Assembly (NCBI GenBank): GCA_963971405.1
Contig: OZ020487.1
Span: forward strand, 21,809,371-21,873,370
Reading direction: 5' to 3'
DNA: 64,000 nt
Origin: Psococerastis gibbosa
Lineage: Eukaryota; Arthropoda; Insecta; Psocodea; Psocidae
The notes under the pieces: model-generated
Seen by the model: only the letters and a program-made list of their open reading frames with translations
Told to the model about the DNA's origin: nothing
Database searches by the model: none
Program-made: the position numbers and the translations under genes
Part shown: positions 1 through 64,000 of the stretch, one piece after another
Position numbering within the stretch: the first letter of the stretch is position 1
Layout of the letters: every line of letters starts with the position of its first letter

Positions 1-164
1 GTATCCTTGGTCACAGTCCATTGAAGATGGGCATTGTTCACATGGATGTCCCCATGCTTTTCCAACAGTCGCGCAGCATAAATTTTTTGTGCACACAATG
101 CCTTCCAATTGGCCAAAGCACATGTCATTTTTGACTAAAGTATAACATGGTCCTGTTCGATAGT
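1..164 (-). CDS. Fibrillin exon 6 (partial): start of first hybrid/TB-type 8-cysteine domain
   Basis: Minus-strand exon with acceptor TTTTCAG before position 164. It enters in phase 1 (two bases complete Asp205) and runs open to the window edge, which falls exactly on a codon boundary at residue 259. Visible motifs are [32 protein letters not shown] and a trailing CPSSMDC. The CC pair and the GxAWGxPCE block are hallmarks of the fibrillin hybrid/TB fold, found in fibrillins and LTBPs. Placement straight after EGF3 fits the first hybrid domain of fibrillin, a region known in vertebrates for partner binding. The exon continues, or ends at a donor, outside the window. Confidence 0.93.
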
Positions 165-520
165 CTGAAAATAATGAAACGTTTTTGGTAAAGAATCATG
201 TTAAATAATTATAATTATTGACTTATAGATATTACTCTTATTATACCTTATGCACTTGCCCGAGGATACCGGACAAGGAAAAGAAGAAGTTATATAACGA
301 ATTAAACTGAGAGGTTGATTTTAGTGAACACCTAACCCCCCCCCCCCCCCCCCCCGCCCCAATTTAAATCGTACGTAGGTTATGCATATAACATTAAATT
401 CGTATTTAAACGATATTGAAAAATTAGCGAGTTAACTCACGGGCAAGAATCGACAGTGTTGGTATGGTGCTGATTAAAATTTTTAGATACCGGTACGTCA
501 ATTGAAGAAGTGCTAATGGG

Positions 521-915
521 TTAAGAGGACATGCTACGTAGAAAATGAGCACCTCAAAATTTTATTGTTTTTATTGACTTTTTATTTTTTATTTAATTAA
601 CAAAGCAAGTTATTAAAAATTTGGCTCATGGAAGTTGTAGAAGACTGCTTCATGCATCATGTAATAGGAAATATTAAATTTTTGGTACCTTAGTTCTTTC
701 ATAAATACCGGAACGGACTAAAATTATGCCTATTCTGGTAGAACTACAAAACTGAAAAGTGAAAATACCCGACTATATGATGCACGAAGTAGTCTTCTAC
801 AACTTCCATGAGCCAAATCTTAAATGACTTGCATTGTTAATTAAATAAAAAATAAAAAGTCCATAAAAACAAAAAAATTTGGGGTGCTCATTTTCTACGT
901 AGCATGTCCTCTTAA
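521..915. mobile_element. MITE with TTAA ends and ~140 bp inverted arms (copy 1)
   Basis: The element starts TTAAGAGGACATGCTACGTA and ends in the inverse, TACGTAGCATGTCCTCTTAA. The two arms are near-complementary over about 140 bp around a ~115 bp centre. TTAA at both borders fits the TTAA target of piggyBac- or Kolobok-type transposases, but no ORF is present, so it is non-autonomous. A second copy of the same family lies at 23537-23940, inside intron 2 of the same gene. Confidence 0.85.
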
Positions 916-950
916 TATATTGTAACATTATATGGTATATAACACTGACA

Positions 951-2978
951 TAGTCCGGTCAATTTAGACATTCGAAGTTACATAAAGTCACAACAAGCTG
1001 AATTTCTGTGAAGTTGTTCAAAACATAATTACAAACAATGTCTAGAAGTTCCCCATCATTCCCCTGTAAGGAAAAAATTTAATTCAAGGTCAAAGGTCAA
1101 AAAATGAGTTTTTCGCGATTTTCAGCAAAACGGTAAGTTTTATCATAAAAGTACCTCAGACCAAAATTGTAGATCATAAAATTATCTATAAAAAATGTAT
1201 TCATACTTTTTTTCTTACGAGCCACCGTTTCTGAGATATAACGATTCTAAAAGTTATAAAAGTTGTTATCGTCATAATATGCACACGTTTCCACGCCACC
1301 TATGAGGCAGTGTACTTAGCGCGTTTTTGTTAACGTGGTTTCCCCAGTAGGCCTACTCCACGGGTCAGTTGTGATCCTGTTTAATGTAAAACTATTGCAA
1401 AATAACGGAAATTTTCAAAGATTGGGAAAGATAAAAGCGATGTAAATGAAAAAAAAGTGTTGAAGTTTATTCATCTTATTCGTAAGTTTTAAATTCTTGT
1501 TCTTCTTCTTGATCTTCTTCTTGTTCTTCTTCTCCTGCTTCTTCTTCATCTTCATTTTGGATGCAAGTAAATTGCGTCAATAGCGATGTATCCCATGATA
1601 CTTCGTCGGAGTCAAACGAATCTTCCATTGTTTGTGATTCAATATTAGAGCACGACCGGCCTTGACAATTTGTGCATGCCAAAGAACAAGACAGTCCGAC
1701 TTTTTTGCAACCACATTTAGCACTGCATCCCTTTTTGCAGTTGCAAAAAATAATGTTTAGCAGTTTATTCGGCGCAGGTGGAAGTAAAGTTTGAACTGGC
1801 CCTAATATATTGTTGACCAACTTCCAACCCCAGTCTGTAGGGTCTAGCTGATAACCAAGCCACACTTGAACTTGGTAATATACTCGAAAAAGATGTTGGT
1901 GAGCAGCAACTGAAGTTGGAGGAAGACAAGCTAATTGAACTTGTTTTTTATTTTTAGTATTTTTAACGAAACATGCATATCGATGTTTATCTAAACAGGT
2001 AGTTTTTTTAGGAACTCCGTACATAGAAAGAAGAAAGCGGATGCCGTTGGTAATAACTTCTTGTTGAGTTGAATCACTTTTTTTAAAAACTTCAGCACAT
2101 TGAATTAAATCTTGTTTTTCAAACATTTTGAAAACTGATGTTTTACCCTTCCTGTAAAATGCAGATGTCGTATCACAGCCAGTTATTGCGTGTAAAAATA
2201 GTACATGATCGTTACACTTTACAAAAGTAAATAAACTTTTTGATGAATATATATATGATTGATGCTGAGCTTTTCCTGGTTTTAAGAAAAAAATAGTTTT
2301 TTCAGTTGGCGTTCGAGCAGTGAGTAATACAAGTAAGTCAACATCTTCACCAACAACAATAGTTGTATTTGTCAAATTGAATTGCTCTATTGCTGTTTCA
2401 ATAATCAATACATCAGCATCATTATTAGCTTGTTTTACCAATATATTTTCAGCCGTAAACTTTTCTTTCAACATTGAAATGAACCGAGACTTGTTGTGGG
2501 TATTAGTAAGAAATTTCTGTTGACTGGTTGGGGCTGTCATAAGTTCATCAAATAAAATATTTAAACATTAAATATATATATATATATATAATTTTACAAC
2601 TCTAGATGTATATACGTGGCGTACTCATGTACTCATGCATATTATGACGATAACAACTTTTATAACTTTTAGAATCGTTATATCTCAGAAACGGTGGCTC
2701 GTAAGAAAAAAAGTATGAATACATTTTTTATAGATAATTTTATGATCTACAATTTTTGTCTGAGGTACTTTTATGATAAAACTTACCGTTTTGCTGAAAA
2801 TCGCGAAAAACTCATTTTTTGACCTTTGACCTTGAATTAAATTTTTTCCTTATAGGGGAATGATGGGGAACTTTCAGACATTGTTTATAATTATGTTTTG
2901 AACAACTTCACAAAAATTCAGCTTGTTGGGACTTTATGTAACTTCACTCTCATTTTTTGGTCTAAATTGACCGGACTA
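951..2978 (-). mobile_element. DNA transposon-like element with ~335 bp terminal inverted repeats and one ORF
   Basis: The left arm (951 to about 1283) begins TAGTCCGGTCAATTTAGAC. The right arm (about 2636-2978) is its inverse and ends GTCTAAATTGACCGGACTA. Arms match closely except for a ~14 bp block present only on the right. Both borders are flanked by ACA (948-950 and 2979-2981), possibly a 3-bp target duplication, though so short a match could be chance. The single ORF (1476-2540, minus) fills the inner part. No DDE transposase is visible, so either the ORF product is an unusual mobilising protein or the copy is internally deleted. It lies in fibrillin intron 5 in the sense orientation of that gene. 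Confidence 0.8.
1476..2540 (-). CDS. 354-aa transposon protein with PIN/FEN-like acidic motifs and C-terminal CXC cysteine cluster
   Basis: An intact ORF from ATG at 2540 to the stop at 1476. Residues 40-43 (NDAD), 64-68 (GEDVD) followed by a hydrophobic strand, and 121-123 (GCD, in AITGCDTTSAF) look like the spaced acidic residues of PIN/FEN-type metal-dependent nucleases. Residues 266-298 hold a dense CxC...CxC cluster resembling a tesmin/TSO1 CXC zinc-binding motif. The last ~45 residues are acidic, rich in Glu. From memory, proteins of this kind recur in arthropod and other animal genomes as uncharacterised multi-copy genes. The start falls in mid-domain for the longer relatives I recall, so the N-terminal part may be missing or lie in an unseen exon. 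The mobile context (inside inverted repeats) is seen directly; a nuclease role is inference. Confidence 0.72.
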   Translation of the reverse strand: MTAPTSQQKFLTNTHNKSRFISMLKEKFTAENILVKQANNDADVLIIETAIEQFNLTNTTIVVGEDVDLLVLLTARTPTEKTIFFLKPGKAQHQSYIYSSKSLFTFVKCNDHVLFLHAITGCDTTSAFYRKGKTSVFKMFEKQDLIQCAEVFKKSDSTQQEVITNGIRFLLSMYGVPKKTTCLDKHRYACFVKNTKNKKQVQLACLPPTSVAAHQHLFRVYYQVQVWLGYQLDPTDWGWKLVNNILGPVQTLLPPAPNKLLNIIFCNCKKGCSAKCGCKKVGLSCSLACTNCQGRSCSNIESQTMEDSFDSDEVSWDTSLLTQFTCIQNEDEEEAGEEEQEEDQEEEQEFKTYE

Positions 2979-3133
2979 ACAGTAAACTAACTTAGGTTGA
3001 AGGTTGATGAAGAGGCAACGGAAGGTTACAACCGAAATTAGAGAGTATAGAAAAATCCTCTAATTTCTGTACTTACGGCTTGTTTTCTCTCTAATCCGAG
3101 GTTCTGTACCTATGAAAGTATAATAACGCTTAC

Positions 3134-3229
3134 CTGCTTCACATCGCTTGCCAGTATATCCGTAGACACATGCACACCGGTCTGGTCCAATGCACCGCCC
3201 ACCATTCAGACAAGGCTCCCTGCAGATAA
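3134..3229 (-). CDS. Fibrillin exon 5: EGF-like domain 3
   Basis: A 96-bp phase 1-1 exon with acceptor TTGTAG and donor GTAAGC. Residues 174-204 read [12 protein letters not shown], then [17 protein letters not shown]: a complete six-cysteine EGF module. It lacks the D-x-D/N-E calcium-binding signature, as expected for the non-calcium EGF3 that precedes the first hybrid domain in fibrillins. A symmetrical single-module phase-1 exon is typical of shuffled EGF domains. Confidence 0.93.
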
Positions 3230-3740
3230 CTACAATGGAATGAATAATTAATTAGTTATTGCACATTTATGACTCGATCAACTAGGAAAGCGTGTGACAT
3301 GCCTTTACATCTACTCGAAAATTGGAATCATGGTGTATTTTAGCGGCTAGTCTGGCGTGAAAAAATTCAGAAATTAAATGTGGATATTTCATGACGTATT
3401 ATACGTCAAAATTTGATCAGTTGCATAATCATGAAACTGCAGGAAATGTATACAAATGGGAAATTATGATGGACAATGGCATGTTTCCCTGCCAACGCTG
3501 TGCACACTACCAAGTTTGCCGCAGTTTGAAACACGCTCTGTTGGCCGTTGGCATAGTCGTTGACATAGATTTTGACAAAACGTTTCATGGAGTAAGCTTT
3601 CAGACAAACCATTGCCCTTCAGCCCGGATTCTTCATGATCCTTCAAAAATGCCACAAGATAGGAAGAGGTGCAGGTTCTTGTAGCACACCTTTTCCTTTG
3701 TGAAAAGTTAGGTTACATTAAAATATTTTTTATAACTCAC
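3230..3740 (-). other. Fibrillin intron 4
   Basis: A 511-bp intron from donor GTGAGT (3740) to acceptor TAG (3230). A 97-codon plus-strand frame lies inside (3391-3684), but it shows no recognisable domain and is antisense to the intron. I see no repeat copy here. Confidence 0.75.
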
Positions 3741-3929
3741 AATCTGCGCAAAAGGATCCAGTGTATCCAGGTTTGCAAATGCATTTTCCATTGTTACATG
3801 TTCCTCCATTGATACAGGACGGTCTACAATACTGCTGATTGGAACTATTGGGCGAAACCGCACTGTTGTCCGGTCGCGGATACCGGGAATACTGATAAGT
3901 GCTATTTGAATCAGTCACTCCTTCTCTAC
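3741..3929 (-). CDS. Fibrillin exon 4: Ser/Asn/Tyr-rich linker plus EGF-like domain 2
   Basis: A 189-bp phase 1-1 exon, acceptor CTTAG, donor GTGAGT. Residues 111-172 begin with a ~30-residue polar segment (contains TDSNSTYQYSRYPRPDN and SPNSS) with two N-glycosylation sequons, NST and NSS. The EGF module follows: YCRPSCINGGTC, then NNGKCICKPGYTGSFC. In vertebrate fibrillins EGF1 and EGF2 are joined by a much shorter link, so the polar insert is a lineage feature of this protein. Confidence 0.93.
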
Positions 3930-5058
3930 CTAAGTAAAGATAAAAAATCAAGGGTAATCGGTGTTTTGCTGTGCTACAAAATAAAATAAGGGGCAGATTT
4001 CAAAATATTTTGTTGACGAGGAATGGTCGTGTGTTTTGACGAAATTGTCGTTCCATTGCCGCAAAAAATATGAAGGTGGCCAGATGAAAAATTCAAAAGA
4101 ATTTAAGTTTTAAGTAAAAAAAAAACAGTATATTTTCTCGCCTAATTAACAACCATTCTAGAAAATCAGTTTAATGGGTGGCACCATGACCACTACTGTC
4201 ATGTCTAGTTGGGAGTTAGCTTTTCTTCTACTACTTTTGTATTTTTGTAACAAAATAGAATAGGCCTACACGATTTTAGTTTAAATTAGAATTGTAATTT
4301 TGATTAACGCTATAATGCACTTCATTGGGTGTTTAAAAATTAATGATTTTTAAGCAGACGAGAAAATCTAAATTTATTTGATAGGCTTGTATTTTTTATG
4401 AATTTTTCATGTGACCACTATCAAAAAATTGTGACTGTGGAACGTGAAATTAATTATTTTCGTCAAATATCCATTGCTATTTCTTATTATTTTTTTTAAT
4501 GTTATGTTCTCTCCCTTAATACAAGTTTTTATATCTTATTTTCGGGCTTTGTTAAACATTTAGCCACGAACTGAACGAGGTTAACTATTATATTTATATA
4601 CATCAAACTTGCAATAATTGTTGATAAATTCATCAGGGATAGTGAATATAGAGACATCACTCGGGAATTTCATGCTTGAGAATGGAGCTGGAATTAGTTT
4701 ATTGAACAGATCATAAAAATATGTTCGAAGCTGCCTTATTCCTTGTTGCAGTGTGTGAAAGCAGGGCTATTGTCTCTTTTTAACATGTATAATAGCAGTT
4801 TCTTGCAATCCTCAACATAACTTTACTTTCATTGTAGGTAATATTAAAACTAATCACTCCTCTCAACTACAATCTGTTATATAATATCCTTAGGCTGGGG
4901 TTTTGTCGATGGGTGGATTAATGAAATAAAAATGAAATGAAAGCTCCTTAACCTCAGATGCATGGTCGCGTCGACCCTAGTTAGAACAGCATTGTTTAAT
5001 TTCTATCAAAAATAGTAATAATTACTATAGATCCTGTTACGTAATAATCGAAATTTAC
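3930..5058 (-). other. Fibrillin intron 3
   Basis: A 1.13-kb intron between donor GTAAAT (5058) and acceptor TAG (3930). AT-rich. I see no ORF, no clear repeat copy and no conserved motif within it. Confidence 0.75.
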
Positions 5059-5160
5059 CTGGCTCTGCTTGCCGGCAGAACAAGGCTAGGCTGCCGCCAT
5101 CACACTGGCAAATGTTGGGACGAATACAGCGCCCTCCTCCGCACGATCGGGCGCACACAG
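5059..5160 (-). CDS. Fibrillin exon 3: EGF-like domain 1
   Basis: A 102-bp phase 1-1 exon, acceptor TATCTAG, donor GTAAAT. With the split codon before it, the string is PVCARSCGGGRCIRPNICQC, then DGGSLALFC. This aligns by eye with the first EGF-like module of vertebrate fibrillins, whose Cys pattern and RPNxCxC motif it shares. Exons 2 and 3 together make the FUN/EGF1 region used in family members for N-terminal assembly. Confidence 0.93.
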
Positions 5161-5873
5161 CTAGATAAACAATAAAATAATATTTAGGGCGGTTCCCATC
5201 ATAGCTTGAAAAGTATCGGTAAGGAATACTGCGCGGCACCGCCATGCTTGGAAGGTGGCGGGGCCGTTTCGACTTTCTCCTATTAATCTTCAGGCGATGG
5301 TTATAATTTTAAGTGAAGACTGCTAGAATAAAATCGTGAAATGTTGGCGATTTAATGATCTGGTCTAATTAAGTAGCCCACATCATGAAATGCGACCGTT
5401 TCATGAAATTCTCGAGCAATTTGAGAAGTGAGCAAATCTACGGTATGGCCACGACATATACAGTATATTATATATGAGAGACTAATCGTTGATATCATAG
5501 GATTATATAACATGATGTTATGGAAATTATAAACCTTTTTAAATTATTGATTTATTATATTGTTTTACTATAGTATTGTAAATTGTATTCTATTCTAGTT
5601 TATATCATGTTACATCATTTATCATGAATCATGGAGATTATCTTACCACGACTTAAAAGATGAACGTCATAGTGATACTGTTAGACTGTTGGAATAGAAA
5701 CGTGTGTGTTCCAATACAATGAATAAATTCATAAGATCGAATTCACATATTCAGTGTTTCGTTCGATTCAATTTCTAATAACTATTGCAATTTCAGTAAT
5801 ATAAAATATAAAGTGGTACAACAAGTTTCCATGGCTAAAATAGTTTAAAAAAATAAGATGTGAAATTACTTAC
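5161..5873 (-). other. Fibrillin intron between exons 2 and 3, with a MITE fragment near its 3' end
   Basis: A 713-bp intron, donor GTAAGT (5873), acceptor TAG (5161). A fragment of a foldback MITE family (5185-5262) lies only ~24 bases upstream of the acceptor. The rest is AT-rich with no recognisable signal. Confidence 0.75.
5185..5262. mobile_element. MITE fragment, GGTCCCAYYATnGCTTGAAAAGT family
   Basis: It carries GGTTCCCATCATAGCTTGAA, then AAAGTATCGGTAAGGAATA and a GCGCGGCACCGCCATGC centre. Related copies are at 44466-44626, 52473-52564 and 54333-54439; in those the end motif appears at both ends in inverse orientation. This copy keeps one end and part of the centre. Confidence 0.6.
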
Positions 5874-5959
5874 GAACTACACACAGGCCGGTCGACGGCT
5901 TGAGCTCCCAGCCGGGGCAGCATTGAGGATGACTATGTCGGGATCGGCACACGTTAGGT
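5874..5959 (-). CDS. Fibrillin exon 2: FUN (fibrillin unique N-terminal) unit
   Basis: An 86-bp exon entering in phase 2 and leaving in phase 1, with a strong acceptor (T-run, CGCAG) and donor GTAAGT. Residues 47-76 read GPNVCRSRHSHPQCCPGW, then ELKPSTGLCVVP. The PNVC, CCPGW and C-V-P pattern is the fibrillin FUN domain, which needs its processed N-terminus for head-to-tail assembly with the C-terminal half. The split Gly codon (GG from exon 1, A here) recreates the family string GPNVC exactly, which is what links this exon to exon 1 across 42 kb. Confidence 0.93.
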
Positions 5960-6303
5960 CTGCGAAAAAAAAACCAAGTTGGCTCACAATTTTGTTTCAT
6001 AGAGGCAAATCTAGAGCTCTATAGAGGAGGGATGGGACATTCTCTCCAAAAATATATTTTTATTTTGTGGGGTTACCTGCCACGTCTCCTTCGACCAATC
6101 ATATAGCTTCGGCCAACAGACACGTCTTGTAGCCACGCTTTTTTGTGCCTGGCGGTGCCTGCCTCCTCCACTTTTGAGGTATTTTACATGTTATGTATAG
6201 CAGAATTTTTGTAATTCAAAAATGTCAGAATTAAAACAAGTTCCTTACTTTCGTTATACCTATTCATAATGAAAATAATGAAAAATGTTTTGTTTTTTCA
6301 TTG

Positions 6304-6375
6304 GCCCCCCAGAAAGAAGAAATGTCCCTCCATGCCCCCCCCCCCCCCGCCTTAAACTTTCTGTCGCCGCCACTG
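6304..6375. mobile_element. Short hAT-like MITE remnant
   Basis: The right end reads CTTTCTGTCGCCGCCACTG, inverse of CAGTGGCGGCGACAGAAAG. The left end keeps only a degraded CAGAAAG after a C-run. Flanks TTCATTGG and CTAATTGG agree at 6 of 8 positions, consistent with an old 8-bp target duplication. Confidence 0.45.
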
Positions 6376-6651
6376 CTAATTGGTCAAGTAAATACAAACG
6401 GGGGTGGGGGAGAGTGAACAGCATGCAAACAAAAAGAATGTTAATCACAGATTGATGGTGATTTGCCGGAACATTTAGTTTACTCGGATGCGCCACAAAG
6501 AAGGTTGTGGTTTGCTGCTCACGCGCAAGAAGGTACAAAATACAAGTGAACGTTGGATCGTTTTGGACTCTTATTTTCAAAATTCCGACGAATTTAGCCT
6601 TTCATCCCATTGTAAAGTGGCGTATTTTAAGGTTTATAGGTTAAACATCGG

Positions 6652-7248
6652 CTACCTAATTAAACCACTGAAGCAGGCAAGATTAAGATTATTATCATAG
6701 AACGTGTACGAGAACATAATACCCTTAATATAGTATTTACCGTGTATTGTAGAATGCAGACGGCTAAGATAGACAAGTGTGTGTGCTGTAATAGAAATAC
6801 TCAGAAAACTAAACATAAATTTGATTGCATTGTATATTTGTATTGTACTAAATGTAGGGCTGAACAGAACAACCACATTAACTGATAACAATGCTTTCAA
6901 TGAAATAAAAATTTGCCACTTGTAGGCTATAACATAAACTACTTGAGTTGGTTTTGTCTTGGACGCATGGGCATGCCTATACATTATGGCATGAACATCG
7001 TGACGACACAAAAGAGAAATATAACAAACGTTTAGTTGCACATAAAGCGGAGTGAAGAAGCCAACAATGAACGGGTAATACGTGTACAGATGTTCTCGAC
7101 AACGTGTGCCTAATTCACGAATCATGTGTTTTTTTAACGATTGAAAAGAGATTGATGAACTAGGAGTCAATGCATTATGTGGACTCTCGCATGGAAATAT
7201 GTCGGGATGCAAATTAATTCGCAGTCTGCATAATTGATGGCAACGCAT
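6652..7248 (-). CDS. Unassigned 198-codon ORF with hydrophobic segments
   Basis: One of the longest open frames in the window outside the transposon ORF. The translation is rich in Ile, Phe, Ser and Tyr, with several hydrophobic stretches (PFIVGFFTPLYVQLNVCYISL; VNVVVLFSPTFST; FMFSFLSISITAHTLVYL) that could be membrane segments. I recognise no family motif. It lies in fibrillin intron 2 on the same strand, with no clear splice sites or promoter. It may be a chance frame in AT-rich DNA, or a relic of a multipass protein. Confidence 0.15.
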   Translation of the reverse strand: MRCHQLCRLRINLHPDIFPCESPHNALTPSSSISFQSLKKHMIRELGTRCREHLYTYYPFIVGFFTPLYVQLNVCYISLLCRHDVHAIMYRHAHASKTKPTQVVYVIAYKWQIFISLKALLSVNVVVLFSPTFSTIQIYNAIKFMFSFLSISITAHTLVYLSRLHSTIHGKYYIKGIMFSYTFYDNNLNLACFSGLIR

Positions 7249-8398
7249 GTAAGTGGTACCTTATACAGGGTCGTAGACAGAAGGGGAGCTAGGAGGGCGA
7301 AAGCGGCCCCCCCCCCGAAACGCGCGTAGGCCTAACGATTAGTAAAAACTTTACTGGGAAGTGAAGATACCGAAAATTGTAGCTAAAGTATTATCGGGAA
7401 AAAATAAATTTTGTATCGACATCCTAGATGAAACGCTTTCCGCATTAAATTTTAAATTTAACTTACAGCTAAATGCTGTAATATAATAAATGCTTGCTAA
7501 TAGTGGAGGTTGATGACTAGTGAGGGGACTTTGCTAGCGCGCTGCCGCCTCTCAAACTTCACATCCCCAGTCAGAAGCCCTAACTTTTGCAAACAAGTTT
7601 TTGGGATTTGGTTGTTACAGAAAGTATTGGAATAGCGTAAGGTATTTGGAAGCGTCTGTGATCAAAATATCGGAGAAGGAGACCCACATTACGGAGACTA
7701 TTTAGGCCCACTTAAGAGAATACCCCAGATGATGGTGACATTTGTATTTAATGAAACATTTCGAGCATTTTATTATGAAATTTATCAAAATATTAGAACC
7801 GGTCACATTCCTTAATCCGGATAATAACACCAGAAATTGAGGTGAACCAAATTAGCTGAGGCCGCACGCATGGAGTCAACTGAAAATCACAAAATGTTGT
7901 ACAATGAGTGGCTCTTGAGTGACACTGTTATCTGACTCTAATGGAACGGGCTCGATAACGCGCAACTCGCCCGACTTTACGAGCCAATCCGTCAGAAAAG
8001 ACCTGTGTAATTAATAGGCTAATGACAATGCTGGCCTCTATGATCGATGTGCTACTCTCGAACCCATAAGACTCGTCATATTATAATATTAACTGCTTCT
8101 GACCGAATGAAACCTTGGAAAGGTCGCCTGAATCATTGTTGATGACCATTCGAAGCGGTAGCTATTTGTTCAGTCCTCAATATCGTCGAAATGGCTCAAC
8201 ATACAGGGTGTCCTAGGTAATCCGTTAATTGGGAGGTAGTGGGGTTCATTTGGAATATTGATCAACCCATAGTGTGAGGGGCTTTTGACTGCCAGCTACA
8301 GAATGTGTCGTGAATTTGTTTTATCATTTTTATTTACGGTACGGTACGGCAATATATTATTGTGACGATAAAGTACATAACATGTGCATAATTTATTG

Positions 8399-8707
8399 CA
8401 GTGCCGGGTTTGGCCTTGTGGGGGTCCCTGCCCCGGAATTGTGTGGGGGCCCTTTCTGGAGCAGAAACGTCTTGCACCCTTACACGAATATTCCACTATC
8501 ATTTATAAAAAATAGAGACACAGGATGTGAAATAGAAAAGTATAGGGTAAGGTGATTTGTTATATTAATGTACGTTCCAATTTCCCGCCAAATATTTCGG
8601 CAAGTTCATTTACTTGCTTTAGTTTGTTGTTTCAATTTTTTAATCAATTGCGATTTTGTATTTTGTGGCTTTTTGTGGGGGGCCCTCCTGGCCCATAACC
8701 GGCACTG
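8399..8707. mobile_element. hAT-type MITE with perfect 8-bp target duplication
   Basis: Starts CAGTGCCGGGTTTGG and ends CCGGCACTG. Flanks ATTTATTG (8391-8398) and ATTTATTG (8708-8715) are identical, the 8-bp duplication expected of hAT insertion. No transposase. A homologous copy in opposite orientation is at 43621-43960. Confidence 0.85.
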
Positions 8708-9081
8708 ATTTATTGTGCATGTATGGAACACGTAGCAAATCCCATGCGGTTTCCCTACCAGCGGACCGCTAAGAAGCCGTATTCTGAATTTAGATCAGGA
8801 AAAAATATTATAGAAAGAATATGGGTCAAGAAAATTTTAACACATAATCGAATCACGTTTCTTCAGGCGCACACCCACTGAGGGAGAAATGGTTATTTCT
8901 TGGGACTTTTATTTTACGGTCCATTTAATTTACGACTCACATTAATCCAAAATATACTTAACTCGTTTTTGAAACTCAATACCGCCAGTCTTTTATGCAC
9001 ACACATTTGTCATATTCATCATCTGAGTATTCAGTATCGTGCCTACTACAATAAACTGTACATGGACAATTTTAAATTAAT

Positions 9082-9300
9082 AATAAATAAATAAATAAAT
9101 ATTGAATTTTTTGTTCTATTCTATTACTAAGCCAACCTAGCGGAGTTAGGGCTATAAAGCCCTCTTTTATGCCCAACCAGGAAGGACTGCTGTACATGCC
9201 CTCCTAAGCATGGCCAGAAAATGTAGCTAGTGTAGGACTCGAACCAACAACCTTTCGGGTGAAATTTGGTGTCTGTACCACTACTCTACATTACAGACAC
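9082..9300 (-). mobile_element. tRNA-derived SINE, family A (minus)
   Basis: Read on the minus strand it has a tRNA-like head with box-B-like GGTTCGAGTCCTACAC, a shared body (GCCATGCTTAGGAGGGCATG), the family 3' body (AGGGCTTTATAGCCCTAA, CTCCGCTAGGTTGGCTTAG) and an ATTT-repeat tail on the left. One of the most repeated families in the window. Confidence 0.8.
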
Positions 9301-9354
9301 CATTGTCCATTGCTAACTCAGTATTATAATTAAGCTGTTAGTGACACTACAAAC

Positions 9355-9465
9355 TCGTACCCAAACTTGGTTAAGTCACGCTTAAGTCTGTTACATAATA
9401 TCAATGGCAAGCGTATCTTAGCCTGTCAATTGTCGCTTGTGGTCGGTGTGGGTTGACATCAGGGA
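9355..9465 (-). repeat. Dispersed repeat family D fragment (minus)
   Basis: Shares GGTTAAGTCA(C/T)GC, AATGGCAAGCGTATCTTAG and GTTGACATC with the copies at 27010-27227 and 46858-47085, in opposite orientation. Identity as an older LINE tail or SINE is open. Confidence 0.5.
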
Positions 9466-9567
9466 CGTGTACCATGGAGCAAGCGCCAATATGCATACGG
9501 AGACAATACCTATCTATCATGTCCGAAAATATCAAAGAGGTCCAGGATTTATTTTCGGGGTTGACAG

Positions 9568-9761
9568 TCAGGACATGTAGAGTAGTGGTATTAACTCTTG
9601 ACTTTCCTCCAAAAAGTTGTTAGTTTGCGTTTGCTGCATTTTCTTCTTCGGAGGGCATATAAAACAGGCGGCCCCGGGCTTTCATAGTGGAGTGTAGGAG
9701 AGGAATTTATAACCCTACCTCGGCTAGTTTGGCTTACTAATAGAACAAAAGTCACTATTTA
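9568..9761 (+). mobile_element. tRNA-derived SINE, family A (plus, diverged)
   Basis: Head GGACATGTAGAGTAGTGGTA, body TTCGGAGGGCATATAAAACA, and end GGCTTACTAATAGAACAAAA. The B box is degraded, so this is an older copy. Confidence 0.75.
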
Positions 9762-10539
9762 CCATTACCATTGGCCCGAAAACGTTGAGCTTGCTATAAA
9801 ATGCGGGAATGCTTACAAGTGAGCTTGAAACATTTTCCCACTCCTCTATAGCTAATAAAAATTGTGTCTTATCTATAAAATATGATAGTTTTAGGACTGA
9901 TCGGACATTTCGTTCCCGCCAAAAATATTTTTCTGAATTCCTCGGAGCCAATTGCCACGTCTCGTATCACCATAGTCATTAAAAAGAGATAGCAGGTAGC
10001 CCCAGGATACAAATACAAAGGGCTCGAATGTCCCATATCTCCTATATAAAGAACTCGAGGGTATACAATACATTTACCGCCCTTCAATGCCTTAAATTAC
10101 ACCCCCGCAACCCCCGCGCACTTCGACACCCAAAACTAATAAAATAATTTAGAAATCCACGTTAATTAATAAAATTTATATTAATAATTTTAATTTTAAA
10201 AATTAATAAAAATATTCAATTTCAATTTGTTATCCATGATGATTATAATTCCACAATTGACTATCACCCATAAAAGAACCGGTCCGAGTTCACTCGAGCA
10301 TGCTTTCCAATTTATCAAAATTATTAGATAGAGAAAATTAGTAATTTTATGGCAAATATTTTTCCTATGGTTAAATTTCCGATATCTCGGGGGGGGGGGG
10401 GGGGGGGGGGGGTTGTCCACCTGACGTCACTGGAAGTGAGGTAAATTCTCGATAGGTCAAACTAACACATTAATTACCACACAGCAATAATGGCAGAGCA
10501 TGCAATGCATTTGAGCGCGAATTTTCTATCATTTTTTTC

Positions 10540-11145
10540 AAAAAATAATTTTTTGGGCAAAACCAAATATTTTTTTGGGAAAGCAACCTATCCGGTTTCG
10601 TTACTCAATTTAACACCTAAAACATGCTTGAAGGTAGAAATCATCGATAGAAAGGTTTCGCATTTTTTTTCATTAAAATTTAGTTATTTTTATTTTTTTA
10701 CCCCCAGAAGCAAACTATCAAGGGCAAGCGACCCCCGCATTTTGTCAACATTAATAACGACTACAATCTACGAGAATTTAAAAGAAATCGTTGGAGCCGT
10801 TTTTGAGAAATAATTTTTTTAGACGTTTTTTTGGAGTTTTTTGAAAATAAAACCCCCCCAAATTGAGTTAGCCCAAAAAAAAAAAAATGATGCCGAGGTA
10901 TGATTTTTGTGAACCTACATGCCAAATTTCACTCAAATCCACCGAGTAGTTTGCCCGGAAATCGACGAACAGACAGACCGACAGACCGACAGACCGACAG
11001 ACCGACCGACAGACAGACATTTTGTAAAAACCACTTTTTTGGGTTCCTGGGACCTCAAAACGTGTAAATCCGTTGAAATCTCGGAATCGAAAATTTCGAC
11101 CATCACAAAGCTTTCCTTATACTACGTATAAATTGGAAAGTAAAA
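10540..11145 (+). repeat. Dispersed repeat with CAGACCGA microsatellite, family F
   Basis: Contains a (CAGACCGA)n tract at about 10970-11020, followed by TTTGTAAAAACCACTTTTTT and a GGTTCCTGGGACCTCAAAACG block. The same order recurs at 60350-60600 (plus) and, in part, 31848-31985 (minus). I recognise no coding potential. Confidence 0.55.
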
Positions 11146-11796
11146 ATGAAATAATGAGACAAGGTAGGGCGCGCCAATGGTCTTGTTGGGGGGGGGGGGG
11201 ACAAAAGTTATTTACGCCACTGCCGCCCTCCCCACTCAACGTCAAAGAGACACCCATCTTCAAGTATTTTGTACAAATTTTCTAATTTTATGTCAGATGT
11301 TCAGTCAGGCGCTGCTTCTTCTTCCACAGCTACCATTATAAACTTTACGAGTAAACAAGTGAGGTGCCCGATGAGAAGAGCATGTTCACAGGGCCCCATA
11401 CCATGCTTTACGATCCACCAATTACACGTATAAACACTCATCAACTCGGCTACCTACTGATATTAGACATCAATTTGACTTTAATAAACCTGTTGGTCAT
11501 AGGACTTCCTCTATGCCTCGTTCAAATTAATTTTCTGAGAACTACGAATTGTTATGCAGGGAAAGAAGCTGTGACAATGTGACGTGCTTCGAGTTGACCG
11601 AATTTTATGGCTTTTGATTGAGTTTTATTTATTTTTTTACTATGAATGGAAATTAGTCACTCAATTTTATTGGCCGATAATGTCCATGCGCGACCTGAGA
11701 AAATATTCCTCTGGACGTATTGTGCGTAACTAAGTTCCGAATAAAATGACATGAGAATTCTCTAAATAACACATTTCTAACTGGCGTGAAACAACG

Positions 11797-12130
11797 TTGT
11801 TGTCAAACCACAGCCTCAGGTTTTTCAACCAAGATGTTCTTCTCCCGGGAGCCCTCAGTTCTTCTATCTTCCCTTGGATTATTACATGCAGAAGGGGTTA
11901 CTTTTCGTTCCTCATCACTTGGCCGAAGTACTTCAGTTTCCATTCCTTAAGTAGCAAATGCGTCTTCTGCGTCTATTTACAGGACCTCAGCATTAGGGAC
12001 ATGATCTCTCCAGGCTGTGCGCAGTATTCGTCTGTATGTCCACATTCCAAAAGCACTGATTTTGTTCTCCATAGCTTGTGTAAACTTCCATCCCTACATA
12101 CCATACATAGAACGTTTGGGAATGCATAAC
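11797..12130 (-). pseudogene. LINE ORF2 C-terminal relic (reverse transcriptase end), degenerate
   Basis: On the minus strand, broken frames read AMENKISAFGMWTYRRILRT, then AWRDHVPNAEVL, then further down NEEKV-like and PREDRRTEGSREKN pieces. AMENKIxAFxMWxYRRxLR is the familiar region just after the reverse transcriptase of several animal LINEs. Stops and frame changes show it is dead. A second relic of the same family is at 35530-35810. Confidence 0.65.
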
Positions 12131-13519
12131 ATTTTCACTATTCACTATCGAAAATACAACCGCAGATTCCGCATACTCCTGTATCGGATGTGAAAAGCGA
12201 ACAACATAAACAGATTTAGGCTGCTTGTCACCTCGTCTGTAGGGATTTTCGAGGTCTAATTTGGCGCATTTGAATTTCTATATGGCGAAGAAGAACTATG
12301 AGGATAGGTTCGTACTTGTAAATGCGACGTCCGGTCTGTAATTAGTTGTGCTAATATTGTAAACGTGTGTTACAATGGTAAAGTTGACTTGTTTGGCAAG
12401 GTCGTATAATACACAATACACAATCATGCCACTCAGAAGGATGAGACACAGGCCCGTATGACTTGACATTTTTATTTTTTAATATTCAATGCAAGTAAGT
12501 ACATAGGCTAAATGAGGCTCAAAATATAGGCTATAAGTTATGAAGTAATGTGTGTCATGTCATGACGTTTACATGCTGTGATTTTTTTATGGATTAATAT
12601 GGTATACAAATGAACGACTGTAAGCTTATCGAAAGTCCCTGGGTAAAATTTGCAGTCTTTATAATAACTCCTACATAAGTACCAAAGTACTCCCAACAGC
12701 TCATCAAGAGCGGCGAGATATTCACTGGCCCAGTCCGTTAAAGGTTAAAGGATGTGAACAGGAAAATGAACTAAAGTTTCTTCTTATGTCTTATGTCCAC
12801 AAGTGTGCCCATTATGGGCTTGAGTATTTCTCTCAGTGCTCTACCCAGCATCCCCTCCGGTTTAAAATGCATTTGGTAGTTTTGTTATTAACAACCGGAT
12901 TGTTTTACCATGTAATACACAAACTCGAATTTTAGTTACAGCTGCGGATATTCTTGACTCTTGAGCAATACCTTCTCTTACAGTCGACGAAACTACAGTA
13001 TAGTTGAATAGTTCATCATTAATACACGATACTGTAGTTGCCTGGTTTACGGTTACTTTTGTGATTCAGCCACGTGTGTCGGTTTTTAATCGCCTGAAGA
13101 GCGTAGTATTACTCGCGTAACAGGATCGTGTGATTAGATGCAGCAACTGTCTCAACTCTCAGCTGTCCAGGCTAGTGACACGTCTTTTGTCACGCCGGCA
13201 GCTGCGGAATTTTCTACTATTATAGCAAAACAATCTCACGAAGACTAGTAATTAAAGAATCTGTATTTAACGCCGGTCGGTTTACTTGTTATTTTCTAGA
13301 CATTCATTCGTTTCATTTTTGAATAAAAGTAAATTGGATCTTGTATTCAATGGGCCATGATGAATCTAACCAGGCTGCACTTGGTCCTACTAACAAAGTG
13401 CATTATGAGAACCAACTTCACTGATTATTATTCAACTTAACCTACATATAAGTGGAATTAGTTTTTTTCGTTATTTTCTTAATGAAGAAGTTTAAATGTT
13501 TAACTTCATATTCATATAC

Positions 13520-13807
13520 CTACCTTCTTTTTCTTCTGGCTCTACAGCCATTGATGAGCTTGACAACACGCCTCCAGTCATCTCGGTTTTGTACAACGCT
13601 CCACCATCTACGGACTCCCAACTCGCAAAGGTCAGTTTCAAACTCATCCTTCCAGCGTTTTCCAGGACATCCGGCCAGTCGTCTTCCTGTCACGCTTGCT
13701 TTGTAGATCCTTTTTGGCATGCGGTTGTCTGACATTCTTTGATGAACCGCAATATGTCTTCTCCGTTGCGTATTGCGTCTGTTTCGGCGTTGTTTCTTAT
13801 ACGCCAC
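13520..13807 (-). pseudogene. LINE ORF2 extreme C-terminus, open fragment
   Basis: A 95-codon minus frame whose middle reads RMSDNRMPKRIYKASVTGRR, then AGCPGKRWKDEFETDLCELG and DDWRRVV. The GRRxxGxPxKRWKDxxExDL...WRR pattern is characteristic of the C-terminal tail of animal LINE ORF2 proteins. The upstream reverse transcriptase is absent, as expected for a 5'-truncated copy. Confidence 0.65.
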
Positions 13808-15270
13808 TTCGCACAGGGATCTATACCTACTCTACCTACCTATGGCATTGTATTTCAATATTTCATGGCCCATTTATCTTCGGTCAGCATGCCGCAACAG
13901 CTATTTTCCACAGATCTGCCTAAACTTCATACTTCCAATGCAACAATCTCTGGCCAGCATTGAATTTTTCATGATATATTCTCACCCAATTCTAACATAT
14001 GGAGTCTTATTGGTGTTTGTTGTAGCTCATGATGTCCTTCTTTGAATATTCATCCAAAACCGCTTCGTTTTGACAACTATTTCCCAACGCTATTTTAGAT
14101 TTCAGTGGAGTTTTATATTTATTTTTACAGAATTTTCGTTTGGATAATAAGTTAATCAAGTTAGGTATCGGACATTAACCTTTCCTGTTCAATGTGTCAT
14201 TAGCGTTCATCTCCGTGAACTGTCCAAGATAGATGCCGTAGATGAGATAAAATTTATCAGGTTATGCCGGTAGCTTGCAGCTACGCTACAACATGTTAAT
14301 CTTACATCTCATAAACGAGCTTCGAGGCGAATTTTAAGATTGATAACATGTCTGCCATCGGCTTCTTGTCTGCACTTATTTTCATCCATAAACATGTCGA
14401 AAAACTCTGTTCGGAATTTTTACGCATAATTTATGTAGTGTGAAACAATTATTTTCTTTATCCAAACAAACCCTATGAAGGTAATCCCGGGTTCTAGATT
14501 ACATTTTAATTTTTCTCATACATTTTGGTATACGAGTAGTCTAGTTAGTCGAGAACTGGACTACGAAATGATTGGTCAAGGTTAGAAAAAACTCGATATA
14601 AAAGCAAAAAACTGCCATCTAACCTTAAAGGGTAGGGAAAACACGACTGACCACAACGTCCGTTGTATAGGTCTAACAGTGGGGAAGAAAGAAAATCCTT
14701 CAACAATCCACAAGCCTTAATGGGTCCCATTATATATGCTATGCATGAAATTAGGAGACTCCTCACTATACTACATCAAATAACAGACATTTTTTTTGAT
14801 AAATTGACTTGAGGTAAGGATGACCCATTAGTTGAATAAAATAGTTCCCAGCTCTATATCTCCAAGATGATATATCTGAATGTCTCTAAATTTTAACACT
14901 AATACCAAGTTCCTAATTTTTATGAATATCTCCACATCGTTTCAATTAGCGTCCGCAGGGTTTTTTCAATACAAAGAATCGTGACAAAGTATCGACAAAT
15001 TACTAAAAGTCTTTGGAAGTATGGCGGTGTTTAATTTATTGAGGAACGGATAAGCTCGATTTATCGATCACTGTACCGTAACCCGTAATCAGACATACTG
15101 AATACTTCTCAAACTCTAACAAATCTGACATCGTTTATTGAATCTTGGAAGTGAGACTTCCCCTTTTGTAAGTTATGGTTGGCTCCATGAGTAGATCCCC
15201 GCCTATTCAAGATCAATTTGCTTCTGGTCACTGCGTAATAAACAAAAACAAAAAGGAGATACATATACAA

Positions 15271-15656
15271 TTAGACGCCCATTCCACCGACCGGCTAGGG
15301 CTATTTACAAAAACAGTGACGTGGTAGCAGACATTCAAGACTTAGGCGGGGTTTCCACCGACCTCGCATTGCAGAATTGACGGAAATGTTTATTTTCCTC
15401 TATGCCATAGTTAAAATTGTTCAATGATCATGCAGTAAAATCACAAACAAACTAAAAAAAAAAAATGGCGTCATGGGATATGTTAAGTAGAAACATTTTA
15501 ATAGATTTCTATAAAAAGAAAAATTCTAATTTCCGTCAATGTCATTTGCATTCTGCAATGCGAGGTCGGTGGAAACGCCACCTAAGTCTTGAATGTCTGC
15601 TACCACGTCACCGTTTTTGTAAATAGCCCTAGCCGGTCGGTGGAATGGGCGCCTAA
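15271..15656. mobile_element. Nested foldback element (outer and inner palindromes)
   Basis: Outer ends TTAGACGCCCATTCCACC and GGTGGAATGGGCGCCTAA are inverse. The core GTGGTAGCAGACATTCAAG pairs with its inverse. Between them sits a second palindrome, TTAGGCGGGGTTTCCACCGA ... AGGTCGGTGGAAACGCC, with GCATTGCAGAAT arms. The inner unit is the same type as at 18000-18264 and 56111-56512. Confidence 0.75.
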
Positions 15657-15885
15657 TATAACTGTAACTGTCAATACTGAACTTAACTTATCAATATTAT
15701 CTTCTAATGTATTGGTATAGGCTTACAGGAACATAGGCTTATAGGAACATAAAAAACAGAGTGGCCTGACAACGCAATGAGAGGCTCGGCCTGAGAACTA
15801 GTAGAGGATCCTCTTGGACTAGACTCTATTTGGAATGTTGTGGTCAGCAACACGCCCGGCAGTCGTATTACCTATTAGGGTTGGC

Positions 15886-16158
15886 CAGTGACGGATTAAA
15901 GGGGGGGGGGCGGTTGCCCCCTGAAAGCACCCAAAGCTATAAAAAAAGTAGCATTGTCTATCAGAAAGAGTACACAAATAATTTCGCATATTAGTTTTAA
16001 AAAAGAAAAAGAAAGAATTGGCGCGAAAATGTCAATCACTGTCTACAAGTGTCTATTTGCCACGTTTTTACGTATTTTTTTTTGTTGATTAGCATGTAAT
16101 AAAAAAGCTTCAAATTCCCATCCGCCCCTCCCAAAACTTTTTGTTTAATCCGCCACTG
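15886..16158. mobile_element. hAT-like MITE with G-run
   Basis: Ends CAGTGACGGATTAAA and TTTAATCCGCCACTG are inverse. Flanks GGGTTGGC and CGGTTGGG share the central six bases GGTTGG, a decayed 8-bp duplication. A run of ten G follows the left end. Confidence 0.65.
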
Positions 16159-17669
16159 CGGTTGGGTGGACCTAGGTCAGGCGGAAATTGTTTCCATTTC
16201 ATAGTCTAGTTCTCTGCCAACTGAACTATTCCTTACCATATAAATTATAAGCACACACTGTATAATAGCGTAGCGACAATGGGAAAATGTGACAAACCTT
16301 TAATTGTTATTTATTTTTTATTTTATTTTTTTTGGTTCCATTTTAGCTCATTAACATTCGAATTCGTAGTAAAGTTATGAAGAGGTTATGGTCATAAATG
16401 GGCCCGAAGTACAATTTTTTTTTTGCAGCTTTGGAATTTTTTGTTTTTTTTTCTATAGGCATTCTAGGAATGTAAATGCTACAGTAGCCATATTATGATA
16501 TGATGTAGGTACAGGCGTTAAGTTACCTTCTATAATATAAAAGATATATAGTAGGCTATAAGACATAGATATAGTAATATTATTATAGGAAATCAGTTAC
16601 TATACCGGCACTGTGTTTGTTGTATGATAACTCCATGTTATAAAACAAACATTGTTGTTTAGCTTTTACTGGTTGAAGAGTTTTATAACAAAAGGAGGGG
16701 GACCGCCCAACAGCGTGCAGAACATTAAATGAGGCTTGAAATCGCGCGGAAAACCTCTGGCGACATTCCAACGGTTGATTAGTTGGATACACACAGTTGT
16801 TGTAAGATGCTGCTTGACAGCTTAAATGCTTACTTAACGAACTATGAAATAAAGTAGTCACTGAAAGCTGTGAAATTGTCCACATTTCAAATTAAACAAT
16901 GGCGAAGATGCAGCAAATTAAATCAAACAACCTGCTTTTTAATAACGTCCGTTAAATCAACTTCCCTTTTAAAGACAATAAATAATAAAATAAACGAAAA
17001 GTGCAATACTATACAACAATAGTTTTGTACAATATAAATAACATAATATTTAATTTTATTTTTTTTATTTTTTAGTATTAAATAATGAAAATTAACCTAC
17101 CTATGGTTAACATGAAAAAAAGACTTTATAGTCTTACTGTTCGCCAATTGTATTGTTGCAATAAAGTTGTTATTCATTCATTCATACTAATAAATAATTG
17201 TTTAAATAATAATAATAATAAATCCATTGGACTGGCTTCGGGGTCGGGCATCAAATGAAAGGCTGGAAATAGTGAAGAATTCGGTCCGGAATTCGGTCGG
17301 ACTGAACCGAATCGAAGATACAGTCAAAAAATATAAATCGGTGGGATCGTCCAACTCTAAATATAGTAGACAACAACACTTGAGTTCAGTCCAATCTAAC
17401 GAAATTCACAAAAATTTCTTCATAAGTTCGGTAATATTATATAATCACAGAATAGCGGCCGGGTATGTACCAAATATTTTAACAATGTCAATGTGCCTAC
17501 GATACATTGAATTTAATTTTATAATAATAACAACAGATTTTAGGAATTCCAAACACGAAAACCACTATAGACTTCCAATTTAAAATACATATACCCAATG
17601 AAATAATTATCTTTTTCAAGCTCAGCATCCTCTTCATAATCCATAATATTGGTATTTACTTTCTAATCA

Positions 17670-17999
17670 TAATACAATACGGGTCGGTATGCTTATTTCA
17701 CATGAAAGGCATCATGAAAAAAATCATGTACCAAGTACTTTCCCAAAAATATATTACTCAAAATGCTTAAAACCCCAATATTTCAGACCTATTTTTTCAA
17801 AAAAATTTCTTTGGGGGAGACCCCCGGGCCCCCCTGTCTCCAGGACAGAATATTCGTAAAGCCTCACTTGCCCTTGCACATATCAATTTCTTTTCTCCGG
17901 GGGGGGGGGGGGGCTCCCCTCTCCCCAGGGTATAATATACGTAAAAACCTCAATAATTTGGGCCCATTTATCGATTTCTAGGTTTCAAGGTCTTGGGGT
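17670..17999 (+). repeat. G-run-rich dispersed repeat (partial copy of the 50935-51920 element)
   Basis: Shares AGGCATCATGAAAAAAATCA, AAAACCCCAATATTTCAGAC, GGGGGAGACCCCCGGGCCCC and CTTGGGGT blocks with the long element at 50935-51920. A 14-G run lies near 17898-17911. Confidence 0.6.
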
Positions 18000-18264
18000 A
18001 TTCCACCGCCCTGCAACTGGCATTGACGGAAATTTGAATTTTTCTTTTTATAGAAATCTATTAAAATGTTTGTACTTTACATATTCCATGACGGCATTTT
18101 TTATTTTTAGTTTGTTTGTGATTTTACTCTATGATCATTGATCAATTTTAACTATGGCATAGAGTAAAACAAAAATTTCCGTCAATGTCATTTGCATTCT
18201 GCAATGAGAGGTCGGTAAAAACCCCGCCTTTATTAATGATATCTGCTACCATGAAACCCCGCCT
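18000..18264. mobile_element. Foldback element, inner type, partly deleted
   Basis: Inverse arms CATTGACGGAAATTTG and AAATTTCCGTCAATG surround a TATGATCATTGATCAATTTT centre. The right flank CGCCTTTATTAATGATATCT, GCTACCATG is shared with 56440-56465, so this is the same subfamily as 56111-56512 with one outer arm lost. Confidence 0.7.
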
Positions 18265-18649
18265 TTCGAAAGCCAGGTCAATTTTCTTCAATACCAGCGG
18301 GCCTACTAGGCCTATGCCGATCGAGCATACGGAATAAAGTGTATCTGATTGATTCCATTGCGTTGTCTAAAACACTTAAATAACTCGTTGGCTTCCAAAG
18401 TAATTTAGTGACTGACCGGCGATCCCCAAAAGAGAGTTAAAAAGTAGCTTCCACATTCCTAACGTTTTTATAGCTGTGATGATATTTATTACGATTATAA
18501 CAACACATGAGCGCTATTTTGAAGTGAGCGATCAGGTAATGAGTTAAATATTATAGTTCCATTAATATCAGACACATCAACGGTGAGAAGTATGTGAAAT
18601 GCAGAGGCGCATTAGTCATGGAAATTCAATGCAGACGAATGGCCATGGC

Positions 18650-18786
18650 CGTGCTCAGGGGGGTAGTCCAAGGGGTCCGGACCGGGACTTGTATTGTTTG
18701 AAGAATTCATCCATTAATTCATTAATAAATTACTTAAATTTTTTTTGACCCCCCCCCCCCCAAATCAAAACCTGGGCACGGCCTTG
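18650..18786. mobile_element. Short MITE, GGCCGTGCYCAGG ends
   Basis: Ends GGCCGTGCTCAGGGGGG and CCTGGGCACGGCC are inverse. It shares GGGGTAGTCCAAGGGGTCCG and AAGAATTCATCCATTA with the copy at 26734-26909. Carries a C-run of ten or more on the right. Confidence 0.65.
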
Positions 18787-19149
18787 CGAATCGCTATCCC
18801 CCAAGAATATTTCATAATTTGGTTGGTATAAAATATGAGAAAATAAAATCGTGTCAGAATGATAAATACCCGATTTACATACCTACAGGCACAAAATAAA
18901 TTTTTTTTCTAAATGTACTGTAAGTAATCCCAGATTTAGTCTTAACAAGTTTTTTTGCACACTAAGTAGCTCTATTCAGTGCTAGCATTTAGATGAGGGC
19001 TCTCAGCTTGGAGATATTTGCATAAGATGTATTTGGTTGAACCCTAGGTACGGTACGTGAATTTAAAGCCATGCTCATTCAATATTATAATGTGTGTTTG
19101 ATTTAGGGAATGGGTGCCCGTCAGCTTAAATTGCTTACGATATTAAACT

Positions 19150-19245
19150 ATACTACCCGTCAAAGATGACACTTGGAATACCTATAAAAATCGAATAAAC
19201 TCGGTGTTCTCACCTGCAATGTCATCCTATAGTGGTCAAATAGTA
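19150..19245. repeat. Diverged relative of the 54041 palindromic MITE
   Basis: Shares CTACCCG, TGACACTTGGAATACCTATA, AAAATCGAATAAACTCGGTG and TTCT with 54041-54166, and ends ATGTCATCCTATAGTGGTC. Old and unequal arms. Confidence 0.5.
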
Positions 19246-19677
19246 TACGTATATGCGTATAAATACAAACTACGAGTACATCTGTACAACCATACATTTT
19301 ACAATACACTACAATGGCAATATACTGTATATAAGAATAAATATAATTTTATAATTGGAAATTCTTACCGTACCATATATATTGTACCATGATACCATTT
19401 GGCGTATTTTCGCTTTGGTCGCAGAATTTTAAGGTTAAAAACTTTTTTTTAAACACCGATAAACCATCCATTGCTCTTTACGTTAGGTACAAGGCACTTA
19501 TGATAATTATGGGCAGAGTGACTTATGGGTATAGTGTAAAGTTTAGTTGGAATTTCGTTAGAATGCAGCCACTTAGAAACATAGACTAACATAGACTTCT
19601 GTACAATAAATCTTTAAAGAACCAACCTAACTACCAATTACTTCATCCATACCAACAAACACAATCCCGTTGTCCAC

Positions 19678-19932
19678 TTGAGTTGCCTATTAGCAAATGC
19701 AATCCTGTCCACCCAGGTCGATTTTCCAGAAACCGCAAAAAACTGTTGTGCCGCAACGCCATGAGGTATAATATTACAGTTTTTAAAGCTAATTTTAACA
19801 GTATTAGAATTGCTTTTGCGTCTTAATATCTGATTCATCGGATAGAGTATTGAAAAATAAAAAAAATGGCGCGAATATCTCAAAACTGAAAAAAATGGAG
19901 AGGATTGCTTTTGCTAATAGGCAACTCACTTG
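19678..19932. mobile_element. Inverted-repeat element with ~30 bp arms
   Basis: Left CTTGAGTTGCCTATTAGCAA (then ATGCAATCCT) is the inverse of right AGGATTGCTTTTGCTAATAG (then GCAACTCACTTG). The interior is AT-rich with no ORF of note. No target duplication was identified. Confidence 0.5.
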
Positions 19933-21347
19933 TCCAGTGGGCTCCTGATAGCAGCTTGCCAAACCGCCACCAACATCTACCCAAAAGTGAAAACCCTTAC
20001 CTAAGGGCGCAAAGGTCCGCGCCTTATTAAATATAATACAATAATAGTGAAATTTGGGTGCGACTAATCGATTCTTAAAAAGTGATCATTCATAGTCAGG
20101 ACCTAGAAATAATATTCATTCAACTGCTCACACTCCATAATCCTTGGACTGGCTGATTGGAAGTTGGCCATAAGTGATTTTCAATAATAATTTTAATCAG
20201 ATAGGTGGAGGTGAAGAATGCGAGAACAATGGGGGTCTTCAAATTTGAATATGTCTCATATCATTTGGCCAATTGCCAGATTTCTATCCAGACAATGTTT
20301 AATCCCGGAATGCAGGTCAGGGAAATGATGGGTGGTGCATACCTGGAGGGCCACACAGTATGAAATCTGCATAAGTTAGTTATGCAATAAATTTGCAAAA
20401 ATATCATATTTTATAGACAAGTGCAGTTCACCCTTCATGATGAATTACTGCAAAATCCATAATTTAGCATAATTTTTATAAAGTCTTGCACATGTTCTGA
20501 TATACTTATTAAATAAATTTGTATGCATCAGAAGACCACTATTACATGTGTTCAGTGTTCACAAGAATTATCTGATTTATTTTATGTTGCGCTTCAACTA
20601 TTTCACCGCCTTGTCTATCTGATGTAGGCCTAAATAGTTTTGGCACTGCTATTGTGTGCGATTCTTTGGTGACTCTGCCCACATCAGGTCCGTGACAGGT
20701 ATGTTTTAAAACCTACATCACTCATGCTGGCAGTGTCACAATAGATCACTTACTGCTCCTAATAACATGCATGACTGCAAAGTCAGAACCACTTCCTACA
20801 CTTGCGAAGTATCACCGGCCGTTTTGCACCTATTGGCTTTTACATCAAACCCACTACACTGGGTTACGCTTATTGTATCTAAACCTGTACTGTATTTACA
20901 CAATTCAATGGGGGCCGTGGATCTCTTTGCGATCAATTCGTTTTTGTCGGAGCTTCCTGGATCAAAACGGGGTTTCTAAGCTCCTCTAGCTTTCCCATTA
21001 TTATTTTGTTTAAGGGGAAGCGAACCGTACATATTGGCCACCCTGGATCACCACAAAATAGGTTGGTTTATATTTTTTATTTAAGTTATAAAGATTTGGT
21101 CCTCTCAATTGGAACACGATATATCATTCGCCCTATTAAACTAAGGTGTTTTCACATTTTTTGTAATTTTTTCCCATGAATTCAAAAATTCGGTAAATTA
21201 CTGTCACCTTTTAGTTTCAGGGAACCCTGTAACCTTCGATCCGCTTATAAACCCAGGAAAACAATTAGCTTTGATGACAGGCAGCAGGAATATCAAGAGA
21301 TAATATCATTAAACTATTCGGAGTTAATCCAACAGCATACAGAGATA

Positions 21348-21590
21348 TTAATTTACTGATGTTCTCAAGTATCGGAAATCAGGATCCTCTATTTCCGGCG
21401 CAGCTGTGTCGGGCAGGAGCAAAAGGGGCAGAAGAACCTCCTCCTTGGGCAATGTGTTGACAGCATTAGACGTCAAAACTGTTGACAGAGTGGCCATCAG
21501 CGTGGGCAGTGTTGACTGAGTGACCAACAGCGACGCAGCGTAGGCAGTCAAAAACGCGGGGCGGGGGCGCGTTCCTTGGTAAACCTATTG
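21348..21590 (-). other. GC/CpG-richer island inside the giant intron
   Basis: The block has more G+C and CpG than the surrounding intron (GCGACGCAGCG, GCGGGGCGGGGGCGCG). The minus frame is open for 67 codons (contains TLMATLSTVLTSNAVNTLP and LLLLPDTAAPEIEDP) but matches nothing I know. It could be an alternative exon or promoter, or a repeat relic. Confidence 0.25.
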
Positions 21591-21846
21591 GCCGCAGGTT
21601 AATTAACAATTTACTAATGTAAAGTATTGGAAAAGTTTAAATTTAAGATTAAAATTTTTGATTGAGCGAGAATTATTGCAACTCTGATTATAGATAGAAT
21701 TTTGCAATAGTGAATTTCAATTTAATTGTCTTTCCGGTATTTTTGTCACTCAGGTACCGACGCATTGTCAATAATTAATTCATTAAATTCTTAGTAAAAG
21801 CCTTAAATCGCCGTTTTGTTTAATTTCTTAAGGTGCGGGGTTTGTT

Positions 21847-22033
21847 CATGGGCGGATTTTGCCTCCAATTTAAGGGGGGAGGGGGTCAGCGGGCAGATTT
21901 AACATTAACATTAAAAACATTATTATTTTTAATTCCCACAGTAAACCCATTTTTATCTAGTGTAAGTTCATTTTATTTTATTTGGGGGGGGGGGGGGTCC
22001 AGACCCCCTGACCCCCCCTGAAATCCGCCCTTG
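21847..22033. mobile_element. hAT-like MITE with 8-bp target duplication
   Basis: Ends CATGGGCGGATTT and AAATCCGCCCTTG are inverse. Flanks GGTTTGTT (21839-21846) and GATTTGTT (22034-22041) agree at 7 of 8 positions. Contains long G and C runs near both ends. Confidence 0.75.
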
Positions 22034-22654
22034 GATTTGTTGTTAATTGTACGGAATCTCTGAAAGAATAGCAATCTCAGGGCTTCTCTGAAATCTTGTG
22101 CTATTTTGTGGGTATCATGTAAACCGCGGTGCCCCGGCGTTCGCTTTGGCCACAGGCCAGGGCTTCCACCATATGGTCCACCCACTTCTTTCATATAACT
22201 CATTTCAGTCATTTGTTTAACAGTAGTGATAAATCCTCGCATTTTTTCGCAGCTCTGGTTTTCCCTGACGTTAAAAAAAGTAAGCTATTCGATATTCTCC
22301 CGCCACTCTAAAGTACAATTTCAAGGTCTTTACGTCAGCACGTCAAGTACAGTTTATAACTGTAGCATCTACTTTGATGAGGAAGAAAGAATGAAAGAAA
22401 AGATAGGGATATGTGAGCCACTAACCTCGCTTGCGAAATAGTGAGAAACAACAGTCCCGGGGTAAAGTCCTTAGCTGAAATCTCAGGAGGTTTCAAGGAA
22501 TCGAACTTACCCTCTCTCAAAAATTCGTGGGTACGATAATACCCCGTTTGGTTTTGTCTTTTAAAATGAGACAAGTGGTAACTATGACTACGGTAAATTC
22601 TTCTTTTAATGTACCGTTTTCGTTAAAAGAAGAATTTAATGTACCGTTTTCGTT

Positions 22655-22863
22655 ACCAGAGCAGGTTCAAAGCTGCAGATAAATTGGTCGTGTGCACAGT
22701 GCCGGTAGGGAAACATGGTAGGACTTGTCCTGGTCACCTCCGAACTAATCGTGTGACTTGACTGTGTTTCCCAAGTGGTTCGGAATCCACTATAATCAGG
22801 AGGTCCACTGGAGTCCTATGGGCCCACACCGTGGCCTGGGACTGTGTCCAACCATACTACTAC
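22655..22863 (+). mobile_element. Retroposon family E copy, 5'-truncated, (TAC)n tail, 13-bp duplication
   Basis: Flanked by identical TACCGTTTTCGTT at 22642-22654 and 22864-22876. The body (ACCAGAGCAGGTTCAAAGCT ... CACCGTGGCCTGGGACTG) ends in a (TAC)n tail. It differs from the copy at 58222-58461 at about three positions over the shared ~205 bp, so both are young. Variable 5' ends with a constant 3' end fit target-primed reverse transcription of a LINE, or of a SINE with LINE help. Confidence 0.85.
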
Positions 22864-23536
22864 TACCGTTTTCGTTGTTTTCACTATATTGATATTTACA
22901 TACAGATTAATGGTTTGCTGAGATAGGGAAACTAGGAATATAGCGACAGGTAAAATTAGAAATCCATTTACGAGTGTTCGTCTTAGCTACTGGCCTGTTG
23001 ACTTACTGAAAGGTCAAGTTGAAAGAATTTGAACTAAAACAACAACCAATTGGCGGTGGTTTTGCTATGCCGCCATCATTATAATTCCGATAGCGAGTGC
23101 ATGCCAAGCCCAAAGTGCATTTACCAATGCCTCACAAAGTAATTGTAATATAATAACGTAATCCATAATTGGCGCACCTAATTCTCGCAGGCGCACCTTT
23201 AGTATCGTATGGTATATGCCCTTATTACAGAAAACACGAACATGTGTTGTACAGTAATCAGGACTCGTGCTGTTTTCGAGGGGCATATTGAAAAAATAAT
23301 TGATTGAAATGAATGCATTTAAGTTCCAGTCTATAATTTAGACTGATTTTGGGATACAATTTTCAATCAAAAATTTCACGCTGCGTTTTGCCTGAGATCA
23401 CACACGCAGTTTTATTAAGAATTTGATAGCGTGAGAAGGCTTAACTTTTCCACTTACCCCATTTGTATTCATATAATTCTCCTGTTTGCAATTTGATTAA
23501 ACAAAGCTCAAGTCATGTTGTACGCGCATAGGTGCA

Positions 23537-23940
23537 TTAAGAGGACATGCTACGTAGAAAATGAGCAGCCCAAAATTGAATACTTTTCATTTTTTATTTA
23601 ATTAACTCAGCAAGTTATTAAAAATTTGGCTCATGTAAGTTGTAGAAGACTACTTCGTGCGTCATATAATCGGGTATTTTTACTTTTCGGTTTTGTAGTT
23701 CTTCCAAAAATCCCAGAATACGCGAAAATTTAGTCCTGTCCTGTCTGTTCTGGTATTTATGGAAGAACTAAGGTACCAAAAATTTAATATTTCCTATTAT
23801 ATCATGCATGAAGTAGTTTTCTACAACTTCCATGAGCCAAATCTTTAATGACTTTCTTTGTTAATTAAATAAAACAATAAAAAGTCAATAAAAACAACAA
23901 ATTTTGGGGTGCTCATTTTCTACGTAGCATGTCCTCTTAA
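23537..23940. mobile_element. MITE with TTAA ends (copy 2)
   Basis: Same family as 521-915: TTAAGAGGACATGCTACGTA at the left and its inverse at the right, TTAA at both borders, arms of about 140 bp, and no ORF. Confidence 0.85.
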
Positions 23941-24687
23941 GCAAAACTCTTTGTCACTTCCTACTCGATGGGTTGGAATAGCCCGGTATTTTTTTTTTTT
24001 TTTTTTTTTTTTTTATTTAAGGCGCGGGACTCTTTCGAGTATTTGCGCCGGTCGGTGTGTGTGTGTGTGTGTGCGGAAGTCATGGGTGTTTTAGAATGGT
24101 TTTGTCTACGGTCTACAGGTGGGGCATGACTCCGGTCTTGCTTAGAAAGCTTAACGTTGCCGTGACCGGCCCATGCTTGTCCCCTAAGCCCGGTATTGTC
24201 CGGTATATTCCTTAATGGTTGAAGTATTTTTTTTAAGTAGTTCATTAATTTTATCATTTCTGCTTTTTTATACCAAACGGATATACGTTTCCTTATGTAG
24301 GTAGTCTGTGCAGAATGATAACAGTGAAAACTTATTTTTACTTTCTTCAATATCCATTAAACAGACTGATGATACAACAGCTTATTGGTGCGATTAATAT
24401 CACTGAGATAAGTAGCAGTAAATTCTCATCACATCATCGTAAAATTTTGAAGTACCTCGGCTCTTTGTGAAAAGCTCCATCAAACCTTTGATGTTATAAA
24501 TTATAATACTAATAAAGTGTTTCTTTTAGATGTTTGATTACAGCAGTTCTAATTCCATACCCACTAGCTTATTTTATAATTTTCAATATTATTATTGGTA
24601 TTCAAAAGCCCGCGGTAAAAGAAAAGTACAAACACAAGTATGCTACCACCTTGCCATCGAAGTCGATATTATTATATTATACGACCG

Positions 24688-24711
24688 GTTTCTGCGCTAG
24701 GCCATCGTCAG
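24688..24711 (-). other. Hammerhead-like signature CTGACGA...GAAAC (site C)
   Basis: On the minus strand CTGACGA is followed by T, an 11-base imperfect hairpin (GGCCTAGCGCA) and GAAAC. The order matches the catalytic core of hammerhead ribozymes found in Penelope-like retroelements, but carries one extra T before stem II, and no stem I is evident. Confidence 0.3.
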
Positions 24712-25689
24712 GTGTCATAGAAATGGGAACAGATAAACAATAACTTGAATCAACAGTGGAAGGGGACAGAGCCTTCAGCCTGTATTTTAATTATGTTGAT
24801 GAAAATCCGTTATTGTCGCTGTTCTACGAGGCTACATTCTCAATAAAAATGAACCCAATAAAAATAATAAAATATTTACTAGACTTCTCCCTTCCCCACT
24901 GTCTGAAACATGTCAAATTGGAGTCTAATAAAAATACTTCCATGATTAGATTGGAGACGAAGACAAAGCTTTAAAGGTCTGTCCATCGAATCATTAATAA
25001 GCGTAGGTCATCATAATATTTTTATTGCTTTTTGGCCAAATATATGGACCCCCTTTGGTAAATTCCCATGGTTTCAACCCTAATGTGCCCCCAGGGTGGT
25101 ACCCCCATGCAGCGCCTTTGGGTAGGTCCACCTGATCTATAAATACGAGGTGATTTGTCCAATAGGGCGCTCCTACTCGAGTAATCCTTTTAAGGCATTG
25201 CATCTATCAACTGGTGACGGCGGACGCGGCGTCCTATTGTGTTTCTCCATCCAGATTGCTTGTTTATTTTTATGTCTTCGGTAGCTCCCGCATTTGTCTT
25301 CGAGGTGTGTCGACTTTATTATTTCAGGTATAATAATATCAAATGGGAGGTTCGTAGGGGTACTATTTCATTTCTTATAAGACGGGCTACGGTACCAAAC
25401 GTCATTGTTACTTTCATAGAACAATTACTCATTTTCAGAGCTTTCGACGAGTCGATCTACATTGTTTTTTATTTTATAAACACATTGCTTCTCGTTGAAA
25501 CTCATGCATGCATGGAGAGCAATGATCACCAGAAATTCAAAAACATCCTTGGTACTTGGCAGCAGTGCTCTCTCCTATACGGTATAGAACTCTAATATGG
25601 TAGAACGTGCTAACATTTTCTCTCATTGGATGGGTATTGACAAAGTGTGTGGGATGATTATTGAATGGCTATTATTGAATATATTGATT

Positions 25690-25810
25690 TTTTTTAGGAA
25701 CCTAGGCCTGCATATAGTGGCTCATTGGTCCCTTGTCCATATGTCAACCCCCCCTCCCTCCCAATGGGTTTTGGACACTATTTAAATTGTTTCCGTGTGA
25801 ATTTCTTACC
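25690..25810 (+). repeat. Dispersed repeat family D fragment
   Basis: Shares GGAACCTAGGCCTGCATA, TTGGTCCCTTGTCCA, GGGTTTTGGACAC and TTGTTTCCGTGTGAATTTCT with copies near 27010, 30302, 34062 and 46858. Confidence 0.6.
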
Positions 25811-26733
25811 TATTTAGAATACTAATGAAAACGACTCTGCGTTAATTAATGAAACAATGCGGTGGCAAGCAAGCATACAAAAAAAAGCCATACTGTTACT
25901 ATTCATTTTGTCTTCCTCCGTGAAGTAAATTGTAAGTGGAACAGTGAAAAAGGGCATAATAACTCGTAAAATGCATTTGAAATGTATTAAGTAGAACACA
26001 CAGTTTTCCCATTTTATAGTAATGAGGAGAGGAGACTATATACCAATAATTACAGTTGTTTAGGTGTGCATGTGTAGTTCTTTCAAATGAATCTACTGGC
26101 GGGAGGACTAGGATTTTGTGTGTGCGTTTCTTCGAAGTGATTTCGTTGAACTTAATTTTGTAGGGAGGACAGTGGTTAATTTTAAGTATTATATGTTTAT
26201 TTTAAGCGCGTGGAATGATGGTTGCCTGAAATTTTTAGTTGCCTTTTTATTTTGGTTCGAGTTATATTGAATGTTGGGAGTGAAGGGTTCACGCATCACT
26301 ACTCATTGCATTATCATGTATACATTAATGTAATTATAATACGCCGTTAATAAAATAGGCACAATGCATTATAATTACAATTTGAAGGGAAATTTAAACA
26401 GAAAACTGAACAACAATGCAGAAAACAAAATCTGTTTAAAAATTATATTGCGTGATGTACCTGTGTACATGCATTAAAAACTATTCAAAATCGTCAGTCT
26501 TATTGAAAAAGAAGACTTTAGCGTTGATATGGGTACGCTGGGCTTTGCTATATCTTGTTGGGCAACACAATGTCTGGGTAATAGCTATTATTGCAGTACA
26601 ATCTTATCTCGACTGCCAAGGATATGATGGCGACACAATAAGTTAGTTCTGCATGTTAATGACTTTATGGCATGGTAAACTTTGCACAGTGTTGCATGTT
26701 TTAATTAAACATTAGACAACCAATATAGTACCC

Positions 26734-26909
26734 CCCGTGCCCAGGGGGGTGGTCCAAGGGGTCCGGACCGCCCCCCCCCCGAAATATTTTTTTTAAAATG
26801 AAAACCTGTATGCTTTGAAGAATTCATCCATTACTTCATTAATAAATAACGTAGCATTTTTTTGGACACCACCCCCCCCCCCCCCGAAATCAAAACCAGG
26901 GCATGGCCT
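26734..26909. mobile_element. Short MITE, GTGCCCAGG ends
   Basis: Left CCCGTGCCCAGGGGGGTGG and right CCAGGGCATGGCC are approximately inverse. Flanks TAGTACC and TAGGTACC are similar. Same family as 18650-18786, with long C runs near both ends. Confidence 0.6.
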
Positions 26910-27009
26910 AGGTACCCGGTACTATAGACAAACATGAGACATCAGATCAGCTAGTTTCGCCTGGAGAATTAGCCTAGCTATGGTGTCTTAAATAATAAAA
27001 ATTGTTCGG

Positions 27010-27227
27010 AAGGACTTTTTATGGACCTAGGTTCATTGGACCTAATGCCAACGCCCCCATGAATTCAGGAAATTATTTGTATTGTTTCCGTATGAATTAT
27101 ATGAACTGGTATACGTCCTCGATGTCAACCTACGCCGGCTACAAGCGATAATGGACAAGCTGAGACAAGCTTACCATTGACGCAAGTCGCAATGAAAGCC
27201 TTCCAGGCGAAAGCATGACTTAACCTA
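27010..27227 (+). repeat. Dispersed repeat family D, long copy
   Basis: Order of blocks is GGACTTTTTATGGACCTAGG, TTTGTATTGTTTCCGTATGA, CGATGTCAACCTACGCCGGC, AAGCGATAATGGACAAGCTG and GCGAAAGCATGACTTAACC. The same order recurs at 46858-47085. I do not recognise the class. Confidence 0.65.
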
Positions 27228-27427
27228 GCACTGATGCGAATCAGTTCAATATTGTTGATCAATTTTTTAAATTAAATACATTAAATGTAAAGGCGGTCAC
27301 AATTAAAAGCAAGATACAAACTATGCTGAAACCTTGTGATACCTTGATTGGCGGCTTCGCGGAACTTGAGGAATATCTTGAATGCAAGCGACAATCGTAG
27401 TGGTCCACAGTAAACATTTCTTGGCGT

Positions 27428-27469
27428 GATCGGTTCCCCTGATGATGGATATTCTATCCGAAACCGATC
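27428..27469 (+). other. Hammerhead-like fold, best of four (site A)
   Basis: CTGATGA (27439-27445), one extra T, a perfect 5-bp stem GGATA/TATCC with loop TTC (27447-27459), then GAAA (27460-27463). GATCGGT (27428-27434) is exactly complementary to ACCGATC (27463-27469), which would form stem III. Stem I is essentially missing. Similar motifs are known from Penelope-like retroelements. Activity is not implied. Confidence 0.4.
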
Positions 27470-27755
27470 GTTTCGTAAATAGTTTGCTGTGGATCATTGC
27501 AATTGTCTCTAATAAGACTAACTCTGCCACCGGAGAGACTGAGTACCCACAAACACAGTAGGCCCTACCTCTCCTTTTGAATGTGGATTGCACCAAAAAT
27601 CATCTTATACCATTTTTATTACGTTTTTTATATTAATAACATTTATTTAATTTTTAATGTAGAAATTTCACTTATTTTACCCGCAATTAATCAAATTAAT
27701 ATATCAGCCGCCAATCAATGATTAATTATAAATACCTTAGTTTTAGTTATTCTAT

Positions 27756-27803
27756 TAGGTTGGCTTAGTAATAGAACAAAAAAGTCATTATTTATTTATT
27801 TTA
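27756..27803 (+). mobile_element. SINE family A, 3' end only
   Basis: Only AGGTTGGCTTAGTAATAGAA, CAAAAAAGTC and the ATTT-repeat tail remain: a severely 5'-truncated copy. Confidence 0.6.
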
Positions 27804-28057
27804 ATAATTAATCTATTCTATGAATGAAACCAAGGAGCTCTAGGATGATCTAATTAATTAAAGCCAAAAAGAGGCTTATCATTGTATATTGAATATGCAT
27901 GGTACAATACCACTAGAGTTGTATGTGGAAGATATGGGACATAGTACGCTCTCGCCAGAAATATTCCGTTTGACTTTTTGGTGATACCTACCTCGTTTTC
28001 TTTTGACCAATCAGAGCACGCCTTGCCGCCACGAAGGGGTTTTTGTTATTTAATAGC

Positions 28058-28089
28058 CTGATGATGGGGGTATCACCCACTTCCGAAAC
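28058..28089 (+). other. Hammerhead-like signature CTGATGA...GAAAC (site B)
   Basis: CTGATGA, T, a hairpin-capable GGGGGTATCACCCACTTCC (inner GGGT/ACCC, outer GG/CC), then GAAAC. Same arrangement and same extra T as at 27439. Confidence 0.3.
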
Positions 28090-29282
28090 ATCGCCCCCTT
28101 CTCCAGAAGGCCCTACCCTAATTGTTCGATGATTATGAGAGGCATGTCTCTATTGATTATTAACACAGCAGGTAATGTAATTCCAACTACCCCTTTGTTA
28201 AATAGTATTACACCATTGCCATTAACCTTTACCAATAGGAAGGTTTAGGAAGTGTTCAAGGCGTGCCCTGATTGGTGGCAGGTAGCACCACAAAATTATA
28301 AAAAATTCCTTGGCAGAAGTGAATGTCCTATCTCATCTATATAGAACTCAAAATGCTGTTCATACCGTAAATGAAAAATGTGAAAAGTCACAGAAGAAAC
28401 TCTTAATTAAGTTAACACTAATTGATATCGAGAGCAACTCCGAAAGAAAGAAAGAAATTTGTCTTTATTTTTCATATGGGCGAATTTTGGCCCTTTCGGC
28501 TCACGCTTACAAATACTCTGCAGCATTTTATACGTATATTGTTTTTGTTTTGTTTCTGTTGTGTTCTATTTTGTATTGCATCAATCGTATCATTGAATAG
28601 GTTCATTTTATAAGTTTATGTAAAATATTAAGACAATTAGAATTTTCTTCGATTATCCACATTCATGATACACATATTGTAATAATAATATGACGTCAAA
28701 TTACAGCGGACCGAATTAGAGGCAGTCCTTATGACCGTAAATGACCACAGGCCTCAATATTGACCGTGAAACGTAATAATCGCTTTAACCATCTCTCTGG
28801 CGTATACACTCTAAAGCACGCCCGCTCCATTATTTATTATTTAAGGTATTTGAAAACCTATTGGAGACTCGTTACTTGCAATTAGGGGTTGGGGTGGGAA
28901 AACGGATTTACTAAGAGATGAGAATTAGAGGGGAACAATCCTTTAATACGCAGTCCCCCCCCCCCTCCCTCAAATAAGTGGTTGGCTGTATGATAATTGA
29001 TATTGGAATAATATGCTATACAATACAGATGAACATTTCTAGATTAGTGTCTGACGCAGGTACATTTTACAGGTTTCATAAGTTGTAGGCTAAGCCAAAT
29101 GAAGAGTAAGTAGCGTAGCGAAACTAACAACTTTAAATTAAGAGTCTCCCCACTTATTTTTGAACTTTTTTTTTAATTTTATTATTTGTATTATTTTTTA
29201 TTATTATTGATTCATTTTGCAACTAAAATTTCACCGGAAATATTGACCGCAGAGCCACGGTGTATAATAAATAAAGACTTTA

Positions 29283-29675
29283 TTGTTGCTATTGCTAAGC
29301 CAACCTAGCGGAGTTAGGGCTATAAAGCCCTCTCTTACACTCAACTAGTAGTCAGAATGGCGTAGAGGTAACGACTCGGACTATCATCCAGAAGGTGACT
29401 GGTTCGAGTCCCACCCGAATGCCAAAATTTTCTAGTGGTACAATTATTTATCTTCTGACTACCATGCTTCGGAGGGCATGTAAAGCCGGCGGTCCCGGCA
29501 GTCTTCCCTGACTGTCGATAGGTTAAACAGGAGGCTGTTGATGCAACCTGAAAACTCCTGTACCACGGGTAGTACCACCCCGACACGAATTTACTTTTTA
29601 CTCAACTAGGAGAGCCCGGGACCGCCTGCTTTACATGCCCTCCGAAGCATGGCCAGAAAATGTAGCCAGTGTGGT
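29283..29675 (-). mobile_element. SINE family A (minus), split by a second SINE
   Basis: 3' body at 29283-29348 (AGCCAACCTAGCGGAGTTAG, GGCTATAAAGCCC) and the remainder at 29600-29675 (GCCCGGGACCGCCTGC, CCGAAGCATGGCCAGAAAAT). The two pieces join seamlessly if the 29349-29599 insert and one target copy are removed. Its own tRNA head is lost. Confidence 0.85.
29349..29599 (+). mobile_element. SINE family B, tRNA-headed, inserted in SINE A with 10-bp duplication
   Basis: ACTCAACTAG occurs at 29339-29348 and again at 29600-29609. The head has an A-box-like TGGCGTAGAGGT and a perfect B-box GGTTCGAGTCCC in tRNA-like spacing. The body shares the central GGAGGGCATGTAAAGC and GGCGGTCCCGG block with family A, but head and 3' end differ. 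Confidence 0.88.
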
Positions 29676-30301
29676 GCATCATAAATTCATCTATATTTTT
29701 CATTCGTGGTATGTGACTTATCTTTACGGGGCGAGACTTAAGACTAGAAAGTCTTTTTCTGTCCGACCCACGTAAAAAAAAAAAATCAATACAATTTGAT
29801 ACTCGTAAATTGTACTAAACGTCGTTCAAATGGAAGGGGATAATTTTCGTAATCGGGGCAGATTATAGATTTGGGGACCATTCAGGCGCTGACACGGCTT
29901 AGCACTATATCAAAGGGTGAGTTGGAAAATCAATTCAACTCACGCCTTAATCGGATTTAGATAATATCTTTCCTCATGTACTAATGAATGAAATATTAAC
30001 AGTCTTATGTTATTTTTCCTTTATTCCTGCTATGCAATTTCCTTTACTTTTGCTAATTCTCCCTTTCAGTGTAGAAATGAATTAAGAAACTAGACGTGCA
30101 ATTCGGAAGAAGTTGAAATTAGTTTTGGGGAAGGGTTTAAAAGCATTCGTGAATCATCTCTCTTTGCAGGCACTTTCCCAATAAGTTTTCCTATCAATGA
30201 CTTTGAAAGTGTGTATGTTGGTCCCGCCATACCCAGAATTGAAGTCAGAATTATTAGATGGCAATATATTTTCAGACGGTGTATTACTATTATTGTTATT
30301 G

Positions 30302-30500
30302 ATGGCTGTATTATGGACGTAAGCCTACTTGTAGTGTGGCCCATTGACCCTTGCTTACCAACGACATGATCGGGTTTTGGACATAATTGGTATTGTTTCC
30401 GAAAGAATTTCTGGCCATTAGCAAACTGGTGGATGTCAACCCACAGCGGCTACAAGTGCTAATGGACAAGCTCAGACATGCTCGACATAAAACAAGTATG
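30302..30500 (+). repeat. Dispersed repeat family D
   Basis: Contains GGCCCATTGACCCTTGC, GGTTTTGGACATAATTGG, TTTCTGGCCATTAGCAAACT and GCGGCTACAAGTGCTAATGG, in family order. Confidence 0.6.
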
Positions 30501-31847
30501 GGAACGAGTTTCAGACGGTGTAAGAAAAAGGATTCCACAATTTTCCAAATGTAGCTTTTAAATTTCCCCTTTATCCAATTCCAATAAACACGAAATCGAT
30601 ACCCAGAGTCATTATTTGGTATTAGGTATACTGATTCGAGTGCAATTGGAGGTAGCTTTCAGCGTAACCTGATAGGGTAATGAATGGCAGAACTAAGTGG
30701 TCACCTGCGAAGGTGTGGCATCTTGCAGACTGTTTGGACGCGATCCTATCTTCCTCTTCACTGGCATTAGCCTTTATGAGCCCGTCAAGGTTGCGGACTT
30801 AAACAGGTATCAGCTACAGCGCGGTGGCCGTATAATTCACCAATTTTGACAGCACGTCATGTTTGTCGATATCGGTGTGTAGAGTAGTGGCAGCAGCAGC
30901 AGGTAGGTCGTTGTGCAAATTTCATAAGAGGGTTATTCACGGTTAGTCATTTACGCCCCAAGGGTCAGTATAGCGAGCGGCAAAATCATGGAGGGCAATG
31001 CCGTAATGGGAACATTTTTATAAAAGCTAAAGCGTCTGAATAATTCATTATGTAACACAGCGAGTAAATATTTATGCTTTCGCATTATTAGTAATAAAAT
31101 ATGTCACGCTGAAAAATCATTATAAATGTCACTATGATTCATCGCTGATGAGCTATCGTATGTTCATATTGGCCCCCGTCCTTGGTAGTCTAGTTAGGAA
31201 TTAGCGAAGCAGGTGCGGCGGTGTACAGGTGAACAAAGCCCGATATTGCTGGAAGGGCAACTGCTTGGTCCAATGTTGTTTGCTGGAGTTTTAATGTGAA
31301 CTTCATGATGGGTGTGGAGGAACTTCTTCCCACGCTCCCCAACCAATCACCGCTCCCTGCGCTAATTCAAGACCCAACCTCGAAAAATTTATTTCAGCAA
31401 GTTCAACTACAGGTATATAAAAATCTTTGATGGTTATGAGTCATTTATGTTGTTTTAATACGCTACAATCAAATGCGGTCGGGAATTTGGGGCAAACTGA
31501 AACGATATGACGGGCTAATAAAAGAGCAGGAATGCCGCTAGGTGACAGGAAGCGTCAGCATTTCGATGTGTTTTTGTTTTTAAGGCTTTATGAGGAATTT
31601 TTGTGGCATATGACAGGTCATATACTTAAATACGGGTCTTTGAACTTAAACGTATACTGACACAATTCCTTCGGGGAGGAGTGTACTTACTGTAAAAGTT
31701 CATTTATGCTACTCAATTTTTATTTAATTTACCATCAGCCTGACTAAAGCTTGATTCGGTAGGTACTTAGCGGGTAGCCGACAAACCGTAATGTATTAAA
31801 TATTGTGAGTTTTTAGAATTTTTGCTTTCATTTTGATACGAAAGTAC

Positions 31848-31985
31848 GATATAAGGAAAGCTTTGCGATGGTTGAAATGATCGAATTCGAGATTCCAATG
31901 TATTCACACGTTTTGAGAGACTTGGTACCTAAAAAGTGGTTTTTAGGAAATGTCTGTCAGTCAGTCTGTCTGTATCTCGTTTTGG
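31848..31985 (-). repeat. Dispersed repeat family F fragment (minus)
   Basis: Inverse of the 10919-11131 block: ATAAGGAAAGCTTTGCGATG, ACGTTTTGAGAGACTTGGTA and a CAGTCAGTCTGTCTG tract. A shorter relative begins near 49022. Confidence 0.5.
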
Positions 31986-33071
31986 GACTTAACTACACGA
32001 TAGAATTTGATGAAATACAGTATGTAGGATCACACAATTATTGTTCACGGGTACGTTTCTCATTTTTGGATAAAATAATTTTATTTATTTAACTTTCCAA
32101 CACAAGGTTTTGATTTGGAAGAAAAAATATTTTTTGGTGATATTAAGGATAATTTGAGCCACAGTACTTTTATTATTGTGTAGAATTATATTATTATATC
32201 CCACCGATCAATGCATTGCTTTAGGATAGGGAGCATGTACATTATCTATATTTAACAACGGGGCAATTATTTGCCACGGTACTATTACGGTACTTATACT
32301 AATAAATAGGAAAACCTGTAACTCGTACCGATTTTTTCCCATTTAAATTTTGATTTGTGCAGTTGGCTATGCAAGTATATAAGCGTCGGATGAATTGTTA
32401 CTCATGCACTCACTCACTCTGCAATACACTAACCTCGTTGTACGATCGTTGTATTATCAGTTGTTGCAACAAGAGTGATTGATACCTAGTTGCCCATTTG
32501 CGTCCTGAATGCAGGAGTAGGTAGCAATTACCAAGGATAAGCATTACATTGGTTTGTTTTTACGTAATTAACTACCTAAGGCTTATTTATTTTTCTACAC
32601 TCCCAGATTGGTAAATCATAAGTTGTCAAAGATATGTGTTTTGGTATAGCGTCGCATATGATATTATTACAGTACTGTAAACGTTTTAGTCCAATTTTGC
32701 CCAGATAAGTCAATATTTTGATTCATGACGCAGGTGAATTTCCGTAATTTTCTGATTGTCCCACAAAATTTGTTTTTCATCTCCATAAATGATGATTCCT
32801 CAGGTATTTTGGGAGTCTTGCCAATTTATTTGGAAAAAGTTTCTCAGTGCTGCTGACAACTACGCATACGTATACGTACGTAATTTTACTTTCTGTTCCC
32901 ACCTGCCACGTCTTCTTCAACCAATCAGAGCTTCAGATTGTCACGTATTCTTTATACCAATCACAGCACACCTTGCAGCCACGACGAGATTTGTTGTTGC
33001 AATTTCTCATACTGGAAGAAGGCGGGTGGCACCAGAAATTAAAAAAAATGTCCTTGGAAGAGCGTAAAAAA

Positions 33072-33269
33072 AATATAAAAATAATGACTTTTTGTTCTAT
33101 TACTAAGCCTACCTAGCGGAGTTAGGGCTATAAAGCCCTTTCTTACTAGGAAGGCCCGAGACCACCTGCTTTACATGTCCTCTGAAGGATAACCAGAAAA
33201 TGTAGGGAGTGTGGGACTCGAACCGACAATCTTTCGGGAGAAAGTCCATACCCCTACTGTGCATGTCCA
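33072..33269 (-). mobile_element. tRNA-derived SINE, family A (minus)
   Basis: TTGTTCTATTACTAAGCC, CTAGCGGAGTTAGGGCTATA, a reduced body, then GGGACTCGAACC (inverse B box) and CTTTCGGGAGAAAG. A complete but diverged copy. Confidence 0.75.
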
Positions 33270-34061
33270 ATGTCTCCTTTATAGAACTGTAGCACGGGTG
33301 AGGGTGACGTACCGGATTGATTTGAGGTTCATCTCTCCTATGAGCTAGAAGTCACTTGAAGGCTTTCAATCGTAGAAAACAATGGCCTGCTGGTCCATTA
33401 TCCCATCTGTGCGAGATGCAGTTCCCGTTGCTTGCAGCAAGTTCCAGTCCCAACCCGTGGACAGGACAGTTATAATTAACGTCATCGCTCGAGACCTTGG
33501 TGGAGGGCACTCAGCAATTAGTATGTAGTAGGAGACGGGTCCTCCGGGCAGAGCGTCCTTAACTGTGTTATGCAATGATGCATTGCTCGCAGTAGGTGGT
33601 AAAAGAATTTGTCAATTTGATTGTTTGGTAACGGAAGAGCTCGTTGTCTCAAATTTATGGGAGGCTGGCAGTTTGAGGTTAAGAAGCACTTTATCACCGC
33701 CTTCTTCACCGTTTTTCGTAATTCAAATAAAAATCATAAATGCTTTCTGCGCTCTTTTTGACATCTCATTTTTCGTAATATTTTCAAACTTTATTACAGT
33801 ATCCCCTGGAGTGCTATATCGTTGTCTTAAATTATCATAGAATTATATGGTCTAAATCCCAACATTTTAATATCAAACGATGTTTCTGAAGTAATTTCAT
33901 AATATGCGTTGGGACGAAATTGAAAATGCAATAACTGACGTAGTTTTTGCACAAATCGAATGAAATTTCTCATACATACTGGTAGTTTACGTTAGCTTGG
34001 ACCTGGATTACCATTTAACAGTAACAGACGTATTTATATATTTTATTTTATTATTATTTCC

Positions 34062-34250
34062 GGGCTTTTTATGGACTGTACCTTGCCCAGCCGACGACCG
34101 CACCGGGGCTTGGGAATTATTGATATTGTTTCCTAATGAACATGTAGCCATGGCAAACTGGTTCACTCCTCGATGGCAACCCACGCCGACTACAAGTGCC
34201 AATGGGCAAACTCAGAAATGCTTACCATTGACATTGTAACAAGTGTTAGC
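34062..34250 (+). repeat. Dispersed repeat family D
   Basis: GGGCTTTTTATGGACTGTAC, TTATTGATATTGTTTCC, GTAGCCATGGCAAACTGG, CACGCCGACTACAAGTGCCA and CTTACCATTGAC, in family order. Confidence 0.6.
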
Positions 34251-35529
34251 TCGACTTAACATAGAAACATGTCAAACTGACGAAATCATATGCATCATAT
34301 GAGAAAAACGAAAAGAAAACATAATTCCTGTTCTTATAGTTTTTCATCCCTTGTCAATAGTGACAATGTCCAGGAAATACCTAATTTGCTGAAATTTGTA
34401 GGATTTCATTCCACTTATTGTGCGAATAGGTAACACCGAGCTTCTTCGATGTCATTAATTTATTTTTGTACAAGTAGTGGAATAAACAAAATGTTTCGTT
34501 GTCTTTAATAAAAACACTTCGACGATATTTATGTCTATCGCGGCCATCCCGTGGCTGCAGACCGTTATCAATATGGCTGCTAGTGTAGCCTGCACAAGAT
34601 AAGTACGCAATTTCGCTGGGAAAATAGCCTGCACAAGCTAAGTACACAGTTTTGACCGGGTCAAGGTATCCGTTCTGCTATGCTGCAATGTGTAAGACTT
34701 CGATATTTTACGTTGGTACTCATCTCTGATATAGTTGGCTTATGGTTAACGGGTGCCCCGTAAGTGATATTATGGCTGCCGCCGTTCCAGTTAATATATA
34801 TTTCCATGATCGCGGCTTACCGAAACGGATTCACTTAGGATGGCTCATCTTATCTTACTTAATTCATACTCCTATTGGGTAGGGCTCGAAACCATTTCTA
34901 CTTTTCAGGGCAGTTGCTAACGACATCCTGTGGTGTCATATTGGTAAATAGAAATTAGGTGTACAGCTACAAGCTACAGTACAAGCTATACTCTTAAATA
35001 GAAGTGATGCACTTCATCTCATGAAATAAAGACATTCTTATTAGACCACCTAGCTATCATCTTGTGATAAAAACTAAATTTGCTTAAAGAATCTGTCTCT
35101 AATTTAGTGCAGCCCGTCAACCGGAGGCTAGTGTCTGTCGTAGGAAAATTCTTCGGAGGCCTTGAGATGCTCACTAAGAGGCAATTGAGACAGGAGGAGG
35201 AGGAGGCTGGACGAGCTAGGTGTGGCGCGCGGAATGGCTTGATGACCCGAATAATTCCAGGTTCCGAATTGTAATTACTTGTTTAAACGTTGCATGCTGG
35301 TTGACGGCTCACTCGACCGAATCAACAACATTCCCTGCCGACAATCAAACCGCGTCAAAATGATTCCACTCGACGTGCGTTTACTTGAGCCCATATTGTT
35401 CCCGATTATCATTCGTCTTCTTCTTTTTTATTTGCCTCTTCTAGCGAAAATTGGCGATCATTAAACCTTGAAGACTGCTATTCTGAAAAGGTTAATCATG
35501 CGCATGCTAAGCCACTGCTAAACCACTAG

Positions 35530-35810
35530 TTTTTTAACCAGGTTGTTCTTCTGTTGCATTGGAGCCGGGAGCCCTTCTACGAGTATCTTCACTTGGATTA
35601 TAACATGCAGAAGGGTATATTTTTTGTTCCCGCTTCTTAACCGTCAGCAGCAACTTGGCTTCTGTATCGGTATTTGCCTCAGGACACGATCTCTCGAGAA
35701 TATGTGGAGCATTCGTCTGTATATCCGAATTTCAAATGCACAGATTCTGTTCTCCATAGCTTGGAACCACTTTCATTCCTCCATATCGTACAGAACGATT
35801 AGGAACACAT
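35530..35810 (-). pseudogene. LINE ORF2 C-terminal relic, second copy
   Basis: The minus strand reads AMENRICAFEIRIYRRMLHI, then FSRDRV. Further along are pieces comparable to those of 11797-12130. Frameshifts break the frame. Same LINE lineage as the first relic, strongly diverged from it. Confidence 0.6.
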
Positions 35811-38800
35811 AATTATTGTAAAACGCTATAGTCGAACACGGTCCTTTAATGGATCCTACTGATGATACACAGGCGTTGTATAATGCAGAATCTAATGGGA
35901 TACATATGCAAGATGATCCAGCCGATGATACCTTTACTAATTGATAAATTGCTGGAAAGCATGTACGAGTTCATTCGTACCGGTTGTTGTTATATGATAT
36001 TAAATACGATATTGGTTCTAGGTAGTCTAGAGAGCTTATGTCTAACGTCTCTTTTTTACAATTTTCCACGTTCTCAGAGAAAATTCACATGGTACCTAAG
36101 CATGATGTAACTAATTTTGACATTTCCATGAGCTCCTGTCCAAGCTATAGCTCATGTTGAGGTCAGTCATGTGGTTATTGCCATGGTTTTAATTTACGCG
36201 GTCTACCGTTGTCAACGATCACCCAGTTTTGAAGCTACTGAGAACTATTTTATGCAGAAACTCTTTGGCCAGTCACTTTTTTAACTTGACCCATAAGATG
36301 CCTGGACAGTTATTGAGGACGTGGTCGAAATAGTACGTTGTAAGAAATCATTACTTGTCTCACCCAATAAAATAAAAAAATGTGCGGAGAAATGATTGCT
36401 GTAGAAGGTTCAGATACTCGAAAAAATGCAGACGGTTTATTCAATTGTTAAACAAACGGGAAATTAAAATTGATAAATTCATATTTTTGATGAGTTATCA
36501 ATTTTTTCTCCCTTCGATGTAGACACATTAATTAAAATTCTTATTATATTTCAAAATTCTACTTGTACATTTTAATGTTTATTAGTAGTATTTCTTTCAA
36601 TTATTAAACAATGCAACTTGTAAGTTATTCACAATAGATCTTTAAGGTCAAAGTGAGCCAAGCTCAAGTAGCAGCATCGCCCCATTACTAATCTAATCTA
36701 ATCTAAGTTATTCTAATAATTTATTAATTTGAATTTCCCACGCATATTTTAACACAGTCACGTGACACCTTACTACTACGGTATTAAAAAATAAACCCCG
36801 GTATTATAATAATCCGAAATCGCCGTAACCGGGTTGCAGGTATACTGTAGTTCAGATACTCAAAAAAATGCAGACGGTTCTGCTCTATGTGCCATGTGCA
36901 GCACGACATTTGGATAATTCTCTTCGGCCAATGAATTTGTTTGCTGGGATCCTTGTGATAATGCCCCTTACGATTTATGACCCGGCATTATTTCAGTAGA
37001 GGGATCTCTGCTTTCGAGTGCTTCTAAATTTAATTGAGTGCGTGTGTGTTTATTTCCTCTCGCATGTCATTTGGATTAACTATTTCGAAGCAGCCCTCAT
37101 TCAGTGCTCCAATTTTTTTTTTCGTTATTGAAACTACCTACTTACCCATTTTTTTTTAAATGTAGACTACTTGTCTTGAAATATTAATTTTGCTTTCTTA
37201 TAATATTTATTCAAAGATAAGTGGCGCAGTTAGGAGAGAGCTGTGTATATTGTACATAATTTAGACTTAATTTTCAGTATAAATGTACATTTTACTAATT
37301 GAGCTAATTTTCTGTATCGGGCGTAAAATTCAAGTTGTCTTATCTTTAATTTATTAAATTTGCAATATCGTTTACTTGCTTCTGTAGATCATAGTACAGT
37401 ACCTAATTAGAAAAAAATTCAAGGGAAAAGTTGAAATTAAGTACATAAACGTTCAATCCAAAATGACAAAAAGGTTGGAGACGCTACGTGCTAAGGCGCG
37501 AAAGAGCTGTGTCTTGTTAGTTCACTGGGTTAGTATTTTATATTATTCACAAGTTTAACTTATAAAGCAGTCTTATAAAAACTCTGATAAAAAATATTAA
37601 ACGAGGATGGAATACCCAGAGCAAGTTGTTGCACACCATTAACTTCAAGTTAAAAAATGGTTGGACTACATTGAGTTATTTTGTATACATAGTACAATAT
37701 AATATTTGAATGTGCCCTTGACTTAAGAGCAAGTTCAGAGGCCTAATTATGTAGATAGTTGCTAATTAATTTACAACTTGTAAAAGTAGGTACTCGAATG
37801 TGAAGTAGGGGCGTGGGAGAAGCTCCGAGAGGACCTTTCCACAAGACTGGCCAGACGCACAACCCGCTAATTGCTAATTAAAAGCTCTCAGGCAACCGCA
37901 AACATTGCGTCACTTCTTTTGCACATCAATACGTCTTCATTTCAACTTTGGTTGACACTTTGACGTTTGTCAAATAATCACCTATTTAAGGAAAGATATT
38001 GATAACAAGGGATCTTGCCAATTTGGACAAGCTTACAATAACTTAGTCATATTAACTAGCACAGCCTGGTTTTGTCACGATGACGAGAGTTCACTTCAAA
38101 TCTAAATTTGGATATCATCCGTGGAAAACTCAATTTCTTGAAACCCATTTTTCCTCCTGTTATTAGTGATTTGATAATTCTTGTCAATGTCTTGTTCATT
38201 TCCGTTCGACTGGTGACAGTGTAATTGTAGCATCCTCTACATTTTCGCGACTTGGGATAGGCTGAGTATAGACTGAATTTAAATCGGGTGTTGTACCTGC
38301 TGAACAAATTTGGCATATCTTGGCTGATCTGTTGAGGAAGAACCTATATTCTGCTTATTATACGCATGTTTGCAAACTAGTTGAAAAGCATTAGCAAACA
38401 GTGTTAACCGAATGTTTGTCCATGTCGTTAAGATGTTAAAATAAAGCTGTTTACCCATCCATGACGTCATTCTTAATTAATTGAGTGAAAAGGAAAAATT
38501 AAGAGACAGAACGTGCGTTCATAGCTGGACGCCATGTTGTGGGTGGACAGATCAAGGGTGGACGAATGGGAGTGCTGACAGCAACAAAACAGAACAGAAG
38601 AAAGCCACCAGCAACTGCTGATCTTGAAACACAGCCAAACCGAGATAGGTTGGGATCTAATAACTTGACCTACGAACTTCTTACTTCTTTACGTGGTTCG
38701 AAGGACCAATTCGGTAATCATTGCAGTTTGTAAACAGCCATTTTGGTGAGTCAATCATGAAATTTAGGGATACTGCAGGGGAAAAAATAATTTATATTGG

Positions 38801-40490
38801 GCTTTATGTTCAATCTGGTGTTTTATAGGCGAAGGAAACGTTTTTGTTGACGTTTAGTTAGTTTGTCGCCTTGGCAGCTGTTCATTTTTAATGGCTAACG
38901 AAGTTGTTTGTGGTTCGATATGTCAGTGTTACTGATTCTTTTGCATTATTGTGTGTCTGTCAATGTTAGGTGAATACTCGAATTACTCAAACTAGCCTCC
39001 GTAAGGTCTATACATACATATATGATTTAAGTCAGTTAATAACTATCGTGTCCTCATTGAAAAGTCTTCTATAAGACTTTAAGGAAAAATTGGACACCCC
39101 CATATCCGGTTAAAAAATCAAACTTTCCTGAAAGTATGCATGGTAGAGCTATAAAAAAATTTCACGTCTCTTAGAAAAAATACTGCTTTACGTTATGATA
39201 CATGATATGTGGCCTTCACTAACATCAATTGGCCAGAGTTTCTTAACCCCTTCCTCTCGACACCTTCACTGTCCATTAATTTTTACAAACGAAGTTTAAA
39301 AGAGAAGAAAGTCGGTGTCCTTGCCACTATATATAGGCAACATGTGCTGGTGAACTAAATATGTTGTTCTTAATGCTGGGCAATATCTTAATTGAAGCGT
39401 ATAAGGTATCTGCGGACAAACTCATTTTGAGATGAACGCACTTGCAGTTAAGAAGCTTGTAAGTTTTTCATTGATGTCCTGATTTTTAATTCCATTTTAT
39501 TCAGGAACTAAGCATGCTTATGCTTAAACTGATTGGTCTCAAAAGTAGATCACAGTTTCAGGAACGCCATGGTGCATTTTAACACAAAATAATAAGAAAT
39601 TGCAGTTATACACTTATACATAGTTATATGCTTCAATTGAGTTTTATATTACTTACAATATCATGTTATTTTTTGGCAACATTTCAGTGAATCTTATGAT
39701 CCTCACCACGAGTTTCCAAGTTCTCCGGGAAAGGTACCCCGGTCATTAGCTGTGAAGACTCCTTAAATAATCTAAAAGACGAGGCAGGTCACGAACCTCT
39801 TCGAATTTCTCACCCAACAAGTAAGGTGGATGAACAAAACTGTATTAAGGTATTAGGGACGTAGAATTAGGGAATAGGCCGACCGCCAGAGGCTGGGTCG
39901 GCGGGTCGATCGGTGTCAATGCTAATAGGGCCGTCAGTGCCCAGCCATTACTCCAACACATCTCACACCATCATCATCATTTGAATAATGCGCGTCAACA
40001 AGATCAATTTTATTTTATTAGCTCATCGTTGAAGTGCTCTAATGCCCGATCGGATTCAAATTATCTAGGAAAGATCATTGATCTCTATTTATGGAGAAAT
40101 AGACTTAAGACACAACAATTGAACAGCCCGACCTTTGGTGTCCAATTTTTGGAATCCCTTTCGGCTATTCGATCATTTGTTGGTCAGGTGAAGTACCCGT
40201 ACCCGTACCCGATAAATGAAGCCATAACATGATACCCTCTTTCTTTCTGAGGAATTAATCTGACCATTTTAGACCAAGCCGTAGGCTGACTCAGAATTTT
40301 GTTGAGCTTACGCTTAAAAATACGCTTACAAATGGTCAGGCTTTGTTTATAATTTTATATTTGCAATTGTTGAATGTTGACAAGGAGACAATTACTTGTG
40401 TAACTGATAAGGAGGTAATTGCGTAAGTCTAAATTTAAAATTTCGTGCAACTGGATCTCATTAGGATCATAGAATATACATGACATATAG

Positions 40491-40700
40491 AGGACATTTA
40501 GAGTAGTGGTTCACCCGAAAGGTTGTTGGATCGAGTCCTACACTTCCTACATTTTCTGGCCATGCTTCAGAGGGCATGTAAAGCAGGCGGTCCCGGGCCT
40601 TCCTAGTTGAGTGTAAGAGAGAGAGCTTTATAGCCCTAACTCCGCTAGGTTGGCTTAGTAATAGAACAAAAAGTCCTTATTTATTTATTTATTTATTTTA
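40491..40700 (+). mobile_element. tRNA-derived SINE, family A (plus)
   Basis: AGAGTAGTGGTTCACCCGAA (part of the head lost), TGTTGGATCGAGTCCTACAC (B box), full body, CTAACTCCGCTAGGTTGGCT, AGTAATAGAACAAAAAG and an ATTT-repeat tail. Confidence 0.85.
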
Positions 40701-40983
40701 TACATGAACTTACTACTGCTGCATCATCTACAGCCTTCCTGTGTAAGCCCCTTACTGGCTTTCTATCATCATAGAAATATTTTTTGTTTATAAATATATT
40801 ACTTCGGTGCAAGGGAGCATACCGGCCGAAGGTGAACAAGTATGAAATGTTCCGAATTACAACTCAGAAACTGCCAGTTACCTTACTTGGACGTTTATCG
40901 GACTTTATTTGTACGAGTGCATCACAAAGTTTCCAGGTTAGGCCGGAAATAATGATTTCGTATAATATAGTATCTGTTGTACT

Positions 40984-41231
40984 TATAGCCGGTTTTACCA
41001 TGTGGTGAGTGTGAGAAAAACACAGGCCCCGCGCTTTCTAGGGGCTCCGCGTTTGGCACAATTTTTAATAGTAATAATTTTTTTTTTATTGACTGAAAAT
41101 AAGGACTAAATTTATCCATGAGTACGAGGCTACATTGTTGTCAGTTTAACCCCCCCCCCTCGCCCGTGAAAAGGTAGGGGCCCCGCGCCATGGAAACACC
41201 ACAGGCCCCGCGCCTGGTAAAACCGGCCCTG
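40984..41231. mobile_element. hAT-type MITE with perfect 8-bp target duplication
   Basis: The right end TGGTAAAACCGGCCCTG is inverse to the left AGCCGGTTTTACCA, whose outermost bases are mutated. Flanks GTTGTACT (40976-40983) and GTTGTACT (41232-41239) are identical. Inside are two GGCCCCGCGC blocks. Confidence 0.82.
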
Positions 41232-43451
41232 GTTGTACTCTCGAAATGGTTTGTGACATTGTCCATTTATGACCCAGATCCATTTACGGTTTCTTCTAGT
41301 AATTGCGGGAAGAAATGAGAAGAGCATGTTTGTTACCGTACTGGCCCTATTAAGACTTATTTTGTATTGTATAGGTTGACTTATTAGAGCGCCCTTGTAC
41401 AGGTACATTGTGGTTATATGTGAACTCTGAGCATCAATATAAAGGGGCAATTCCTTAATTTAAATATAATGCAGAGAAATAGAGGAATATAATAATATAT
41501 TTTTTATTTTTTAGCACATTACTAAAAAAAACACAAACTTACGAGTAAAAGGAAGCTGGCGGTTGACAGCAAAATAGGTTGGCTTGTATTTTTAATTTAC
41601 TTAAATTAAAGATTTGGTAGCTATCGTCAATTTCAAACAAAATAACTATAAGGTAATAGTCATAAAGTACAACTCTATTCGGCGGCAAATCACCGTGACC
41701 CATTTACATGTGATTTGAATTTTTAATTTGCATTTTCGTTATATGCTACAAGTGATGCGGCTGTACGGGCTACAGCGTGGCCGAATACCCAATTTAGATA
41801 TTTACTGCTACAAATAGTCCTAGTTTATGTTTACTTAGTACTTTGTTGTCTTTTATTTCAAAATAATTAAGTTACAGAATTATAAAAAAAAAATCAAGGT
41901 TCACTGAAAGCTACAATGAGCTGAAGTGATTATGATTAAGCCCCTTTAACTTGACAAAGTCAAAGCCATCAAATATTAGTGACCCGTAGGTACTATTGTA
42001 GCATAGACTATGTGACTGCCAGTTAAAAATGCAAATAATTAAGGCGCGCTGCTCGCAATGCAAATACGATAAGGAATTCGCGTCACATGAACTGCCTACA
42101 TTCAGCGCGTAGGTAGGACCCCCTTGGTTGAAATATACAATTTACTGTTTGGCATGAATTAATTTATAAAAAAAAACAAAAAAAAACGGACACACTGGCG
42201 ATGTCAGGTCGAAGGAGTTCCAAAAGTGAGGTTAGTGAGGACCACATGCTATACATAAAAATTTAGACGAACATGTGACATTTTGTCTGTGACATTTTTT
42301 TCTAGCTGTAAGATAGATTTATCTCGAGAAATTAGATTTAAAAAAAACATGATAGTGAGGTTGCCCTATCATATCTTAAAGATATTAATTTCCTTGCTAT
42401 AGTATTATTGTTTCTGAATCGTAGTCTCCATGCTCCATAACCAGACTGTATATACGTTGCGAGAACAATAGAGAAGGGTATATTATTTCGAATGCTGTTT
42501 ACTAATAATATAGATGCTATAAAGCGTAGGCGCTTCCTTACAACAAGTGTCAAAGTTCATAGCAGTATAGCCATCATCTTGAATCCTAGCATGGTAATTA
42601 TTAGGGCCTGAGGTATGCCATATATTGCACGCTTGTCACCTCGGCCTTAACATAGCATAATGATCATCACATCTTATTGTTCTTTTTCAATGAACATTGC
42701 AACAGGTTTTTGGTCCACGGTACTTAAGGTTTATGTTAGGACTGCCTACGAAGTCTAATGATGTTCCAATAGAATCGTTGATGCCTTTCTGAATACACTC
42801 TACTAACTTGTAATTGCTGAGAAATGAATTGTTCAAGAAATGTCTCACCGTAATATCTATGACAACAAAGGAAATAAATACAATCTTTTTATCTAGATCT
42901 AACAAGGAATTAACCATTAAATTTTGGTATAATATGCCAAAAACATAGAGCAATGGGAAGAATGCCACAAGAATATAATTGGAGACGACTACAAAAGTTA
43001 TTGTCTTGCTAACTTTTTATGCATAAAAGTCACATATAATAATGTCAGAAATACCCGACATTCAAGCCTCGTGAAACATGCTATAACCGTTAAGAAATGG
43101 TAGTCAATTTTAAAGACTTTGCGAAGATGGCGAAATAAAAAGAGATGGCATTGTTATCATTTACCACAAAAAAACCAGTTGAGATACCTATGTTTTTTGA
43201 GCAGTAACCATTGTTTAAATATTCGGCTATTAGTAGGTTTGTTATAGCAGTGACTGTTTCTCATGACAATTCGTGTATGCTAATTCGGCTGTCGAGAGTT
43301 AAATCCCGCAGCTTTTCAAGTGGTTCATTAATCATTCTGTGTTTCCCGTATAATGTATTGTACTCTTCGAGAGTAGTGTACTACACAAATTAAGCTCATT
43401 TTACGTTCCACGCGCATGTCGCACAGCAGAGAAAAACGCAGTGACATGACT

Positions 43452-43608
43452 TTAGGCGCCCATTCCACAAACGTCAATCGTCAATGAAAAATTGAAAAAT
43501 GACGTAAATTGTCGTGGTAGCAGAATTTTTAGTATGTCTTTAATGTCTGCTAAAACGTCATTTTTCAATTTTTCATTGACGATTGATGTATGTGGAATGG
43601 GCGCCTAA
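43452..43608. mobile_element. Foldback element, TTAGGCGCCCATTCCAC ends
   Basis: Ends TTAGGCGCCCATTCCAC and GTGGAATGGGCGCCTAA are inverse. Arms CGTCAATCGTCAATGAAAAA pair with their inverse. The core is GTGGTAGCAGA ... TCTGCTAAAAC. Flanked by GACT on both sides (43448-43451 and 43609-43612). Confidence 0.75.
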
Positions 43609-43620
43609 GACTTGGCTGAG

Positions 43621-43960
43621 CAGTGCCGGGTTTGGGTATAAGGCCAGAAGGGCCATGGCCCAGGCAACAGGCCCACCAAAAGCAGCAAAATACAAAATCG
43701 CAAAATCGCTAAAAGAACAAACTAAAGCAAACAAATGAACTTGTCAGAACATTTGGCGGGAAATTGGAACTTGCCGTATCATTAATGATTAATCGCCTCT
43801 ATTCTATTCTACTATTATCATTATTATAGTATTTCGCAACCTGAGTCTCTATTTTATAAATGATAGTGGAATATTTGTATAATACTTTTCTGCCTGAGAA
43901 AGGGCCCCCACACAATTGCGGCTGAGGGCCCCCTCACCCTCAAGGCCATACCCGACACTG
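43621..43960. mobile_element. hAT-type MITE, homologue of 8399-8707
   Basis: Ends CAGTGCCGGGTTTGG and CCCGACACTG. Flanks TGGCTGAG (43613-43620) and TGGTTGAG (43961-43968) differ at one base. The interior is the inverse of the 8399 copy (for example TTTGGCGGGAAATTGGAAC). Confidence 0.82.
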
Positions 43961-44009
43961 TGGTTGAGACCTGAGGGCTGGTTAGAGATTAACTTGTTAA
44001 AAGCAAACC

Positions 44010-44382
44010 GGAGTCGCCGATATTCCATTTCTGTGCAAACTTCAGTTTCTCATGAAATATCGAACGTAGAACAATGAAAAAATGCTGAGTCGCAAGAAGA
44101 ATGTTTTCTCTTAATTTTGATACGCATAGTATGTTGCAATCATCAATACCGATCGGCTATAGTTAGTGAACTTGATACACAAAAAATAACGGTCACTCAG
44201 GAGTTCAAGTTGAAGGAGTTCATCAACTGTGGCGAATTGGGGTTAGTTAAGGCCACATACTATATATCAAAATGAGGAGAAAAAATTCTTCTTCCGACTC
44301 AGCATTTTTTAATTGTTCTGCGTTCCATATTTCATGAGAAATTGAAGTTTGAACAGAAAATGGAATATGGGCGACTCCGGTT
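44010..44382. mobile_element. MITE with ~95 bp inverted arms, CCGGAGTCGCC ends
   Basis: CCGGAGTCGCCGATATTCCA at the left is inverse to TGGAATATGGGCGACTCCGG at the right. The arms continue through TTTCTCATGAAATAT / ATATTTCATGAGAAA and CAATGAAAAAATGCTGAGTC. No ORF. No target duplication was identified. Confidence 0.65.
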
Positions 44383-44465
44383 GGCCCTTAAGCAATGCAC
44401 ATTTGCTGGTGGGGCTTTGCAATACCGTATATCCCGCCCGCAGCATAGCTTTTCTCTTAAACGGT

Positions 44466-44626
44466 TTAAGGCTGAGTCCCACCATCACTTGAAAAGTCTC
44501 ATAAAGGATTACTGAACGACTTTGGCATCTTCTAAGGATCATTTTCACCACCCTTAGAAATCTTTGGGTACGGAATACTGAGGAATTTACCGAAACTTTT
44601 CAAGCCATGATGGGACCCGCTGTATG
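44466..44626. mobile_element. MITE, GGTCCCAYYATnGCTTGAAAAGT family
   Basis: The left end GCTGAGTCCCACCATCACTT, then GAAAAGT, pairs with the right ACTTTTCAAGCCATGATGGG. Same family as the fragment beside fibrillin exon 3. Confidence 0.6.
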
Positions 44627-45223
44627 GTAGGACTGTACCCTTGACTGGATCCAGAACTGACAGGAAAGTTTTACCACATTAGGCCTTGAACCACTTGGAT
44701 AATAAAGCCAATAATTGTCTTTCTTTCTTTCAATTTTAACACAATATTTATAATTTAAACTAATACAGTATATAATATAACTAAATCTAAAGAAATATAA
44801 CTAAAGTTTGAATCTACTTTATCTATTTCTAAAATTTAAAAGGTGTATTATTTACGACGATACAAGCCGATGGGATTGGATTAGGACCGGTTAGTAAGTT
44901 AGTAGGCCTGGATAACTCGCCTTAATTATTATAATTTGAACTTGTAATATCCCAGCATTATTTTGGCAATCATTAAATTTAAATTACTGATGATTCAAGA
45001 TATCAGGCACTTCCTGTTCAGCCCACGATAATTTTGAAATGGTATGCCCGCACAGTTTAACATGTATAATCCTTGACTATGTTTGCTCTCGTGTAGAGAG
45101 GAACTGGGGTGTGAAAATATAGCCTATTTTTATTTTTTACTTCTACCTGTATACAACCGGTCCACTCGTACCTATCGTCTCATGTCATAGGACTCATAAT
45201 ACGCCAAAAAATAGTTTTAAGTC

Positions 45224-45382
45224 TTCAGTGGCATAGTGGTAGCTTGTTCGTACTTGTGCGAGTTTCTACACATCATGTGATCTATTGATCTGTGACCTGT
45301 CGTAACTCAACACAGGTATTACCTGCAGAGGCGGCTGAAGAGGCTATTTGGATACATTCATTAAATTGTTTGTATGCGGTAA

Positions 45383-45415
<33 letters not shown>
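45224..45415 (+). mobile_element. SINE family C with poly-A tail
   Basis: The head CAGTGGCATAGTGGTAGCTT has an A-box-like TGGCATAGTGG. The body GGCGGCTGAAGAGG and TACATTCATTAAATTGTTTG is shared with 53350-53520. It ends in a run of about 27 A. The B box is weak. Confidence 0.65.
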
Positions 45416-45416
<1 letters not shown>

Positions 45417-46620
45417 CGTTTAAAATTAGGGTACTGTATGATGTGACTACCAGTTCTGTCAACACGGAAATAATAATAATTCTTGATTGAAAACTGCTGA
45501 CAAAAGAAAGCCGAATCCTTTCATTTTAACAATTAACTTATAGAAATATAAACGACTTTTGACATTAGTAATGATGAAATGCGAGAAAATACGAGGCTTT
45601 GTTTGATGCTCTCCCCTCCTAACGAATAAAAATGGCTGGCGCCTGGGGGATCCAAATCCTTTTTATAAAACCTTTTGTACAAAACTCTGTCAATGCCTGA
45701 CCAATTTTTTTCAACAGCCTTTAACGCAAAAACGTCCCCCACGGAAGCAGTGGGGATATGATATTACGTAAGACAGATAGCAGTGGGAATGGGTGGCGCA
45801 CAAAATTTCAGAAATGAATGAAAAACCCAAGAATTTTAATTTTGTGGATTAACTACCATTTTTTAATGGTGACAGAAATACAAGAAAATACTTACTGTCG
45901 AGGCAACAGTATGGTTTGCAACTTTTTACGCTAATCCAAAAATTATGGAAGCTACAGCTTTCTAAAGAAAATAATTATGAAATTAATTAATTATAATAAC
46001 ACTATTCAATTCAATTATATTGATGCCAACTACAAACAATTACAATTTATAACAGTTGAAAACTGTTCAATTGTCTTGTGGGGACTAAAATAAAAAAAAA
46101 ATGTAGACAATCAATCATGTTACTGTGTTACTAATTGCTTACTTCGCCGCACCACTAACCCCAATTTATAATAACGCTTTGCCAGCATGCATTAGAAATG
46201 CAAACTAAACGTCAACCTTTTGTAAAGGAAAATTACAATCCATCACGAGGAAATAGGACAGATACTCTGTCTTACTTGAGTTACGTGGTCACTTCAGCTA
46301 AAAACATTTCCTTTGTAGGTTCATAGTTTATTAAAAAAAACATAGAGTCGACCGAATAAATAATAATATTGTATTTACAGTCGACGCAAGTTAAAGAATT
46401 AAAAAATTCACTCTAAATCCGGCCGTCGTTTTTTAATGCATGATAATAATTAATAGTAAACGTATGAATGAATGAATGAATGAAACGTGTATTGAATATA
46501 AAAAATAGTTAATACACAATAATTGTAAGGCCGCACTAGTAGACCTATAACAATTTTCTCTGTCCTAAAACTAAAGAAATAAAATAAAATTAGACAAACG
46601 TGCCACTATAGGCTACTGTC

Positions 46621-46775
46621 AGTCAGAACATGTCGAGTAGTGGTACGGAATCCGATTTTCGCCCAAAAGGTTATTGGTTCTGCTACATTCTCTGGCCATA
46701 CTTTGGAGGGCATGTAAAGCAAGCGGTCCCGGGCCTTCCTAGTTAAGTTATCGTATAGCCCAATAAATAATAAAG
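46621..46775 (+). mobile_element. tRNA-derived SINE, family A (plus, 3' body degraded)
   Basis: AGAACATGTCGAGTAGTGGT, CCAAAAGGTTATTGGTTC, TTTGGAGGGCATGTAAAGCA and GGTCCCGGGCCTTCCTAG. The 3' end is shortened. Confidence 0.75.
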
Positions 46776-46857
46776 AAACAGAAACTTTTAACGTTCTACA
46801 GTATTTTGAAAGACAATTTTCTACCCTTTACTTACGGTTGTAGTAATTTTTTGAAGG

Positions 46858-47085
46858 ACTTTTTATGGACCCAGGCCTGCTTAGTGACCCATAGGTCCCT
46901 TGTTCAATGCCAACGATCCCATGGATTTCGAACATTATATTTTGTATTGTTTCTGTGTGGATTTTTGGCCATTGGCAAACTGGTAGTCGTTCTCGATGTC
47001 AAACTACACCGGCTACAAGAGATAATGGACGAGCTTACCATTGACGCAATGAAACAGGCGAAAGCATGACTTAACCAAGAACAGA
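46858..47085 (+). repeat. Dispersed repeat family D, long copy
   Basis: GGACTTTTTATGGACCCAGG, TAGGTCCCTTGTTC, TTTTGTATTGTTTCTGTGTG, TTGGCCATTGGCAAACTGGT, CGGCTACAAGAGATAATGGA and GCGAAAGCATGACTTAACC. Nearly the same layout as 27010-27227, with a block the other copy lacks. Confidence 0.65.
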
Positions 47086-47859
47086 TACGAGTCACCCTTT
47101 ACTTACAGTAATACTGATAATTGAGAATGACTTATGTGTGAGACTTATTGTACTGTAAGTGAGAGGAATTGATTAGGGAAAGTCTTAAGTGGATGGAAGT
47201 GAAATCAAATAAATCCTTCTGGGGGGGGGGGGAGGTGAGAGGCGTCTAGCCGGTGCTGACGTCTTCAGTCACCATTGATTCCCTTGGCACCCTATCCATG
47301 TGCCTTCAAATATTTTAACTCCTATTTGAGCCCATCATTATTTATTATCTTTCATTATTTTGTTCGCATCCTTTCGGCACCTCTAATTTCAATAACTTTT
47401 TTATCTTGTGTAAATAAATTTGATTGCATCTTTTGGAAAAATGTATATTTACAGGCATCATTCCTACTCAAATATTTTACCTCAGATATGCAATCCCATG
47501 AGAATATCGTGGCCGTGTTCAAATTGTGTTTAATTCTGGAAATTGTGTTTAATTATATGTAGAGAGTAGAGTTAGCAAGTTGTGTTATGAACTAGTTAGT
47601 TAAAAAATGTAAGATACAATCGGAGGGGAAAAAGCAATACTAAGTGTACAACTTCAAATACCTGTATCTCATGAAATACCGATCGTAGAGCTGTCAAAAA
47701 TACCACATCCATTGGCAGAAATGCTCCTTTACATTTTGTTATATAGTAGTATGACATGGTGGATGGTGCCCACAGCACAGTACCTAGGTATGTACCGTGC
47801 TCGTAGTGCTACACAGCCAGCATTTCCGTTATTTTCTATTAAGAAATAAAGCTACTTAC

Positions 47860-47999
47860 CCTCCAACAGGGACGCTCTGTAAGGTATTGTCGGATTCTTG
47901 TGCTGGGTCAGCATGTCGTCTGTGACTGCGCGCATTTCTGGAGGCTCCAGCCAGAACTAACCACAGCAGTGGCAGTAGCAGAACCGTTTTTCCACTCAT
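47860..47999 (-). CDS. Fibrillin exon 1 (first coding exon): signal peptide and furin-type site
   Basis: From ATG at 47999 to donor GTAAGT at 47859; 46 codons plus two bases (phase 2). Residues 4-19 form a signal peptide: a basic Lys then LLLPLLWLVLAGA. Cleavage is likely near Ala19. Residues 24-28 (RSHRR) form a basic RxxR site like the N-terminal furin site of vertebrate fibrillins, which lies in the same place between signal peptide and FUN domain. The two trailing bases GG pair with A of exon 2 to give Gly in GPNVC. The start is supported by the signal peptide and by the in-frame TGA directly after the 48083 acceptor. Confidence 0.9.
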
Positions 48000-48083
48000 T
48001 TTCAAACTGCCACCATCTCTAATTGTTTCTCACACTATCACTATTGTCACAATCCTCTCTATCGACTCCTCTTCTGCTCACAT
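48000..48083 (-). other. Fibrillin 5'UTR, part lying in coding exon 1
   Basis: Upstream of the ATG on the minus strand, TTTCTCTTTGTTTTACAG ends at 48084: a strong pyrimidine tract and acceptor. This makes 48083-48000 non-coding exon sequence spliced to an upstream leader. The UTR starts ATGTGA, a minimal upstream ATG-stop. Confidence 0.65.
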
Positions 48084-48124
48084 CTGTAAAACAAAGAGAA
48101 AATAGTAAGTAAAAATTACTAACT

Positions 48125-48310
48125 TCTTTAAAGGTAATTTTTGTCACCTCTGCTTCCAAGGGGAGGGGAATGCCGATCACCTATTCAGCTGCTTTGGCGT
48201 AGACGACACAGGAGGGATTGCCCCAGCTCTACTATGCGGCATGGCGTCAAATGGCCTACCAGCCAAGGACGGGCGTTTGCTGAAGAAGAAGAAGAGGAAG
48301 AAGAAGAAGT
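48125..48310 (+). repeat. Repeat with (GAA)n tail
   Basis: A unit GAATGCCGATCACCTATTCA, GCTGCTTTGG, then a GAAGAAGAAGAGGAAGAAG tail. The simple 3' tail suggests a retroposon end, but I cannot name the family. Confidence 0.35.
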
Positions 48311-50934
48311 TTTGTCACCAGCTTCGGGTATATCGTAAAAAGTGGCGAATAGGGATGCATCGATAAATTGGGACAAAACTTTCGAGGGCCAAATACAGTT
48401 TTCATAGAAGTGAAACTTCATTCATTTGTGTCAGTTTCGCTTTAGTGCCCTCCGTTTTAGTTTCAATTTGTAGTTTCCATTATTTTAGTTTCGCTTCTAT
48501 GAAGATTTTAAATCTTGATGAATGTTCTTCCCCTTTAATAAATCAAATAATTTTTTTCCCCATGATCACTCTATTTTTCATTCTATTTCATACCTTATGA
48601 TTGTAATAATTTTAAATAAAATTACAACCTGATGTCTTATAGAAAACTCTACTACTAAACTCTAATAACTGAGTTTTTCCCCCCGATTCACCCAACCCAG
48701 TAGTGGCTATTCACCAGTTTTTAGGGTAGGTATTGTATACTCGTTCGCGTAAATAAGCCAAGTCCTGAACATTTTGTAACCTGAATAACATAGAGAGGTT
48801 TTAATTATTATTTATCTTTCAAACCTACATATACCCCAATCTCCCCAATCTTTGTCATTTAAGCGCGGTAGATAATCATTTTTTCATTTAGTGACAACTT
48901 TAGTTGGCATTTAATTTACCCATCGCTTTTAGTCCGTCTTTGCCTCATTAGGTCAAGATATTACCCTAACGGTGCTGAAATTACTCAAACAATTTGTGAC
49001 TTTGCCGATCTCCTATACTTTTACGTTAGTATAAGGAAAGCTTTTTTGTTGTGGAAATGATCAATTTCGATAGTTCGATAGTTATAGATATAGAACGGAT
49101 AGTTAGATAGATATATAGTTACAGTTAGATGGAATGGATCAGCACGGTTTGAGGCCCCATGAACAAAATGAGTGATTTTTGCGAAATACCTGTCTTTGGT
49201 GACATTCGAAATGTAGGTTTACAAAAATATTCTCCTGGGGGGTTTTATACCCCAAAACATACCAAAAACTTATTCTCAAAATTATTTCTTTTTTATTCTG
49301 TGTATTGTAACTTAGTTGTTATTAATGTTAAAAAACCCAATAACACTTGTACCGGTTCTTTGATATTGTATTCTCAATATCGATTTATTTTCCTTGTGAA
49401 CTATTTTTTCGTCATTATACATGTACAGTAGGTAGTTCTATATATAATACATAAGCCTTTCCGGTGTCCTTTTTGAGTTTGTTGCGTTGCCAGTTGATGA
49501 CGCAACCCATGACTGTCAAAATAGTTTCCAGCAGACGGGGGTTAACGACTGTCCGGAAGGTCAACACAGAGGCACATTCCCAAATTATCTACGCACCGTC
49601 TCATTGAAATATTGTAGGAATTACTTCGGTCACTCAGCATTGCCCTTATTACCCGTGTCTTACATTATCTCCGTCTCAACCCCTCTTTGTTTCCGGAAAC
49701 CAATTTTTTTAAATATATTTTCTACCATTAGCTACAGGCGTACTTGTGATGTATGCGTAACTTATATAGAGTTGTAAAATTGGCCGAAAAGCCAGAATTT
49801 CCATAACACACAGTACTGCTCTTTAGTTACAACCCACAATGGCAGATTCTTGAAGCAATTCGGTAGCTTACTTTATCTTTTTGACAATCTCAAACCCCTC
49901 TACTAGGGAGAAGTATAAGAGCTAACAATAAATAAATAAATGCATTTATTTCCTTCCATAAAGGCGGTTTGAGGTAGGTACGCATATTGACGGTAAGTGA
50001 TCATTGTGCCCCAATGCCTTTGTTCTGACCTGAGCTGTTAATTATTTGGTTTGCCGTTGACATGCCTGATATCGTCAAAGCGTCCATCAAATCGATCAAT
50101 GCTTACTTTGTCTATTCTCTATTAGTTCACTCAGACATAAATTAGTTGTCGTGGGCCAAAAACGGTTGCCATCCATAATGTAGATAGTGCTACGAGGTCT
50201 AATGACCGATAGTGTGGAATGAAAAATGAACGTCCATCCTGCTACTCTTAACAAAATTAATTGAGTCATTTTGCGCCGCTGCATCAAAGCATAAATTAAT
50301 TTCATCTGATTTACCGAGTTAGAAAAAGCCAGACCTTTCTAATTTGCAAATACGCGACGATGAGAGCTGTAAAACAACAACCATTATTCAATGTGTAATT
50401 TGCTCTGATAAACGAGTCTTCTGAATAGGAGAGGAAAAGTGATTATTTTAATAAGCAGTTTAAACAGTAAAACTACGCGGTCCGTTTAATAAACGATATG
50501 CAATAATTTAGACAACTTTGTGTGATGGTGAGGCGTTGATTTTTGTGTTTAAAATTCATGAGCATCGCTGCGATTTAATCGCAAACATTTGAGTCTCTCA
50601 ATTGCAGGGGCGCCAATTCAGGTTTCGGTTGGAGATATTTTCAAAATCAAAGTAGAAATACGCCTGTGTTGAAAGCATTCTGTAGTCAGTGCAGTTGAAA
50701 ATAAAGACTTCTTAAAGAATTGAGATTGTATCGACAAAGTAATATTGCTATTAACGCCAAAGAGGGGGTTCGATGGTCTCCCCCGGGGGAGCGCTTTGAA
50801 TAACTAGGTGGGACAGTGGATTTTACGAATTCTAACATTACTGAAGTTTACATTTTACAGACGAAGACTTATTCATAATATTGCAAACAAAATGGAAATG
50901 CTTTAGAAACCTAGGTGTGAAATCATTGGCGTAA

Positions 50935-51920
50935 ATAGGGGGGTCCTGAGGAGGCTTAGCCCCCCCCCCAGGTCCACCCGTAGCCCCCCAGGATTTCTGG
51001 TGACAAAGACGTTATGGAGGCTCAAGGCATAGTATCCACAATAATGAAAGGGAAATTAATTCTTAGTATGCTTACTTTACATTTAAAAAAATCAACATAT
51101 TGACCAAGTACTTTCACAAAAAAAATATTACTCAATATGCTTAAAACCCCAATACTTCTAACCTATTTTTTAAAATTTTTTCATCGGGGGAGACCCCGGG
51201 CCCCCGTCAGTGGTAAGTTTATTCGTCTGTAAAATCTCAACTATACTGCTTGCAAAATGCGTAAAACCTCCCTAATTTAGGCCTATTCTTAATTTTTTTT
51301 CTCCGGGGCAGACCCCCGGGCCCCCCTGAATAGTAGGTTTATTTGTCGTCATAATATGTCAATTGTACTGCTTGCATACATTGGCGTAAATGAGGAGGTC
51401 CTGGGCTAAGCCTCCCCCTCAAAAGCACCCTTAGCCCCCCCCCCCCAAGATTTCTGGTGACAAAGACGTTATGGAGGCGAAAAGCCAATACAACCCACAA
51501 TAACGAAAGGGAAATTAATTCTTGGTGTACTTATTTCACATGAAAGACATCAAGAAAAAAATCAACATATTGACCAAGTACTTTCACAAAAGTATATTAC
51601 TCAAAATGCTTTAAACACCAATATTTCAGACCTATTTTTTCAAATTTTTTCTTCGGGGAGACCCCCTCAGTGATGAGTTTATTCGTCTGTAAAATCTCAA
51701 CTATACTGCTTGCAAAATGCGTAAAACCTCCCTAATTTGGGCCTATTCATCAATTGTTTTCTCCGGGGGAGACCCCCGGCCCCCCTTTCTCCAGGGTGGA
51801 TTATTCGTAAAACCTCACTAATTTGGGCCCATTTCTCGATTTTTTTTTTCTCCGGGGATCAAAGTCTTGGGGTCCTAAAGCCCCCCCCCCCCCCTAGAAA
51901 TTTTGGGAATTTTCGCCAAT
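50935..51920 (+). mobile_element. G/C-run-rich element with ATTGGCG ends and internal tandem duplication
   Basis: Starts ATTGGCGTAAATAGGGGGGT and ends TTTCGCCAAT. A second start, ATTGGCGTAAATGAGG, lies at 51380. Blocks TTTCTGGTGACAAAGACGTT and CAACATATTGACCAAGTACT occur in both halves. Multiple GGGGGAGACCCCCGG motifs and C runs. No ORF. The 17670-17999 copy is a fragment. Confidence 0.65.
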
Positions 51921-52472
51921 GCGTGAAATCGTGTTTTTTTAGACGAGGCCTACCTATCAAAGTTTGAAATGGCAACATGGATAGCAAAAAATAAGTCATA
52001 CGTGTACATCAGAGAATATCCAATTAAATGAATCAAAATATTTTTTTACTAAGCTTCTACTTCACATCCAATATAGGGTTTCTCTCGTGACTTCGTGGAA
52101 ACGAAACATTATGTGTAAACTATTAAAATCAAACAAATTTGCAGAATTTCTACAAATATTTATATTTATATTAATAATAATTACTAAATATATATATGTT
52201 TTACGTGTGTATTAAACATCAGTAGATTATTCTTCTGATACCTGAAACATCTGTCGGTCTGTTCTACAATACTACCGCAAGTCCTAAAACTGAGAAGGTG
52301 ATTGCTAGTTATTTTCGTCAAGAGAATGTTGACTTTCACTAAAAAATTTGGCATTAAAGATACTTATACTAAAATATACAAAATAGACAGATTTTTGCGT
52401 TATGTTAAAATCTTAGCTCAAAAATAACTTTGGGCCGCGACCACGGCCACGTTCAAAAATTTTTCGTTGAGG

Positions 52473-52564
52473 AGTGCTGTCCGGTACCGCTGTGCATTGG
52501 TAGAAGGAAATGCTGTCTAGTTTTCGTTACGGTTTATATCCAAGCGTTACTGGGACCGGGCAAT
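52473..52564. mobile_element. MITE fragment, GGTCCCAYYATnGCTTGAAAAGT family
   Basis: GTGCTGTCCGGTACCGCTGT, GCATTGGTAGAAGGAAA and the end AAGCGTTACTGGGACCGGGC resemble 54333-54439. Confidence 0.5.
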
Positions 52565-53349
52565 AGTTAGCAATTCTGTAGAGTTGTGGTCTCCTAACTG
52601 GTTTGAATTGCGGTAGCTGCTTACTCAGCAGTGACAAAGTGGGAGAATAGAAGCCGAAATAAAAAAAGTAAATTGAGATAAATGTAAAATACAGTGAAAC
52701 GTATGTTGACTCATTTAATTTCACATTTCAATGATTCATGAGCTTTTCCACATTACCAAAGTGGGTAATGGGTACCATTAATATTAATATACCGATATTA
52801 ATTAAGGTGGGTATATGAATAAATATCGTCATTATTTGTGATGCCATCTTAGGGCTTGATAAAGTTTCTGGATTATAAATTAACAAGCTAAAAACACTAT
52901 GTAGCAAAATTGGCAAACTATCAAGAATGCGTTTGCAGACGTCAGAAGTCAAAACGTTTTCTTTTAATTTTCCTCGAAGCCCCAAAGTTTAATTTCCATG
53001 TCATTTTCACGAACAGGTTATTAAAAAATGTTTGGCTATGTTCCAAAACGTGTGAGATTTGAAAGTGAACTTTTTATTTATAAAACGAAAAGCAAACCTT
53101 GGTTATAATGTAAATGTTTCATAAATGTTTAAATCATTTCATGTCAGTGAGTGACCTCGATACGGAAAATGGAACATTTCCATGAAAAATTGCACTTGTA
53201 GTTAATTCCGTGTTATCAGTACAGCCAGGTAAAGTACAATAATTGGATTATGTTTAATTTTTGCAATGTGGAATTAAACGTGCACAGGGGGAAATTAATA
53301 GTACAACATACTAATAACCAATATTTCAACAGAGAATACAAAAATAAAA

Positions 53350-53520
53350 AACTATGTAGGCCTAGTACATTTCTTCGATGGCCAGGTGGTAACGTGCTTG
53401 CATTTGTGCGAGTCTTTACACGCCATGCAATCGGAGACGTGTCGTTCTCTTCACGGGTAATAATAACCTACAGAGGCGACTGAAAAGGTCAATCAGATAC
53501 ATTCATTAAATTGTTTGTTT
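53350..53520 (+). mobile_element. SINE family C, second copy
   Basis: GGCCAGGTGGTAACGTGCTT, TTGTGCGAGTCTTTACACGC, ACAGAGGCGACTGAAAAGG and ATACATTCATTAAATTGTTT match 45224-45385. It abuts the family A SINE that starts at 53526. Confidence 0.6.
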
Positions 53521-53525
53521 GCAAT

Positions 53526-53740
53526 CAGGACATGTAGAGTTGTGGTACGGACTCTGACTTTCACCTGAAAGGTTGTTGGTTCGAGTCTTACGCTTTCTGG
53601 CCATGCTTCGGAGGGCATGTAAAGGAGGCGGTCCCGGGCCTTCCTAGTTGAGTGTAAGAGAGGGCTTTATAGCCCTAACTCCGCTAGGCTGGCTTAGTAA
53701 TAGAACAAAAAAAGTCCTTATTTATTTATTTATTTATCTT
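53526..53740 (+). mobile_element. tRNA-derived SINE, family A, most complete copy
   Basis: CAGGACATGTAGAGTTGTGG (A-box region), CCTGAAAGGTTGTTGGTTCG and AGTC (B box), TTCGGAGGGCATGTAAAGGA, GGTCCCGGGCCTTCCTAGTT, GGGCTTTATAGCCCTAACTC, GGCTTAGTAATAGAACAAAA and an ATTT-repeat tail. Serves as a reference for the family here. Confidence 0.88.
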
Positions 53741-54040
53741 TTTAAAAAATAAAAATAATAAAAAATAAAAACATTTATAGCTTCAGGTATGTTTTAGGTG
53801 CTAATTCGAGTGAAAGACAGAACAGGGTGCTTTCCGAAGAAAGGTTTTGAATTTAAGACTTAAAAAAATGATACTATGGAGAATCTGTGCCTCAATGCAT
53901 TCCATACCATGCCATTATTATGGCGTAGTATTCTGCAATAGTCCCTTCAAACCAGTACTTTAGGATAGGAAAAATCTATGGGCAGTCGATATTTAACCAC
54001 GAGACAATTAATTACCATGAAACTACTAATTACGGTAGCT

Positions 54041-54166
54041 ACTTCCCGACCACGATAGGTTGACATTTGGAACACTTATAAAAATCGAATAAACTCGGTG
54101 TTCCACTTATGCAAAGTTTTGAATAAACAAAGTGTTCCAAATGTCATACTATCGTGGTCGGGTAGT
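54041..54166. mobile_element. Near-perfect palindromic MITE, ACTACCCGACCACGATAG ends
   Basis: ACTTCCCGACCACGATAGG at the left and CTATCGTGGTCGGGTAGT at the right are inverse, as are TGACATTTGGAACACTT and AAGTGTTCCAAATGTCA. It interrupts an older repeat whose parts (GAAACTACTAATTACGG; AAAGCATGTACGGGCTCACT) resemble sequence near 32220-32330 and 35935-35985. Confidence 0.72.
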
Positions 54167-54332
54167 AATTGATAATTAGGAAAGCATGTACGGGCTCACT
54201 GGTACCAGTTATTTGAAATGTTCTGGTAAGCAAAATGCCCGGCAACCCCGTTTCCTCCCCTACCGGTCAAGATAATGGGCCCATTTAGGAAACCACATTG
54301 CACTGGCAATACAATTAAGGTTGATCAGTTGA

Positions 54333-54439
54333 GGGGCGATCATCGTCTCGATAAGAAACACTGCACGGCACCGCTATCCATTGGTAGATAGGATTATTCC
54401 TTACTAATACTTTTCAAGCGATAGTGGGACCGCGCCTTA
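54333..54439. mobile_element. MITE, GGTCCCAYYATnGCTTGAAAAGT family
   Basis: The right end ACTTTTCAAGCGATAGTGGG, ACCGCGCCTT; centre GCACGGCACCGCTATCC; left end GGGCGATCATCGTCTCGATA. Same family as 5185-5262. Confidence 0.6.
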
Positions 54440-55616
54440 AAGCACCAGCGATCCTCCAACTCTCTTGAAACAGGCACTGGTGGGAAGAACAGGTTAAGTT
54501 TACAATAATCCATGTTTGACTGCCGGAGGGCGAGCACCTACTTACTACGAGTAATTGTTAAGCAGACATGCTTTTTGCAAGATTTAGCCTGACCACACAA
54601 TGGTTGAATAGCAACTACAGTAGATAGATCACTCGTGTTTTCAACTGAACCAAAACTCAGTCACACACTCACACCTGAACAAAACAGACCCTATTATTTC
54701 AATTCTATACCATAGAAATGTTTATAAATGTTTCATTTAAGTGATTTAACCCAAGAGATACTCTACTTAAAGTAAATCATTTTTCTGATGAAACAGACTT
54801 ATCTGTTACTAACACGTCTAAATAGCCCTTCTACGAGCAAATCGACGCTCGTAATGGAGGACATTATATTAAGTAGGTACCTAAATCTGACGGGAAACTC
54901 ATCACACATTCCCCCCCCCCCAAAAAAAAAGAAATACACCCAAACAGACAAAAGTCGAATTAGTTTTGTTCTATTACGGATATTAGGTGTAGAATGTAAA
55001 TGGTTTGAGTTGGCGCCTCGATTCATCTCTCACGGCTAGTTGGTTTCCAATCGATTTGGATCGGAGCTCGCCGACCGGAACGATCCCATGTCTGCTCCAT
55101 GGATCAGCCGAAGCACCAATCCAATCCGGGGTCGAAGGACGCTGCTATGTTAAATTACTTTGACATGATGATCGTCCCCTCTTTCAAATTAATCAACATT
55201 GCCTTCTTAAATTTAATAAAGTCATTTATTATTAAATATATGGCACGTGACCCAGACCCTTTATGTGCTACTTTCTACAAACATGAATGTATGATTGCTG
55301 CAGCGGCGTGAGGGTGATAGAAATTGGAGAGGGTGTGTCAATTGTAATTCTGCAGTGTTGTGGTTAGATTTCTGTATTAGCAAATTTTTGCAATGGCTGT
55401 AGCAATTTTATTGCACCATGTACAAAAATACAATCTAAAATCTCATCTGAGGAAGGACAAACCTTCATGTTTTCATACGTGTTAGTGCAACCATACGCTA
55501 CTGAATAATAAAGTTAGTTAACTTGTACTAATATTTCAATGGAGTGCAGTTTTTCATGTTTTTTAAATACAGTATAATAATCAGTTTCCAAATGAAGTAT
55601 ACTTCTGAAAGCCCAT

Positions 55617-55744
55617 TAAGGCGCTTATCCCACCGTGTGAACTATTGACGTGGTAGCAGATCATTTTTTACATTGTCTTGAATGTCTGCTACCACGTCAA
55701 ACACGTCAATAGTAAACTATTGACGTCGGTGGAATAAGCGCCTA
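55617..55744. mobile_element. Foldback element, small
   Basis: Ends AAGGCGCTTATCCCACC and GGTGGAATAAGCGCCT, arms GAACTATTGACGTGGTAGCA with their inverse, and the core TGTCTTGAATGTCTGCTACC. Shares ends and core with 43452 and 15271 but has its own arm sequence. Confidence 0.72.
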
Positions 55745-56110
55745 TGTAGTTTTGTAAGCTGCTGCTAAATTTGAAACAGAAGTGGTTATGTTTTGACCAT
55801 TATAAAAACTATACGGTATTACTAGTGACTATTAATGTTAGTTACCTTGTACTATTGTAGTATTTCAACGGAGTGCAGTACAGTATAATCAGTTTCCAAA
55901 TGAAGTATACTTTTGGAAGCCCGTTAAATATTTTTGGAAACTGCTGCTAAATATGAAACAGAAGTACCGGTAGTCATGTTTTGACCATTTGATTTGGTAA
56001 TGCTGACTCTCATTGCTGACATTTCAGCCCTGACATTTACCCCCACTGACATTTTGCATCAGGTAATCAGGCGTCCTCTTTGCCACGTGTATAGGCCTAC
56101 GCGTATTTGC

Positions 56111-56512
56111 TAAGGCGGGGTTTCCCCCGACCTCTCGTTGCAGAATGCACATACGTTGACGTGGTAGCAGACATTCAGACATTCAAGACTTAGGCGGGGT
56201 TTCCACCGACCTCTCATTGCAGAATGCAAATGACATTGACGGAAATTTGAATTTTTCTTTTTATAGAAATCTATTAAAATGTTTGTACTTAACATATCCC
56301 ATGACGCCATTGTTTAATTTTAGTTTGTTTTTTTGTGATTTTACTCTATGATCATTGATCAATTTTAACTATGGCATAGAGTAAAACACAAATTTCCGTC
56401 AATGTCATTTGCATTCTGCAGGTCGGTGGAAACCCCGCCTTTATTAATGATATCTGCTACCACGTCAACGTATGTGCATTCTGCAATGAGAAGTCGGTGG
56501 AAACCCCGCCTA
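56111..56512. mobile_element. Nested foldback element (two palindromes)
   Basis: Outer TAAGGCGGGGTTTCCCCCGA ... GTCGGTGGAAACCCCGCCTA with CATACGTTGACGTGGTAGCA arms. Inner TTAGGCGGGGTTTCCACCGA ... CGGTGGAAACCCCGCCTTTA with CATTGACGGAAATTTG arms. Both palindromes carry GCATTCTGCAATGAGA-type ends. The inner unit matches 18000-18264. Confidence 0.75.
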
Positions 56513-56969
56513 TGTTTCATCAGCATGGCACACTGGGTATTCTATGGAATCTGTATGGCACAAAATATAATAAGTGTCTCTTTGAAAATTACAATATGTT
56601 CTCCTTTTATCAATATACGAGTACATAGTTACGAGTATATACAATACATGTCCTGGTTGCCAAGAGTTGTTACAAAATCTTAGTTTTTGTCACTAAGTCG
56701 TCTATTGGCAGACAGGCGAGGCTGCGGAACTTGGAGGGCGGTCCGCACTCATCCCGGAAGTGTAGTAGTGGAATCGGCAGCGGGCCATCCCGACCGTGAC
56801 GGATGACGAATCTGCTTCCAATTTCCATGTGATCTCACCAGCCCGCTCAATTTAGCGGCCAGACTCAAAATAAGACGCTCTGCTCACAAGTCCCAATCAG
56901 CCTCTCTAACTCCAGAGGCTATCTTGCCTTCAATTTTGACATCATGAATCCTATTTAAATGTAAATTAT

Positions 56970-57015
56970 ATACATTTATATATTATATATATATATATAT
57001 ATTATATTATAACTT
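56970..57015. repeat. TA microsatellite
   Basis: (TA)n-rich tract. A shorter one lies at 2571-2590. Confidence 0.8.
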
Positions 57016-57160
57016 ATGACTCGTACCCGCGGTTAAGTCATGCTGTCGTCTTTTAGGCTATATCTCGTCAATGGTTGTCTCAGTTTGTCCATACTTTTGC
57101 TAGTAGCCGGTGTATGTTAACATCAAGGACTTGTAGCTATTTTCCAGCAGCCAAAATTCA
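57015..57160 (-). repeat. Dispersed repeat family D (minus)
   Basis: GGTTAAGTCATGCTGTCGTC, ATCTCGTCAATGG and TAGTAGCCGGTGTATGTTAA, CATCAAGGAC: the inverse of the family 3' blocks at 27110-27227. Confidence 0.55.
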
Positions 57161-58221
57161 TATGGGAGGAATACCAATAATGGCCGAAAAATCATTGGCC
57201 GGGCAAGTTTTAACGGGTTTACAAGTAGGTGAAGTAGGCAAAAAGTTCTTCCAATAATAATATTGTGGTCAGGCTAGAAATTACTTCGCTAAAGAAAGTT
57301 TTGGAAATTTCAGGAGGAGTTCAGATCCCAGGACCCCCTCCATGTGGTTGCGCGACACTGATAATAATAATACTCATATTAGTATTATAACATTTTTGCA
57401 CATTTTTCATCTTAAGCAAGCTATATTCGCAGCCAGGCATGAAGTCCCACAAGTGATCCTTCATCGCTCTTAGAACGTGTTAGAACACTCCCGTCGATGG
57501 GCGATGTTGGGTTGTGGTCCGGATCAGTTCATTTGGAGACAGGTAGAGAGGTAGACTTTGAAACGGAAACGGCTTGAAACTCGACTGAAAGAGGAAAAGT
57601 GGGTCCACCCAAACCTAAACTACTGGGTACCATACCTTCTTTGGCTGACCACAACAACCAAAATAGAGCAATGTTCCAGAGATAGGACGCTTAAATCAGT
57701 CCTCAGGCCTAGACTCTCAATGGATTGCCGTGCCACTGCGTTTTATTTTGGAAACGAGCGTTGTTTGATTTCCGAGTTGCAGGCTTTGGCCTCTTCCCGG
57801 TGTTGAAATAAGGATTGGCCGCTAGATGTTTCCACTTGGCATTGCCCAGGGTACGCCCGATCGATTTTTTACCCTCGTGTATAAAAAGCGATCTTCGGGG
57901 AGGCTTCTTTCCTGTAGTAGCCTTGGAAACGAGTGAAAAAGAGTCGGTTGCAGGAATCCTTGCCGGTGTATGAATGGACGACTTTATAGATCAACAGCCT
58001 TTTAGCAGCAGCGGGCCTACTATGCCGTTTGGTATTAACCTTAACCTGGGATAAAAAATTTAAACAAGATAATTTTAGATTGGAAACTGCTATTCAAAAT
58101 TGTTTTGTTTACATTATTAACCCCAGATTAAGTTAATATTAAACGGTTTAGTAGGCCCGTAGGATACACTACGTCAACGCTTAAACTCCGAGAATAAGTT
58201 AAATTTGGTACGTGTACGTGT

Positions 58222-58461
58222 GCCGGCCGCCATACCAAGTTGAATCTAGAGGACCAGAGCAGGTTCAAAGCTGCAGATAAATTGATCGTGTGCACAGTAC
58301 CGGTAGGGAAACATGGTAGGACTTGTCCTGGTCACCTCCGAACTAATCGTGTGACTTGACTGTGTTTCCCAAGTGGTTCGGAATCCACTATAATCAGGAG
58401 GTCCACTGGAGTCCTATGGGCCCACACCGTGGCCTGGGACTGTGTCAAACCATACTACTAC
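58222..58461 (+). mobile_element. Retroposon family E, longest copy, 13-bp duplication
   Basis: Flanked by TACGTGTACGTGT at 58209-58221 and 58462-58474. The 240-bp body starts GCCGGCCGCCATACCAAG, about 35 bases longer at the 5' side than the 22655 copy, and ends in a short (TAC)n tail. No long ORF. It may itself be truncated. Confidence 0.85.
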
Positions 58462-59140
58462 TACGTGTACGTGTTACGGATGCAGCGTTTCTTCCAGTTT
58501 ATCGTTAAAAAAAACACGAAACGTATGTTAAAAATTTAGTGCCTCGTGCAGGTTAAGAAGCAAATACATACCTATGTCACTTTTTGGACATGTTTATGAC
58601 TCTTTAGGCTAATCACGGAGTACCATAAACATGATCCCGTCAAAAGCTGTTGGTGTGCAAGTAAAAAGTAAACACAAAGTCGTGTAATAAAGTTAATTGC
58701 ACCTGGAGGGGATTTGAACTGTCTCCCCCACCAGAATCCTGCTGCATAAAACGTATTCGGTTATGGACTGCATCCAATTCCGATGTGACAGTTATTTTTA
58801 TTATCCCTATAACATATTTTATTATATTATTACTGTTTTCGTATTTGTGGCAGGCTATAATCGTGTGTAAGCAACATCCAGCGGAATCAATGTGTTGACA
58901 GTAAAATTCATCTACTACTTTCCTTTTGCTTATTTATAATGCCAGTCCGGCAACATGTCTACAGTATATTTTGTCCTACAGTGGGGTGAAGTTTTGTGTA
59001 GGTACTTATGCCTTGTGGCCCATTGTGCCCCTGCTGAGTATCACTACCTATATTTGTTCCTTAAGACCATTTTCCTTTTAATTAATCTTGCCAAAATTCG
59101 ACCCTTGTCTGGTTAATTTGCCTCTAGTTCATGCTGCCTA

Positions 59141-59197
59141 GTGTCCTATGGGCCCTCACCGTGGCCTGGGACTCTGCCAAAAATCTACTACTACTAC
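59141..59197 (+). mobile_element. Retroposon family E, 57-bp 3' end, 12-bp duplication
   Basis: TCATGCTGCCTA at 59129-59140 and 59198-59209 brackets only the last part of the element (GTGTCCTATGGGCCCTCACC ... tail). A third, severely 5'-truncated insertion. Confidence 0.85.
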
Positions 59198-60150
59198 TCA
59201 TGCTGCCTAACAAAATCATATATTGGCTTAGCTATATACCCTGGGTGGGCATTTTCATAGCCGCTCAATAACCGACTCACACAATTGCCAACTTCCCATC
59301 AGACTAGCTAGCTAGCTATATATATGGCTGTACCTTGACCAGATCGATGTTTACACCGAATGAATTAGGTACAGTATTGTACATTTAGCGGAGATTAGAT
59401 TCAGGTTCCTTGTGATGCTGCAATGGGCTAAATACGTAAAAATTGTTATTTAAAAAATGCAATTTACCAGAAAAATTAATTATTGTTAGAGATGGACTCG
59501 TCTACCTAGTGAACACAGTAGCCTACTCCCATTATACAGTGTATCTTTTCTGCAACTACTTTAACGAAATTGGGAAAAAAGTATTTGGTAAGTTTATTAC
59601 TGTATGTACTATGTAGGCTACTATTCAATTATCAAAAGTCCATTTAATTGCTGGCTATTTTTTCTTTGTGTTGTCGTTGGGTAATTTTTAAATTCTAAAA
59701 AATTGTATTAACGTATTACATTAATGTAAAAATTGTCATGGTTTCTGTAACAGGAACTTGTACATACGTACACGCGTGAATTTCACTTGCACTAAACGAT
59801 GGAACGCTCAATATTCTGAAAATGGGTATATACAGTACTATCGCACTATCCAAACTTTAGTAGTTGGCTTGAAACGTTTTCTCTTAAATAATTTCTTCAA
59901 AACAGATTGCAATCAACTCTATAGTTTTTATTGTATCGAAAAACTAGGATATTCTCTTTTGCCTGAGCCAATTGAAGATTGCGCCATTGTGGTGGTACGG
60001 GTACAGCATACCGTGGTTTGCGAAGGCTTATCGGAAGGCGTTGTCAATTACAAAACATTTATATTAATAGGGAGGTTACGAAGTTCATTATAACGAGGGA
60101 ATAACGCGATTAATTGTTTCAAAATTAAATATTTTTAGCACTGGGAAGCA

Positions 60151-60345
60151 CTTAAGTAGAGTAGTTGTACAGACTCTGTCTTTCACCCGAAAGGTTGTTG
60201 GCTCGAGCCCCACACTTGCTACATTTTCTGGCCATGTTTTGGAGGGCATGTAAAGCAGTCGGTCCTGGGCTTTCCTAGTTGAGCGTCCGCTATGTTGCCT
60301 TATTAATAGAACAAAAGTCAATATTTATTTATATATTTATTTAAG
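60151..60345 (+). mobile_element. tRNA-derived SINE, family A (plus, 3' body deleted)
   Basis: GTAGAGTAGTTGTACAGACT, CACCCGAAAGGTTGTTGGCT, CGAGCCCC (B box), TTTTGGAGGGCATGTAAAGC, AGTTGAGCGTC, then directly AATAGAACAAAAGTC and a tail. The GGGCTTTATAGCCC hairpin block is missing. Confidence 0.78.
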
Positions 60346-60349
60346 TTAG

Positions 60350-60600
60350 GATTTTACTAAAAATAATTCGTGTACCCAACTTAAAGGTAGGCAGATATTT
60401 TTGTGAATCTACGTGTGCATACCGAATTTCATCAAAATCCATCAATTATAGATGGTTCACAAATCGACAAACAGACAGACATAAAGTAAAAACCACTTTT
60501 TTGGTTCCTGAGACCTCAAAACGTATAGTTCTATTGAAATCCCTAAATCGACAATTTCGACTATCACAGGCTTTCATTATACTAACATATAAGTAGGAAA
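60350..60600 (+). repeat. Dispersed repeat family F
   Basis: CGACAAACAGACAGAC, AAAGTAAAAACCACTTTTTT, GGTTCCTGAGACCTCAAAAC and CGACTATCACAGGCTTTC follow the block order of 10540-11145. Confidence 0.6.
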
Positions 60601-60693
60601 ACAAAAAATTTCTGGTAACCCCATGAGAAAACTTACATTGTAACTGCGGTTATTATGCCATAATACAAGTTTCTATTATATCACTTTGGGTCC

Positions 60694-60871
60694 CAGTGCC
60701 GGATTAACCCATGGGCACTTGCGGCACAGGCCTACAGCCCCACAAAAATCCCTAAAATTCCGGCACCCACAAACGATATTTTCTTTTTAATAAAATAACA
60801 ATTAAACGTTTGCACCCACGGCCCCCACACATCTTGTGTCCACGGCCCCCACAGGGGTTAATCCGGCACGG
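60694..60871. mobile_element. hAT-type MITE with perfect 8-bp target duplication
   Basis: CAGTGCCGGATTAACCC and GGGTTAATCCGGCACGG are inverse. Flanks TTGGGTCC at 60686-60693 and 60872-60879 are identical. No transposase. Confidence 0.85.
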
Positions 60872-61501
60872 TTGGGTCCACTCACCAAAAGTCTCCTTGT
60901 TGCTTACGACTAAACCTTGGCAACAGGTTGAAAAATTTCCCTCATTTCTCTGAATATATCTGTCTCTAATGGCGAATATATTCAGTTATCGACAAAATCT
61001 CGATTCTCAGCAAAACCACTGCTTCCTTATTCTTTAACTTCTTATAATCCGAGGATCTTCGTTTAGTGTACATCATACGGCATAGGAGGAAATCTGCTTT
61101 TTAGTATGGTATTTGGTATGATTTTTTCAATTTTCCTTTCATATCATGTGTCATTTTTCACTTTCCTCATTGGGTACAGGCAATATGCTGTTGTCTTATA
61201 GCATTGCATGATAAGCCCTATACTTAATTAATAATATTTGAATGAGGGACAGGAATTTGAAACATATTTCCAACAATATTGGTGTCGAAATCTGGAAACT
61301 GCCAGTTAGCTTACCGGATGGTTTATCGAACGTTATTTCAGTGAACCTCTATTTAGAGATAAAGTTTTGTCTCATCATTCATTATTAAAAATAAAAATTA
61401 AAAAAATCATATTTATAGTCTAATTTACATTTTTGAACCGAAAGTGCCAAAACAATTTCATTTTAATGCTATTCTTAAAGTCGTAAAATATCGGGACTTA
61501 C

Positions 61502-61680
61502 CTTCTCGCGTACTCGCGAAGTTGCTGAGATGACCGGCTACTTATCACCATGCAACGCGGGCAGCACTTGGCGGTCGACTGGGCTCCAGAGCCAGGCGCC
61601 GCACGCGCGTGCCGCCGAACAATCTCACGCCGAACACCTAGTAGACGTACACAACTTGTCATCGTCATCATCATCAATCC
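61502..61680 (-). promoter_or_regulatory. Candidate fibrillin first (leader) exon and CpG-rich promoter block
   Basis: In AT-rich DNA this block is CpG-rich (GCACGCGCGTGCGGCGCC on the minus strand) and ends on the minus strand in GCGAGAAG then GTAAGTCCCG, a consensus donor at 61501. It is the most exon-like upstream sequence for the leader that the 48084 acceptor requires. The minus strand is open for 61 codons ahead of the donor but has no recognisable domain, so I read it as UTR. The transcription start cannot be placed. It could instead belong to another gene. Confidence 0.4.
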
Positions 61681-61699
61681 CATATAGGGAGTATCATTG

Positions 61700-63165
61700 T
61701 GTATGCACTACAAATAATCAAGATGCACTCCCCAGCCCCCCCAAACAAGTTAACCTGAATACGAATGAAAATCGCGACGCCGCCGTCAGATTGTTCCAAT
61801 TTTCGATCGTCATGAATGGCACTTTGTTTCTTGGCATTCCTCAACAAGACGGCTATTGCCGCTTTTAATTATAGTAATGTATATTCATTGCTGGGACTTG
61901 GTTTGGAGTTGGGCTGTTGAATTAGGTTTGTAAATATTTTTTTGCTAACTATTGTAGCTTCGTATTTAGTCTCTTACGAATGGACAACATGGACTATAGC
62001 CTCATAGCCTCCAGCCTCATACATGCTGGGAAGCGTTTTCGGAGCGAAAATAGATAATTAGAATTTCGTGATGTCTATTAATCATTGTCCGAATCCATAT
62101 CATGTTTGGGAAAATTTCTAATTTCTTAAATTTTTTATAGTAAAAATATATTTCCCAATTGTTTACCAAAAAATGAACCTATTTTTCTTTTGGTTCTTAC
62201 CCGTTTTTTCTCGTATTCTATTTAAATATATTGGAACAATTTGTCGTCCCATAGTTTCGGGATGGGCCCTTCGTTTTTTACTATCTTTTATCTGTCTATG
62301 GGATAATTGTAAGAGTGGGCCGAAAGGAAAATTGGAAAAACTTCTTTATCTTTGAGGTCGTTTAAGATCTTCCGGACTGTGAGATTTGCACTGTTACCAC
62401 TCCTTCTTTACCTCCTGCAGCATACTTGGTATTTCTATCGTTCTATCTTTTCGCGGCTAGTATTGTGCTTGGGTCATTATTTTCTTTACAAAGATGAACG
62501 GACCCAATGAGGTTTAATTAAGCTACTTCAGCTGCTTTCAAGATAACCAATAATCAAGATTCAAGGTAACCCTAATATAATGGATATTATTTAGATACTT
62601 CAGTTCAGAAAACCTCCTGCTGTATACAAGAACTGGTACTAACTTTGCCTGCCTGTGGTAAGTCAGGGAAAATAAGTTAGAAATCGTAGTAAGCAAACAT
62701 AAAACTCTTTTGGTCTGTTTTACTCCACTTTTCTTTCTTACTTTATCTTCTAGCTGCCCGTTTCTAGCATCTCCAGAATCGGTGTTGTTTTAAGGTCTCG
62801 CCAGTCTTCCTTGCCTCTTTGGAAAAATAATACTATGTGAGCGCTCTGGAGCCGGAGGATGTAAATACGGAATGACGAGACGAAGAATCCTACTTATCAT
62901 CATACTGGGAGGAGAACCTGGAGAACTGCTCTCCAAGAATAAAGGGGTCATTTGGCGGTTGAGAGGTGGCCCTTGTACTGTCGAGGAGGTTACTGGCGTC
63001 CAAGGCATTCCATGCAAATTATCCATGCATCTGTGATCCGCGCCAAAGCTCTGCGTTGAATGGCCAACTAGTGGACGGCCTAATTTGATTGATAAGTCGC
63101 TGGGATTATTTTGAGATGGCTGGTTATGGGTGTAGGGGGATAGGAGTGGCCAGACTGTTTTCGGG
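61700..63165. other. No recognised gene
   Basis: AT-rich with short frames only. Around 62750-63165 the base composition rises and a 78-codon minus frame exists, but I recognise no domain; repeat-derived sequence is likely. Confidence 0.5.
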
Positions 63166-63170
63166 GGTGA

Positions 63171-63340
63171 CTTACTTACTTACTTACTTATATAACGTGT
63201 CCTAGCCATGGCTTCTCCTAGTCTCGGGCAAACCAGAAGGTGGCCGTCGTCTTGTTGTTGCCCGCATTTGCAAGCCGGGTCTTCCGCCAGTCCGCACCTA
63301 CACAGGTTCGCGCGGCATCTTGTAACCGCCGTGTGACAAG
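63171..63340 (-). mobile_element. LINE-like 3' end with (GTAA)n tail (minus)
   Basis: A (TTAC)n tract at 63173-63192, read on the minus strand as (GTAA)n, follows a GC-rich stretch with GCGCGAACCTGTGTAGGTGC and GCCATGGCTAGGACACG. A simple tetranucleotide tail on a coding-like 3' end suggests a 5'-truncated non-LTR element. Confidence 0.4.
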
Positions 63341-63460
63341 AAAATTTAAGTATAAATGTGCAGAAAGGGCGAAATAGTCAGAAAGTTAGTGAAATTGTTG
63401 ACACAATAATTTATTGCCTATTCATTGCCGCATTGCGTTGGCGAAAAATAGCGCGACAGA

Positions 63461-63948
63461 GGAGAAATTGCAAGAAAGTAAGGAAACATTATCATGTCAA
63501 CTCAAAGATTGAGAAAAATTAGGCACAAGCGACACTCAACATTAATTATATTATTATTATTTATTATATTAATATTATTATTATTAGTCATGTGTACAAC
63601 CATGCCGTGTTTTATATCTTAGCCCTCGACGTCAACATTAAAGAATCTTATTTTTAACGAAAATAAATTAATGCATTTTTTAAAATGAGTAAATTCAATA
63701 TTAGCCTATTGAAGGTCCAGTAGAGACCGGGCTGATGGGCCGTTGTCGAAATGAAGGCGAACTTCCAAACGTTTCGTCAACATCTGCGGTCGACATCTTC
63801 ATTGGAACTGCGTAGACTTCTAAGATTGTTTCTTGGAGGCTCAGCAGCAAAACTTGGCACATGACTCTATTAATATTGAGTGTCACCTGTGCCTAATTTT
63901 TCTTAATCTTTGAGTTGACATGTTTCATTATTTTCTTGCAATTTCTCC
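63461..63948. repeat. Inverted repeat at window edge with hammerhead-like motif inside
   Basis: The left arm 63461-63547 (GGAGAAATTGCAAGAAAGTA ... GTGTCG-type end) is inverse to the right arm 63869-63948 (TGTCACCTGTGCCTAATTTT ... TTTCTTGCAATTTCTCC). A second inverse pair is 63816-63850 and 63967-64000, sharing GAGGCTCAGCAGCA with its inverse. Between the arms the minus strand reads TGAAGA, T, GTC...GAC, GAAAC (63801-63771). Confidence 0.6.
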
Positions 63949-64000
63949 TGTGCGGGCAGAGGGATGTGCTGCTGAGCCTCCAAGATACAATCTTTGAAGT

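Follow-up and report, generated by a model that had tools for sequence, protein, structure and literature searches.

A 2-kb inverted-repeat element with a nuclease-like reading frame, probably a non-autonomous derivative of an Academ-like transposon

Does a transposable element whose only gene looks like a nuclease move by its own protein, or is it a remnant moved by another? The question is raised by a 2,028-bp element at positions 951-2978 of the window, the 64,000-nucleotide stretch of DNA analysed here. The earlier note described a bounded element with repeats of about 335 bp and one intact open reading frame (ORF), and considered that a non-DDE nuclease might mobilise it. The coordinates, the repeats and the ORF were all confirmed. 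The left terminal inverted repeat (TIR), with the tip TAGTCCGGTCAATTTAGAC (951-1283, plus strand), and the right one, ending in ...GACCGGACTA (2636-2978, minus strand), were delimited by inverted-repeat alignment and by genome copies. These TIRs of about 335 bp have TAGTCCGG ends and show 98% complementarity across 310 nt ungapped, or 94.5% in an alignment of 343 columns with two gaps close to the tip (E 3.8e-153). They are flanked by an unstranded ACA target-site duplication (TSD), seen in the flank sequence at 948-950 and 2979-2981. The sole sizeable gene is a 354-codon ORF on the minus strand (1476-2540) with a nine-cysteine CXC-like cluster (1650-1745, minus strand; C-x-C-x3-C-x3-C-x-C-x6-C-x3-C-x2-C-x4-C).

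Directly left of the element, at 521-915, lies a fold-back element with arms of 148 nt (83%) and 51 nt (90%) and TTAA at both ends, perhaps a TTAA-targeting MITE; the left flank of another 2-kb copy (L025) resembles it. To the right, EGF-like segments are encoded on the minus strand at 3733-3951, above the Pfam cut-off (EGF_2, EGF), and at 5009-5245, below it. They are perhaps exons of a host gene, and together with an assembly of 409 Mb in 68 contigs they indicate that the genome is eukaryotic.

A search of these 409 Mb found at least 16 near-full-length copies at 95-100% identity, the window included; the count is a lower bound from the best 40 of 491 candidates scored. Fifteen copies span positions 1-2028 of the element and one spans 21-2028. 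The earlier note had named multiple copies with the same borders as support, and these are present: 18 distinct loci were looked at, and an exact 3-bp TSD was found in 14 of the 16 assessable copies, those with both flanks visible. The two exceptions are L015 and L030, the latter adjoining an AT microsatellite. The end sequence with up to three mismatches occurs 634 times in the genome, against 36 times for a reversed control. Outside the genome, no relatives were found among the viral contigs, prokaryote contigs and phage records searched, and none of 77 prokaryote and viral loci codes for a relative at E 0.1 by tblastn. No account of the family was met in the available portions of the literature searched.

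A one-mismatch form of the end, TAGTCCGGTCAATTTAGTC, recurs among the listed matches of the end search. Four loci with such ends (L130-L133) were rejected as copies of the window element, which they match only over the terminal ~30 bp. They contain inverted-repeat units of about 200 bp, with both ends visible in three of the four, and in three of the four these units are embedded in a larger repeat of about 950 bp.

A protein search of the genome with the window ORF led to two uninterrupted frames of 1,487 and 1,585 aa, each within its own TIRs. The first element (L040, 1757-7726) has TIRs of 527 bp at 92.6%, and the second (L039, 2227-8030; 5,804 bp, TSD TAG) has TIRs of 449 bp at 98.9%. Both families have TAGTCC ends, with TAGTCCAGTCA at the ends of the TIRs. 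The 1,487-aa family, with TAGTCCAGTCAAAT ends, is represented by 19 left and 19 right ends; the paired ends span 5,970 bp in 17 cases, 5,968 bp in one and 8,163 bp in another. An unbroken 1,487-aa frame is present in 17 copies of this 5,970-bp family, and a 3-bp TSD was found in all ten copies checked of the 19, plus AAC in L040. The family looks recently active. Seven copies of the 1,585-aa family were found, four of them with the full frame.

The window ORF aligns to the C-terminal ends of both long proteins, namely to residues 1148-1451 of the first (40% identity) and 1203-1503 of the second (43% identity), and is a C-terminal remnant of a transposon protein of about 1,500 aa. The possibility, raised in the earlier note, that the ORF is an unrelated insertion captured between the repeats is rejected, as the same protein end lies within the TIRs of several lineages. 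The likeness of the window TIRs to those of the 5.97- and 5.80-kb families ends after the first ~14 bp; a single 25-bp internal TIR match is shared with the 5.80-kb family.

The middle region of both long proteins contains the motifs FDNAD, TFDQP, GGFH and AERxGxW in this order; FDNAD, TFDQP and AERxGxW are conserved in both. This region would be the core of a DDE transposase; no DDE domain was recognised in the long proteins by Pfam or PDB sequences, nor in the middle region of the L040 protein by PHROGs. The earlier note had named longer family members with a standard transposase as evidence against its proposal; the long protein was found, and its middle region would supply the DDE part. 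After the middle region both proteins have DGGxLLH, FDGY, EDAD, GEDxDLL and GCDTT, and then a nine-cysteine cluster with a spacing identical to that of the window ORF. The order of the five acidic motifs is FEN-like when compared with that of FEN1 and XPG enzymes, and the parent may act as a nuclease. The window ORF contains NDAD (for EDAD), GEDVDLL and GCDTT together with the cysteine cluster. It does not contain DGGxLLH and FDGY, with which the acidic motifs of the parental nuclease-like region begin, and the full motif set of the long proteins, on which membership in the PIN/FEN group was judged, is incomplete in it. Because these two motifs are lost, the window protein very probably has no nuclease activity, even if its parent is active.

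The earlier note called the ORF PIN/FEN-like with a tesmin-type cluster, which agrees with the motif order and the cysteine spacing but not with the Pfam domains. The sole Pfam match of the window ORF up to E 1 is VESA1_N at E 0.72, nothing convincing, and neither a PIN/FEN nor a tesmin domain was found in the whole ORF or in the CXC segment alone. The tesmin/TSO1 CXC (TCR) model PF03638 matches neither the window ORF, nor the CXC segment, nor the long proteins; genome-wide it matches only two places, in one other frame of 731 aa. Neither the window ORF nor the long proteins, whole or in parts, gave a convincing match to Pfam, PHROGs or PDB sequences; the best were phrog_9505 (E 0.019) and the Pfam family Viral_env_E26 (E 0.037). 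The XPG_I model (PF00867) matches eight places in the genome, none within window-type elements or their long relatives, and hhalign against three host XPG/EXO1 exon sequences found by PF00867 left the motif region unaligned. The structure predicted for the window ORF from its single sequence was of too low quality for use (mean pLDDT 36.5). The profile results leave the nuclease and CXC folds neither confirmed nor excluded, and the names "PIN/FEN-like" and "tesmin-type" are weak labels for motif order and cysteine spacing only.

Elements of intermediate structure were also found. Five of them (L047-L051) have TIRs that are 73-78% identical to the window TIRs. Numbered on the L040 protein, the retained coding sequence begins at residue 901 in L047 (3,663 bp, TSD CTG), at 986 in L048 and at 1003 in L049 and L050; L051 has C-terminal pieces only. 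L047-L050 combine the TIR type of the window element with more parental coding sequence than it contains. A 3-bp TSD was not seen at L048 and L050; in L049 and in L051, one of the two tips is decayed or was not found. The junction in the window element is a 7-bp microhomology, ATATTTT (2554-2560, minus strand): on one side lies parental 5' sequence like that of L139, on the other coding sequence like that of L047, and the seven bases are common to both. A short residue of parental coding sequence (2541-2553, minus strand) precedes the start codon of the ORF, which lies downstream of the junction and corresponds to the internal methionine in LFDELM. L138 belongs to the same subfamily as the window element, with coding sequence from residue 1118 onward; its junction differs from that of the window element, and therefore at least two deletions from the same parent took place. 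The earlier suggestion of a derivative with a captured or kept accessory protein holds as to the derivative, and what was kept is the C-terminal part of the one large protein that the parent encoded. No full-length element with TAGTCCGG ends was found in three genome searches, one of which scored the best 40 of 141 candidates and the other two every first-look candidate.

The 5' region of some derivatives contains a repeat of about 210 bp, at 763-974 of L139 (C1:6179930-6181900). It has at least 35 further places in the genome at 89-97%, with the best 40 of 141 candidates scored.

The ORF is intact in three of the 18 short copies, the window included. The changes of these copies from their majority sequence, in which the ORF is still open, comprise 68 nonsynonymous, 15 synonymous and 4 stop changes, where neutral expectation is 71%, 23.5% and 5.5%, respectively; the short copies change neutrally. 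Neutral change alone does not prove that the ORF is useless, as most transposon copies are neutral after insertion. Stronger evidence comes from movement without the ORF. A single 1.69-kb ORF-deleted derivative is present at two loci with different flanks (L134 and L135, 98.25% identical), with the TSD TCA at both; tblastn finds the ORF there only from about residue 267 on. No ORF match was obtained by tblastn in L136 (TSD GTA) and L137 (TSD AAA). Since the ORF-deleted derivative is found at two loci with TSDs, the ORF is not needed in cis.

These observations bear on the proposal that the element is self-sufficient, its 354-aa nuclease-like protein mobilising it without a DDE transposase. The absence of any other sizeable gene, the intact frame in the window and in two further copies, and the lack of a Pfam transposase match in the ORF would agree with it. 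However, the ORF is 5'-truncated and lacks two acidic motifs common to both long proteins, its copies change neutrally, and a derivative without it has moved; moreover, a TSD with a constant length of 3 bp typically points to DDE integration. We consider self-sufficiency extremely unlikely, and the nuclease-driven mobilisation put forward in the earlier note is not upheld.

CXC-bearing fragments occur in other contexts as well. L168 (557-2623; C1:19026500-19029800) is a short TIR element with 603-bp TIRs at 92.5%, the ends TAGTCCATTGAAAT and TAGTCAATTGAAAT, and CCC on both flanks. It encodes a 162-aa C-terminal CXC frame, and five such places, L168 included, were found at 48-51% identity. L167 (C1:31931400-31934700) has a C-terminal CXC fragment with a 159-aa frame, one of ten such places at 49% identity; its neighbours, judged by eye, are an ORF resembling a PIF/Harbinger transposase on one side and an ORF resembling a Tc1-type helix-turn-helix on the other.

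Could the truncated nuclease/CXC ORF have been kept for a function, either as a trans-acting regulator or as an accessory needed in cis? A regulator would have a precedent in the KP derivative of the P element. The ORF is open in the majority sequence of 18 copies, and a second lineage, L168, retains only the C-terminal CXC piece inside its own TIRs; four more places of this type were listed at 48-51% identity. HAL1 families with ORF1 only, as mentioned in the available part of PMC3627910, offer another parallel. In addition, dN/dS between the window ORF and older relatives is 0.067 (84 codons, L048) and 0.089 (66 codons, L047), that is, 0.07-0.09 over the first 66-85 codons; two other pieces gave 0.33 (41 codons, L051) and 0.36 (61 codons, L048 beyond a frame break). 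The low values against older relatives indicate that the ancestors were under constraint, and autonomous ancestors followed by a recent deletion account for them. The neutral spectrum of the short copies also argues against a kept function, and deletion alone yields 3'-anchored remnants. Furthermore, by tblastn L049 and L050 have middle coding pieces only, while the derivatives described above have the ORF only from residue ~267 (L134, L135) or not at all (L136, L137). A function of the retained ORF is therefore unlikely. As a specific variant, the window and L168 lineages could have kept the CXC tail because the truncated protein modulates transposition in trans, by still binding to transposon DNA or to the full-length protein; the evidence leans against this regulator too, and we regard it as a shade less likely still.

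In the best explanation, to which we assign a probability of about 0.83, an internal deletion in a TIR DNA transposon gave rise to the window element, which is non-autonomous and most likely relies on a transposase supplied in trans. This reading follows from the 5'-truncated remnant, the neutral copies and the ORF-deleted derivative at two loci. The features of a derivative were all observed, namely multiple copies with the same borders and TSDs, longer relatives with the deleted sequence, and movement without an intact ORF. The parent would encode one large protein, in which N-terminal Cys/His clusters are followed by a long middle region, taken as the DDE core, then by a region resembling FEN/XPG nucleases and finally by CXC-like cysteines. 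Deletion at short microhomologies would have joined the parental 5' region to coding sequence near codon 1,137 (numbered on the 1,481-residue protein from the first Met in L040), so that both TIRs stayed intact around the 3'-terminal quarter of the gene. The shortened element would then have multiplied with the help of a transposase acting in trans and recognising TAGTCC...GGACTA ends: most likely, the full-length protein would bind the ends, cut, and join the element at breaks staggered by 3 bp. As the source of this transposase, the 5.97-kb family would be the obvious candidate, though it has only ~14 terminal bases in common with the window element; it is equally possible that the partner is absent from the assembly.

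The parent resembles an AcademX transposon, and we treat this as a likeness short of proof. The Academ superfamily and the AcademX lineage are reportedly due to Kapitonov and Jurka in 2010 and Kojima in 2020. TSDs of 3 bp also occur outside Academ, and the parent could instead come from Zator or EnSpm/CACTA, superfamilies with such TSDs, or from an unnamed superfamily. The domain libraries name neither long protein, and Academ was compared by description only. On the other side, the element ends are not CACTA. According to the accessible part of Kojima 2023 (PMC10045372), TSDs are 3 or 4 bp in AcademX and 9 or 10 bp in AcademH and are tied to the encoded nuclease/helicase; the 3-bp TSDs of the window family and of the long families fall within the AcademX range and, with the nuclease-like motifs, match this account. 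Both long families would fit the AcademX description, and a parent outside Academ is possible but appears the weaker choice. Academ is listed among the superfamilies with a DDD/E transposase in a passage of PMC9587614, and a RecQ helicase in Academ is mentioned in an excerpt of PMC3627910. The parent would use DDE chemistry and could be filed under Academ, and the window family probably represents young non-autonomous derivatives of such an Academ-like transposon.

The analysis removes one candidate nuclease-driven transposon and brings to notice two long families in the same genome. Their protein combines three parts that Pfam does not recognise, namely a probable transposase core, a nuclease-like region and a CXC-like cluster, and the families would lend themselves to testing what role a nuclease plays when joined to a transposase.

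Internal-deletion derivatives of DNA transposons are exemplified by Ds of Ac and KP of P. The window element is similar to them in its intact ends, microhomology deletion, partial ORF and presumed movement in trans; in contrast to them, it keeps a C-terminal remnant, and no sign of a regulatory role was seen. Its cysteine spacing is similar to the pattern of Tesmin/TSO1-like CXC (PF03638), and the acidic-motif order to that of XPG_I (PF00867), whereas no match to either Pfam model was found in the element or in its long relatives. With AcademX, the window family and the long relatives share the 3-bp TSD and the long relatives the nuclease-like motifs, while the window element differs by the absence of the presumed transposase region and of two nuclease motifs. 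The long families (5,804 and 5,970 bp) are close in length to curated bivalve Academ elements, with a mean of 5,565 bp in the available text of PMC10294476. Like HAL1 (half-L1) and the Fanzor1-only CMe-1A, as outlined in part of PMC3627910, the window element is non-autonomous and carries one parental protein, here one piece of it; those families are said there to keep their coding capacity for long, whereas the short copies described here change neutrally.
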